Below, in pieces: positions 1 to 64,000 of a stretch of 64,000 nucleotides of DNA. Source of the DNA: Tetracentron sinense (Eukaryota > Streptophyta > Magnoliopsida > Trochodendrales > Trochodendraceae); assembly GCA_015143295.1 (NCBI GenBank), contig CM026551.1, positions 14,681,827 to 14,745,826 on the forward strand, read 5' to 3'. Numbering within the stretch: the first letter of the stretch is position 1; every line of letters begins with the position of its first letter. The position numbers and the translations under genes are program-made. Under the pieces are notes generated by a model that worked only from the letters and a program-made list of their open reading frames with translations, was not told the DNA's origin and did no database searches.

Positions 1-400
1 AATCAAGCTTGAAAGCTCGACCCGAATTCAAAAGTCTGGCTCGAAGCTGGGCTCGGCCCGAATTGATTCAAGCTCGAGCCAGGTTTGTCTTGTCTTGGCT
101 TGGCTCAATCTCGGCTTGAATACTTTTTTTTAAAATTATATTATTTATATATATAACAATAATATATATAAATAATATTTTTATTTTTTAATAATATTCG
201 AGTCGAGCTGAGCTCGGGCTGAACCGAGCCTCAATCGAGCCGGGCTGAATCAAACAAGGGTTGGACCGAACTCGGCTTGATTGGATTTTCAAGTTTTTTT
301 TTAGGCTTGGCTTGGCCCATCCAAACCTAAAATTTGAGTCAATCTCAGGCCGAACTGGGTTGAGCTGAGCCGCACAAACGGGCTGATCGCTAGGTGCAAG
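1..400. repeat. Degenerate repeat rich in GCTCGAG/CTCGGCC words
   Basis: GC-rich words such as GCTCGAG, GAGCTCGG and CGGGCTGA recur in both orientations around an AT-only core at 120-200, giving an imperfect inverted-repeat look. The style resembles the hAT-like element at 32345-32894. No coding sense was found. The left end lies outside the window. Confidence 0.4.
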
Positions 401-404
401 TGCC

Positions 405-512
405 ATTATTTTAAAAAGTAAGGGTACTTAATGTACTTTCAAAAAACTGAGGGGTGTATGTGTATTTTCATCAAACATCAGGGGGTGTAAATGTTTCTCC
501 TAAAAATTGTGT
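405..512. repeat. Fragment of the MITE end seen at 8955-9520
   Basis: The stretch reading GAGGGGTGTATGTGTATTTTC and the following GTGTAAATG match the right arm of the long-inverted-repeat element at 9480-9540. Only one end is present, so this is a truncated copy. The next 50 bases (515-565) resemble one end of the MITE family at 30858 and 50048 (ACTTATTTTCTC plus CAACCAAACAT-like). Confidence 0.4.
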
Positions 513-655
513 TAGAAATCTAATTTGTTCTCCCATGTTTTTACTTATTTTCTCAACAATCAAACATGTCATCATTTGACAAGAAAGTAAAAGAAAGTTT
601 TTTGTTTTTCAAAACAATATTTTGAAATTTTTACACAAAACATGTTTGGTTCTGT

Positions 656-1405
656 GCCTCCCAAGCGGGACTCTTGAAAACCTCCTGACTCAGGTTGTAT
701 TAAGATGGATAGAGATGGTTCGGTTCGTAACAACCAATGCAGGTATGACTTTATTTTAAGGAATGTGGAGGGGTGCCCAAGTGACCACACAACGGGGGCT
801 AAAGAGGAGGGGTCAGTTATTTCTATGGAGCTCCTTGCAATTTGCAAGGGCCTTGAGGTAGCCCTTCACTTTGGATTCAAAAGTATTCAGGTGGGGTCCA
901 ATTCTATGTGGGTCGTTGGTTGTATTAACAGCAACACATGTGGTCGACCGTGGAAAGAGGTTGTTTTCCTCGCCAATATTAATAGGATATTAGTTGTTTT
1001 GACTACTTTGAGATTTGTCATGTCCCTCGTGAAACTAATAGGGCAGTCGACTTCTTATGGAAGCTTTGCTTTGCATAGCCCCTACAGAGATCGAAAATAA
1101 TAGGGCAGTCGACTTCTTATGGAAGCTTTGCTTATAGCCCCTACAGAGATCGAAAATAATAGGGCAGTCGACTTCTTATGGAAGCTTTGCTTTGCATAGA
1201 CCCTACAGAGATCAGTTTCAACCCGTCTGATTTTCTTCAAGGATTGACTAAAATTATTAATGAAGATGGGACGAGGTCTAGATTTATGTGAATGTAGTTT
1301 TTCTATTTGTCTAGATTTATGTGAATGTAGTTTTTCTATTTTCTAATGCAGGTCAGGGTCTGCTTAATCCCAGCTTTTCTCTTTAAAAAAAAGAAAAAGA
1401 AGAGA
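656..1405 (+). pseudogene. 3' end of a LINE (non-LTR retrotransposon) with RNase H-like domain
   Basis: A 131-codon frame (705-1100) reads like the C-terminal RNase H domain that follows plant L1-type reverse transcriptases: it begins MDRDGSVRNN (the D-G-S start of the fold), has an MELLAICKGLEVAL helix, then SIQVGSNSMWVVGCIN, where the usual second acidic position looks lost. It ends in VDFLWK-like residues that fall in the tandem repeat just downstream. An A-rich tail (TTTAAAAAAAAG) follows near 1383-1400, as expected for a LINE 3' end. The reverse transcriptase itself is absent, so this is a 5'-truncated dead copy. It lies inside the (CAC)n TIR element. Confidence 0.6.
1037..1215 (+). repeat. 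Three tandem units of about 58-62 bp in the LINE tail
   Basis: The unit starting AATAGGGCAGTCGACTTCTT and ending CCTACAGAGATC occurs three times head to tail. The middle unit has a 4-base deletion (GCTTATAGC versus GCTTTGCATAGC). A second short direct duplication (GATTTATGTGAATGTAG, twice) follows at 1279-1345. Confidence 0.85.
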
Positions 1406-1529
1406 CCATGTTTCTACATTTTGTTTTCATAAAAAAAAAAAAAAACTAATTTTTTGAAAATCAAGGGAAAAGAAAATTTCAATTACCTTTGTTTTTTAAA
1501 ACAAAAAACAGAAGCAGAAAATAGGAACT

Positions 1530-1796
1530 GCTGCACCATCCACCACTCACCACTACTACCACCCACTACTACTACCACGCTACCCACAATCACAATACTA
1601 TCACCACTACCACCACACCAGCACACTAAACTCACCCACACCACCACCAACCATCACACCACCACACTACACTCACCCACACCACCACCAACCACCAACC
1701 ACCACCACCACCACCACCACCACACTATACTCACCTACACCACCACCCACCACCGCAATACTACCACCACACCACCACTAATCTCTACCACCACCA
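1530..1796. repeat. (CAC/CCA)n trinucleotide tract of copy A
   Basis: A run of CAC, CCA and ACC triplets with occasional ACT interruptions. It makes open reading frames of Thr/His/Pro in one direction that are not genes. It is the core of the TIR family also seen at 27001-27440 and, inverted, at 62248-62700. Confidence 0.85.
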
Positions 1797-1897
1797 TGGG
1801 ATTGGAATTGTTTACTTATTAAGTTCATCATATTTATCAAACACTTTTTTTTGTTTGTATTTTTTTTTAAAAGTAACAATAAATAATGTCAAACATG

Positions 1898-4800
1898 TTT
1901 CTACTTGAAATAAGAAATTGAGAAGAATAGTTTTTTTATTCTCTTCAACATTCTAGATCCTACAATCAAGCATACAACTATAATCTACAGGATAGGAAAG
2001 AGTCATCTACAAGATAGGAAAGAATCACAAGAGAAAAAAAGAGAAAGAATCAAATCGCAACACTCTCCCTCAAGTTGGTGCATAGATATCACACATGCCC
2101 AACTTGTCCAAAAACTTCGAGAACACTCGACTTGGAACTGCTTTGGTGAAAATATCGGCCAACTGATCCTCTGATCGAATCTGTGGCAACTCCACAATCT
2201 TCTCATCCAACTTCTCCTTTATGAAGAATCTGTCTACCTCCACATGCTTTGTACGATCATGTTGAACCGGATTGTGAGCAATATCACAGGCTGCTTTATT
2301 GTCACAATATAGCTGACTTTGCTGCCTAGGTAGACAGCCCAAATCTCGTAGAAGAAGTCTTAGCCACAACGCCTCACATACTCCAAGTACCATACCTCTA
2401 AACTCAGCCTTTGCACTTGATCGTGCAACAACATTCTGCTTTTTGCTTCTCCATGTAACAAGATTACCTCCTACAAAAGTGAAATAGCCTGAAGTAGAAC
2501 GCCTGTCATCTATTGCTCCAGCCCAGTCAGCATCGGTATATGCATCCACACTTCGATAATCCTCATTTTTAGTGAACAAAATTCCTTTTCCAGGGGCAGA
2601 CTTCAGATATCTCAAAATGCGCAAAACTGCATTCATATGTTGCTCTCTAGGATTATGCATAAACTGGCTAACAATACTCAATGCATAGGCAAGGTCTGGC
2701 CTTGTGTGTGCTAAGTACATCAGTCTTCCTACGAGTCTCTGGTATCTTCCTTTATCAACTGGCACCTGATTAGACTCGATACATAACTTCAATCCTTCTT
2801 TCACTGGTGTATCAGTTGGTTGACATGCTGACATACCAGTTTCCCATAACAAGTCTAAGGCATACTTTCTTTGAGACAGAAAGATCCCTATATCATATCG
2901 AGACACTTCAATACCAAGGAAATATTTCAAGGAGCCGAGGTCTTTCATTTCGAATTCGCTGGACAAGTAACCTTGTAGAACCTTCCTTTCTTCAGGATCA
3001 TTTCCTGTAACCACCATGTCATCCACATACACAATAAGTGCAGTAATCTTACCCTGCTGTTTCTTCAAGAATAAAGTGTGGTATGAATTGCTCTGACAGT
3101 AACCAAAGGCTCGCGTAGACTTTGTGAATCTTCCAAACCACGCCCTCGAAAATTGTTTCAACCCATACAGTGATTTCTGTAATCGGCACACCTTTCGACT
3201 ATGTATTTCTGGTATCATGCATCCGGGTGGAAGTTCTATGTAGACTTCTTCGGACAACTCTCCATGTAAAAAAGCATTTTTTACATCAAACTGTTGTAAT
3301 GGCGAACCCAAGTTCGCAGCTCGAGATAACAAGACTCGTATTGTGTTGATTTTAGCTACAGGTGCAAATGTCTCTGTATAATTGATCCCATAGGTTTGAG
3401 TGTACCCTTTTGCCACTAGTCTCGCCTTAAAGCGTTCAATTGTACCATCTGCTTTGTACTTCACAGTATAAACCCACCGACATCCAACTGGTTTCTTTCC
3501 TGTTGGACGGTCAACAAGTTCTCAGGTTTTATTTTCCTGCAATGATTTCATCTCCTCATTCATAGCAGCTTTCCACCTTGAGTCAGCTAAGGCTTCCTGC
3601 ACATTGTTAGGAATAGATACAGTAGATAATTGATTTAAAAATGACTGATTTGATTCTGACAAACGATGGTTAGACACATAATGATTCATGAGATATTTAA
3701 CTTTACTACAAAGTTCGGGTTCATATGTGGGTTTAGGGATACCTTTGGTGAGACGCTGTGGTAGCTGTTTTCTAGATGGTTCAGGAACATCCTCAGCAAG
3801 CGAATGGTTTGGTGTATCAGTTGCCTGTGGTGTGATGGACTCTGACTGAGGTGGAGTCACAACTTCAGTTTCTGGGTGTTCATCACTACTTTCATCCAAT
3901 TCTCCCACTTCTTGATTAATAGGTTCAGGGAGTTCCCTTTCTTCAGAGATATGAACATCCACATCTTCAGAGAGTTCATCATCATAGTCTAGAGTCTGAA
4001 TTTCATTCTGGTACTCCCCCTGAAGTTCAGGCTCAGCGGAAAAATACATTGATTCTTCCTGAAAAACTACATCTAATGTAATAAACATTCGTTGGTTGGA
4101 GGATGATAGCATCGGTACCCCTTTTGATAAGTAGCATATCCTAGAAAGACACATCGCAACGCTCAAGGAGATAACTTGTTGCGCTGATGCTTATGGAGAT
4201 GTACGAATGCTACACAACCAAAGATGTGAGGAGGTAAATTTGGGACAGTTGGAGCAACAATCGCCTCAGCAAGAGCTTGGGAGGGTGTCTGGAAATCAAT
4301 AGTGCTGGAGGGTACCCGATTGATCAAATATGCTGCCGAGGTAAGTGCTTCGTCCCAATAGGACAACAGCATATGGGCTTCTATCAATGAAGCACGGACA
4401 ACCTCCAACAAGTGACGATTTTTTCTCTCAGCCACCCCATTCTGCTGAGGTGTATTGGAACAAGTAGTTTGATGAATAGTTCCGTTTCCTTTCAGATACT
4501 GCTAAAGTTCAGAACTCAAATATTCGCCTCCATTATCACTATGGAGAATTTGAACCTGTGTATTGTACTGAGTGTGAACCATTGTATAAAATTTTTGAAA
4601 TAACAAGTTCACTTCACCTTTAGATTTCATCAAGCTCACCCAAGTCATCCTTGTACAATTGTCAATAAAAGTAACAAACCAACGTGATCTACCTAAGGTA
4701 GTGACCTTGGACGGATCCCAAACATCAGAATGTATGATCATAAAAGGAACTGGACTCTTATTCAAAGTTAATGGAAAAGAAACACGATGACTTTTTGCAA

Positions 4801-6604
4801 GTTCACAAACTTCACACCGGAAACTAGAAACATCAAATTTTGCAAATAATCTAGGAAATAATTTCTTCAGGTAGCCAAAGGAAGCATGCCCCAGATGTCG
4901 ATGCTATAACCAGATTTTCTGCTTCTCTCCCTCAGATCCATTCACCGTTAGAGCTTGATGTAGCTTGTCCGAACTCTTTGACACCAAGTCCAAGTAATAC
5001 AACTTCCCTCGCCTAACACCACAACCAATCGTTTGCCTCGTCTGGATGTCCTTAAACACACAATAATCAGGCCACAAAATTATAACACAGAGTAAAGCAG
5101 TGGTGATTTGGGAAACTGACAACAAATCATAATCCAAAGATGGAACGACTAAAACGGAATCTAGATTCAAAGTATCAATGAGAGGTAAGGGTCCTTCTCC
5201 AATAATTGGGGCCGAAGAGCCATTGGCAGTGGAAACAAATTTTTGTGAGGACGATTTAAGGGGTAAGACCTGTCTAGAATCAAATGTCATATGATCCATA
5301 ACACCGGAATCAATTATCCATGTACTATTAGAAACAAGTGTGGACATATTTAAGACCTTATCACCACTACCTGCCGCTGCTGCTAATGCCGTGAGTTGTC
5401 CAGCAACATCATCCGATGTCTTTGTTTCAACAACTGTAGCACTGGAGGTCTTCTTGGAATTCCTCTTCCGTGAGTCGCGGCTATGATCCCACCATTCTAG
5501 ATACCCCACAAGCTCAAAGCAATGACTTTTGGTATGACCAGTTTGATTGCAATGAGTGCATTTTTAGGTGGATTTATCGGCACCATTAGTGGTTTTAGGC
5601 TGGCCTTGAGAAGGCCGATTCTGATTAGACCGATAACGAGTCACCGTGGCTGAAGCTTCAGTCTTTTCTGGTTCTTCAATCATCGTTGCGCGTCAGATAG
5701 ATTCACGGCGGACCAATGCATAACATGCTTCTAATTCGGGAATAGGATCCTTTCTCAAAATTTCACCACGGACTTGTTCGAATTCACCATCTAATCCAGC
5801 AAGAAAAATATGCACCATTTGTCGCTGAACTGATTTTCAGTAAGATTCAACATCTTTCTCACTCTCCATGATCACCTTATCACGATGATCCAACTCACCA
5901 AAAATCTCAGTTAATTCTCCATAATACATAGAGAGTGTTCTGTCATTCTGTTTAGCAGAGAAAGCCCTCTGATTCAAGACAAACACCTGCAATTCATCTG
6001 CTCCATCATAAAAAGCTTTAGAAAGAGCTTTCCAAATATCTCGAGCGGTGGGTAGGCGAATGTGTCGCTTCATAATTTCTGGGGACATAGATAGCAACAG
6101 CTATCTCTTGACTTTTTGATTGTCTGCATACCACTTCTCATGCTTATCATCCTTCTCAGACGGAGGCTGAGAACTATCACGAATGAAAGAGAGTTTCTCC
6201 TTCTCAGCAATATGCATCTCCATGATTTGAGACCACAAATCATAGTTTGTTTCATCGAGTACAATCCCTGCCTTGAACAATGAACCTTCAGATTGAATAA
6301 TAATGGGAGCAGATTTGGAAACGTTTGGGACCAAATTTGTATCAGCCATGGTTCAATGAAGGGAACGGATTCAAGCTTCAAAGCTCTGATACCAACTTGA
6401 AATAAGAAATTGAGAAGAATAGTTTTTTTACTTTCTTCAGCATTACAATGTGTCTATAGGTACATATATTGATGGTTCAACATTCTAGATCCTACAATCA
6501 AGCATACAGCTATAATCTACAGGATAGGAAAGAGTCATCTACAAGATAGGAAAAAATCACAAGAGAAAAAAAGGGAAAGAATCAAACCAAATCGCAACAT
6601 TTCT
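1898..6604 (-). mobile_element. Ty1/copia LTR retrotransposon, full length but dead
   Basis: LTRs lie at 1903-2062 (160 bp, with a deletion of about 45 bp) and 6395-6599 (205 bp). Read on the minus strand each starts TGTTGCGATTTG. A 5-bp target duplication TTTCT flanks the element (1898-1902 and 6600-6604). The primer binding site, minus strand TGGTATCAGAGC, abuts the 5' LTR at 6383-6394 and fits initiator Met-tRNA. A purine tract (TTGAGGGAGAG, minus strand) sits at 2063-2073 next to the 3' LTR. The internal region encodes the copia order gag, protease, integrase, RT, RNase H. It inserted into the (CAC)n-core TIR element. Confidence 0.93.
2070..6349 (-). pseudogene. Copia gag-pol polyprotein, disrupted
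   Basis: Minus-strand reading frames in copia order: gag from an ATG at 6349; a CCHC knuckle (CTHCNQTGHTKSHC) near 5555, just upstream of the 5509-4904 frame; a protease motif reading DSGV instead of DSGA near 5310; an integrase core with HSDNGGEY near 4520 and AERKNR near 4425; reverse transcriptase with YVDDM near 3020; and RNase H with YTDADWAG and SSAKAEF. Frames are broken between 6100 and 5837, at about 5570-5510, about 4900-4765, 4502-4435 and 3522-3464, so no complete polyprotein is made. The RT/RNase H part is a single open frame of 464 codons, suggesting fairly recent death. This is plant retrotransposon machinery, not a host gene. Confidence 0.9.
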
Positions 6605-6799
6605 TACTTTAAGTTCATCTTATTTACCAAACATATTTTTTTGTTTTGTTTTTTTCTTTAAACAAGTAACAGTAAGTAATGCCAAACATGTTTCTTGCTT
6701 AAAAATTTTGAATGCCAATCATGTTTCTTACTTAAAAATTTTGAAAAACAAAAAGTTGTTTCCAGTTTTTAAAAACAAAAAATAAAAATAGAAAAATGG

Positions 6800-6985
6800 T
6801 AGTTTGTAAGAAACACACTTTCCTTTTCTTGCACTTTCTTAAAAGTGACAAATTTTCTCCGAAAAACTTCTTCCATCTTTTATTGATTGTTTTGAAAGAA
6901 AATCGCAGTTTCTTTTCTTCTTTCCTTTTATTTTTTTTTTTCATTTTCTTTCACCCACTTTCTTGCCAAACGAACACACCCTTAG
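6800..6985. mobile_element. Tourist-like MITE, truncated
   Basis: The right end reads CACTTTCTTGCCAAACGAACACACCCTTA, the inverse of a GGGTGTGTTCG terminus with TAA next to it. The body (AAGTGACAAATTTTC, CTTTTCTTGCACTTTC) matches the complete element at 50201-50403 in inverse orientation. The left end merges with the tail of the (CAC)n element. Confidence 0.55.
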
Positions 6986-6986
6986 G

Positions 6987-7460
6987 GTAGAAGACTCTTG
7001 GCAAATAGTGCCAAGGCTGGTGTGGATCTAAGGGTGTCATTAGACTAGGGTTAGCTCGTATCCCTAGCCGCCCTATTCTGGGCCTGTCAGCCAGTTAAAT
7101 AGTCGACTGGACTTGGGGCTAGTAGGACTTGAGGCTCGTTTTACTATATTCTAACCATCCTGGTCCGATAACTTTTTATAAAAAAAAAAAAAAACCCTTC
7201 AATGGCTATGATAAGCTCGATTTGGTTCGGCCGAGCTCGGTCCTATGCTAGACCCGATTCAGTTTGTCCTGAGGCAAGCTTGGACAAGCCCCATTAAGGA
7301 TAGGGTCGGGCTTGAACCTACCTCTATAGGGCAATGGATAATCGGACCACAACGGGCTGGCACGATCCATTGACACCCCTACATGAATCGGACCACCCAG
7401 CAGCTCAGTGGGCTGCTAGGTCATAATTATCATGTTGAGAGGACATCCTAAAGGTTATAC
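6987..7460. repeat. 5' block of segmental duplication, arm 1
   Basis: From GACTCTTGGC to CATCCTAAAGGTTATA this block aligns with 18845-19270: shared words include GTGTGGATCTAAGGGTGTCATT, GTTAAATAGT, GGCTGGACTTGG-like, ACCTCTA, CCATTGACACC and GCTGCTAGGT. Its core has hAT-like GGGTGTCA ends. Since the match continues beyond the CCATTGACACC end into GCTGCTAGGT..ATCCTAAAG, I read it as part of the AGO2 segmental duplication rather than two independent insertions. Confidence 0.6.
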
Positions 7461-7469
7461 AACTTAAAA

Positions 7470-7717
7470 TTATTGGCGTAACTGATATGGGGCTGTGGTT
7501 GGATGTCTTGAGTTCGACTTCTCCTTGTTGGCTACCCTTATAGATTTATCCTTATTTACCTTATGCATGTGTTTGACTTCCCCTGGTTGGCTACCCATAG
7601 AGATTTATCCTTATTTATCTTGATGCTTGTGTGCTTGTGTTGGGGGATCTGCACGTGCCTGAGGGATTAGATGAGTCCTCTAAGAGGTCCGGACACCCTC
7701 GCCGCCAAAAAAAAAAA
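7470..7717 (+). mobile_element. SINE-like retroposon
   Basis: A possible pol III A-box (TGGCGTAACTGA region) is followed by a B-box-like GAGTTCGACTTCTCC at about 7510. The body has a direct repeat (TTGGCTACCC..AGATTTATCCTTATTTA, twice) and it ends in an A14 tail at 7707-7720. Arm 2 of the segmental duplication lacks it. I could not see a clean target duplication. Confidence 0.45.
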
Positions 7718-7757
7718 AAATGGAGCTTGGGGTTTGGCGATTCAATCGTACACGGAT

Positions 7758-8038
7758 GTTAAGTACTTTTTCTCCAAATAAAATAAAATAGATCAAATTA
7801 AATGATATGATCACTTCGAGAGGGCCTAATCTCCATTGATACCACTTCGTGGGGGTAAAACCTCCTTCAAGAACTCTCATTCATTCATCTTCTTTTACAA
7901 AACTAAACCATTACAAACATTTTATAGTGATCCCTACAAATTACAAACTACCCATTATCTCTCAATAACTAATTAGCTACACTCACTCCCTGCATAACTA
8001 ACAATTAACCGTCCACTATTTGAGTATATATCAACAGA
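7758..8038 (-). mobile_element. LTR plus PBS fragment (copia or TRIM type)
   Basis: On the minus strand an LTR of about 190 bp begins TGTTGATATATA at 8036, contains a TATA-like CTATAAAATG near 7925, and ends near 7845 directly before TGGTATCA, the start of an initiator-tRNA primer site. About 80 bp of internal sequence follow and then the element stops. It interrupts duplicated sequence: arm 2 reads ACACGGATGAGACAACTAAC without it (20118-20137), whereas arm 1 has ACACGGATG and CGACAGCTAAC on either side. Confidence 0.55.
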
Positions 8039-8479
8039 TGCGACAGCTAACTTGGGTGAATGCCATCGTTAAGAGATCGACTGCTTGAAATTTGTATAAT
8101 TTGGTGCGTCGCGGACTTCGATAAATATAGCATAGTAGGTTAATGTTGAATTACCATACAAACAGGCCGTTTAGCTTTTTGAACAGAACCATATATTGTT
8201 ACTTTATTTATTCTTCTGGTCCCTCTCCTCTGCTTCTTTATTCTTCTGGTCTCTCACTTTTCATCTGCTTCCATCCCGTCCATTTCCTCTTTCTTGTACG
8301 TCAATGTCTCTATCTATACATCATTGATATCAAGTTTTTGTTTCATTGAAGCTATTAATAATGACTTTCAAAACCTATCACTTAAAGTATATTCTTATAA
8401 ATTTACTCACGACTTATGTAATGAAAAAACTTAAAAGATTGCATTGACAAAACTTGCAAAATCTAACACTTTAAAGTTT

Positions 8480-8900
8480 AGAGCACTCTGCAAGAACTCT
8501 ACAAGTCTCACCAAAATAATGGACCAGCTTCTTAAAACTCTCAAAAAAGGATTAGGGGTATATATAAACTCTAATAATAGACCTTCTTATAACTGTCTAA
8601 ATAAAAAAAAGGATTAGGGGTATATATAGAACTCTCCTCAGGATAAAAAAAAAAGAAAAAAGATTAGGGGTATATATAGAACTCTCCTTGCAAGACTTAC
8701 GCTGCAAGTCTCACCAAAATAAATAATTGACCCTTTTAGAACTCTCAAGAAAAAATTAGGGGTATGGAACTCTCTTCGCAAATTCTCACACGAACACTTT
8801 TTATCAGAACTCTCTAGAAAAGATTTGGGGTATAGAATTCTCCTTGCAAATTCCCACACTTTGAAGAACACTTTTTTCAGGCACTTTGCAAGACTTACTC
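8480..8900. repeat. Imperfect tandem repeats with AGGGGTATATATA words
   Basis: The phrases GGATTAGGGGTATATATA, GAACTCTCCTTGCAA and CTGCAAGTCTCACCAAAATAA recur four to five times with variable spacing. No coding sense. It lies between the duplicated block at 8040-8400 and the AGO promoter. Confidence 0.6.
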
Positions 8901-8954
8901 TGCAAGCCTCACCAAAAAAAAAAAAAAAAAACTTCTTTTAAAAAAACCTAAGAG

Positions 8955-9520
8955 GTTTGACAAAAATACACATAGACCCCCTCAAGTTTCAAAAAATACA
9001 TTAACTATCCATACTTTTCAAAATATAGACACTAACATCCCTTCCATCAGTTGACCGATAGAATGATGATGTCATGGGATAAAATAGTATGAACTACCAA
9101 AAATATTCTCTTTAAAGTTGTCATTTTCAATTTTTCTTATTTACGAAATTGTCATTTCTTTTTTGAATGAAATCAAATCCTCTAAGGTGACCATTGGGGT
9201 GGGTGAATCTAACTCCATTTAAGGGGTGTAAAGAAGGACACGTGGCCACCTCAAGGGGTGTCAAAAAGGACATGTGGTCACTCTAGAAGATTTGATTTCA
9301 TTCAAAAAAGAAGAGACAAATCGTAAATAAGAAAAATGAAAAATGACAACTTTAGAGAGGGTTGTTTTGGTAGTTCATACCATTTTTACTCATGACATTA
9401 TCATTCCATCAGTTGACTAAAGATCAACTGATGGAAGGGATGTTAGTGTCAATATTTTGAAAAGTAAAGGTACATAATATATTTTCTAAAATTTGAGGGG
9501 TTTATGTGTATTTTCGTAAC
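8955..9520. mobile_element. Long-inverted-repeat MITE (Mutator-like style)
   Basis: Two arms of about 250 bp are inverse complements: ACAAAAATACACATA..CCCTCAA..ACACTAACATCCCTTCCATCAG at the left and CTGATGGAAGGGATGTTAGTGT..GAGGGGTTTATGTGTATTTTCGT at the right, with a short centre around 9225-9260. No transposase. It sits about 0.5 kb upstream of AGO copy 1. Confidence 0.75.
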
Positions 9521-9739
9521 ATCAACTGTGTAAATGTATTTTCCCCCAAAGAATTTCAAAAGATTGTGGATTATAGAACTCTCAAGAAGGGACCAAATTC
9601 ATCTCGCTTCCGACCCACATGTCAACGGTCTCTTTTGACACATCTTAGCTGTGATTAAGATTTATTAAGTTTTAGGTTTATAGGAACCTTAATTTTTATT
9701 TTTTTAAGAAATAATAATTACAGGAGTTAAAATTTCATA

Positions 9740-10046
9740 ACCGGGATTTAAACGGCACGGATTTGGTCTGGCGACCAGAAACGCCTCCCATAGACGGAAC
9801 CTCCTACTAAACGTCGAAAAGTAGTCTCCCGGGCAAAAGCAGCCGCACACATTTCAAATTCTAAGATTCTTTCCGTGTGAAAATGGTACCCTTTCCGCGT
9901 ACGGTAAAAACCTTCGACAGCAAGTAAGGGTATTGTCGTCATTTCATCACTATACCTGTGCCTTCCTAAATAAGAAGTCTAAACGACTTGGAATGTCACA
10001 AACCGCACTTTCATTTTTTTCTGTTAATTGACGTTTATTGGGTGCA
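9740..10046 (+). promoter_or_regulatory. Promoter and 5' UTR region of AGO copy 1
   Basis: This stretch aligns with 22950-23210 upstream of copy 2: GGCAAAAGCAGCC, CAAGTAAGGGTATTGTCGTCATTTCATC, TATACCT, GTCACAAAC and CTGTTAATTGA all have counterparts in the same order just ahead of the ATG. Conservation between paralogs while the surroundings diverge marks it as the likely regulatory and leader region. The transcription start cannot be placed from sequence alone. Confidence 0.55.
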
Positions 10047-11740
10047 ATGGAGAACCATGCAAGAGGAAGAGGAAGAGGAAGACACAATCAAAATCAAGGA
10101 AATCAGTTGGGTTACCGACCGGATTCCGGCGTTGGTCGGAGTTCCGGGCAAGTACCCAATTCGAGTGACGCTCAGTTTAGCAGACCCACGAGGCCGAATT
10201 CCGGCGGGGGGTCAACAAGTGGGAGTTCCAGCGGAGGAAGTTGGAGGGGTTCCGGCCGAGGACAACCTTTTGCTCCAGTTCCGTCACAGAGACCTGAATC
10301 GGTTTCTGGTAAGTATCTGAAAGTTTGTTATATATATATATATATATATTGAGCCATGACCACGCACGAGATCGATCTTTCTTTCTTTTGTGTTTCGTTT
10401 GAATGTTTGGTTTCGGTCGGGTGTGATAATATGGTATTTGAAAATGATAATACGAGAAAATTCAAGCCTCGAACATGCTTGTAAAATGGGACATTTTTCT
10501 TATACAGGTCCTTCTAGTTCTAGTTCTAGTTCTAGTTCTTCCGGGCAGCAAAGAGTTCCAGTAAAACGACCCGACAATGGTGGAAAACAGGGCACCAAAA
10601 ATATTCGCCTTCTGGTAAATCACTTTCTCTCCAATTTCGACTCCAAATCAACCATACTACACTACGACGTCGACATTAAACCAGAGGAACCACCCAAGCA
10701 TGGTCGAACAGTACAGATATCTAAGTCCGACATGTGTATGATCAGAGACAAGTTATTTTCTGATGAGCCTGAAAAGTTTCCTATGTCCATGACTGCCTAC
10801 GACAAGGAGAAAAACATTTTCAGCGCTGTAGAGCTACCCACTGGGACATTCAGGGTGGAACTGGAACTGTCCGGCGGAGAGGGCATCAAGACTCGCACAT
10901 ACATATTTATAATAAATCTTGTGAAAGAGATAGAGCTTTGGAAGTTGGAGGCTTACTTAAATGGGAACCTGTCGCCGATCCCCCGCGACGTATTACAAGG
11001 GATGGATTTGGTCATGAAAGAGAACCCAAGTAGACACCGGATTCCGATCCACGGGAGCTTTTACTCCAAAGAATACAATAACCATGATGATCTCGGCTGT
11101 GGTCTCATAGCTTCTAGAGGGATTAAACATAGCCTGAAGCCCACTTCCCAGCGTCTTGCACTGTGTGTGGACTACTCAGTTTTGCCATTTCGGAAGCCAG
11201 TCCCAGTACTAGAATTCCTTCAACAACACTTATACAGGTTTAATCCCGATCGTTTCGATGACCGGATGTGGAAAGATTTTGAGGATGCTTTGAAAGGATT
11301 GAGAGTGACAGTGAATCACCGGCAAACCAGATCCAAAAATACAATCACGGGGTTAACTAATCGCGGCTCCAGCAATCTGAAGTTCACCATGGAAGATCTA
11401 GAGGGTAAAAATCCGCCGAGGGAGGTTGGACTTGTAGATTATTTCAGGGACAAATATAAGAAGGAGATTAGGTACAAGGGCCTTCCTTGTTTGGATTTTA
11501 GTAAGGGTAAGAGAATTAATTATGTACCTATGGAGTTCTGTGAGTTGGTTGAGGGGCAGAGATTTCCAAAGGAGCTTTTGGGTAAGGATAAACATGTAGC
11601 TCGGAAATTCAAGGACATTGCTTTGGCAAAGCCATGGGAAAGAATGAAGCAGATACAGGATATGGTGCAAGCAAGCGATGGGCCTCTTGGGTACGTAAAT
11701 ATTCATCCTCATTTTTTCTTTTTTGTGTGTGCGCGCGCGC

Positions 11741-11777
<37 letters not shown>

Positions 11778-14700
11778 TCTGCTGATGAACTTTTAATCAT
11801 TTCATGGAAGTTCTTTATATGGAATATTGTTTAATTATGACCAATTAATCACCTAATATAATGAACTTTGGCCGGAATACCCCTCCACTCCCGCTTTCAA
11901 ACCTCGCTCTCACGGTTTGAGAGCAGATTCGCCGCGGGACGCGATTTCCTACTTCGTAGAGCGCGATTTCCTATTTCTTAAAGTGTTCGTAGAGCTTGGT
12001 GTTATAAAGCTTAATCTTGTGATCTGATCGCCGTGAGTTTTCCCACTGTAAATTTGAACTGAACAAGGAAGAAGATGAAGTATACGGTTTTTGCAAAGTT
12101 GTATACAAATTTTCATCTTTACCCTTAATGTGTAAACGCATAAGGGTGTGTTCGGTTGAGGGGTAAATGGGTGGGAGAAAGTAAAGTAAAATGAAAGAAT
12201 TATATAAATTCTCTTGTGTGTTTAGTTTGAGAGAAAAAGTTTAGGGAAAAGTATAATTTTTTCCAAAATTACCCTTTGCTCTCTTTAGAAGTAGGGTTCA
12301 ACAAAAGGATAGATTTGGAATTGGAAGTTTTTACTTTACTTTCTTTCACAATTCCAGCTTTTTGGTAGAATAAGGTTTAGGTGAAAGTGAGAGAAAGTTG
12401 TACACTATTGAGAAAGTTCAAGTTTTACTTTACCTCAAAATCCGTCAAATCGAACAGGGTGAAAGTGGGAATGTAAAGGAAAGTGAGTGAAAGTGGGAGA
12501 GGAAAGTGGGTGAAAGTGGGAGTTTCTCCCACTTTCACCCTGTTCGGTTTGAGGGATTTTGAGGTAAAGTAAAACTTGAACTTTCTCAATAGTGTCTAAC
12601 TTTTTCTCACTTTCACCCAAACCTTATTCCACCAAAAAGCTGGAATTGCGAAAGAAAGTAAAGTAAAAGCTACCAATTCCAAATCTACCGTTTTGTTGAA
12701 CCCTAGTCTTAAAGAGAGCAAATGGTAATTTTGGAAAAATTTATATTTTCCTCTAAACTTTTATCTCAAACCAAACACACAAGAGAATTTATACAATTCT
12801 TTCATTTTACTTTACTTCACTTCACTTTACTTTCTCCCACCCATTTACCCCTCAACCGAACACACCCTAAGGGAAAAGTCAAGAGTCTTCAAATTTCTTT
12901 TCTTACTTTTTTTTTTATAATGTCAGTTCTTTTTGTACAATATCAATTTGTGTCAGTGATCAAGTCATTTCAATTTTTTTATTACTTAACTTATTTTTAT
13001 CTTTTTTCTTGGTACATATCACTCTTTTATCATTTTGAATTTATTCTAACTATGAGATCACATCCAATTGGAACCCGAGTTCAATCGCACTTAATGACCA
13101 ATATTTATCTTTTAAAATTCTTATTAACCGTGGTTAAAATTCAGTAATCTTTAAATTTTTTAATATAATTTTGATTTTTAAAAAATATTAAAATATTATT
13201 TATATATACGGCGCTCCCGACCTTATCCTAAATTGAAATATGACGCTCTCGCTCCCGCTCCCGCTCCCGCTCCATGCTCTGGTTACTTAGCTTTGGCATA
13301 GAAGAATCTTCCATGAGATGCATTAGAATGTCGGTTCTTTCTCTTGCTATTTGATTATACGGACTCTAGGCCATATTTGGGGATGATTTCAGATCATTCC
13401 ATTTTAGAGTGAATGTAGTCCCAAGTATTAATATTGTGCTCAATATCTGAGTGTTTACTTCATCAATTCTTGACAGAGGAGAAATTGCTAAGAATTTCGG
13501 AATTATAGTCGATCCCAAGATGACACAAGTGATTGGACGCATTATCCAAGCGCCCGATTTGAAAATTCGGGAATGCAATGGTAATTTGAGTAAATTCACA
13601 CTCAAAAGGGATGACGGGCAGTGGAACCTCGTTGATAGATGGGTGTTGGAAGGGAAGCAGATCGATAGGTGGGGAATCCTAGACTTCAGTTCATCCGACC
13701 GGGACAACAAATTGAATCCCAACCAATTCATTCAAAAGCTTATCACTCGGTGTGGTAAACTCGGGATCAACATGAAGCTACCTCTCTTTTGCAATTCATC
13801 TCATATGGACATTTTCTCCCACCCTGTTCCACTTCGCGGTACACTCCAAAAAATTTACGACTATACCGAAAAGACTGCCGGTGGGCGGCTACAGGTTCTT
13901 ATTTGTGTCATGGCTAGGGAGGATCCTGGCTACAATGTTCTCAAGTGGATTTGTGAGACTGAAATTGGGATAATGACACAATGCTGTCTGAGCGACAATG
14001 CCAACAATGCCAATGATCAGTTCCTTGCAAATCTCGGCCTCAGCATCAATGCTAAGCTTGGTGGCAGCAATTTTGAGCTCTTCCATCCGCTCCCTGGATT
14101 CAGTGGCAATGACCATGTCATGTTTATAGGGGCTGATGTCAATCATCCCGGCGCTCGGAACACGACGTGTCCGTCAATTGCAGCCGTTGTTGCCACCATA
14201 AATTGGCCTGCTGCAAATAAATATGCATCTCGTATTCGGCCGCAGGACCATGGGGCCGAGAAGATTCAAAATTTCGGGGAAATGTGTTTGGAGCTTCTCA
14301 ACACATATGCCCGACTCAACAAAGTCAAGCCAGAGAAAATTGTGGTGTTTCGTGATGGAGTCAGTGATGGCCAATTTGAAATGGTTCTCAATGAAGAGTT
14401 AGCAGATCTCAAGAGGGCGATTGAGTCGGACGAGTACTCCCCAACCATCACACTTATCGTAGCACAGAAGCGGCACCTGACCCGTCTCTTCCCTGACCCT
14501 AAAGATGGGCAAGGAGACAAGAACGGTAATGTGATGCCAGGGACTGTTGTGGACACAACAATCGTGCACCATTACGAGTTTGATTTCTATCTTTGTAGCC
14601 ACTATGGGAGCATTGGCACCAGCAAGCCGACTCACTACCATGTACTCTTGGACGACCACTGCTTTAGTTCTGACCAGTTGCAGACGGTCATATACAACCT

Positions 14701-14896
14701 GTGCTACACCTTTGCTGGATGCACTAAACCAGTCTCATTGGTCCCACCTGTGTACTATGCAGACCTTGCTGCATATAGAGGGCGGCAATACTACGAGGCA
14801 CTCATGGAATCTTCTTCGCCATCGTCTTCTTCATTTGATGATGGTAAGTTCTGCAAGCTGCATAGTGATCTTGAAAACCTTATGTATTTCTTATGA
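10047..14896 (+). CDS. AGO2-like: Argonaute, AGO2/AGO3 clade, copy 1
   Basis: Small-RNA-guided slicer/effector. Exons 10047-10308, 10508-11690 and 13477-14896 join with frame kept (GTAAGT/ACAG and GTACGT/ACAG junctions) to 954 aa. Order: Arg-Gly-rich N-terminus (1-87, including HARGRGRGR), Ser10 run (90-99), N domain from about 120, L1, PAZ about 310-440, MID from about 480, PIWI about 620-930. Catalytic residues: Asp702 in FIGADVNHP, Asp775 in FRDGVSD, and His in KPTHYHVL, so a DDH slicer is possible. Clade evidence: the GPLGGEIAKNFGI junction, VPPVYYADLAAYRGRQYYEA and a short C-terminal tail match AGO2/AGO3, as does the three-exon layout. AGO2 is known in antiviral silencing and DNA repair. 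ATG at 10047 gives MENHARGRG, as in copy 2. Intron 2 (1786 bp) carries a 724-bp MITE. No stops or frameshifts seen. Confidence 0.95.
10511..10541 (+). repeat. (TCTAGT)n hexamer run coding poly-Ser
   Basis: The first bases of exon 2 repeat TCTAGT four to five times, coding ten serines. Copy 2 has only TCTAGTTCT (three serines) followed by a Gln-rich insert. Replication slippage in a coding microsatellite is the simple reading. Confidence 0.8.
11728..11777. repeat. Compound dinucleotide microsatellite (GC)n(TA)n(CA)n
   Basis: GTGTGTGCGCGCGCGC is followed by (TA)9 and (CA)9, just inside intron 2 of AGO copy 1. Copy 2 has no such run at the same place. A shorter (TA)n run lies in intron 1 at 10330-10350. 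Confidence 0.9.
12141..12870. mobile_element. 724-bp inverted-repeat MITE, Tourist-like, in AGO copy 1 intron 2
   Basis: Element 12144-12867 is flanked by TAA on both sides (12141-12143, 12868-12870). Ends are GGGTGTGTTCGGTTGAGGGG and its complement. The arms run almost to the centre (about 12500-12530, GTGGGAGTTTCTCCCAC), making a foldback of roughly 350 bp per arm. No transposase. TAA target plus GGG-type ends fit PIF/Harbinger-derived Tourist MITEs. Transcription through the intron would give a long hairpin RNA. Confidence 0.88.
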
Positions 14897-15440
14897 AGAT
14901 TCAGAAATGGGGTACCAGACTAAGCAGTCGAACTCTCCTTGTCTATGCGGGTATTGTGCGTGAATCTGTCGGGTTATATGTCTTTTTTTTTTTTTCCTTT
15001 TTTTGTTTTGGAATATAGTTATATATCTAGTTTGTGTTGTGTAATTTCCTCTCAAATTGTCTGTTCTGAATTGTCATAGATGTTAGAACCCATCTTGTAG
15101 TGGTCCGGTCAGACCTATTTACTGTTCTGTTTTGGCAAAGTGATGCTGATATGATGAAGTATTTTATGCTATATAAAGTTTGTTTAGACCAACTCTTTTT
15201 TTTTCTTCTTCTTCTTATTCTGGTATAAGGCTTCATCTATTATCTATTAGTAGTAGTTAGAGTACTAGTGGTCTGGGTATTTCATCCCAGTGTAGCCTCT
15301 TCGGCCCTGGGTGCAGAGGCCTAAGTTCTCCGGAACAGTCTTTTGCTGGCTTATTGTGATGAATGGAGGTAGCAAACAGTTTTTGAGGCGTTACACAAAT
15401 GCTTGAATCTGCTGTATTCGCTTCAGGAATTTAATGGGAG
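14897..15440 (+). other. 3' UTR and downstream duplicated flank, arm 1
   Basis: GGAATATAGTTATA, CTCAAATTGTCTGTT, AGTGGTCCGGTCAGA, TATTTACTGTT, AGTTTGTTTAGA and CAGTCTTTTGCTGGCTTATT all recur in order after copy 2 (29580-29890). Similarity fades after about 15400 (29970 in arm 2), giving the right edge of the segmental duplication. Confidence 0.75.
14949..14969 (+). promoter_or_regulatory. Degenerate miR403-type target in AGO copy 1 3' UTR
   Basis: The 14-base core TTGTGCGTGAATCT of the miR403 target is kept, but by my alignment positions 1, 3, 4, 5, 20 and 21 of the 21-base site differ, leaving 15 matches. It starts 53 bases after the stop. The mismatches at 20-21 sit opposite the 5' end of the miRNA, so cleavage is probably weaker than for copy 2. 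Confidence 0.7.
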
Positions 15441-15610
15441 GAATGTTTCAAGCAGTATCTCTCAATATCTGGTTTTGATCGGTGATTGTGAATTTGAAGA
15501 GTTTGTGTAATGGCAACGGATTATCTCTGGCAGATGCCCGAGATGGCATCTTGGGTACCCTCTCTGCACGACGTGTGGTAAGGCATTAAACTAGGTAAAC
15601 TAAGGGAGTG

Positions 15611-16124
15611 ATAGAATGTGGTACAAGGTGCACCTCCCAAGCTCGCCACATGTCCTCTTTGACATCCACTAATCATGGTTAAAATTCACTTATCCTTAAT
15701 GTTAAATATCTAATCTTAATTTTTAGAAAAAAATTAACCTTGCTTATGATTCACTTACTTTTTTTTTTTTTTTGGTAAACACATCAACACCACAAGGTGA
15801 GTACTGAAGCCAAAGAAGGGAAACACACACACTCACACCCCACATGCGAACACACACACGACACACATGTAGACTGACTACACACGCAGCCTTATAAGCT
15901 TCACCCAAGAGCTTCCTAAAACGGGTACCAACCGTTTGGGATGCTATGGAACTTAGAAGGAGATTCGCTTACTAATGTGGTTGAGTTTTTAAAATATATT
16001 TTTTTAACAACTAAAGTTATATTATTTAACCCTAAGGATGCGTGAATCTTAGCCACAGTTAATAGATGTCAAAGAAGACATGTGGCGAGCTTGGAAGGTG
16101 TGCGTGTACCACCCAATAGAATGT
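15611..16124. mobile_element. Second Mutator-like MITE, inserted in the outer one
   Basis: A perfect 9-bp target duplication ATAGAATGT flanks it (15611-15619 and 16116-16124). The arms CAAGCTCGCCACATGTCCTCTTTGACATC and the inverse near 16060-16100 pair over more than 50 bases. The arms contain the AACCATGGTTAAAATTCA-type sequence scattered across this window, so that dispersed motif is probably the debris of this family. Confidence 0.8.
15748..15973 (-). mobile_element. Poly(A) retroposon, innermost insertion
   Basis: A T-run at 15759-15773 (a poly(A) tail on the minus strand) and a target duplication GATTCACTTACT / GATTCGCTTACT (15748-15759, 15962-15973, one mismatch) mark a retroposon of about 200 bp. 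On the minus strand it is rich in GTGTGTGT. No protein is coded. It could be a SINE or a LINE 3' stub. Confidence 0.65.
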
Positions 16125-17122
16125 ACAATACTCCCCTACTTTAACGCCTTACCATGCCGGTGTGTAAAGAGTGGTGCCCGAGATGCCATCTTGGGCATCT
16201 GCGAGAGATAATCCGTTGCCTTGGGTAATGCTAGCTCCTTTTTTTTTTATGTCACTTCCTACAGAGGATAGGCACAAGTTATTGTCATCCATGGAAAGAA
16301 ATTGGAGAAAATGACTTTAAAAGAAAGTAGAGCTAGGTAGTGCAATGAAATATTGATTACCCCTATAGGGGATAGGTTGATTACTTGCTTTTACACCTCT
16401 TTAATGTGATTAACAAATTCTTTCGCTATGATTTTACTCAGGTTGGGAATGGGTACCCAGTCCAAGATATGATTCAGATTTCTCCTATAATTTGCAAGTT
16501 AGTGTATATTAGTCATTTTAGAAAAAGTTTCAGGAGCACTTTTTGAAAAAATCTCTCATGGTCATTCCTATGGGCTATATAGTGGCGTTGTCTGGAGTAG
16601 CCCCCCGAACTTTTGAGGAAAAAAAATAAGTATTGATACTATATTATTTAATTTAAGAGGGCATAGGTTGGCACGTGCAAGGCTGGCACAGTTGTCTCCT
16701 CAACTTTTGAAAAAAAAAACTAAATTTTATATTTAATTTAAGAGGGTATAGCCATGTGCAAGGGGGGCAGCTGGCCCTAATTACTTTTGAAAAAAAATCT
16801 TTACAATCGAACACAAACGTATTTGTTCCTTAAACAAAAAAAGGGGGCTACACCTCGAACCCCTAGACTAAAAACATTTCATACATGCCTAAACATTCTT
16901 TACAAACCTATTAATAATTACTAACATTATCAACCATTGCTTAACCATTGCTTGCTTAACCTGTTTGGGAGCAAAAATGGGGTGCTTAAAGTAGTGTGAA
17001 AACACTTAAACATGCGGGTGCACAAAATAAATTAAGGAAAATTTTGGGTCAGAATTAAAAGATTAGTCAAGCGTATGTGATAAAAAAATTCACTATAGAG
17101 GGTCTAAATCTCAAGATAGACC

Positions 17123-17346
17123 CAAGAAAAAGGTATCGGATTACTCTGGCGGACGCCCGTGGTGTGAGCACGGGCGTCCACACAACATGTGGCAATAAAA
17201 TAAAGAGAAATCATTTCATTTTCTTCCCATGTTTTTGACTTTTCTCCTCACACGATATCTCTCTTTTCTTTATCGCCACATGTCAAATGATATGTGGACG
17301 CCGGAGCGCATGCCACCGCGAGAGGTAATCCGATGCCCAAGAAAAA
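17123..17346. mobile_element. 206-bp Mutator-like MITE
   Basis: A perfect 9-bp target duplication CAAGAAAAA (17123-17131, 17338-17346) flanks ends GGTATCGGATTACTCTGGCGG and CCGCGAGAGGTAATCCGATGCC. The ends resemble those of the 15512-16220 element, so this is a related family. Confidence 0.88.
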
Positions 17347-17349
17347 TAT

Positions 17350-18840
17350 AGTTGGGTTAGATTCCCAAACCAGTTCCCCAGTCCCATTAGTTAAAACCTT
17401 AGCTTGTCAGAGAATTTGACAGAATTACAATCCATTTCAAATTGGCATCCTTTATCTCTATATATCGAGGGTATAGATCGGTCACCATTACTAGGTCATC
17501 CTAACGTCCATTTGATGACTTAGACATGCACTTCCCACGATGAGGAGTATAGGTAAAAAGGAAAAGAATTATTAAATAATCCTAAAAAGAGAATCGGATG
17601 GTCTAATTTTCTCTACACACGGACTAATATATGCTTTGTTAGTCTATATTATTCTAAGACCTTAAAACAATTATATAGAGTATTCAACCATATGCTATCA
17701 AAACATATTTCATCCAACAACAAAAAAAACACATATTTCGCATGCTCATTGTTCCTTTTTGCCAAGAGAAAAGGAATATTTATAATTCTATAGTTTTAAT
17801 GTTTTGGAACTCAACTTAGTGGATGACAGCAATCAGTAACTTGATGAAAAGTTTTAAACTCTAATTCGTTTTTTTTTTTTTTGGACGATTTCCAGTAATT
17901 GTTAATAGTAATTGTTAATGAGAAGATCACCAGTAATATTTCGGAAGTATTAGGTATTTTTGTACACATCAATCAAAGGGATGCGCACACAAATCAAAGA
18001 ATTAGTTAGCGTGCTCAAAATACATGACACTTTGGGAGTGAATACTAACAATCTCCTCACCAGTAATTACTGGACTTGTACCTTTTCAGACAGTCGAAAG
18101 CATAGATAAACCAAGTGAACTTTCAATATGTAAAAGAAGGATTGTTCACATTAGCTGACTTGTGTGAGCAGCATTGTGTATATCTCCTATGTAGGGATAT
18201 TTAGGTTCTATTTCCTCGAGTGACAACGTGAAGATGGATAAGTTCACCCTGTTTAGCCCGCTTTTGAGCTAGGCATTCGGCTCTTTAATCCATTAACTAA
18301 TGCTAATTGAGGTAGAGGCCTAACTGCATTTGACTACCCAAAAAATGAACGATTGATTAGAAAAATAAAGTTTATCTAAAAATCCCAATCAAATCCAAGT
18401 TGTTAAACAAGAAGAGATACAAAACCCTAGATACTAGATTGAATTAACGAAAAAAATTATAAAAACAATGCGAGATTTTTGGTTGTATTTGCATTGAAGG
18501 TATATAGAACAAAAATCGAATTAGGGAGATTTATAGAAAGCAATAACTTATAATTATAGAAAAGGAGAATCCACGTAAGGAGATGGAGGTTGAACTAAAA
18601 TTTAAAGCTCTACATAAATTTGTGTATGCATTCAAATTTCTTTAACATGCAACACCGACGCAGAATAAAAAACTCGCTCTCAAAGGAAGAGAAGAAGCCA
18701 AAACCATGGTGCAATTAGGTGCTTAGGTTTCCACAATGGTTCTAACTTCTCTACTGAGCCTTGGCTAAAGTTGGCAAGGATGAATGATGTCGGAGGAGTT
18801 GATTGGCTACTCGGACTCTCCCCAATCATTAGGGTGGCAC
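17350..18840. other. Intergenic DNA without recognised content
   Basis: AT-rich, stop-dense in all frames. A weak inverted similarity built on CCAGTAATT and TTAACAAT lies at 17890-18080. Nothing else stands out. Confidence 0.5.
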
Positions 18841-18844
18841 TTGG

Positions 18845-19270
18845 CAGACTCTTGGCCAATAGGGCCTAGCCTTGTGTGGATCTAAGGGTGTCATTGGACT
18901 GGGCTAGCATGCATCCCGGCACGCCTCCATTCCGTGCTGGGCTCGGCTCTGTTAAATAGTTGGCTGGACTTGGGCCTAGGCTCCTAGGGTCTCAGGTTCG
19001 TTTGATTATGATTGTAACTGGCCTGTGGTTATTAACTTAAAAAAAAACCTTCAATAGATATGTTAGGCTCCACTAGTCTTGGCCTGACCAGGTTCGGCTT
19101 AAGCCCATTCTGGCCCAGTCTATTAAGAATAAGGCCAGGCTTGAGCGTACCTCTACAGCCCGCTTATAGTTGGGCCGCAGCAAGCCAGCCCAGTCCATTG
19201 ACACCAGGAGTCCAATCGGCTGCTAGGTTAGAATTAGCAAAAGTTGATAGTATATCCTAAAGATTATAGA
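18845..19270. repeat. 5' block of segmental duplication, arm 2
   Basis: Counterpart of 6987-7460 (same order of words). It carries a 66-codon frame that is not supported as a gene. The region right of it (19270-19750) holds several degenerate copies of the AATCTTAACCACAGTTAATG motif and no gene. Confidence 0.6.
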
Positions 19271-20094
19271 TAAAGGAACGTGATTCTCTACGTGTCCACA
19301 GCATTGGTGTGTGTCTCTTATTCTCTCCTCTAAATCTTAATTAAGTTTAACTAATCTCATGTTAATGTTTTTTTATTTTAAAAACCAAGGTTAGATGAAT
19401 AAACCCGAGAGGTGAGTAAATCTTAACCATAGGTAATAGATTTAACTAATGTAATTTTTCATTCTAAAAATTAAGGTTTGATGGATGAACCCTAAGGATG
19501 AATAATCTTAACCATAATTAATGAGTGTTAACAAAGATGGATGAAACCTAGGAGGAGTGAATCTTAACCACAGTTAATGAATATTAACTAACCTAAGATT
19601 AATACTTTTTATTTGTATTCTAAAAACCAAGGTTCGACCAATAAACCACATGGATGAGTGAATCTTAACGACGCACGATGAGAGTTAAAAGAGCCATGAG
19701 TGGAATGGGGACGTGCAAAGAAGCATTTCCGATATATAAATAATAAAACTTAAAATTCTTACAATATAACATACGGTCCTTTAGTCAGACCCTTTTGGAG
19801 TGAGTGTGAAGATCTACCCTTATGGCACCTTATCAACTAACTACCATAGGTCTAGTTGTGCGTGTTTAAAAAAAAAAAAAACATCACATTAGAGTTTGGG
19901 TGTTACTTATCCCCTTTAGTTCTACATCGGTTGGGTATTAGGCACAACAAGGATGTATAAGAGGTCTCCACTCCTCTATTAGTCAGGCCCTTTTAGAATG
20001 AGTGTGTGACACATTAGCGACTACCATAGGGCTAGCTTTGTGTGTGTTTAAAGTGTGTTAAATGATACCTTTAGCGATAAAAAGATTATTGGGA

Positions 20095-20230
20095 GAACAT
20101 GGGGCTTTTGTTTTGGTGAATAGTCATACACGGATGAGACAACTAACTTGGATGAATGCCATCGTTAAGAGACCGGCTGCTTGAAATTTGTAGAACTTGG
20201 GCTCATCGCCGACTTCGACAAATTAGGTAT
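20095..20230. repeat. Duplicated block, arm 2 (matches 7720-8110)
   Basis: CATACACGGATG, ACAACTAACTTGG, GAATGCCATCGTTAAGAGA, GCTGCTTGAAATTTGTA and GACTTCGA match arm 1 in order, where the LTR fragment 7758-8038 splits it. The stretch 20230-21940 that follows has no gene and no recognised element beyond short inverted AT-rich words. Confidence 0.75.
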
Positions 20231-21939
20231 TTGGCGTTTTTGAGTAGAGACATAGATACTGATCCAGTAGCACTCTCCTACACTGCAACACACTAGATAA
20301 TTTGATAAAGGTTATTCCAGATTCTTCTTCTTTCGTAATAAAAGTTAAGGTGATGGGCCCAAACTTAACAACTGAAAGATGACCGTTGACGATTAGACTT
20401 TAGAGTTAGGCATAGGACTTTTAGTCAGCCCCATCAGTTTCTCCGTTCTCTCCTGAACTGACACAAATTCCACGATTTCGACTATGCGTTTTGAAAGAAA
20501 CATGAAACTTCCCTCTAACCTACATGCTCCACATAGAGTTCAGATCTCCTGTGTGGAATTTCATACCGATTCCTTGTGCTGACCATGTACGTGCAGTACG
20601 TTTAGTACTACAACAATCAATATGGTATAAGGGAATTTACATCTTAGAGTCTCATATTATTGTATTTATTAAAATAGCCATGAAGATACACCCGCCTCTT
20701 ACTTTAATGGTAGGGAGTGACCTCTTTCAAGTGAAAAGTCTCGGAATCTAATCTCATTGAGTGATGAGTTGCAAGAGTTCCAATCCTCAAGCTAACCACT
20801 AACAACTAACAATAGGTAACTAGTATTGGTATTTGAACAAAAAAAATAAGCCATGAACATAGGTACTACAAGAGATACTTGAGCTCTCTTCTTTATGAAA
20901 GAATTAGATGTGGAAAATGATAAATCCCGAGTATTATTTGTTTTGATGTTTTTTGTTAAGAATTCTCAAAATTTTAATTCTCATATTATTGAAGGAAATG
21001 CTTAATTTACTGTCACATTAAACTATGTAATCTAATGTACAATCCTCATTGGTCAATGGCCTTCTTTTACAACACATCAATTGTAGTTGAGATTGAGTCA
21101 CTCTTATGATTAAGCATTAATTTTTTGAAACTTAACCATAGTTAAAAGACTATTAAAAGGGACATGTGGCTATGGCATTAGACTACATAGTCTAATGCGT
21201 GGTACGGTAATCACTGTTCTATTATTTACAAATCTATGAAATAGGGATTTCTAATTCTCATTCAAAATGGGAAGGATTTCAATTTTTATGCATATGAATT
21301 TTAGTTGAAGAAAAACAATTCAGGATTCCTCCAACTTCATTTTTCCTTCCATCTCCTCTGTACCATGCGGCAGGGGCTAGAGTCATGGACAAAAGAGGAG
21401 TACATGCCCTCTTAATATATTTTTTTTTAAAAAAGTTATAATTTATCGGAGAGCTATTGATAGGGGCAAAGCCAAGTGACACGTGCCTTCCTATATTTTT
21501 TTCTTAAAAAATATATGTTAATACTATGTTATTTAATTATTTAATCGGACATCATCATGGGATAGAGAAGCAGTTACCACACAAACTTTGAAAAAAAACG
21601 GTATACTATATTATTTAATTGTTTGATAGATTATTTAATTGTTTGATAGAACATACTCACATGGGCCAAAAGGCTCCTCTTTGAATTTTTGAAAAAATAT
21701 TTTTCATACTATGTCATTTAATTATTTAATAGGGCATACTCCTAAGACAAGGGGACAGCTAGACCCATAAATAAAGAGAAATAATTCCCATATAATATGT
21801 ACGAAACGTACGGACAAGATGACCCATAAAGTTAGTTGTAGAAAATTGAAGACTACGCGATCAAACCCCATCCCTATATCCAAAATATTTAGAACTCGTC
21901 TAATTATTTTCACAAATCCATTAATAGTTACTAACATTT

Positions 21940-22810
21940 TTAATCCACTATCACATGCCTCCTATAAGAAAATCTTGACTCCACCCTGCATGCGACATCG
22001 TATATTGTACAAACACAATTGAAGAAGTAAACAAGTAGACACTATTCATTTATGGGCGATCGTCTATAATGTCTTTTTCATAAGTCAATATTTTTCTCTC
22101 CCTATACAGATTTTAGTATTTTTTTGTAACCACATTTCAATTTCATAAAAGTCATTTATAATGGCTTCCAAAGCTTGGCACTTGAAAGTATCATGTAAAT
22201 TTCTAAAAAAACTAGGATGGTGTTTGGTAAAACTAATTTAAAAGGTAGAGTTTATTTGAAAATTATGATTTGTTGGACTTTAGATTGTTAATTTAAAGAT
22301 TTAATTGCATGCTTAAGTATTAGGTAAATTTACTCAACAAAAAAAAAATGCGCATACTATCGAATCAGGAGACTTGCTCACCTATACTTCCAATTCTTGG
22401 CACTTACAAGTCTCAGCAGGAACTTTCCAGAAAAAGGTGGCACTTAGAGCATAAGAACTTTCTAGAAAAACGGTGGGTGACACTTAAAAGTGTCATGTAA
22501 ATTTTTAATTTTTTTTAATAACTAAGTATTATGTAAACTTACTCAACACGAAAATACAAATTCTATCGAATTCAATCAACTATCACACCCCCTTATAAGA
22601 AAATTTCGGCTTCGCCCAACATCATGCATTGAACAAACACAATTCAGAAAATTGACAATATTTCATTTATGAGTGATCGTGTTTTTCATAATTCAATATT
22701 TGTCTCTCCCTAAATAGATTTTAGTTTCATTAAAGTCATTTATAATATATTTCAAAGCTTGGCACTTAAAAGTAAGTCTTATGTAATTTTTTTTATTATT
22801 TTGTAACCAA
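21940..22810 (+). repeat. Internal direct duplication upstream of AGO copy 2
   Basis: The stretch 21945-22210 recurs at 22575-22800: ATAAGAAAAT, ACAAACACAATT, TTCATTTATG, GATCGT, TTTCTCTCCCTA, AAAGTCATTTATAATG and AAAGCTTGGCACTT are shared in order. One unit of this type occurs in arm 1 (8340-8400). So arm 2 gained an extra copy about 0.6 kb away. Confidence 0.7.
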
Positions 22811-22949
22811 GTGTTATGTAAATTTACTCATACAAATACTATAAACTTGCATACTTTCCCTTCTAAGTCTTGGTACAGAAAAACTTTCAAGAAAAAAGAA
22901 AAAGGTAGGGTGTGGGAGAATCTATCTGCTCTCTAGAAAATAAGGGGAC

Positions 22950-23210
22950 TGTATCTTTTCCCATATAGACCTCAGGCTCAAACTATTCTCCTAGACAAAA
23001 GCAACCACACTCTTTTCATTATTTTCTTTAGGTTGAAAAATAGTAACCCCCCCCCCCCATTTACAGCAGAAAGCTTCCTCATCACGCAAGGGTAGTATAG
23101 TCATTTCATCGGTATACCTCTCCCCTATAACACAGGCAATGCCACTCCATGAACACAAATGTCACAAACAGCTTCCTTATTCTTCCGTTAATTGAGAGTT
23201 TTGTGCAGCA
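22950..23210 (+). promoter_or_regulatory. Promoter and 5' UTR region of AGO copy 2
   Basis: Conserved with 9740-10046 of copy 1 as described there: GACAAAAGCAACC, CAAGGGTAGTATAGTCATTTCATC, TATACCT, GTCACAAAC, GTTAATTGA, then the ATG. A C13 homopolymer at 23048-23060 is private to this copy. CCCTATAACAC at about 23112 is TATA-like but unproven. Confidence 0.55.
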
Positions 23211-26200
23211 ATGGAGAACCATGCGAGAGAGAGAGGAAACCCTAGAGGAAGAGGAAGGCCCAATCAGAACCGAGGAAACCCTAGCTTTCAACAGCGGGGT
23301 TACCGACCGGTTTCCGGCCAAAGTGGGAGCTCCGGGCAAGTACCATATTCGGGTGAAGGTCAGTCTGGTTACCGACCAGTTTCCGGTCAAGGTCGGGGCT
23401 CCGGGCATTTACCCAATTGGGGTGACGCTCAGTCTGGTTACCGACCAGTTTCCGGCCAAGGTCGGAGCTCCGGGCAAGTACCCTATTCGGGTGAAGGTCA
23501 GTCTGGTTACCGACCAGTTTCCGGTCAAGGTCGGGGCTCCGGGCAATTACCCAATTGGGGTGACGCTCAGTCTGGTTACCGACCAGTTTCCGGCCAAGGT
23601 CGGAGCTCCGGGCAAGTGCCCCATTCCGGTGAAGGTCAGTCTGGTTACCGACCAGTTTCCGGTCAAGGTCGGGGCTCCGGGCAATTACCCATTTGGGGTG
23701 ACGCTCAGTCTGGTCACCGACCAGTTTCCGGCCAAGGTCGGACCTCCGGGCAAGTACCCCATTCCGGTGAAGGTCAGTTTGCCAGACCCACGTGGCCGAA
23801 TTCTGGCGGAGGGTCAACAAGTGCGAGTTCTAGTGGAGGAAATTTGAGGGGTTCTGGCCAAGCTAGTGGAGGACAAATTTATGTCCCAGTTCCGCCACAG
23901 AGATCTGAATCGGTTTCTGGTAAGAATTTGAAAGTTTGTTTTTGAGCCATGAAAATGAGATATTTCTTTCGTTTTCGTTTGAATGTTTGGGTTTGTTGTG
24001 AATTTATGATCCACTATGTTGGTAAGAGGAAGCTACTTTTAATGGCAATTCCCAGTTTTTGAAAATGATAATATGGTTAATTCGAGAAAACTCGCCTTTA
24101 TAACTTGCTTGTAGCATCATAGAATAGTTTTTCTATATTGATGATACCAAATTCGAGTTTGCAACTTCTATTTCTTTTCTTTTTTTAGCTTTTTTATCTT
24201 CTTATTTTCGGATCCAAAATGGGAGACATCCAATATATTCTCAATTTTTAAAAAAGAAGAGCTCCAGTTTCTTATTTGGCATAAACATTCATGTAGTTTG
24301 CAGAAGTACCATTTGAGAATCAGGGGTTGTAATGTTTAGGCAATAAATTTGTAAGAAGCTCAAAAGGCCCCCTAAGTTTATGATCTATAATGTGGACAAG
24401 GTTTTGATATGACTAATTATATGGTAGACTAAAGAGGACATTTTAGTTGCTTATGAACATGTTTACTGTAGGCAATCTTACCGGGTTTGCAAATTGTTAA
24501 TATTCTTATACACAGGTCCTTCTAGTTCTGGACAACAGTCGCAGGAAATTTCACAGCAGTTGCCGGGGCCACCATCACTTCCTCAAAGAGTTCCAATGAA
24601 ACGACCTGACAATGGTGGGAAACAGGCCACCAAACGTCCCCGTGTTCTTGTCAATCACTTTCTTGCCAATTTCAACCCGGATTCAACCATACTCCAGTAT
24701 GACGTCGAAATTAAACCAGAGGTACCACCCAAGCATGGTCGAACAGTACAGATATCTAAGTCCGATATGTGTATGATCAAAGACAAGTTATTTTCTGATG
24801 AGCCGAGGCGGTTTCCTAAGTCCCGGACTGCCTACGACAAGGAGAAAAACATTTTCAGCGCAGTGGAGCTACCCACTGGGACATTCAGGGTGGAACTGTC
24901 TAGGGGGGAGAATGCCAAGACTCGCACATACATATTTACTATAAAGCTTGTAAAAGAGATAGATCTTCGCAGGTTGGCGGCCTATTTAAATGGGAACCTA
25001 TCATCGATCCCCCGCGACATATTACAAGGAATGGATTTAGTCATGAAGGAGAACCCAACTAAGCACCGGTTCTCAATCCACGGGTGCTTTTACTCCAAAG
25101 AATACCAGGGTGAAGATGATCTTGGCAGGGGTCTCTTTGCTTCTAGAGGGTTTAAACATAAACTGAAGACCACTTCCCAGGGTCTAGCACTATGTGTGGA
25201 CTACTCAGTTTTGGCATTTAGGAAGAGCATCCCAATACTAGAATTTCTTGAACAACACTTATACAAGTTTAATAAGGATCGTATTGATTACCAGACGAGG
25301 AAAGATTTTATGGCTACTTTGAAAGGATTGAAAGTGACAGTGACTCACCGGCAAACCAAGCAGAAATATACAATCATGGGGTTAACTGAACTCGACTCAA
25401 GCAATCTGAAGTTCACCATGGAAGATCCAGAGGGTAAGAATCCGCCGAGGGAGGTTGGACTAGTACATTATTTCAGGGAAAAGTACAAGAAGGAGATTAG
25501 GTACAAGGGTCTTCCTTGCTTGGATTTTAGCAAGGGTGAGAGAATGAACTTTGTACCTATGGAGTTTTGTGAGTTGGTTGAGGGGCAGGGATTTCCCAAG
25601 GATCTTTTGGATAAGGATAGAGAAGTAGCTCGGAAATTCAAGGACATTGCTTTGGCAAAGCCATGGAAAAGAAGGAAGGTGATACAAGATATGGTGCATG
25701 CAAGTGATGGGCCTCGTGGGTACGTAAATATACAACTTCAGTTTTTCCTTTTTTATGTATCAAGAATTTTCTGTTGCTGTGCCTTTTAGTGTCCCATTTG
25801 CTACCCAATTTGTCAGGATCAGTTGACAAGAATGGTTGCATGATAATGCTGGGTCAATTTAAAATGTGGTTTCCATCATCCATGATCACCTTCTATTCAT
25901 GATTGGACGATGCTCCCGGGGCAATAACCATAGGATAAAGTTTGTTAGGGGAAACACTTGAACAGGTGATGGTCAACTATCCTGGTAATAGAGCACATGG
26001 TGTACATGGAGGGAGGATGGAACTCACCATTCTAGGGTCTTTCAACTCCCTTTTTTTTTTCTCTACACAGTTTTTTTCTCTTTGGGAATTCCCATTTCAA
26101 TTCTTAGTTCAAAAGACATATATTGATGGTTGCAGTAGTCCAGTCGGTTCAGTTTCTTACACAGATCGTCCTAGGTAATACCCATTAAATGCCCATTGCC

Positions 26201-29200
26201 ACATAATCACATGGAGCATGTGCCATTTTGTGCTAGTGCAAGGATGGTAGACCTTTAGTATCCACCATGTGTGCCAGTTGTGGAATTTTGGTTGAAAATG
26301 TTAGTCTTGATTGGTTTACACACATAAATTGTATCCTAAATTTTGGCAACATCATACATGAAAATGTTCGACAGAAGTTAGAAGAATTTTCAAATTGTGA
26401 TGGAAACTTTAGTAGGAACTTGATGGAAAATAATAATACAGATGAAACCCAACATTTCATAGACCCACAGACTCTGCCATGCCTAAAGTTACCTGATTAG
26501 ATGATCATAGCCATTTCAATATGTAGACGTTTTTTAGCTGCCAAAATGATTTTTTACATGCATGTACACTTTTTTTTTTTTGGAAGGTAAGCTAGGGTTA
26601 GGCAGATCCCTACCAGAGAAACACAGGCGGGAATCGATCCCAGGTCCCTGGTATGACACCAAGGGACTTTACCAACTAAACAAGTTGGCATGTACACTAT
26701 ACTCTGCCAAGTCATGCATCAAACTTAATGTGGTTTTCGTGCATGGATACACCATAGAACATGGTGGGTTCAGAAAGAAGAATAGTGATCTGAAGGTAAG
26801 ATCACTACGGCTCCGTTTGGTTGCACTTCCGTTTTCTGTTTTTAAAAACAAAAATTTGGAAATTTTTACACAAAACATGTTTGGTAAACATGTTTCTGTT
26901 TTTGGTTTTTTAACAATTAATAGTAAAATTTTTAAAAATCAAGGTAATAGAAATTTTTTGTTACCTCTGTTTTTGGAAACAAAAAACAAAAACGAACCAC
27001 TATACACCACCACACTAACACCATCACTACTCCACCACCAACACCACCACCACCACTCACCACCACCCACCACCCACCACCACAACAACTCCACCACCAC
27101 CAACACCACTCAACCACCACCACCCATCACCACCACCCACCACCACTCACCACCACCACCCACCACCACTCACTACCACTCACCACCACCACTCCACCAC
27201 TCGCCACCACCACAACCACTCCACCACCAATGCCACCAACACCACTCAACCACCACCCATCACCACCACTCCACCACCCACCACCACTCACCACCACCAC
27301 CCCACCACCACTCACTACCACTCACCACCACCACCACTCCACCACCAACCCCACCAACCACCACCACCACAACCACTCCACCAATGCCACCAACCACTAC
27401 CAATATCATCACCATCACCACCACAATCACCATCACTATGGATTAGAATTGCTTACTCATTATTATATTCATCATATTTTCCAAACACGTTTTTATGTTT
27501 TTTATTTTTTAAAAACAAGTAACAGTTAGTAATGCCAAACATATTTTCTACTTGAAAATTTTGAAAACAGAAACTTATTTTCAGTTTTAAAAAACAGAAA
27601 ACAAAAACAGAAAAACGGAAGTGTATCCAAACGGCCCCTACATTTGTATGAATTCTTAGCTCTTGCTTATTTGGGACGTGCGCTATTGATTGATCAAGTC
27701 GAGATTGATGATGGATGAGCCACGTGTTTGGTGTGTCCATGCTTGTATACCACTTCTTTTAAGCAGTTCAGAAGGTGTATATCTGATCGAATGTTTATGA
27801 CCAATCGGCAATCACCTGATATAATGAACTTTGGCATAGAAGAATATGCTATGGGATGCATTAGAATGTCAGTTCTTTCTCTTACCATTGGTTATAGCGA
27901 CTCTAGGCCATATTTGGGTTTCAGATCATTCCATTTTATAGTGTTTTTGAGAAAATAATTGTATGTAGACCAAGTATTTGCTCAATATCTGAGAGTTTAC
28001 TTTATCAACTCTTGACAGAGGAGAAATTGCTGAGAATTTCGGAATAACAGTTGACACCAATATGACAGAAGTGACGGGACGTATTATCCCACTACCCAAT
28101 TTGAAGGTTAGCGAATGCAATGGCAGGCCGGGTAAATTAACACCCAAAAATAATGACGGCCAGTGGAACCTCCTTGAGAAATCGGTGTTGGATGGGAAGC
28201 AGATCGAGCGGTGGGCAATCCTTGACTTCAGTTCATCCGACAGGTACAACAAATTGAATCCTGACCAATTCATTCCAAAGCTTATCACTCGGTGTGATAA
28301 ACTCAAGATCAACATGCAGCAGCCTCTATTTTACAAGTCTGACATGAGAATTCTCTCCCATCCTGTTCGGCTTCGTAGTCTACTCAGAGATATTTATAAT
28401 CGTGCGGAGGGGCGGTTACAGATTCTTATCTGTGTGATGACTAAGAAGGATCCTGGCTACAAGACTCTCAAGTTGATTTGTGAGACTGAAATTGGGATCA
28501 TAACACAGTGTTGTCTGAGCATCAATGCCAACAAGGCCAATGATCAGTTCCTTGCAAATCTCGCTCTCAAGATCAATGCTAAGCTTGGCGGCAGCAATTT
28601 TGAGCTCTACGACCCACTCCCCCGCTTCAGTGGCAATGGCCATGTCATGTTTATAGGGGCTGACGTCAATCATCCCGGCGCTTGGAACACGACGTGTCCG
28701 TCAATTGCAGCCGTTGTTGCGACCATAAATTGGCCTGCTGCAAATAAATATGCATCTCGTATTCGGCCGCAGGACCATAGGGCCGAGAAGATTCAAAATT
28801 TCGGGGAAATGTGTTTGGAGCTTCTCAACACATATGCCCGACTCAACAAAGTCAAGCCAGAGAAAATTGTGGTGTTTCGTGATGGAGTCAGTGATGGCCA
28901 ATTTGATATGGTTTTGAATGAAGAGTTAACAGATCTCAAAAGGGCGATTGAGTCAGACGGGTACTCCCCAACGATCACACTCATAGTAGCACAGAAGCGG
29001 CACCTGACTCGTCTCTTCCCTGACCCTAATGAGAGGCAAGGGGACAAGAGCGGTAATGTGATGCCAGGGACGGTTGTGGACACAACAATTGTGCACCCTT
29101 ACGAGTTTGATTTTTATCTATGTAGCCATTATGGGGGCCTCGGTACAAGCAAGCCGACTCACTACCACGTACTCTCGGACGACCATGCAGTTAGTTCTGA

Positions 29201-29477
29201 CCAGTTGCAGACGGTTATATACAACTTGTGCTACACCTTTGCTCGATGCACTAAACCAGTGTCATTGGTCCCACCGGTGTACTATGCAGACCTTGCTGCA
29301 TATAGAGGGCGGCAATATTATGAGGCGCTGATGGATGGGTGTTCCCCTGCTTCAGTGGAATCTTCTTTATCTTCTATGACATTGTCTTCTTCACCATCAA
29401 CTTCTGTATCATCTTACGATGATGGCAGGTTCTACAAGCTGCATAGCAATCTTGAAAACGCTATGTTCTTTTGCTGA
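23211..29477 (+). CDS. AGO2-like: Argonaute, AGO2/AGO3 clade, copy 2 with expanded N-terminal repeats
   Basis: Exons 23211-23919, 24516-25719 and 28019-29477 join in frame (same phases as copy 1) to 1123 aa. The N-terminus starts MENHARERGNPRGRGRPNQN, then seven 23-residue repeats (30-190), then a Gly/Ser-rich stretch. N, PAZ, MID and PIWI follow as in copy 1. Catalytic Asp853 (FIGADVNHP), Asp926 (FRDGVSD) and the KPTHYHVL His give DDH. The tail has a Ser-rich insert (SSLSSMTLSSSPS) before YKLHSNLENAMFFC, closer to the AGO2 C-terminus than copy 1. Arg-Gly N-termini of AGO2 are known arginine-methylation and partner-binding regions. Intron 2 (2299 bp) holds a SINE and the intact (CAC)n TIR element. 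The 3' UTR has a near-perfect miR403 site. No disablement seen. Confidence 0.95.
23298..23780 (+). repeat. Seven in-frame 69-bp units in A-B alternation (138-bp higher-order repeat)
   Basis: Residues 30-190 are seven 23-residue units. A-type units run GYRPVSGQGRSSGQVPYSGEGQS-like (units 1, 3, 5, 7) and B-type run with GRGSGQLPNWGDAQS (units 2, 4, 6). Similarity is highest between units two apart, so the array probably grew as A+B pairs of 138 bp. Copy 1 has a single unit (GYRPDSGVGRSSGQVPNSSDAQF, nt 10110-10178). Each B unit carries a Trp-Gly pair. Confidence 0.93.
26560..26698 (-). mobile_element. tRNA-derived SINE with perfect target duplication
   Basis: A perfect 11-bp target duplication GCATGTACACT (26560-26570 and 26688-26698) brackets the element. 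On the minus strand it has an A-box-like TTTAGTTGGTAAAG, a B-box GGGATCGATTCCC and a poly(A) tail (T-run 26571-26581). Length without target is 117 bp. It lies antisense in intron 2 of AGO copy 2. Confidence 0.85.
26809..27650. mobile_element. TIR element with (CAC)n core, copy B (intact)
   Basis: Ends GGCTCCGTTTGG..CACTTCCGTTTTCTG and CAGAAAAACGGAAGTG..CCAAACGGCCCC are inverse; TAC flanks both sides, a possible 3-bp target. Subterminal parts are built from TTTTTAAAAACA words in both orientations. The core 27001-27440 is a CAC/CCA tract of about 440 bp. No transposase. It sits inside intron 2 of AGO copy 2 in sense to the gene as (CAC)n. Confidence 0.75.
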
Positions 29478-29970
29478 AGAAGAGTTAACTTCAGCCAGGT
29501 CCAATCTCCTTATCTATACAGGGTAGGTGAAGTTATCTTTTTTCTAACTTGGATAGTGAAGGAGTTTGTGCGTGAATCTAATATAGTTCTTATTCTTTTG
29601 GAATATAGTTATAGATGGAGTCTGTGTTGTGTTATTTGCTCTCAAATTGTCTGTTTTAAGTGGTCATGGTTATTAGAACCTATTAGTAGTGGTCCGGTCA
29701 GAGCTATTTACTGTTATGTTTTGCTAAGTACCAGTGTACTATTGATATGATGATGGATTTTATGCTATTAGAAGTTTGTTTAGAGCAGCTCTTTGTTCTT
29801 CTTCCTTTTTTCACCTGGTTTAAGGCATCATCTAATCTGTGCAGAGAGGCCCAAGCTCTCCGGGACAGTCTTTTGCTGGCTTATTATAATGGGTGCTCTG
29901 TATTTCATTCTTGAAGGGGATAACAAAATTCTCTGGAGTTGCAGAAGAGAAGCCTTATTCCAGGATAGCA
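29478..29970 (+). other. 3' UTR and duplicated downstream flank, arm 2
   Basis: Aligns with 14897-15440 (words listed there). The last shared words, CAGTCTTTTGCTGGCTTATTAT at 29864-29886 and GATAGCAAACA near 29965, give the right edge of the duplication. Confidence 0.75.
29561..29581 (+). promoter_or_regulatory. miR403 target site in AGO copy 2 3' UTR
   Basis: GGAGTTTGTGCGTGAATCTA plus a final A. It pairs with the known miR403 (starting UUAGAUUCACGCACAAAC) at 20 of 21 positions; only the first target base, opposite the miRNA 3' end, differs. It lies 84 bases after the stop, which fits the known miR403 site in AGO2 3' UTRs of eudicots. Confidence 0.9.
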
Positions 29971-30011
29971 AACATTTATGGAGGTGTTGTCCCAAATTTT
30001 TTTTTTCCTTT

Positions 30012-30161
30012 ATGCTCCGATTGTTTTGAGGTGAATAGGGGAAAATAAATGAATTCCATGGAAAATATTATTTTCCAAGTGTACTTTCTTTAGGACAACT
30101 GACATTTTCCATGAAATTCATTTGTTTTTCTCTATTTTACTTTGAAACAAACGGGGCATTA
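30012..30161. mobile_element. Short MITE with ATGCTCCGATTGTTT / AAACAAACGGGGCATT ends
   Basis: Ends and inner words (AAAATAAATGAATTCCATGGAAAA / TTTTCCATGAAATTCATTTG) are inverse over the whole length of about 150 bp, forming a foldback. No coding content. Between here and 30850 nothing else is recognised. Confidence 0.65.
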
Positions 30162-30857
30162 ATCAAAATGGGGAGGACAATTGTAAGTAAGACCATACTG
30201 ACCCGATGGGCCGAATTCCTGGCTAATGCATGATTCTTTTGAGTTATTGATCAGTGAACATAGTTTATACAGATTTTTGGGAAACTGCCCCTACTACGGT
30301 GGCTGAAGAAAAGTCGTCCATGTCTAGCAAGATATCACATATAGAAACTGGATTAGGGAAAAAAAGAGCAGATGGAACCACTTGAGCATCTGAATAGATT
30401 CTAGCTAGATCAAGCTGCCAAAAAAGAGCCACTGTGCCCCTAGTCGTGGAATGCCCCCCAAATTTTGAAAAAAAATCTTATTACATAAGTGTAATTTTAA
30501 AAACCAAATAAGTAATATCTAATTTTTATATATAGTGCCCCTCATATGAGGATGTAATTGTTGATTACGTGAGAAGTTTGCCTCTCAAAAGCGAGCCCTA
30601 CAAAAGTCGTTATAGACATAGCTCCCACTAGGTAGATGGTATGTACTTTTTTAAATTTATTTTAATAATATATCGTTATTGTTCATGGTCTTCTACAGCT
30701 GAATGTATATATGATCTTTTACGAGTGCAAACCAAAGAACCTAACAAAATATTCAAATTCATCAATAGATTAAATGTCTCTTGGTTGGAGTCCCTGAAAT
30801 TGACACCCTTTAGTCAACTTCTAGATTTGGGGAATGTGTGAATTTCTAATCCTCCAT

Positions 30858-31076
30858 GCTATGTTTGGTTGCCGAGAAAATAGGTGAAATCATGGAAAAA
30901 AAAAAAAAAAAGGATTTCTAGTCCTCTATGTTATGTTTGGTTGCCGAGAAAATAGGTGAAATCATGGGAAAGAAAAAAAAATTGGATTTCTATAATAGTT
31001 TTTAGTTGTGTTTTGCCCAAATTTCTTTTCTTTTTCATGTTTTTACTTATTTTCTCGGCAACCAAACATATGGTAT
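30858..31076. mobile_element. MITE with TATGTTTGGTTGCCGAGAAAATAGG ends, left end duplicated
   Basis: The left end TATGTTTGGTTGCCGAGAAAATAGGTGAAATCATGG occurs twice in tandem (from 30858 and 30928); the right end at 31045-31076 is its inverse (TTATTTTCTCGGCAACCAAACATA). The same family is at 50048-50199. Confidence 0.75.
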
Positions 31077-31079
31077 ACT

Positions 31080-32150
31080 TATGGCCTTATTGATAAATAT
31101 GACTGGCACAATAGATATTTTTAAATCAATGAGAAAAATGTCATGTTTAAGGACATACAGATAACTTTTATACTTGGTCTTAAAGTTGTAGGATGGCATA
31201 ACTATCTCAGTAAGGGAACATATAGGGTTGACAATTGTCAAACTGGAGTGTCAATATATTCATTCTGACTTTCTAAAACTGGTGATGCTATACTTTCTAA
31301 TTGTCTTCATAATCTCTATCTGAGCTCATACACTCGAAGCGTAGATATGATAGTCAATCTTAAAAGAGGAGTGCTAGCAATTACTCCAAATATTTCCATA
31401 GACGCAAGAATGGCCTAACATGTGGAGATCTTTCATATTTTAAGAGATTAAAAAAGTAAAATCTAGAGTATCTTTGACAGTTGTAGCCTCCCAATTGTGC
31501 CTTTGGAAGATTTGCAACTGGGCTAGCAAAATCTATCTTAAAATAGTATCTTTATATACGTCTCCGGTGTTGTTTCACGCAACAAAGAGACATCACTTTC
31601 TCAATCGCTGTGCTTTTGCGTTGTAGGTATAATTGACACACTAATTGCATAAAAAAAAATTTCTTTTCCTTAAACGTGTATATTTGCATTTAGCATGTAG
31701 CTGGTCTAGTCCCTGGTTTTTTTTTTTTAATATAGCCTGTATTATTTTTATCTACTAAGCAAACACACAGAGACACTTATGAGGCTAAATCCAACCTATC
31801 TCTACAAAAGGAATTATCTTTGATTGAGAGAACGAACTTTATAAGACACAGAAAGTCTACATCGTCTAACGATGTGTAACTGAAATGGGTTAAACCCACC
31901 CTCCAAAGGATTAATGTTGCTTGTTGGCTGATTCATTAAACTAAGCATGCACCCACACATCGTATAAATAAAACAGAGAACAAGTAATGAGAATCTTTCC
32001 GCTAAAACGAAATCTGGCATCCCGAAAGAAGAACAAGTCCAGTGTACAACCAGTAAAGATTGGATGTAATTATTTTTTTTTAAAAAGGATACTTTTACCA
32101 TGAACCCATCACTATTGAAACAAAAGGGTGAACACATGCATAGATGAGAA
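31080..32150. other. Intergenic DNA, no supported gene
   Basis: AT-rich with frequent stops. The 149-codon minus-strand frame ending at 32263 crosses from the carrier fragment into this region and is meaningful only in its first 30 or so codons. Confidence 0.5.
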
Positions 32151-32156
32151 TCATAC

Positions 32157-33010
32157 CCAAGGGTGCCTTCAGATTTGACAAACTTAGGTAACCCATCCAA
32201 CAACCTTTTGGCAAACACAAGAGCTAGGTTTGAACTCTGACATTCACTGCCTCCATGGGACAAAGGGCAACATCAGCAATTACTTCAACAGATGCTGAGC
32301 CAGCAAGGTAGATCACGGTCTTGTTCCTGGCTGCATACTCCGGCTAGGGGTGGTTATCAAACAAAGGGGCTCACGAACAACTCGAACTCAGCTAGTTCGT
32401 TTATTTAGTAAACAAGTCAAGCTCAAGCTTGATTTTCAAGCTCGTTTAGTTAACGAGCCAAGCTTGAAAACACCCCTATTCGGCTCGTTAAAAGCTCAGC
32501 TCAATTATATATATAATTAACCTATTAAAATATCTAAATATACTTACTTCATTTAAATTTTAAAATGAAGGATATTTATTAGATACTAGTAAAGATTAAT
32601 AATGTATAATGTAGTTTACATAATAAGAATATCTTTTATACAATTATAAAATTTTAGGTAACACCGTAATTTTTTTACCTATATGATGATAATAAAGTAA
32701 AAGTTAAACCTAATAAATATTTGTATCTAATGAATCAAGCTGTTCGTGAATTACTTGAGCTCGGCTCGAGTTCGTGTTTTAGAGCTTGAGTTTGTTTTAT
32801 TTAATAAACAAGTCAAGCTCAAGCTTGATTTTCGAGCTTCTTTACTTAATAAATAAGATTGAACATCCCACTACTCGGCTCGATAACACCCCTGACTCTG
32901 GCAGAGTAGTACTTCTTATAGAGCTCATAAAATCTGAACTTGCAAGCACCCTGAACACAATAACCAAGTTGGGTCGACACCCAACTCTAAAGATCCTCTA
33001 ACTCCTTGCT
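32157..33010 (-). pseudogene. Mitochondrial phosphate carrier fragment, split by a hAT-like MITE
   Basis: Read on the minus strand, 33010-32895 gives QGACKFRFYELYKKYYSA and 32344-32157 gives PEYAARNKTVIYLAGSAS, VEVIADVALCPMEAVNVRVQ and DGLPKFVKSEGTLG. These match the middle of plant mitochondrial phosphate carriers (SLC25 family, inner-membrane phosphate import). After GTLG the sequence continues GTATGATT, a plausible intron donor, so the source was genomic rather than a spliced copy. A TAG follows VRVQT, frames shift after it, both gene ends are missing and a 550-bp element sits in the middle. It is a dead fragment. Confidence 0.8.
32337..32902. mobile_element. hAT-like MITE inside the carrier fragment
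   Basis: An 8-bp target duplication ACTCCGGC / ACTCTGGC (32337-32344, 32895-32902, one mismatch) and ends TAGGGGTGGTTATC / GATAACACCCCTG fit non-autonomous hAT elements. The body (32345-32894) has inverted GCTCGAACTC/GAGCTTGATT words and an AT-rich core. Confidence 0.85.
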
Positions 33011-33889
33011 CTTTAAGCAAAACTCCGAGATGAAATGCTATTGTACTTTGCAGGTTCAAAAACCACAATTTTACTTTATATATTCCAATAAGGAAAGATG
33101 AGAATATGTATAATAAAAAAAATGAAAAAAATTAGATAAAAACAATTTCACATGTTAACTCTTCCATAGTTCTCTCTTACCTCTAAGTATATAAGTATTG
33201 TTCTAGTGTAATTCAGTGGTTTCTTTCTTTCATTTAGTATTCCCTTTCTTGTGTACTCTAGGTAGCTTAGGAGTAGCTTTGGTTGAGAAGGCTGATTTAT
33301 CTAGGATGGACTTTGAAACAAGTGCGGCACAGTCAAGATTAAGGAAAGAACTAAGGCCGTGACATGACCGACTTATATTAACACTTCAATAATATCTATA
33401 CTATTCATATTAAATCTATATATGTCTTATGTTAGTAATGTGCCAAAATTAAATATATGAGAAGAAAAAAAAATATAGGTAAAACACATAATATAGTATA
33501 AAGCATATAATTTCATTATTATAAAAGAATATTAAACTCATAATCAATTATAGTATATTATACTATTTATAACTTAATAAAAAATGTTCGTTCTGTCACT
33601 GGATAAAAAAAAATAAAAACTAATAACTCTATTGTATTGCTCTTTGCGTCGCATTGCTATCTAAAAACTAGATAAAAGAGGGGAGTTAATTTCAAATTGA
33701 CATCCACTAGTAGCATATGAAACAATAAATATAGTCTTCTTTTAGGCCCTGGCCCTTGAGGATAGAACTTAAGCCTAGTCTCCCTCTAAGGGCTAGGGCT
33801 AAACCCTTGTAGGTGAGAGTCAGGCTAGTAAGACCTAAGATTTTCCCTCACCCCTCTCTTTGAGAGCCCTAGCAATCAATCTACCCTTT

Positions 33890-34370
33890 TTAAAGAAAAA
33901 TATTGGCTCCTCGCTCCACCGAGTGAGCAATGTCTCACCCTCTTTGTTATAACTAGTTTGGCAAATCTAAAGAAATTAAAAAAAAAAAAGAGAAAACAAA
34001 CAATCACATAATGGAAATACGATACATGTGGTTCAGCAAGATGACTACGTCTATAGGAGAAAACGATAATAAGATCCACTAAGAAACAAGGGAGAATACA
34101 ATGTGTATAAGCTCTAAACCCTCTCTCGAAACCCAAGAATAAACCCCTAAATCACAACTTCAAAGAAAACCTCTTATATAGCTGGGTTACAACAAAGAAA
34201 CAAAACAGGTCAAAAAATGGGTTAAACTTTAATCGGGTCGCTTCAAGTCGACACCAGGTCATCAAGAATCCGGGTAAGATCCATACCAACTTCCTAACAA
34301 AACCCATTTGCTGAATTTGAGCCAAACTCACACTCCTCACTTGACGCATGTCCCTTTTTAACTATGGTTA
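33890..34370 (-). mobile_element. Probable solo LTR
   Basis: On the minus strand a TATA box in CAGCTATATAAGAGG (about 34172-34186) is followed by a leader-like stretch and CTGAACCACATGTATCG, a phrase common in plant copia-type LTR 3' ends. No PBS or coding region flanks it. Boundaries are uncertain. The 33010-33890 stretch to its left holds no gene that I can support. Confidence 0.4.
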
Positions 34371-34439
34371 AATGCTTTTAACCCTTTGGATTAATCTTGG
34401 TTAAGTAGGAAAAACCTTAAAAGAGTAAAAACTAAAAAG

Positions 34440-37400
34440 GGACACGTCTCGGGTTAAAGTTGAGTTTTTTTTTTTTTGGTATTCGAAGCGAACGCGCTTG
34501 CGCCAAGAACAGCTTAAGGTGCGCATGTTTCTGAAATCAAATCAAATGCTCTTCTCTCGGGGTCTTAACCATTTTCTTCCGACTTCGTGTAAGAACATCC
34601 CTCCTTCCCATCTCTTTCAATTTTATTTTTCTCTTTTTCAAATTCAATTAAATATTTTATTATTCTGCAATCGATCTACTTCTAGGGTTTCCCCATTTTA
34701 TTAGGTCGAATTTCTTTCTGCATTTTGTTTAGTTTGGATAGATTTCCTCGATCTGTTACTGAGATCTTGTTGTTTGATGGTATTTCTTCGCCAATTGGTT
34801 TAGTTTGGATAGATTTCCCCGATCTGTTTGAATCTTCTGAAGAAGTACGGGAGTTATTGTTTTTGTTTTTATCATTCTAATAGGGTTGCATAAGCTAACG
34901 CTTGAAGTAAACTTTTTTGCTTATTCGAGGTTCTAATTGTTGAAGCTTTAAATTTGATTTATTGAGGGAGAAAAATCATGTGCCTGTTTGTATTTTTTTT
35001 TTTTTTCTTTTTTTGGTTGATATATTGGGGCACATAATTTACTCTTGACAAAATAAAAAAAGGAAAGAGAAACAATTGGGTATTGTATCATCAGTTTTTT
35101 GGTAACTATTTCTTCCTCTGCTTTATTTTTTTTTATTGATAATCCAGGCAAATATATATATATATATATAAATGAAATAGTGAAACAAGCGCGAATATAG
35201 GCATAAGTTCACAAGGTCGTGAACCAACAAAAGAGAGAATGTAAAGCAACAAGAAAAACCATGGTAGCCCCCTTATCTCAGGGACTACTTTGCTGTCCCA
35301 AAATCGGGCAAGAAGAAAATCCATGTTCTTCCTCTGCTTAATTGCTACTTTTATCATAGAGTGACGGACGGATAGCCCTTTTTTTTTTTAGGGGGATAGG
35401 TAATCATAATCATCAAATATATCGGGGAAAAGAGAGAAACACAGATTCACTTTTGAAAGAAAAAAGTAAAGCTAAAATAAACAAATTCTACAAAAAGAAG
35501 GCAGACTTTTTTGATTTGGATGAGTGGAACAAGTTTTGTTTGGGCCCATACATTTAATGGGATGTTGTGTTGATTGTTAAGATAGTGGTTTATGTAGGTC
35601 TCTCGGAAGGAGAAAATGGTTGAACTGGGGTAATGTTGGAACAACCACAATGTGCTACATTCTGAACTTGTGAAACCCATATATCCACACTTAGGGAATA
35701 CAAGGGAAAGTGATACCTTGATGTAACTTGTTTAGCTAGGAGAAGTGAGATTTAAGGACCTTATAGCTCAGTTTTTTTTTTTTTCCACACTACTTTGTAT
35801 GAATTGTGATCAGAGGGAGCGGGGTTATAGATTTTCTGGGAATACTGCAAAATGAAATTTAGCTATTGATGAAATGATTTCATTGCTCATGTTAGGCATG
35901 TTTCCGTTAAAAAAACATTATTACTCACAAGATGCTTTAATTCTGAATCTTTGATTTTGGCCATTATCCAAAAGTGGGTTGCGAAATTTGATTTATTAAT
36001 AAAAATGTGTTAAAATTGCCAGGTTTGTGATGAACTTGTTTGATTAGTTTTCTGGATTGCCACTTATATATGAAATGAAAATTTCTCCCCCTTCTAATTC
36101 TTTACATCTTGGGAAGGGGTTATTAATTATTATGAATTCATTTGCCAACCTCTTGAAGAAGTCTCATTATTTTTGACATATATAAATGTCCTCAGAAATG
36201 AATCTTTTCTAATTTTTTGATCTTTTTAAAGATTTGTAACCATGGTTGTTAAATCCTTGCAATTTGCAATTCAAATTCTACGATTCGATTTGAATCCCAG
36301 GCAAAACGATTCAAATCGGAGATGAAAATCTTAATTGGGTAAATGACATTTGATTTGTGATTCAAATCGTACGATTTATGCGATTTAGGTGATTTGAGCA
36401 CGAAACCTCTTTTACGGACCAATACTTAAAAAATATTTTTTATTCTTTTGATTTTCTAAATGTACTTTATGTCTTTTAAAAAGAGAGAAGAAACAAGAAA
36501 ACCCCTGTTAAAAACATGTCAAAACCCTGATTTAGGTTCTCTCTGTTGCTAACATGCTGTGAAATGGGGAAAAAAAATAGAAGTAAGGAGGAAAAAGAAA
36601 GATGGAGTTGGATTTTGGGAAAACTTGATAGTTCATTTTATTAGTCTTTTTAATTGTACAAGTTTTTTGATACTTGATTTTATACAACATGATTATATGA
36701 GTTTACTTTTGTTGATTTATCTTTAATGATATTGTTTTTTTTTCTTCATATGATGGAGTTTATTTGCGTTTTTTAGTGTATGCAATGAAATGTTCATTAC
36801 TTTATTTTATCAATAGATATGAATGAAATCTTTTGGATAATATATATTTTTTTTGTTAAGCAATTTTTTTTTTTAAAAACAATTTTTATAAAAATGGATT
36901 CAATCTTACGATTTACGATTTGAATCCCGATTTGAATCGAATCAGTCTTAAAATGATTTTACGATTCAAATACGATTTAACAACCTTGTTTGTAACAACT
37001 TTTTGATGACTATTCAACTTCCCTCGGAAGTGAGCTGTCAGATTGAACAGTAATTTATGACCAAGTTATAGATGAACTTTTGAACATTTGGTATCATGCT
37101 TAGGTTCGTTAACGTTTATCTTTCTAGAATTGACCGTTTAAGTTTATTTACTTTTTGTCATTCACCAGTATAAAGTATATTGAACTAAAGTAGTTGATGA
37201 TTTGTAGTATCGTAGAAGGGTTTATCATGTGTGCTTTCAGCTTCCAACCATAATTTGTTTTCTGACAGTGATGATATATCCTTGTAAATGGTAAATCCAG
37301 TGGCAGGAATTATCCCAGTCTGTCATTGTATTGCATTTCCTGGATGTATCTGCCACGCTATATTTTATGTTCATGGTTGTGTGGCTTGTGTCATCTAAAA

Positions 37401-37770
37401 GTTTGTTTGGACATTACTTGAATTCATGGATTTCCATGAGTCATTTGGAATTTTAGATGGGTATTTTCCCCTTCCAATTATTTACTAAAGTTTTGCTTGC
37501 CAGGTCAAGGACACAGCATTCTCATAACTTGAAGTTGATAGTCTCTGGGTTAGCATAATACACGCACAGAAGGGATTTTCATAATCAAGGGTTAGCATAT
37601 CTCTGTTTTATTTCTTATTTTTTATCTGTTGAAGTATATGATTGATAAGTTTGGTCACTGGTTCTGTAACTTAATGACTGTTAAAATGGTTTCCTTTCTT
37701 GTCCAGAATAGGGGGTGAGTAGCTAGCATATTCTATTAATTTTGTCTAGGACAAAGGCTGGAGAGTGAAG
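34440..37770 (+). other. Upstream region of SEC22, possible non-coding leader exons
   Basis: GCGAACGCGC at 34488-34497 and the CT-rich stretch to about 34620 look like a plant promoter/leader. Acceptor-like TTGCCAG near 37504 with a donor-like AAGGGTTAGC near 37590, and TTTTGTCTAG directly before GACAAAGGCTGGAG (37751-37764), suggest the 5' UTR is spliced. None of this can be proved without transcripts. The MITE 36241-36988 lies inside. Confidence 0.35.
36241..36988. mobile_element. MITE with GGTTGTTAAATC / GATTTAACAACC ends
   Basis: Both ends are made of inverse words: CATGGTTGTTAAATC, ACGATTCGATTTGAATC and CAATTCAAAT on the left; GATTTGAATCCCGATTTGAATCG and ACGATTTAACAACCTTG on the right. 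The middle is AT-rich without an ORF. Confidence 0.65.
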
Positions 37771-40700
37771 ATGGTAAAGCTGACAATGATAGCTCGTGTT
37801 ACTGATGGCCTTCCATTAGCAGAAGGATTGGACAATGGCCGTGATCAGAATGATGAATTCTATAAGCAGCAGGCCAAGTCCTTGTTCAAGAATTTGTCAA
37901 ATGGCCAGAATGAGCCTTCAAGAATGTCAATAGAAACTGGGCCTTATGTTTTCCAGTATCCTTTGACTTGTGCTGTGTGGTATTTCCATGTTATCATATT
38001 TTGAGACTTTTCCCTCACGTGTTTAGAACCGACGGACATCCTTATAATCATCATTTTTCTTTTTCATATTGATCTGAACCTATGCAGGTAAATTTAGTGT
38101 GCGACTGTTGAACACCTATATCTGTAAATAGTTGTAAGGACATTTTTTTATGATCAATGAATTTTGAAAGACAAACACGAAGAACATTACAGTATTATCT
38201 TAATTCTAATATATTTTGGAAAATTCCTCACTGTTTCTAATTAAATGCTATTGTCACATCTATTACTAATCTATTGTTTTGTACCTCAACCCTTCAATCG
38301 TCCTTGGAGTACCGGTGACCGAAGTTTACATGACATCACTTGGGTATGGTCATATGGTATGTCATCTGTGCTAGATATACAATTTGAGGGTTGAGAAACT
38401 CTGACATGTTGTAAATATGTTTAGAATACCCATTGCTAAAAAACATGTACTCATGAATTGTGTGTATCTATACTGTTATGTTGCAGAAGCTGTGCTTCTT
38501 ACAAAGAATAGAATTTGAGGGTTGAGAAACTCTGACATGTTGTATATGTGTTTAGAAAACCCATTTGCTAAAAAACATGTACTTGTGAATTGTATGTAGC
38601 TCTACGGTTCTGTTGCAGAAGCATTGCTTCTTACAAAGAATATAAATATTCTTGTAGCTTACTACTTCCAATGGTTTATTTTCTATTATGATTATTATTC
38701 TTATTATTATGATTAGTATTATTGTTATTATTATTGTTAATATAATAATAATCATAATTATTATGTTAGTTTTCCTTATTGAGACCATTTGCTCCAAATT
38801 TTGTAATTATCTTGACACAATTTTCCAGCTATATTATTGAAGGCCGTGTATGCTATTTAACAATGTGTGATCGTTCGTATCCAAAGAAACTGGCTTTTCA
38901 ATACCTGGAAGAACTCAAGAATGAATTTGAGAGAGTTAACGGGAGTCAAATTGAAACTGCTGCCAGGCCCTATGCCTTTATTAAATTTGGTATGAAATCG
39001 ATGCATTTTTGGATGCCCTTCACCTGTACATTAGTAGTTCAATTTTTTTTTAGATTGCTAAAAGGGATCCAGCTGCCCATTAGTTTCACCAAGAGGTTAC
39101 TTTTCTTGCTTCTTAATTTCTACAGCTTTTTTGGTTTTTTCTGCTTTTGTTTGAAAGATACATTCATACAGAAGACCAGGAAATTGTACTTGGACACCCG
39201 TACTCAACGTAACTTGGCAAAGTTAAATGACGAACTTTATGAAGTCCACCAAATAATGACTCGCAATGTTCAAGAAGTTCTTGGTGTTGGTGAAAAGTTG
39301 GACCGTAAGTTACCTTGCCCTTCTATCTTGTTTTTCTCTTTTCCTCTCCATTATTTTTCCTGGGAAAAAGGCTCAAAGTTAAATGACGAACACTGTTAGT
39401 TGATTTTTTGACCCTAAAATATTTTTTAAGACTAAAGTATGAAACTTTTTTTGCCAAAATTTTGGGTTTTGGTAATTTTTATATAATAAAGTTTATAAAA
39501 TTATGATATTTGAGAGATACCTTATTATTTGAAATTGAAATTTTGACACAGTCCCTAAAAAGTGCTAAAAAGAGGATTTTGTTCTTGAACTAAAAGTTGA
39601 CTTTTTATTCTTCAGGAATTTGGGTCAAGATAATTTTTATTGAATTCAAATGGGGGGATAACCTTATTTGTATATTAATATCTTAAGTAAATGAAAGTAA
39701 TAGTAATTTAAAATCATTTACTTAAATAATATTTTATATAAATAAGTTGTACATATTAGGTCTGTACTATGGATCTTAGTTTAATTGGAAGGAGAAAAAA
39801 AATTTAATTGAAAAATCCTCCATATTGGGCTTGTATCGGTCTGATACGGGGAATTTTTTTTTTCAGCTTGCCAATGTATCGGGTAGCTCTAAATAGGATA
39901 CGTATCGGCCGTATCGGTCGATACGTATCGATGTTTTAAACCATGGTTGTAGGGAAGTTATGCACAATGTGGGAAGCTCGTTTCCTAAACTCGCTTCCGC
40001 TCGTTTCTAGCAGGTCTCATTTAGTGGTCAAAGGGGGTTATATATCTAGGAAGTAATGGGATAGACCCGAGTCTAAAGTCTATGATATAGATCTTAAGCA
40101 AGTATTGTTGGATTGAAACATAAGGCTATATGACACCTATTTCTCAACAAATATCTCATGTAAGATAAAATTTAAGATATGAATTGTATGATTAGATATC
40201 CTAATCTAATGAGACCTAAATCTATTTCTTGCTCTCCATTTTCTAAGGATATTTTGAGCTTCGCTTCCTGCTTCTCGTTTTCGCTTCAATTCTTGCTTTT
40301 GCTTCTTGGTTTGGTAACTATGCTTCTAACCATAGTTCAAAAACCCGAAAACTTGACTCGACTCGACTCGACTCGAAAGTTAGTTGGGTTGAGTAACTTG
40401 GATAACTCGAAAAAAATTCGACTCGATCCAACTCGGTATATATGTAATAACTTGAAAACTGTGTTAAAAGAACTCAAAGTATGCTGGTTTGACCACCTCA
40501 AACCCATAAACTAGGTTTAACAGAACCCATAGTAGGTTGTCTTTGTAGACTCAAAGAAATATGATGCAAAAAATAGTGTGACGTTCGAGTTTAGGTTTAA
40601 AAAATGATAAAAATACCCTTCTGTGACTGACCTAGTCCGGTAAGTCGAAAAACTCGAGTCGACTCGACCGAGTCATATTTAATTTTATGTCAACCAACAT

Positions 40701-43700
40701 CTTGCATTTCGTGGTAATCAGTCTATTCTTCCTCTCCTTGTTTTTTGCAGAATCTATTTGCTATCAACTATGGGCATTGCCGCATTGCAATCCTTTAATT
40801 TCACCACATTCAGTTCACTGACTTTTATTTCATGATTTGGTATAGGCTTATGTTACTCCTTGTTAGAGTAACATTTTAAATACTAGAACATTTTTCCATG
40901 GTAGCAGATCAACTTGTGTTTGAACCTGCAAGCTCAGGGTTGCTATTGCAAGCACCATCCAGTTGAGCAACCTGCCAATTGAGTTATTGGCTTCACCCGA
41001 ACCCAAAATTGTTCGAGGTAGCAGCCTTTATCATTGCATGTCTAAATCCAAAAGGAATTATAAAGCGATTAGACTTTTGCAGGTTTTTAACTGCACCATT
41101 TATGCCTATCAAATTACTGAATAATGATGCAGTTGGACTATAATGAAGTGAAAAAATCTTGAGGTTTTGGATTAAATGAGCCATGGAATATTCTTTAGAG
41201 AAGTTTTGGGGGTTCTATGTCATTTTTACATGAAGTTCCATCAGACTCATTTTCATATTTTTCTAGTATTAATCTCAATGTAATTTGAGTTCAATTTTCT
41301 ACCATTAACATGTTGGTCTGTATATATAAATTGGAATAAATGAAAAAAATCAACAAATTGACACATCATAACTGTTTGAGAACCATATGTTGTATGTTGA
41401 TTGTGAGTGTGAAATTTCAATACAATTTCCTGTACCTATCTCATCTCTCCACTCCACATCATGCTTGCATCTTTAGGATCCATTCCTTTATTTTTCCCAG
41501 GATTCTACAACAAAATACATGGAAGATTATATGAACTTCTATTTATGAACTTAAAAGAAGGAATATTATCCAAGCATTTAAGATCATCTTTTTAACAACC
41601 AGAAAATGTAAGGCCCCTTCTTGCATGGGACATTGGGACTTTTGAAAAGAAATTGCCAATAGATGTAAACTTAGATGAAAGACTGACTTTGCCTCTGTAG
41701 GGGTTTAAAATGTCAATAATGTCATTTTCCTTCTCAACTAGGTGGAGTTGCTCACAAGTGATAAGGCAGTAATTGATATGAAAACACATACCTCTCGAAA
41801 GCTTGTAAAACTTGATTTGTTATGCCAATATCCATTAAGCCCCTTCTTCCTTAAACTAGGGTTTAAGACATTGACACATTTCCTAATATTTCCTACAAAA
41901 TGCTTTTGTTTCCATGGGTACCGTCACGCCGACGCAAAACCTATTTGTGACATTAAAATTACAGTATTGTTGACCCATTTTCTAATGTTTCTTCTGTTTG
42001 TATGAGTACTGACATGAAACCTACATGCGGGATTTAAAAATCGACGTTGGTAAACTTCAGTAGAAAGTAGAAATGTGTTGGTTTCGTAACCGATGAAAGT
42101 TGAAACTATATCTACTTGAAGTTTAAATAGTATATGGTAATGGATTTACCTCTTTTCCATCACCAGAGCAAATGTTTTGGAGCTTCAGCAGTATAGGGGG
42201 AAATTTTGTCCTCCACATTTTCATGACTTTACTCGTGTTACGTCTTCCTCTATGACATCCACTTCTAGGCCATCAAGCAATGCATTGCATGTCTTCTCTT
42301 TTCAATCCTCTTTATGGATCATTGGTTCATGAGCTTTTGACTAATTGACAAGCTATCAACATCTTTTTCCTCTCCATTTCGTTGGCATACTTGTGAGACC
42401 ATTCATCTTGCAAATGGGTTTCTTACTCCTGTTCGGAGTGTTGGTTCCTCTATTCTATCTTTCTGGCATTATCTAACATTTCACAGGTTCCATACTTGGC
42501 CACTAAGTTAATTACTATCAGCAGTTTAACAAAAAAATTGAACTACAGTGTGACCCTTTTCGCTATCATTGTATTTTTTAGAGCTCCTAATTCTTCATCT
42601 ACCGTTTTTCATTTCATTTTTTAAAATCATAATGATGAGTGATGAGTCAATGTCCCATCTTGGTCATGTCCCTTTACAAACCTTAAGTACCATATTTCCT
42701 AAATCATTTTGTACATTTTGAAAACATCAATTAAAATTTGATGTATGTAGATTATCTAAACATATTTGTGCTACCTATTCATCACATATGAGTTGGAATT
42801 CTGAAATTTTTCCCCATGTTTACTTTGATCTGTGGGAGCCTAGCCGCCCATTAATTCATTTATTGTTTGCATTATTTTTGTTACATTCATTGATTATTAC
42901 TCTAGAGCGACTTGGATTTACCTATTGAGAACTCAAGATTATGTCTTTTCTATTTTTTGTAAATTTTATGAGATGGTTCAAACTCAGTATGGTTGTCTTG
43001 TTCGTACTCTGAGGTCTGATAATGGGGGTTAGAATACACTTCTCATTCCTTACGAGTTACCATCAAGTGAATGACATGGATCATCAGCTTTCTTGTCTGA
43101 ACACTTCCCAGCAAATTGGATTTGCCGAGTGTAAGAATCGCCATGTTTGAAGTGACTCGTTCCTTATTGAGGAGCATGAATATTCCCAAATTATATTGGT
43201 ATGTCGCTATCCTTATGGCTTGCTACTTTTTCAATTGCATTCCATCTAGAGTACTGGATGGGAAATCTCTGTTGCAGATTGCCATGCCAAATGCGCCTTT
43301 GTTTTCTATTGCACCCTTAGTCTTTGGGTGTACCTATTTTGTTCAAGATTTGAATCCTACTCGGTGTAAGTTAGATGAAATCTATCAAGTATGTCTTCAT
43401 TGGGTACTCGAATTGTCACAAAGGATATTTGTGTTTTGATCCTAATCGTCAGAAGCTCCTTATCTTTATTGATGTCACATTTTCTGATATTTTTCAGCTA
43501 GCCCATCCTCTTCATCTCTCTAGGGAGATTCTAACCTTCTCTCGCCGAAGGAGGAAAGGGACTGAATAGGATCACATCGCTTGTGCTATTTCCTTCCTCA
43601 CACTTATGTACTCTCCCTCCTAGACCTGCTCCTATTCCTACTCTTGATATATTGCCTGATTCAAAGCCTTACCTATTGCTCTTCGCAAGGGTAAGAGGAT

Positions 43701-46700
43701 TTGTATTTCTCACCTTCTGCCTCATTTTGTCTCCTGTTAGGCCATCTCTCCATCTTACTAGGCCTACTTGAGTTCCATCTCTCCATCTTACTAGGCCTAC
43801 TTGAATTCCATTTCTTCTCTAACAATCCCTTGGTCCATTGATCAGGCTTTAAAGTTCTTTTAATGGAAGGATGCTATGCGTAAAGCGTTAGAGGCTCATA
43901 AAAAGAATGTGAAGTGGGATTTTGTATCATTACCATAGGGAAAACAACATGTTGGATGCAAGTTGGTCTATAGCTCAAGCATTGGGCTGACACCGTTGAT
44001 TGGTATAAAGCCCGCCTTGTGGCCAAGGTCTTTAATCAAACATATGGGATTCATTGTAGTGCGGCTTTTGCACCCATTGCAAGCTCAAATCTGTAGGGGT
44101 CCTTGTCATGCTACAACAATGGTTGGCCTATGTTTCAGCTTGATATGAATAATGTGTTTCATTTCATCATAGTAATGTCACATAATAGGTCTATATGGAT
44201 CTTCCCCTGGAGTTCGGCTTAAAGGGGAGTGTGGAAAGGTATGCAAGCTAAACAAGACCATTTATGGACTCAAGAAATTTCCTCATGCTTGGATCGAAAG
44301 ATTCAGTAGTTTGACTCTTGATATGGGTTTATGTCGTTGTCATGCCCATCGTACTATTTTTGTCCTCTCATGACCGGAGGTTCGCACTATTTTCTTGTGT
44401 ATATTGATGATATTCTAATCGCTAGAGATGGTGTGTCCTTTGTTGATCATGGGAAGACGATCATGAGCCAAATAATCAAGCTTAAGAATCTTAGATCTCT
44501 TTGGTACTTTTTTGGGGATTGTAGTTACTCGTTCTTCTAGGAGCATCTTTCTATCACAGGGGAAGAATGCTTTAGACCTTCTCCGTGAGACTGGGAAGTT
44601 GGGATCGTGTTCTGCTTCCTTCCAAATGGAATCGAATCGCTCTCTTCATGCAGCATAAGGTGAACCTCTCTGATCCATGGATGAATCAGTGGTTGGTAGG
44701 AAAGCTGAAGCTGATCTACTTGACAAACATGAGGTCTATACTCATCTGTGAGTAGGGTGAGTCTCCTTATGCATTCTCTTCATGTTTCCCATCTCAATGC
44801 TATTTATATCATCCTTTGATAATGATACCTCAAGTCTAGTCCAGACCATGGAATTCTTTATACTCAAAGTGGTGACCTAGATGTGGTTGGATATTCGGAT
44901 GCTGACTGGGCAAGTTTCTCAACTGACCGACGATCGGCATCTGTTTTTTGTATCTTCCTAGGATTTAGCTAGGTCACCTAGTAGAGTAAGAAGTATTCAG
45001 TTGTCTTGCAATCAAGTGCAGAGGCTGAATATTGTGCTCTAGCTCATGAGTCATTAGAGTCACTGTGGTTGCAGACCTTCTTGGTGATTTTGAATTCCCT
45101 ATCACCTCTCGAATGCCTCTCTGTGATAATCAGGCGGCATCCATATTGCATAATGCGGCTCACCACAAAAGGACCAAGCACATAGAAGTAGGCCTGTCAA
45201 AAAAGCCTAGGTCGAAGGGTACCCAGCCCTTTAAAACCCGCCAAAGCCCGACCCTTCTCCTGCCCTTGGGCCGGGCAGGGACCAAAAGGTCCAAAACCAA
45301 GAAGCCCTTCTTCCATGGAGCCTGGCTAGGGCTGACCCCGGCCCGGCCCGGCCCTACTTCAACGGTTATAATCCCATATGCCCCACCCATCCATGTTCCT
45401 CCAAAATGAAACGTCCCTCCACATTGAATCAAAGATTTAGTTACCCAATTGTAGAGATCACTGAAATGGAAGAACAGGGAGGGTATGATCCCTATCACTG
45501 GCCAAAGCATAGGACCCTTGTTGGTGAGTCTCTGAAGCATGATGCTACAAATGAATAGACCCATTAGAGCCACGACTACATCAGAAAACCTTAGGTGAGC
45601 ACCTACCTCATCCATTAGAGAGGAAACAAGGTTTCTCATCATCACAGGCACAATGTGATTAGATTTGTTTGGAAACATAAAGAAGGAAATAGATGGTTGA
45701 TTAGATAAGTGGAATGATCATTCTCTGTTTCTAAGCGCAGAGGAAGAGGAAGCTAATGGTTGCACTTGCTTCTTTGACTAAGTTTGGCTAGTATTTACTC
45801 TAAGTGTCCTACACAAGCACATGATATATTGATAGAACTTACCATGTCTAAGAAGTGGGAGAGAGAAGATGAAAAAAAAATCCCACAAACAAATTTCTGC
45901 TCTTTCTTCTGGCCCTTTGGTCCCGATCCGGCCCTTGCCCTTGAGGGTAGGGCTAGGGCCCAATAAACTCAGCCCTTGAAGGGCTTGGGTTGGGCTAGGG
46001 CCCTACTCTTATAGGGAGGGGTAGGGCTGACCCCGGTCCTGCCCCTACCCTGGCCCTTTGACAGCCCTACATACAAGATGATATTCACTTTGTTCAGGAG
46101 AAGGTAGCATCTGGGCTGATCTCTACCCTGTACATGCATACCACTCGCCAATTAGCTGATATCTTTACTAAGGCTCTAGGGTCTTCTCGTCTTCCAGAAC
46201 TATTTGTCAAGGTTGACCTGATTGATATATATGCTCTAGCTTGAGAAAAAAAAAAGGGGTGGGAGGCTCCTTATGGTCACATTGTCGCATTTATGTTATC
46301 AAGGCAGATATAGTGTCATTCTTGTAAATTCTGTCATGTGTCTAATATAAATATCAATGGGTCTTTTGGAGTAGGGTAGGGTATCTCTAATATAGATTTA
46401 GTGATTTACAGGTAGCGACATCCCTATACCCTGAGAGCTACATTTTTTGGCTACTAGGAATCTACAGTAATTCCCTCTTCAAAAATATGTGAAAGGAAGT
46501 GCATACAAATGAAGTCAAGTTTTTAAAATTCAAGACCAAGGTGTTTGGTCCCTGATGGATGGATGTTCTAGCAGAATCTTATATCTTTCTTTGACAACTC
46601 TAGTGTTTAGACTGGTATGTGTAGGAACATGGCAACATGGCTCTGTTTGGTGCTTTTGTTGGAATTAACGGGCTCGATGGGTTCAAGGTCCACTACTTTT

Positions 46701-48895
46701 AACACCTTGACTAAGAGCATTACTATCATAATACTTCTCTTGCTTGCAAAACATTTATGTAACCCATCTTCATTCCACTCTTCAGTTAAAATTTTAATTT
46801 GGCACATTCATTGTATTCGTAACTTCTTTGAGGCATGTCTTAAAGAAGTGTATAATGCAGGATCTATTATGTCATTTTCTCATTAGATTGTGAAATTGGA
46901 ATTATGTTCTTGAATAATTATTTCTATATAATAATGGGTTACACAACAGGTTCAACTTGTATCATGTATCTGGTCAAGAAAATATAAAAATCTAGTGCGT
47001 TATTTTCCACTGAGAAGATTCTACTGAATCTGGGTGGAACTCATAACTTATAAAATCTAAAGAACAAACAACCCGAAAGGAAACCCTCAACTCTTGTTGG
47101 GATCTGTGTAGTGTCAGGATCAGAAATGTGTATAAATACACCTTGAGAATTTATGCTTTGCTGGCTATGAAATCATGGTCCAGAATAAATGGTATCTAGT
47201 AGCCTATCAATTAACTGACTGATAGAAGACTGTCAATTAGTGAGGCGAAAAAATTTGTTTGCTGAAATCTTCAAAGATAAGATCCACAAGAATGGATAAC
47301 TGGTTCATGATATATTGTGACTTTTAAGATCGATGTGAGAATTTTATAGTGGCCGTGAATCTCCGGATCTTATAAACCAATGACATGGCCTATATTTTCT
47401 AAGAGTTGTAACTGGAGGAATGAAGCCTATGTAGGATCTGGTTTCTAAATTTACTCCAAAAGTAACCTGACACAAACACCAATGCAATTTGCAGTATTTT
47501 ATCATTTTATACTTTTTAAACTGGAGTTATGCTGGCAATGCTGCTTAGAGAAGAGGAAAAAGATTGTTTCTCTTAATGCTTCCCATGAAATTTTTTGGGG
47601 TGCAGTTCTCTTTGCTTATATAGTTCACTAGTATAGAAGTCTATCTTGCTTTAGTCGCAATTGTTATTTAAAAATATTTGTTCTAGATATATGCTTCTAT
47701 CACAAATCAGTTGAAATGTCTTCATTGTTCAATCTTGCAGAGGTTAGTGAGATGTCAAGCCGTTTGACCTCCGAATCTCGTGTCTATGCTGATAAGGCAA
47801 GAGATCTAAATCGACAGGTCAGCCTAATTTTTATTCCATGTGCTTTATCATGTAGTTTCTAGTATTTTAAAAAGCAAAGGCATGGGATGAGGACTCCCAG
47901 ATGTGTGAGGTGTGATACTTAAGCCTCACACATTTTCTAATGCGCATGTGTGTTACACTGTTACATATGATTACACCATCGTAAATTAAAAATAAATAAA
48001 TTTAAGAGAGGCAAACAAATGTTGCAATTTAGATTTACTTTTTCGTAATTGTTGCATTTTCTTGGCTTTCTTAAATCTATTTAATTTTATATAATGGTTG
48101 AATAATTTCTCTGTATTTCTTACATTTGTAATATTCTGTTACTTGTCAAAATCCTTATACATCATTAAAAACTGAGAGTATTAGACATTCCTCGAGGCTA
48201 ATCACATGTCTGGAGGCCCTAATGCCTTGTCTCATGCTTTCACCTCTCTGCTTTCCATATAAATATTATGACTTGATGTTTCAATTGTCATATCCAAATT
48301 AAATATTTTTAGTGCTGAACTCTTTGGTTGGAGTAGCTCTTATTTGTGACTTTTCTTACTGTTCACTTGGCCTAAAATCTAATTTGTTGCTCTAGAATGT
48401 AATCATCAGAACCAGTTATGGACATACCTGTTGGCCTTAGAAGTAGGACATTTGGTGTCAGATATGGCTAACCTTGATGAGCTGACAAGGTTGAAATGTC
48501 CATCAGCTGTATTATAAAATAGAGCTAGATATAGCTGTCAGTTCATGAAGGAATGAAGAATTGTGTAGATGAACAGAAATACATTTAACTATAATGATCA
48601 CACACAAATCATATTGAAAAAATAAGAAATGAGAGTGTCCTTGTTTAGTAGGTTTTGCTCATATTCTACTACGCCATGATTTAAATAAATGCAGTTTGAT
48701 TTGGAGCTCATGGTACATGTTTCAGGATTTTACTTGAATCCAACATAAATTAGATCACAAGTGGATATAGCTGAAAGCACTTCTTATCCAGTCGTATGTC
48801 CATGATTTCAGGCTTTGATACGGAAGTGGGCTCCAGTTGCCATTGTGATTGGGATCGTTCTCCTCCTCTTTTGGATCAGAAAGAAGATCTGGTGA
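37771..48895 (+). CDS. SEC22: SEC22-type R-SNARE (VAMP-like)
   Basis: ER-Golgi vesicle fusion SNARE. Exons 37771-37955, 38829-38989, 39158-39304, 47741-47817 and 48812-48895 join in frame to 217 aa, close to Arabidopsis SEC22 (218 aa). Start MVKLTMIARVTDGLPLAEGL; an in-frame GTG 6 bases upstream is ignored. Longin domain 1-120 (VCYLTMCDRSYPKKLAFQYL), SNARE coiled coil about 125-185 (QRNLAKLNDELYEVHQIMTR, then VGEKLD at the zero-layer side), C-terminal membrane anchor about 192-213 (WAPVAIVIGIVLLLFWI) ending KKIW. Split codons rebuild conserved residues: His in VFHYIIEGR, Asp in KFDTFIQ, Gln in LDQVSEM. Intron 3 is 8436 bp because of a copia element and other insertions. Likely functional. Confidence 0.95.
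38381..38642 (+). repeat. Tandem duplication of 131 bp in SEC22 intron 1
   Basis: 38381-38511 and 38512-38642 share AATTTGAGGGTTGAGAAACT, AAAAAACATGTACT and TTGCTTCTTACAAAGAAT with about a dozen differences. An AT-only run of TTATTATTA words follows at 38680-38765. Confidence 0.85.
39830..40690. repeat. Two degenerate repeats in SEC22 intron 3 (TATCGG type and CGACTCGACT type)
   Basis: 39833-39945 has GTATCGG/CGATACG words ending ATGTTTTAAACCATGG. 40335-40685 begins CATAGTTCAAAAACCC with (GACTC)n runs and ends in AACTCGAGTCGACTCGAC, roughly inverse. Both look like MITE debris. The rest of 39305-42100 and 46270-47740 has no recognised element. Confidence 0.45.
42180..46265 (+). mobile_element. 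Degenerate Ty1/copia element in SEC22 intron 3
   Basis: Broken frames in copia order on the + strand: protease-side debris near 42310, integrase core (FYEMVQTQYG near 42968, RSDNGG near 43013), integrase end (FNCIPSRVLDGKS near 43230, VFGCTYFVQDLNP near 43320), RT (KTIYGLKKFPHAW near 44256 and YIDDILIARD near 44402), RNase H (YSDADWA near 44895, SSAEAEYCALA near 45010, CDNQAASILHN near 45122) and the tail (QLADIFTKAL near 46150). An A-rich/G-rich polypurine tract lies at 46244-46264. Many stops and shifts; no clear LTR pair, so it is older than the copy at 1903-6599. It is in the same orientation as SEC22. Confidence 0.85.
45181..46077. mobile_element. hAT-like MITE inserted in the copia RNase H region
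   Basis: Target duplication CATAGAAG / CATACAAG (45181-45188, 46070-46077, one mismatch) and ends TAGGCCTGTCAAA / TTTGACAGCCCTA (outer bases 45189 and 46069). The copia reading resumes right after it (KHIEV before, DIHFVQEKV after). The body is rich in GGGCTAGGGC words in both orientations; the ORFs inside are not supported. Confidence 0.85.
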
Positions 48896-49264
48896 TTCCA
48901 CCCACTGAACAATGTCAAGTAGTTACTTTCAAGCACAATTTAGCTGTGTCGTGTCAGTGAATCCTGGGTCCTTCCGGCTTATGCTCTGAAGAAGCTTTAG
49001 AGAACGTTCCTTATTCTATATTGGAGACTATCAATTATGCACGGAGTGATATTATCAGTGGATTGTAATTCGGGGGATTGAGAGTTCCAAGAAACTATGA
49101 GGTAATCTTGGAAATTCTTTTGATTTCATTAGAACCAGAATTTGGTAAGAATAAATATGTATATACTATTTGGATAAATACACTTATCTGCAAATTGAAG
49201 GTTTTCTTTTAAGTTGCCAATATTTATATCAGATTCGGTGATCAACCTGCTTTTACTTACCCAC

Positions 49265-49432
49265 CAGGGATTGGTGCAGTTGGCTAGCATCCCACTCCTT
49301 GACTTACCCTTGTATCCATAGGGAAAATTTCAAGTGGGTTGGTGCGGGTACCTGAAGGGACTAGTCCTTGGCTCAAAGGCTTTGGGACACCCTCTGTTAC
49401 TAGAAAAAAAAAAAAAACAAAAACTTTAACAG
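49265..49432 (+). mobile_element. SINE-like retroposon after SEC22
   Basis: GGTGCAGTTGGCTAGCATCCC resembles a pol III A-box region, GGTGCGGGTACCTGAAGGGA is a weak B-box region, and an A14 tail follows at 49407-49420. No clean target duplication. 48896-49260 before it is the probable SEC22 3' UTR without special content. Confidence 0.35.
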
Positions 49433-49434
49433 CT

Positions 49435-50045
49435 TCACTTAGCACCCTCCTCCCTTCACCATGCTATTGACTTCGCATCATGTTCATGCATAAATTTGGA
49501 GTGTTTAATTGGGATTTCATCTCGACTTAACGGTTTCAAGGGGCCAAATTTGGGCCTCAAAAACCTATTGTAAATCGGCTTGGGCTGTGCCTATCTAAAA
49601 ATCACTAGAAAATGCAAGCACAAACGTGACCCATTGACACCATGATCTTGGCTTGAAAAACATAATAATTGGGTGATCTTGCTGACCGGTGTAGACCAGT
49701 TAAAGTTAAAATTACTCAATTTTGTAAGTACATACAAGAGGGCACAATTCAAGTTTAAATGTCCATAGTACAGAAGAGAATGTGAGGTTGCATTCTTGAT
49801 GCTTAGCATGATTAGGTGTACGTGGAGTGAGGGCCCACCCAACTCATGCTCAGTACCAGCTGTAAAAGTTTGGCTTGGCTGGTTTTTGTTGGTACTAGTG
49901 TTATAGACTGAACTTCCCTTGGCCCACTTTGGGACCCTTATTCTGTGCCCAAAATGTTTGAACAAGCCTGATTGTGTGTTACTTTATGGGGTGAATACAC
50001 TATGAACCTCTTTGGTCCTCAAAGCAATGTTTTGAAACCCTAAAT
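49435..50045. other. Intergenic DNA, no supported gene
   Basis: A 124-codon minus-strand frame (49965-49591) has no recognisable domain or coding character. Nothing else found. Confidence 0.45.
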
Positions 50046-50047
50046 GG

Positions 50048-50199
50048 TATGTTTGGTTACCAAGAAAATAGGTGGAAAGATGGAAAAGAAAAGAAAATTT
50101 TGAATTTCTAATATAATTCTTAGTTGTATTCCGTCCAGTTTTCTTTTCTTTTTTTATTTTATTTTTTCACTTATTTTATTTTCTCGACAACCAAACATA
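50048..50199. mobile_element. MITE of the 30858 family
   Basis: Ends TATGTTTGGTTACCAAGAAAATAGG and TATTTTCTCGACAACCAAACATA are inverse; about 150 bp. Confidence 0.75.
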
Positions 50200-50403
50200 G
50201 GGTACGTTTGGCAAGAAAGTGGGTGAAAGAAAAGAAACTTAAATTTTCTTTCAAAATAATCAAGTGTTTTGGAGAAAGTTTGTCACTATTGAAAAAGTGC
50301 AAGAAAATGAAAGTGTGTTTCTTGCACACCAAACACAAAGAAAATATAAGAAAACTCACTTTTCTTATACTTTTCCTCACTTTCTTGCCAAACGAACGCA
50401 TCC
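50200..50403. mobile_element. Tourist-like MITE abutting the previous one
   Basis: Ends GGGTACGTTTGGCAAGAAAGTG and CACTTTCTTGCCAAACGAACGCATCC are inverse. It starts where the 50048 element stops. The truncated relative is at 6800-6985. Confidence 0.7.
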
Positions 50404-50523
50404 AATAGATTTGAAACGTTATATGGATTCTAGCATCTCCCTAAAAAAATTTATAGTTTTAGAGAGGGGTAAGAGGATTTCAGTTCGTCATAGATTAAAA
50501 TAATATGCTTATATGTATATATA

Positions 50524-51539
50524 CTAGCGGGTGGCATGTGTGATTCACGTGAGAGCGAGGGGAAGGAGTTAACCACAGTTAATAGGATTTAAAAGGGACA
50601 CGTGTTAACCCGCGGGTGCGATTGAACTCTCCCCGAGTTCAATCGCAATCGGGTGTGATTCTATTCTTTAAATAGATAAGGGGTACGCAATCGGGTGTGA
50701 TTCTATTCTTTAAATAGATAAGGGGTAGTTTGGGAATTACAGCAAAACATTAACACATCAAAGTAAAACATTGAATCAAAATTTTTTTTTATATATGGGT
50801 AGTTTGGGAATTTTGGAAGAATCAGGCTATGCCTCCCTCTCGCATTATAATAGTAAAGATAGAAGGAGTTCGTGAATCTTAGTCACAATTAATAAGGATT
50901 ATGCCTCCCTCTCGCATTATAATAGTAAAGATAGAAGGAGTTCGTGAATCTTAGTCACAATTAATAAGGATTAAAAATGACACGTGTTGACTTGGGGTGT
51001 GATTGAACTTGGGGAGAGTTCAATGCCTTATTTTTTTTTGGTAAATAGAATTCCAATTGATTGGGATTTGGGACTTGAAGAAAGATAAAATTAAAGAGGA
51101 ATCTATGGGACCCACAAACTCTAAGATTAATTTTTTAAAAATAATTTCTAAAAATTAAAGTTAAATTGTTAAACTTTAAGAATTAGTAAATTTTAACCAT
51201 GATTAATAAGGATTAAAAATAACTACTGTTGACTTGTAGGTGCGATTGATCTCTCCCTAAGTTCAATCGCAATTGGCTGTATTGCTAGATGGTGGAGAGG
51301 GGTGAAAAAAGGAGAGAGTGAGAGGGACGTGAGGAGAGAGAGGGGAAGGGGTGACGTGTGCAATTGATCGGACTTGTGAGAGAGAGAAAGGGATGAAATG
51401 ACTAAACCACCCTTAAAATATTTCAACCTTTTAGAAACTATAATTTTTTTTGTATTTATTGTATTAAGGGGCAGTTTTGGTATTTAAAAGGTTTCAATCA
51501 ACATTTTGAATGGACCAATCCACTTTATAATAGTAAAGA
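50524..51539 (-). mobile_element. Helitron-like element 1 (non-autonomous)
   Basis: On the minus strand it starts TCTTTACTATTATAAAG after an A (51540) and ends with an imperfect hairpin CACGTGAATCACACATG a few bases before CTAG, followed by a host T (50523). A 5' TC, a 3' hairpin plus CTAG, and insertion between A and T are Helitron hallmarks. Other TCTTTACTATTATAATG-type starts at 50859 and near 50930 lie inside, with a tandem duplication of about 68 bp at 50829-50970, so it may be a chimera of ends. No Rep/helicase coding. Confidence 0.65.
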
Positions 51540-51553
51540 TATATATATACACA

Positions 51554-52607
51554 CTAGTGGGCTACATGTGCGATGCACGTGAGAGAGAGGAAGGGGAGAG
51601 AGATTGAAAAAGTGACCCTAGTGAGGGCATTTTGAAAAAATAGAATTACGGAATATTTTGGATATAATAACTTAAGAAACATTTTGGATTAAAAAAATTA
51701 TGAGAGACACGTTACTTATTGAAATATGATATTAGGACATTTTAAGAATCAAAAAGCTTTAGAAACATTTTGGGTATAGGAAAGAAAGGAGGTGGGCGGG
51801 GCTTAGTGAGACGTTTTTCTTTTGGAGCATTTTGCTATGAGAGTGAGGAGTTTAGTTATACCACCAAGGTCACCATGTTTCTCTTTTAACACTACTTAAC
51901 TATGATTAAGATTCATCCACCCCTAGGGTTCACCCACTTAACCTTGATTTTTAGAAAAATAATATTTTAAAAAAATTAACCCTAAGAGTTAGTGAATTTT
52001 AACTAAGATTTAAAAGAATTTAATATTTTTTTTTATAAAAACCAAAAATACGTGGATGAACCCTAGGGTCGGTAAATCTTAACCCCAGTTGGAGTCCCGT
52101 TATGCCCTTGAGGTTCTCATGTGTCTCTTTTGACACCCCTTAACTATGGTTAAAATTCATCTTCCCCTAGAGTTCACCCACCTATCCTTGGTTTTTAGAA
52201 AAAATATTAATTTTTTAAATCTTAGTTAAAATTCATTAATTCTTAGGGTTAATTTTTTTTCTAAAATCCAAGGATTAGCAGGGTGAATCTTAGGAAGGGG
52301 GTGAATCTTAACCACATTTAAAGAATGTTAAAAGGGACACATGATGACCTCAGTGGCGAAACTAGACTTTAATAATCGTAGAAAATTTCAAAAAAGTAGA
52401 TAAATGAGCGAGGGGTAGTATGAGAATTAAACAAACGTTCAATTAAGTGTTTGTCTTATATAATGATTATGTTAAGGGTAGTTTACAAAATTTCATCTAC
52501 ATTATTTTGAAGGGTACATTATATAAAAGAAGATGAGATAAGAGCAAAGAATAGTTTTGAAATTACAAAATATTCAATATACGTTTTGAACATTATTTTA
52601 GTAAAGA
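51554..52607 (-). mobile_element. Helitron-like element 2 (non-autonomous)
   Basis: On the minus strand it starts TCTTTACTAAAATAATG after an A (52608) and ends CACGTGCATCGCACATG hairpin, 6 bases, then CTAG followed by T (51553). It shares its terminal 17-base hairpin with element 1 and lies 14 bp from it, the gap being (TA)n. The interior contains AATCTTAACC-type repeats and no ORF. Confidence 0.65.
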
Positions 52608-52989
52608 TATATATAGATGGACATAACGTATGATATTTTATGATAATGTGTATTTTAAAGGGTGTCCAATAACTTTTTCCCCCCAAAGTTTCAAAACATG
52701 TAGTGGCAGAACATGTGGTTGCTCCTCGTATCTATTCTATTTTGCCTTTTCTTTTGGATCTTTCTTCAACCTTATCTTGGATCTCTAAAGCTCTCTCTGA
52801 CAAACCATGTAACTCTCTCTCTCCTATTCCTTTATCTTGAGCTACAGCAAGAACAGGCTATGGCCTTTTCCTTTCTCTCGTATCCAGCAAAGGAAAAATT
52901 GAATATATGTGTGACAGTGTGGGACAAACCTACGTATTCAAACACCATTATTCGAAAGAGACTTCATAAGCTTTTGTTGTCTCTTTTTT

Positions 52990-53136
52990 GAATTTTGAGT
53001 TTTTTTTTTTTGGGTTTAAATTCTAATCACTTAACTCACTCACTCATTCACTCACTCGGTTAGGCCAACACACACACAGCCCTAGAGACTAAGCACAACA
53101 CACCTCTTCAAAAGGGCCTATCTCGAATTTTGAGTT
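52990..53136 (-). mobile_element. Short poly(A) retroposon with perfect 12-bp target duplication
   Basis: GAATTTTGAGTT occurs at 52990-53001 and 53125-53136. Between them a T-run (poly(A) on the minus strand) and about 110 bp rich in GTGTGTG and GAGTGAGT on the minus strand. Similar in style to the retroposon at 15760-15961. Confidence 0.75.
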
Positions 53137-54380
53137 AGTTTGATGCGTACCTATGTATAAAATTTGTGAAATGCTTGTACAGAAGAAATATGAAAAAAAT
53201 AATAATTTAACAAACGAAAATTGCAATCACTAATAAATAATACAGTTTAAATATAAAGAGGAGCTCTGCATCATGCGGAGCTCCCTTTTTACACTACCGG
53301 GTGGCAAATGTGTAATTATCACTACCAACAATTGCTCTCACATCTATCTATTCTAAGTCTTTTAGTTCTTTCATCTCATTTAAATTCTACTTTATTTGTG
53401 ATTTGTAAAAATTTCCCTACCGTCATTATTAAGATTTTAAAATAAATAAATGATTTATTTAGAAAAAAAATGTTCTACAACAATCTGATGTGTAGATGGA
53501 CCAAGTGGGCAGTTGGTTTTGGCCATAACCAACAATAAATGTCCTAATTCAGGGATATAGTTTAAGTTTTCAGCGTAACTCAGAATATGCACAAGTCATT
53601 GCCTTGCCCTTAAGCCTTTGTAGAAAATTAATGAAAAATAAAAACAAAAATGGCAAAGATTCACATAGAGAATTTACATGGTTCGGCAATGTGTCAACTT
53701 CCACGATTTGCAGAGATATCCTTTCACTAATTCCTCTGAAAACGGGTTACATTTCTAACGCAGACCAACAATCAACCAAAAATAGAAGGCACAATCATAA
53801 AAGCCTTCATGCAGTAGAGTATGTATCAGAATAAGAAAAGACCTTTATGAGGTTTACTCTTTGAATTTAGATGAACTCAGATGATGCATTTGAGAGTTTT
53901 CATAAAGTTATGGTAGCTTAGCACTTAGCAGTCCAATGTAGACCATTCTAAAGCAAAAACTACCCGCCGGGGGGGGGCAGTTTGAGCAGTCCAGGTTGAT
54001 TTATAGTAAGTCACTTATGCGGTATGCAATGAGGGCGCTATGATTCTCAAAACCACCATATAATTCCAATTAGGGTAAACATATGGGCTAACTGGGTTTC
54101 ACAGTTCATAATTCCTTTCATCACTTGGTGTCTGTTTTACCACACAAGAACACCCTTCACTTTACAAAAATAATCACAGAACTACCTAAAACTTTCCTGA
54201 AGGAATTGAGAGACATATGTACTTACCCATCTCCTATGAAGAGAAGCTTGACTTAAATGACTAACACACATCTCTATATATTCTCAAAAAAATAGCTAAA
54301 AGACCCCTAGAATGGCAAGAATCCATCTCCCTAGAATGGCCACAATCATAGAAACATCAACATTTGAACAGTCTATAATC
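53137..54380. other. Intergenic DNA downstream of the LIN-like gene
   Basis: At 53640-53720 ATTTACATGGTTCGGC resembles LTR-type sequence, but no boundaries were found. The rest has no recognised element. The LIN-like 3' UTR must lie in 53900-54386. Confidence 0.4.
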
Positions 54381-54386
54381 ATCTCT

Positions 54387-57300
54387 TTAACTGGGTACAA
54401 TTTCTAGCTGAGGATATTGGTGTTTTGAACTGTTTGTAGCAATCGAAAGAATCTCTTCAGCTGTCCATGTCACCAGGGTGAGGTTTCGAAGAGGGCCCAT
54501 CAACTCTTTATCCAACAGCGAAAGCATAGAGAGACATTCTGTAAAAACACTAAAATAGTGAGATAGATTTTAAACAGATTGCGAATTATGGGGATTTTTA
54601 AATACTAGATGAGTCATTTTAGTAGATAATGTCATTGCTCTGGTTATAAATAGGTTATAGAGGGACAGTTTCTTTCAAACCAAATAGCCAACCCAATTCC
54701 AAAGTTAAGAGATAGTGCTGTACACATGAGAGACTTTATTTTTTAAGAGATACCAATTTTAAGAGAAAAAGAAGTTTGTGTTTGTCTTTTCTTCCCAAAA
54801 TGGACTAGTTTTAAGGTACCTTACCTGAACTCTTAACAAGATTCAGTAATGCCAATGAAGCGAGCACCCTCTCTTCGAGTGCTCTGTCATAATTCAGGGT
54901 TTCTAGCAACTGAGGCACGAGAATTGAGCATGCCATGGACCGAAGGTTTGAATCTTCGATTGACGGGAGAGAATTGCTCATCCATGCAACAGTGACAAGG
55001 CTTGCCCGAGCTAAACATGGGATTCCATTAGCTATGGAATCCGAAAGAGCGGTCAAGAATCTTTTGTTACCACTTGTGAGCAAGACAGTTGCTGCTTTCC
55101 TTAGCCAATCTTCTGTTTCTTCTTCCTCTTCATTCTGATAATTTTTGTACAAACAATAAAACCAGTTGGTCATCAAGAAGATGAAGAAAATATCACTACA
55201 TATCACTAATCTAAAAACTATTTTTTCATAAACATTTAATCTCGGAAGTAAAAATTCAGTTTCGTAAAATTCTCAACTAATCCTCTGTAGTTTCAAGTGA
55301 GAAAAATAAATCAAATTTCAACCCTAGAAACTTGTAAACAACATTATCTTTAAATGACCATTGTCTGTTAGATTGCAGTAAAAAGTGTTTTTTGAGCTAT
55401 AGTATCTAGAAACTCTTACATCTACCACATTTGATACATCTTTCAATAATTTTTTGTAGAAACATTTCTATTACATATTTATATGAAATTTTCATTTAAT
55501 GATTCTACCATGTATGGTCCAATGTTTTGGTTAATGAAAACACCAAGCATACCGTGAGTTCATCAATGACTATTTCCTTGTCGTGGAATGAATCCCCCGA
55601 GCTCTCATCAAAACCTGCTTGCTTCAACAACCATGTTTCTGTTGAGGCCTCTCCCATGTAAGAGAAATGGCCTCCCAATAGTGAGAGAGCTCTCCCTGAT
55701 TGTTCTTGAACTTTCTCATTACATGTTTTGCAATCCAAAGCCGCTGTAATTGCATCTATTACTTCTTCTCTGTACATGCTGTAAAGCAAAGGATCTCCCT
55801 GCAATGTAACTGCTAGTCCATTAGGGGCTATTTGAAAGTCTGAACAAAAGTTCTAAACAAAAGAAAAGGAAAAAAAAAGTGAAGATCTAAAGAGCAGGCT
55901 CCGAAGTATACCAGAAGATCAAGAAGTAATAATATGGCTGCAACCAACGGGCGCTGTTCTGGTGGAGATCGCTGGAGGTAGATTAACAAGATGTGCATTG
56001 TGTTCAAGCTTCCCCCCTCGTTCTTCAGTCCATCTAAGAACATGGTCTGGGCTCCTCTGTAAGATTGCCTTAGTTAATTAGAATTGAAATGACTTCTAAA
56101 AATTTCCTAGTGCTGTTTGGATAGACTTCTCGATAGACTTCTACCGAATTTTGAGTCCCTAGAAGTCTGATGTTGGTTTGCTGTTCGGTTTGAAATCAAA
56201 AGTGAGTAAAAGTTGGAAAAACTTCCATGGAAAGCTGACAGGGAGTGACTTTCTTGGAAAGTTTCGGCAGGAAGTTGACAGAACGGACGAGAGAGTTCAC
56301 GAACAAAAGTGGAAATGATTTAAAAAGAGTAGTTTCTCGCGAGTGTAAACCAAACACAAATTTTGACTTCTGGTTTTTAAGAAGTATATTTTTCAGTGTG
56401 CAAACCAAACGTCGTTTTGTTTTCGGAATGACTCCTGTTGACTTCTTCAGGAGTTACTTCCTCTGAAGTAACTCTTGAATTTTTTTTTACTTCTCAGAGA
56501 AGTCTATCCAAACAAGGGTTAAGAAATCATACCTATTAAGGCAGACCAGCTCGATTAGTAAAGTAAGAGCAGACCCACTAGACTTTCTCTTGTTTTCAAG
56601 AACAAGGAGTTCAATAATGGATGCCTTGTTCAAATTGTTGGCCAAGTAGTGCCTACAGCTCCCGTCTGCTCGAATGCAAGAGGATATGATCGAAGCAGCA
56701 CTGGTCCTATCATGAATTTCCCCTATCTCGATCCTTCGGATCAGCAAGCTAAGACCCCCAAGTGAAACAACTTGTCTAGCATTCTCTATGTTTCTGTCCT
56801 CATCAAAACCAGTAAGAAGCTGGTCCAGAAAGTAGAACGCCGCCATTAGAGGACTACACTGAACTGTAAATAATGTCTGCAACTGGTCACCAAACTCCAT
56901 TACCCGGAGAACTAACGGGACCCACTCAATATATAGCATCTGTTTTGCCTTTGGCTTCAACAGATAAAGTAGCACAGAAGCCTTCAGAAACAGACTATTA
57001 CTTCTTAATAGTCTCATAAAGATCTCAAGCTGTGGATCTGAGTTCAATATTATCTGCCTGTTCACCTCATTCCTTGCTACCAATTCTGCCAAAATTGAGA
57101 TTGCTAACTCAAGAATCTCATCATCTTCTGAAGTAAACAAAACCTCAAGCATACCCTCAATCACAGGTGCTTTTGATATTGTGGTTTGGACAACAGGGTC
57201 GCCCTGAGAATCCAACCAAGCTTTGGCAATCACGCGTGTTGCAATTTCGCAGTCACTTAGGCTATCTGAGGTGCCAATAGTGGCAATTGCTCTGCTGAGA

Positions 57301-58928
57301 TCACTAGGAGGAAAATGAGTATTTGCTTCCATTTTAATTGCATCCTTCTTGGCTACATGACTGCCATGAACCAACCATGTTGCTGATTCGCTTCGGCAGG
57401 GAAACAACCGGGAATAGTCTGTTTTCTGGGTTTGAGGCCACAATTCGACTTTTGGGTTCCTGTAATTTTGGCTCGAGGATCTTCGATGACCACCCTTGCC
57501 ACTCTGTCTAAGTCAAAAATTGCTGAAATATGAGAAATTTGAAGTGTAGCATTTATTTTAATAAAAATTGGGAATTTTGAGATGGGAGAGATAACCCACA
57601 TGAACAGAGATGCATACCTTGAAGTTGTCTTCATCAGTACATGTCTTTTCTTCTTCCTCCGAACCCCACGAATCATTTAAAGCTCCATCTCCACTACCAC
57701 AGTCCATAGATCGCCTCTCAAGGGAGGGGCCAAAAACAGCACGATATCTTTGGAGATTAAGATGATCATGAAGCACCATAAATAAATTAAAAAAATAAAA
57801 ATAAATAAATTATCTTCTTATAAACCAGAATGCGAAATTGAACAAAAGATAAAAATAATTGAAAAATGTTGATTCCACTTACAAGGTTTTACTGATGGAA
57901 GAATGGGAACTAAATGACTCGGATGATCTTTTTCCCGGAGATCCATAACTGGGTCTTGACGGTAAAGGCACCGAAGGAACAGGAGGGGCTTTAACCCCAA
58001 CTTTAAGCCACTCCTTGTAGTAATGAGCAAACTGAATGGTACCCACATCAATTTGGTCATTGTAGACCTTGCTCAAAGCCTTCATCCTTTTCTCTTTCTC
58101 ACCATACTCCGAATTCGAGGCAAATTCGACTTCCTTACTGTACCATACTTTAAGATGGAGAAGGTGGGGAAGAAAGAAATGCTCCCAAAGGTCAGGGAGT
58201 AAGTGGTTCCGTGCGAGAAATGGCGAGTCGCAGAACACCTGAAGGAGATGCCTGGCCGATATCCGGTCATTCTTCTCGAGCTTGTACACAATTGAGAGGT
58301 AGAGCTGAGCACAGGCTGAGAGATGGGAATTGGGTGTCCCACAGGTAAAACCATTCTTTGTATTTTGAGAATTCAATGAGGCAACAATACTTAGAAGCCT
58401 TATTGAATTCCTCAATGACTTCATCTTCATTTCTTTTCTTGTCCCCTGATTCTCGGCCAATCTCTCGATACTCTCAATACCCAATTCCATATTCTCAAAT
58501 ATCCCATTATCAGAATCCGTCTTTCGCCTTGCCAAGCAGGAATAGCACTTTTCGCGAACCAATTCTCTAAAACTCTCATCCTTTATATATCGCCCGACAT
58601 AGCCGCTGAGTATAGATATCACCGCCCGAATGGCGACTTCATCAATTGCAGGCTCATCTCTCCGGGGAGCCTCCGACGTGGAATTTGATCTCTCTGACTT
58701 GGAAGCCACCCTTTTTGAAGATAAAGCCATAGACCCATTTCGTACTGGGGTCTTCTCGGACTTCTGCTTATAGAAATCGAAGCTTTTTCGATCTCGGCAG
58801 ATGTAAATAGGCAAGGCTATCGACTCATCGGGTGTTCTATGATCTTTCGACTTCACGGGTTTTCGATTCTTTGGATATTTCCCACGTTCAAATCCTTCTT
58901 CGGCAAGAAGTTGCTGTAAAGATGCCAT
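54387..58928 (-). CDS. LIN/CERBERUS-like ARM-repeat protein without U-box or WD40
   Basis: Seven exons on the minus strand: 58928-57883, 57747-57618, 57503-56533, 56056-55912, 55798-55553, 55134-54825, 54538-54387; exactly 3000 bp, 999 aa, all GT-AG with frame kept. It starts MASLQQLLAEEGFERGK. Residues about 95-270 (ISILSGYVGRYIKDESFREL, then GTPNSHLSACAQLYLSIVYK and LPDLWEHFFLPHLLHLKVWY) match the N-terminal region of legume LIN/CERBERUS E3 ligases. A Ser/Pro-rich linker (about 330-450) follows, then helical ARM-type repeats to the end (IVPS stop). LIN/CERBERUS also have a U-box and C-terminal WD40 repeats; neither is visible here, so ligase activity is not supported. The biochemical role is unknown; scaffold or adaptor is an inference. 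Confidence 0.88.
56110..56519. mobile_element. MITE in intron 3 of the LIN-like gene
   Basis: Ends GTGCTGTTTGGATAGACTTCT and AGAAGTCTATCCAAACAAGGG are inverse; inner words (GAGTTACTTC / GAAGTAACTC, AACCAAACAC) also recur inversely. It fills most of the 476-bp intron (56057-56532). Confidence 0.8.
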
Positions 58929-59200
58929 TTTTGCTGGATTGAATCTGGTTTTGGAGCAAACAAGAGAAGGCCAAAAGCTTCACAGACATTCTCTCAATCC
59001 AAAAGAAAACAAAATACGTCTTAAAGAAGAAGAGAAAGAGCCGAGGAAAGATAGGGAAATGAGGACAAGAAGGGTGAGTGATTCTCCTATGCTTTTTAAC
59101 CGTTACTACAGTTTTTCATTTTTTTATTTTCGAACAAAATTTGGACCGGCCGGTTCATAGTAACCGTTAGGCGGTAAAACTACCACTGCTAATAACAGTT
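58929..59200 (-). promoter_or_regulatory. Upstream region of the LIN-like gene
   Basis: Purine-rich on the + strand (CT-rich as 5' UTR on the minus strand, 59010-59070), with a minus-strand GGTTAAAAAGCATAGG (about 59087-59102) as the nearest TATA-like word. Placement is tentative. Confidence 0.35.
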
Positions 59201-62055
59201 CACTCGAACCGGTCCTCTTTAGGACCGGGTTTGTGTGTTACTCTAGATTCGCAGAAAAGTCAATTTAAGGATTAAAATTCAAGAACATGTGATTTGCTTA
59301 CCTGACTGGGACCCACTTATTAGCCAAACAAGACCTCAAGAATTCTTTCCCAGGGAAAAAAAAAAAGTGACGGAAAATATCAGGTAGAGGAAGCCGGACG
59401 GAACAAACAATCTGTGGCGTCCATTGGATGGAACTGGCGGATCCGCTTTTCTAACCCGTGGGTCCCAGATGATCCTCCCATTAGAATCGTGCGTTAACTG
59501 ACTTAAACCCCATAAAAATTGATCATTGATCGGGTACACCGTATTATAATACTTCAAGCTTGACTAGTGTGTGAAACATGACATATGCAAAGTGTAATGC
59601 TAATGGAAGCTGTCCGTATGATGGGGTCCATCAGCTTTTGAAAAAATGAGTTCAAACAAGGGTTAGGGATATTTTCAAGGTTGATGGGGCCCAGCAAAAC
59701 CCTAATCCTTGGGATACGATGTTTTCACGTGCATGATTTTCCTTTTATTTTATACAAAAATGTTTTTCCGCATCCATTAATCACTTGAATGTATTAGCAA
59801 ATATTTGAGAATCAAGTTGATCAAGTGGATGAAATTTGTCGATGACCAGAACTTCAGATATATGCGTTGGATATGTAATTGACGAGACTTCAGATACATT
59901 GATCAAGCCTTCGTTACATGTCAGATATTTAATTGAATTCGAATAGTTGGATATGTATTCAGATACAAATCTGAATGTCTATACCACTGTCTGCTTCAAA
60001 CTCACTTCCTTTACACTTCTAATCATAAGAGAATCAAGTTGTCAAAATTTGAGAATTTTGCTTAATCACCAAAACCCTAATAAATTGATTATTATGGGCA
60101 TATTAAAAGATGTTAAGTATTCCCTCTTATACTGAGTAGTGCAAGCTTCTAGAAGTTCAGAGAGAATTCAAACTATCCTAGAAATAGTATTATCATATCC
60201 CTTGCATATGGGAGGGAGGCTTGGATATTCTTCAAAAAATATTTTTTTAAAAAAAGGGATTCTCATTTTTGTTTGATTATCTTATTCTATTATTAAAGTT
60301 GTGTTTTTTAAGTGGCCATATCTCCAGGGATTTAACCCAATATTTCAACAAGAAATGGGATTGATCAAGTGGATGAAATTTGTTGACGACGACACTGATC
60401 AACGGATGTGTGGTCATCAAACATAGGAAATGGATCAAGCACTCATTTCAATTGTATAGTTGTCATGCACTATATCTCACCCATCTAAAACTTATTTTTG
60501 AGAAAATGAAGAGGTAATTGCATTAAGACAATATAGTGGGTTTGGTTGCGAAGATAAAAACAAACGAAAGTATGAGGACAAGAGGAGAGATCGACTTGGC
60601 ATTGGATAATATTCATGAAGCTCTTAACGTTTTATATATAGTTTTATTCTCTCTTTTTTTTTCTCCTCCTCTCATTTCTCGATGCGCTCTCTCTCGTCTT
60701 ATTCTCTGACGGTTGCTCTCCTTTTTACCCGGTTCAACCCGGTCTGGAATCACAGTTTCCGGCCTAGTTTTGGAGAATATATTTCTATTATAAAATTAGC
60801 CCCCATATAATAATGAAAAAGACATTGCAGTTATATCTTTTTTTTTTATCAAATAGAGCCAAATCCTTGACGGGCATCTACTTTGTCACAATTCTCCTCG
60901 ACACTAATGCTACCAAAAAAAAAAAAACATTCAATTACCGACTTTGTAACTTTTTTTTTTCTGGTTGTAAATAGCCACCCCAAACATAACGCGGCTAATA
61001 ATAATAAATTTTTTTTTCCCTTTCATAGGCAATGGTAAGTTGGTTAGTTAGCCAATAGTATAGGCGAGTGGATCGCACGCTTCCACAGTACCCTAAGACA
61101 ATTTTCAAATTTATTTTATAGTTTTTTCCTTCTAGAAATCAATCCTAGGATTTTTATTTTTTATTTTTTTGGTTGAAATCCTAGGATTCACAATGAGTGA
61201 GCAGTAACAATGAGTGTTATCCATGTTTTATCTGTTTTGATGTTTTGTAGTTTTCTTCATCCAAAACCTTGGTTCTAAAGATTAAGAAGAGGAGCTCCAC
61301 TTCAAAGCATTTGAGGGAGCTCAATTTTTTCAGTATAAACCCATGGCAGTTTTGTAATTGTCAAGGAGATCTTTGCGTGCATATATAGGTGTTGCTAATC
61401 TTTACTATGTTAGTGAACTTAGTAATCATCGTGTTGCTATTTGCATTGTATTATCCGATTGAAATGAGAAGGGTTGATTTTAAGTTGGCATTAGTGAAAA
61501 TGTATATGTAATTTTATTTTTCTCTTCTTAGTTTCTTTTAGGCACTAGCCCTAGTTGAGTCCCAAGAAAACAAATATTTCTCAGTGGTAGGCATTTCCTT
61601 CACTACTACTCATGGTTTGGTGAAATCCTAGTTTCGTTCCTACCCCGAAATCCAAATGTTTGTTAGTTCAGAATTGTAGATTTCGGCCGAGATATTGGAA
61701 ATATCATATGAAACTTTGGAATTTTGAAATTTAATAAATATGATTTTAAATAGTTTTTTTTATTAAAATTTTGAAATATTTCAATTTTTTTTTCGACATT
61801 TCGCAAAAATTTGGAAATTTCGATATTTTTTGTTATAAAAATAAAATAATAATATTTATATAAATATATTAAATTTTAATAAAATATCATTTCTCAACAT
61901 TTTGGATCGATATTATACAAAATTTCGGTAAATATTGGAAATATATATAAAATAAATAAAATTTCAAGATTTTGTTGAGAGAACCGAAATTTTTGAAATT
62001 TCTGTTCGGGTCGAGGGACCGAAATTGTCGAGGTAATCCGGATTTCAAACCATAC
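59201..62055. other. Intergenic DNA, no supported gene
   Basis: A short direct duplication GATCAAGTGGATGAAATTTGT occurs at 59819 and 60363. 61670-62050 is a degenerate ATTTCGG/AAATTTCGA repeat with an AT-rich core, MITE-like debris. No ORF of interest. Confidence 0.5.
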
Positions 62056-62061
62056 AACTAA

Positions 62062-62966
62062 GGGGCCGTTTGGATATACTTTCGTTTTTCTGTTTTTATT
62101 TTTTGTTTTTAAAAATTAGAAACGACTTTTTGTTTTCAAATTTTTTTAAGTACGAAACATGTTTGGTATTATTATCTGTTACTTATTTTTAAAAAAGAAA
62201 AACAAAAAACGTGTTTGATAAATATGATTAAATAATTTCAATTCATAGTGGTGGTAGTGGTGAGTGGTGGCGGTGGGTGTAATGTGGTGGTGATGGTGGC
62301 GGTGGTGGTGGTAGTGATGGGGTGGATGGTGGTAGTGGTTGTATTGTGGTGGTGGGTAAGGAGTAGTGGTCGTGGTGGGTGGTGGGTGGTGGTGATGGTG
62401 TTGTGGTGGTGGTGGTGGATGCTGGTAGTGGATGGTGATGGTGGTGGTGGTGGGTGGTGGGTGGTGGTAATGGTGGTGGTGGTGTGGTGGTGGTGGTTGT
62501 ATTGTGGTGGCGGGTGGTGGTGGCGGTGGGTGGTGAATAGTGGTGGTGGTGGTGGTGGTGGATGGTGGAAGTATTATGGTGGTGGTGGTGGGCGGCAGTG
62601 GCAGCGGTGGTAGCGGTAGAGGTGGAGGTGGAGGTGGGAGGTGGGTGGTGGGTGGTGGTGATGGTGGTGCGGTGGTTGTTGTGGTTGGTGTGTTGATAGT
62701 ACGTCCGTGTTTTCCATTTTTGTTTTTTGTATTCAATAACAGAGGTAGTAGAAAATTTTTGTTACCTGATTTTCAAAAATTTTATTACTAATTTTTAAAA
62801 ACAAAAAATAGAAACATATTTACCAAATATGTTTTGTATATGGAGATCTATCACTTTTAAAAACAAAAATAAAGGAGTCTCCATAATGGTGGTAGTATTA
62901 TGGAGATCTACCACTTTTAAAAATCTAATTTTTAAAAACAAAAAAAGAAAGTGCAAACAAATTACT
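62062..62966. mobile_element. TIR element with (GGT)n core, copy C (inverse of copies A and B)
   Basis: Begins GGGGCCGTTTGGATATACTTTCGTTTTTCTG, matching the right end of copy B inverted; the right end (AAACAAAAAAAGAAAGTGC) is degenerate. The core 62248-62700 is GGT/GTG. A short segment GGAGATCTATCACTTTTAAAAA is duplicated within its right arm, with a related copy just outside at 63039. Confidence 0.7.
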
Positions 62967-62969
62967 AAC

Positions 62970-64000
62970 CGACTAACAAAAATAAAAACAATACATCTTG
63001 CACCTTAATGATATTTTTTTTGCCCCTATTTCGTAGATGGAGATCTACCACTTTCATCATTCTGACACGGAATCTTATATGATTAAGTAGACAAAAGGAG
63101 TCTCTTTGTTTGCTTCCTTGAAGCTCAGAAGTACAAGTACCCGTGACCTGGAAGCTTAAATATCCGAATTGGGAAAATAAAAAGAGACGTGCTAGATAAT
63201 ACGGGTTATTAGTATTTACGGGAAATTGAAGTGGAAGAGGAATGATCATGTGTTACTACAATATAACGTATTCTGTTCAATGATTGAAATTGGATGGTTA
63301 CAAATCATGTGATCAGTAGAGTCCAGCATAGCTGGTTTAAGTGGGACCCATCTGAAATCATTGTTTGCTTATACTTGTACATGTATCATATAACGTATGA
63401 GCAAAGTCTCCTCCTCGCTCTCACATAACTGACCCTTCAACTCCCAATTAACTCGAATTAGTGTTTTTTTATCCTTCAAGTTATTTAAAAAAAAACAAAA
63501 AAACCAAGGGTAGATAAGTTAACTCAAAGGGTGAATGAATCTTAACTACAATTAAATAGGGTTAAAAAAGGGAAACATGACAAGAAAATGAAAGCCGAGA
63601 CTCCCCTCCTTGCGTCACGGACTGAGGAGGTGATTATTTTTTATAACTTATACGGGTTTTGGATATCAGCTGCTAGAATTATCCATACTATGCAAATAAC
63701 ATATTTGCCGATTAACTCTTCATTTTTCAATCGTGTAAGTTATACGAAGAACCTCAATCCTTAATTATGTTTGACTTGTTCTTATTATTATATTTTTAAG
63801 TTTTCGTAAAATTGTTATCATGTCCTTAATATATTCTATGGACTTAAATACCTTGTATTACATTATCAAATAAAACTAAGTGTGAGACTTATGTGCCCTT
63901 TAAGACTTGTTTATAAATTTAATTGCTCAAAATTCACAAAATATTTAAAATTAAAAGTATTGTGGTGGAGAAAATGAGTGTGCCAGTTAAAAATTCTCAA
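62970..64000. other. Intergenic DNA at the window end
   Basis: 63480-63580 contains one more degenerate AATCTTAACTACAATTAAAT-type repeat. No gene seen. Confidence 0.5.

Follow-up and report, generated by a model that had tools for sequence, protein, structure and literature searches.

The window analysed here, a stretch of DNA 64,000 nucleotides in length, carries what its sequence identifies as two intact AGO2/3-type Argonaute genes in tandem, and the plant encodes miR403. The reading favoured here, with moderate confidence, is that copy 2 would be controlled by miR403, that copy 1 would be recognised less efficiently, and that the copies would differ in how sensitive they are to miR403 dose and not in whether they belong to the circuit. 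The conserved site of copy 2 and the behaviour of the same module in other species suggest that this copy is most likely sliced by AGO1 loaded with miR403. In copy 1, a 40-nt deletion appears to have taken the five 5′ bases of the site and two bases at the other end have been changed, which would leave positions 3-16 of the miRNA paired and position 2 in a wobble; this copy is most likely still recognised at reduced efficiency.

Both genes lie on the plus strand. Copy 1 (10047-14896) comprises coding exons 10047-10308, 10508-11690 and 13477-14896 and encodes 954 amino acids; copy 2 (23211-29477) comprises coding exons 23211-23919, 24516-25719 and 28019-29477 and encodes 1123. In each the frame is open throughout with no internal stops, the exon joins bear canonical GT/AG ends, and ArgoN, PAZ and Piwi domains are found; the two proteins are 78% identical (739/947), with a Ks of 0.30 between the genes. 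The family assignment draws on comparison with the MID domains of 4g0m ('Protein argonaute 2'), 4g0o (AGO5) and AGO1, all of which we take to be plant proteins. The MID domain of copy 2 matches 4g0m best (127 bits), followed by 4g0o (73.9) and three AGO1 MIDs (54-56), and that of copy 1 matches 4g0m at 125.6 bits the only short plant MID among its matches listed at E ≤ 1e-20. The MID domain of an Argonaute gene on contig C23, by comparison, is non-discriminating (71.5 for AGO2, 59.5 for AGO5 and 69.7-71.0 for AGO1). Both copies also share an Asp-Asp-Asp set (GADVNHPG, FRDGVSDGQF and YYADLAAYRGR) with Asp replacing the His of Asp-Asp-His, the last Asp (YYAD) aligning opposite the His of YYAH in 4ola (argonaute-2), presumably a catalytic position. 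A DDD triad is described as possible in AGO2/3 (PMC3707012).

Several repeats were observed in and around the pair. In the N-terminal exon of copy 2, a 69-base unit encoding Gly/Arg-rich repeats recurs head to tail 7.0 times (23298-23778), in an array that also shows a 138-base period with 96% matches; for exon 1 of copy 1 the repeat search reported no such array. A long inverted repeat in intron 2 of copy 1 (12143-12868), whose arms measure 236, 89 and 53 nt and are 84-96% complementary, resembles a hairpin-shaped mobile element, and intron 2 of copy 2 carries a long CAC-type simple repeat (27005-27436). On the minus strand, 2070-5509 contains fragments of the polyprotein of a retrotransposon (RVT_2, Pol_BBD).

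The predicted miR403 target site of copy 2 lies in the 3′ UTR at 29561-29581 on the plus strand, beginning 84 bases past the stop codon, which ends at 29477. The letters are those of the original prediction, GGAGTTTGTGCGTGAATCTAA, a 20/21 match to the miR403 complement whose sole mismatch is opposite miRNA position 21, and cleavage is predicted between 29571 and 29572. This is the only match with three or fewer mismatches on both strands of the window, where 0.01 would be expected by chance. A pairing-penalty scan of the window placed copy 2 (0) and copy 1 (4.5) as the best two sites, with the third place at 59226 scoring 6.0, and in the 3′ UTR of neither copy did any of 2000 shuffled miRNAs score as well as the real one (0/2000 in each). 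The miR403 letters used agree with those given in PMC4300679 and PMC9916703. In Table 3 of the latter, the miR403 target of three Brassica napus AGO2 genes is given as GGAGUUUGUGCGUGAAUCUAA, and the copy 2 site equals all 21 nucleotides of these sites, the position-21 mismatch included; because of this identity, copy 2 probably keeps the ancestral site. For constraint on the copy 2 site, the identity with Brassica is stronger evidence than the within-pair statistics, which prove it for neither copy and where the chance of an untouched 21-nt site, counting substitutions only, is 0.258 at the distal UTR rate, 0.057 at the fourfold rate and 0.05 at the Ks rate.

The source of the miRNA was sought across the whole genome (1.16 Gb, 1479 contigs). 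Eight places lie within two mismatches of miR403, compared to three for a reversed control; six of these are both arms of three hairpins, on contigs C14, C8 and C259; of the remaining two, one is the copy 2 site and one an isolated sequence on C24. The three hairpins score above the Rfam MIR403 cut-off (RF00842) with 83.3, 79.5 and 75 bits, respectively, and the C24 sequence falls below it; the MIR403 hairpin at L001 1405-1531 is on the minus strand. As C259 and C8 are 96.9% identical over 3 kb, C259 is probably a duplicate contig of C8. No further MIR403 place was found among the 54 of 107009 first-look candidates scored in the RF00842 scan. The mature forms are UUAGAUUCACGCACAAACUCG (C14) and UUAGAUUCACGCACAAAUUCG (C8 and C259), which differ at position 18. 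Copy 2 and copy 1 incur penalties of 0 and 4.5, respectively, with the C14 form and of 0.5 and 4.5 with the C8 form, and duplex energies with the C14 form reach 98% and 82% of perfect pairing. The three loci thus supply the check proposed in the original prediction, that MIR403 be found in the same genome and its pairing scored: both mature forms fit copy 2 better, and the genomic miR403 better matched to copy 1 that would have spoken against the prediction was not found, the penalty of copy 1 being 4.5 for either form. A private miRNA for copy 1 was also considered and rejected on match counts, the complement of its site matching itself and nine places genome-wide, all with three mismatches, compared to 13 for the reversed control. 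Separately, C24:28895062-28895082 (L034 4063-4083) is another 20/21 miR403 complement, with a penalty of 2; it is seemingly intronic to an opposite-strand gene that is transportin-like by eye, and none of the 44 Argonaute matches in the genome lies on this contig.

The trimmed candidate site of copy 1 occupies 14949-14969 on the plus strand. As originally claimed, it keeps a 14-base core: 14954-14967, pairing with miR403 positions 3-16, is identical to the core of copy 2, and this 14-mer, TTGTGCGTGAATCT, occurs twice in the window (14954-14967 and 29566-29579) where 0.00 occurrences are expected. Pairing is perfect at positions 3-16 and present at 20, positions 2 and 19 are G:U wobbles, and positions 1 (U:U), 17, 18 and 21 are unpaired. 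The six mismatches originally counted are accordingly all non-Watson-Crick positions, but two of them are wobbles and the one at position 21 is common to copy 2; mismatches proper number three in positions 1-20 and four in positions 1-21. Any cut in copy 1 is predicted between 14959 and 14960. A penalty of 4 is a frequent cut-off, and copy 1, in the scheme used here, is above it. Site accessibility predicted by folding ranked the two sites inconsistently, copy 2 being more open at a folding window of 80 and copy 1 at 150 and 200.

The manner in which copy 1 lost part of its site can be traced closely. A 40-nt stretch present in copy 2 (29526-29565, plus strand), which holds the first five bases of the site, is absent from copy 1, such that the right edge of the gap falls five bases inside the site, and excising 29526-29565 from copy 2 yields the copy 1 junction exactly, GGGTA followed directly by TTGTGCGTGAATCT. 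The correspondence of the two cores follows from the shared 14-mer, and several alignment settings disagree with it: the cores are opposed in 3/5 pairwise settings but not in the other 2/5, in default MAFFT, or in 3/3 MAFFT runs with the C17 gene added. The 'aligned position' of the original prediction is to be corrected in that the 40-nt gap enters the site. Polarity is provided by an AGO2-type gene on contig C17, a fair outgroup because its distances to the two copies are nearly alike (Ks 0.647 for copy 1 and 0.665 for copy 2, compared to 0.286 between the copies). The UTR of this gene aligns with TTCTAACTTGGATAGTGAAG of copy 2, with TAGTGAAG identical, just ahead of its own decayed site, and since TAGTGAAG is shared, the 40-nt stretch would have been lost in copy 1 rather than gained in copy 2. 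The change in copy 1 is most simply the derived one, chiefly a 40-nt deletion. Together, the Brassica identity, the deletion junction and the C17 comparison uphold the core of the original prediction, that the site was kept in copy 2 and lost in part in copy 1.

The C17 gene is open over three exons and has 990 codons, the stop included; over shared codons its identity is 63-64%. Its aligned site, at L029 5186, is decayed, with a penalty of 11.5; this position was homologous in 2/3 MAFFT settings and 3/3 pairwise settings, and a better-scoring place at L029 5281 (7.0) was dropped as the C17 site, L029 5186 being the alignment-homologous position. Among the stronger of the 44 genome matches are three open AGO2-type genes and two remnants, and an intact miR403 site is present in only one of the three open genes. 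The remnants, on C11 (L050 4408-4856) and C1416 (L051 2818-6904), were candidates for further AGO2-type copies on short matches of 60-69% (two and three rows) and were set aside as truncated; they reach at most 86% identity to copy 2 over 71 aa, and that on C1416 is interrupted by more than 3 kb and retains a C-terminal piece. No site better than 8.5 (C11) or 9 (C1416) was found in the stretches scanned. Identity drops to 46-48% in the next long matches, which lie on C18, C23 (repeated on C1443) and C4. They form a second Argonaute group (L030, L031, L032 and L033) of two C18 genes, C23 and C4, which appears to be AGO7-like; C18a, C23 and C4 are 84-89% alike, and the second C18 copy has its PIWI match in two parts, with a stop.

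Both tandem genes are constrained and evolve at similar rates. The Ka/Ks between the copies is 0.44, and with C17 as the outgroup their unique changes are evenly divided, at 57 against 51 amino acids, or 160 against 148 nucleotides; the idea of copy 1 as a decaying pseudogene is rejected on its intact frame and on a count of unique changes similar to that of copy 2. Past the site, the 3′ UTRs (15006-15225 and 29596-29829) are 88% identical (186/211), and their distance of 0.129 is lower than that of fourfold sites (0.272). The PIWI core is near-identical, with a Ks of 0.026 over codons 720-780 and a 127-nt identical run; this is suggestive of gene conversion, a reading set aside because the longest stretch over which fourfold sites are identical (14195-14417 and 28722-28944) is not significant by permutation (1381/20000).

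A site weakened in this manner might still be without consequence. If promoters set the expression of the pair, or if copy 1 is barely expressed, the trimmed site could represent neutral drift, an alternative that is compatible with weakening and is possible, if unlikely. Similarity upstream of the two start codons ends after about 230 bases, so that promoters may split the pair regardless of the miRNA, and in tomato the AGO2b transcript was undetected by RT-PCR and AGO2a was virus-induced (PMC10177002, section 9). Survival of the 14-nt core is likewise no greater than chance: counting substitutions only, the probability of an untouched core is 0.405 at the distal UTR rate, 0.149 at the fourfold rate and 0.135 at the Ks rate, values compatible with no selection at all. 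Against this, the coding sequences are both intact and constrained, and copy 1 is thus not an abandoned gene.

The stronger claim of the original prediction, an escape of one copy from miR403, would leave one gene repressed and the other wholly uncut and free. A penalty of 4.5, with four true mismatches over 21 positions including an adjacent pair at 17-18, lends this some weight, as does the decayed C17 site, which shows that this genome can bear the loss of a site altogether. However, the 14 contiguous pairs of copy 1 span the cut position, and its duplex energy ratio of 0.82 exceeds the 0.75 inferred for conserved miRNAs by PAREameters (PMC7049721). The limits drawn from degradome data in the same source permit scores of 4.0-5.0, at most three mismatches and at most two wobbles, the top permitted score over eight degradome sets being 4.5 in 5/8, 5.0 in 2/8 and 4.0 in 1/8, although these scores may follow another scheme than the penalties used here (PMC7049721). 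By its letters, the copy 1 site would sit at the edge of common target limits. Full escape is rather unlikely on this evidence and is unsupported as originally worded, the seed (with its wobble at position 2), the centre and the 3′ supplementary pairs all surviving.

As described for AGO1 RISC in vitro, binding requires the seed and positions 13-16, the tail is dispensable, and central pairing is still required for function (PMC11194062). The three open AGO2-type genes could be arranged as a graded series, with the site intact in copy 2, tail-less with its core in copy 1 and lost in C17, but that copy 1 has been tuned in this way, its RISC-essential core held by selection, is doubtful; were it true, the three sites would amount to nature's own in vivo experiment on the dispensability of tail pairing in plants. 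Least probable of the alternatives, and improbable outright, is that copy 1 is cut about as well as copy 2 with no practical difference between them: tail mismatches did leave AGO1 RISC binding unaffected in vitro, but copy 1 also has the position-2 wobble and a U in place of the A opposite position 1, where A binds better than U, and seed dinucleotide mismatches lowered AGO1 binding more than tenfold (PMC11194062). The position-2 wobble and the lost pair at position 1 could matter more than assumed, given the statement of Liu et al., quoted secondhand in PMC7049721, that efficacy is clearly lowered by one 5′ mismatch. Since copy 1 has lost the tail and the position-1 A and kept the remaining pairing, 'weakened' describes its site better than 'escaped', and a putatively weakened site is the reading supported here.

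Under the favoured reading of unequal dose sensitivity, the biological interest of the pair lies in antiviral defence. AGO2 has been proposed as a second antiviral layer, released when a virus blocks AGO1, its repressor through miR403 (PMC3031535), and a less repressed copy might keep this layer at a higher level at rest. The trimmed site is in addition a testable case for how much pairing plant miRNA sites need.

The arrangement in copy 2 is that of the miR403-AGO2 module known from Arabidopsis, Salvia, grapevine, Brassica and tomato, in which the same miRNA addresses a site in the AGO2 3′ UTR; in Salvia the SmAGO2 site is backed by 5′-RACE (PMC3750313). Targeting of AGO3 is confined to Arabidopsis species according to section 9 of one survey (PMC4300679). 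Tomato offers a close parallel, in that SlAGO2a and SlAGO2b form a tandem AGO2 pair (PMC10177002) like copies 1 and 2. Among tomato AGOs, miR403 complementarity is reported only in SlAGO2A, with 9/9 5′-RACE clones cut (PMC3847217), although the Figure 5 legend of that source names SlAGO2B where its text names SlAGO2A, and these names may not correspond to those of PMC10177002. The tomato AGO2b of PMC10177002 also carries the warning that a missing site need not mean higher expression. Unequal targeting is likewise predicted for the AGO2 paralogs of B. napus, as for the pair described here, 3/4 genes being predicted targets with BnaAGO2-2 the exception (PMC9916703). More broadly, the vast majority of A. 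thaliana duplicates that bear miRNA sites differ in them (PMC5322543); miR403, AGO2, AGO3 and argonaute are absent from the main text of that report. Unequal miR403 sites between AGO2 paralogs are therefore already reported in tomato and rapeseed. Unlike the other eudicot modules, the present one joins an intact and a trimmed predicted site in a tandem pair, and its fresh elements are the exact deletion and the grading of the sites into a series.
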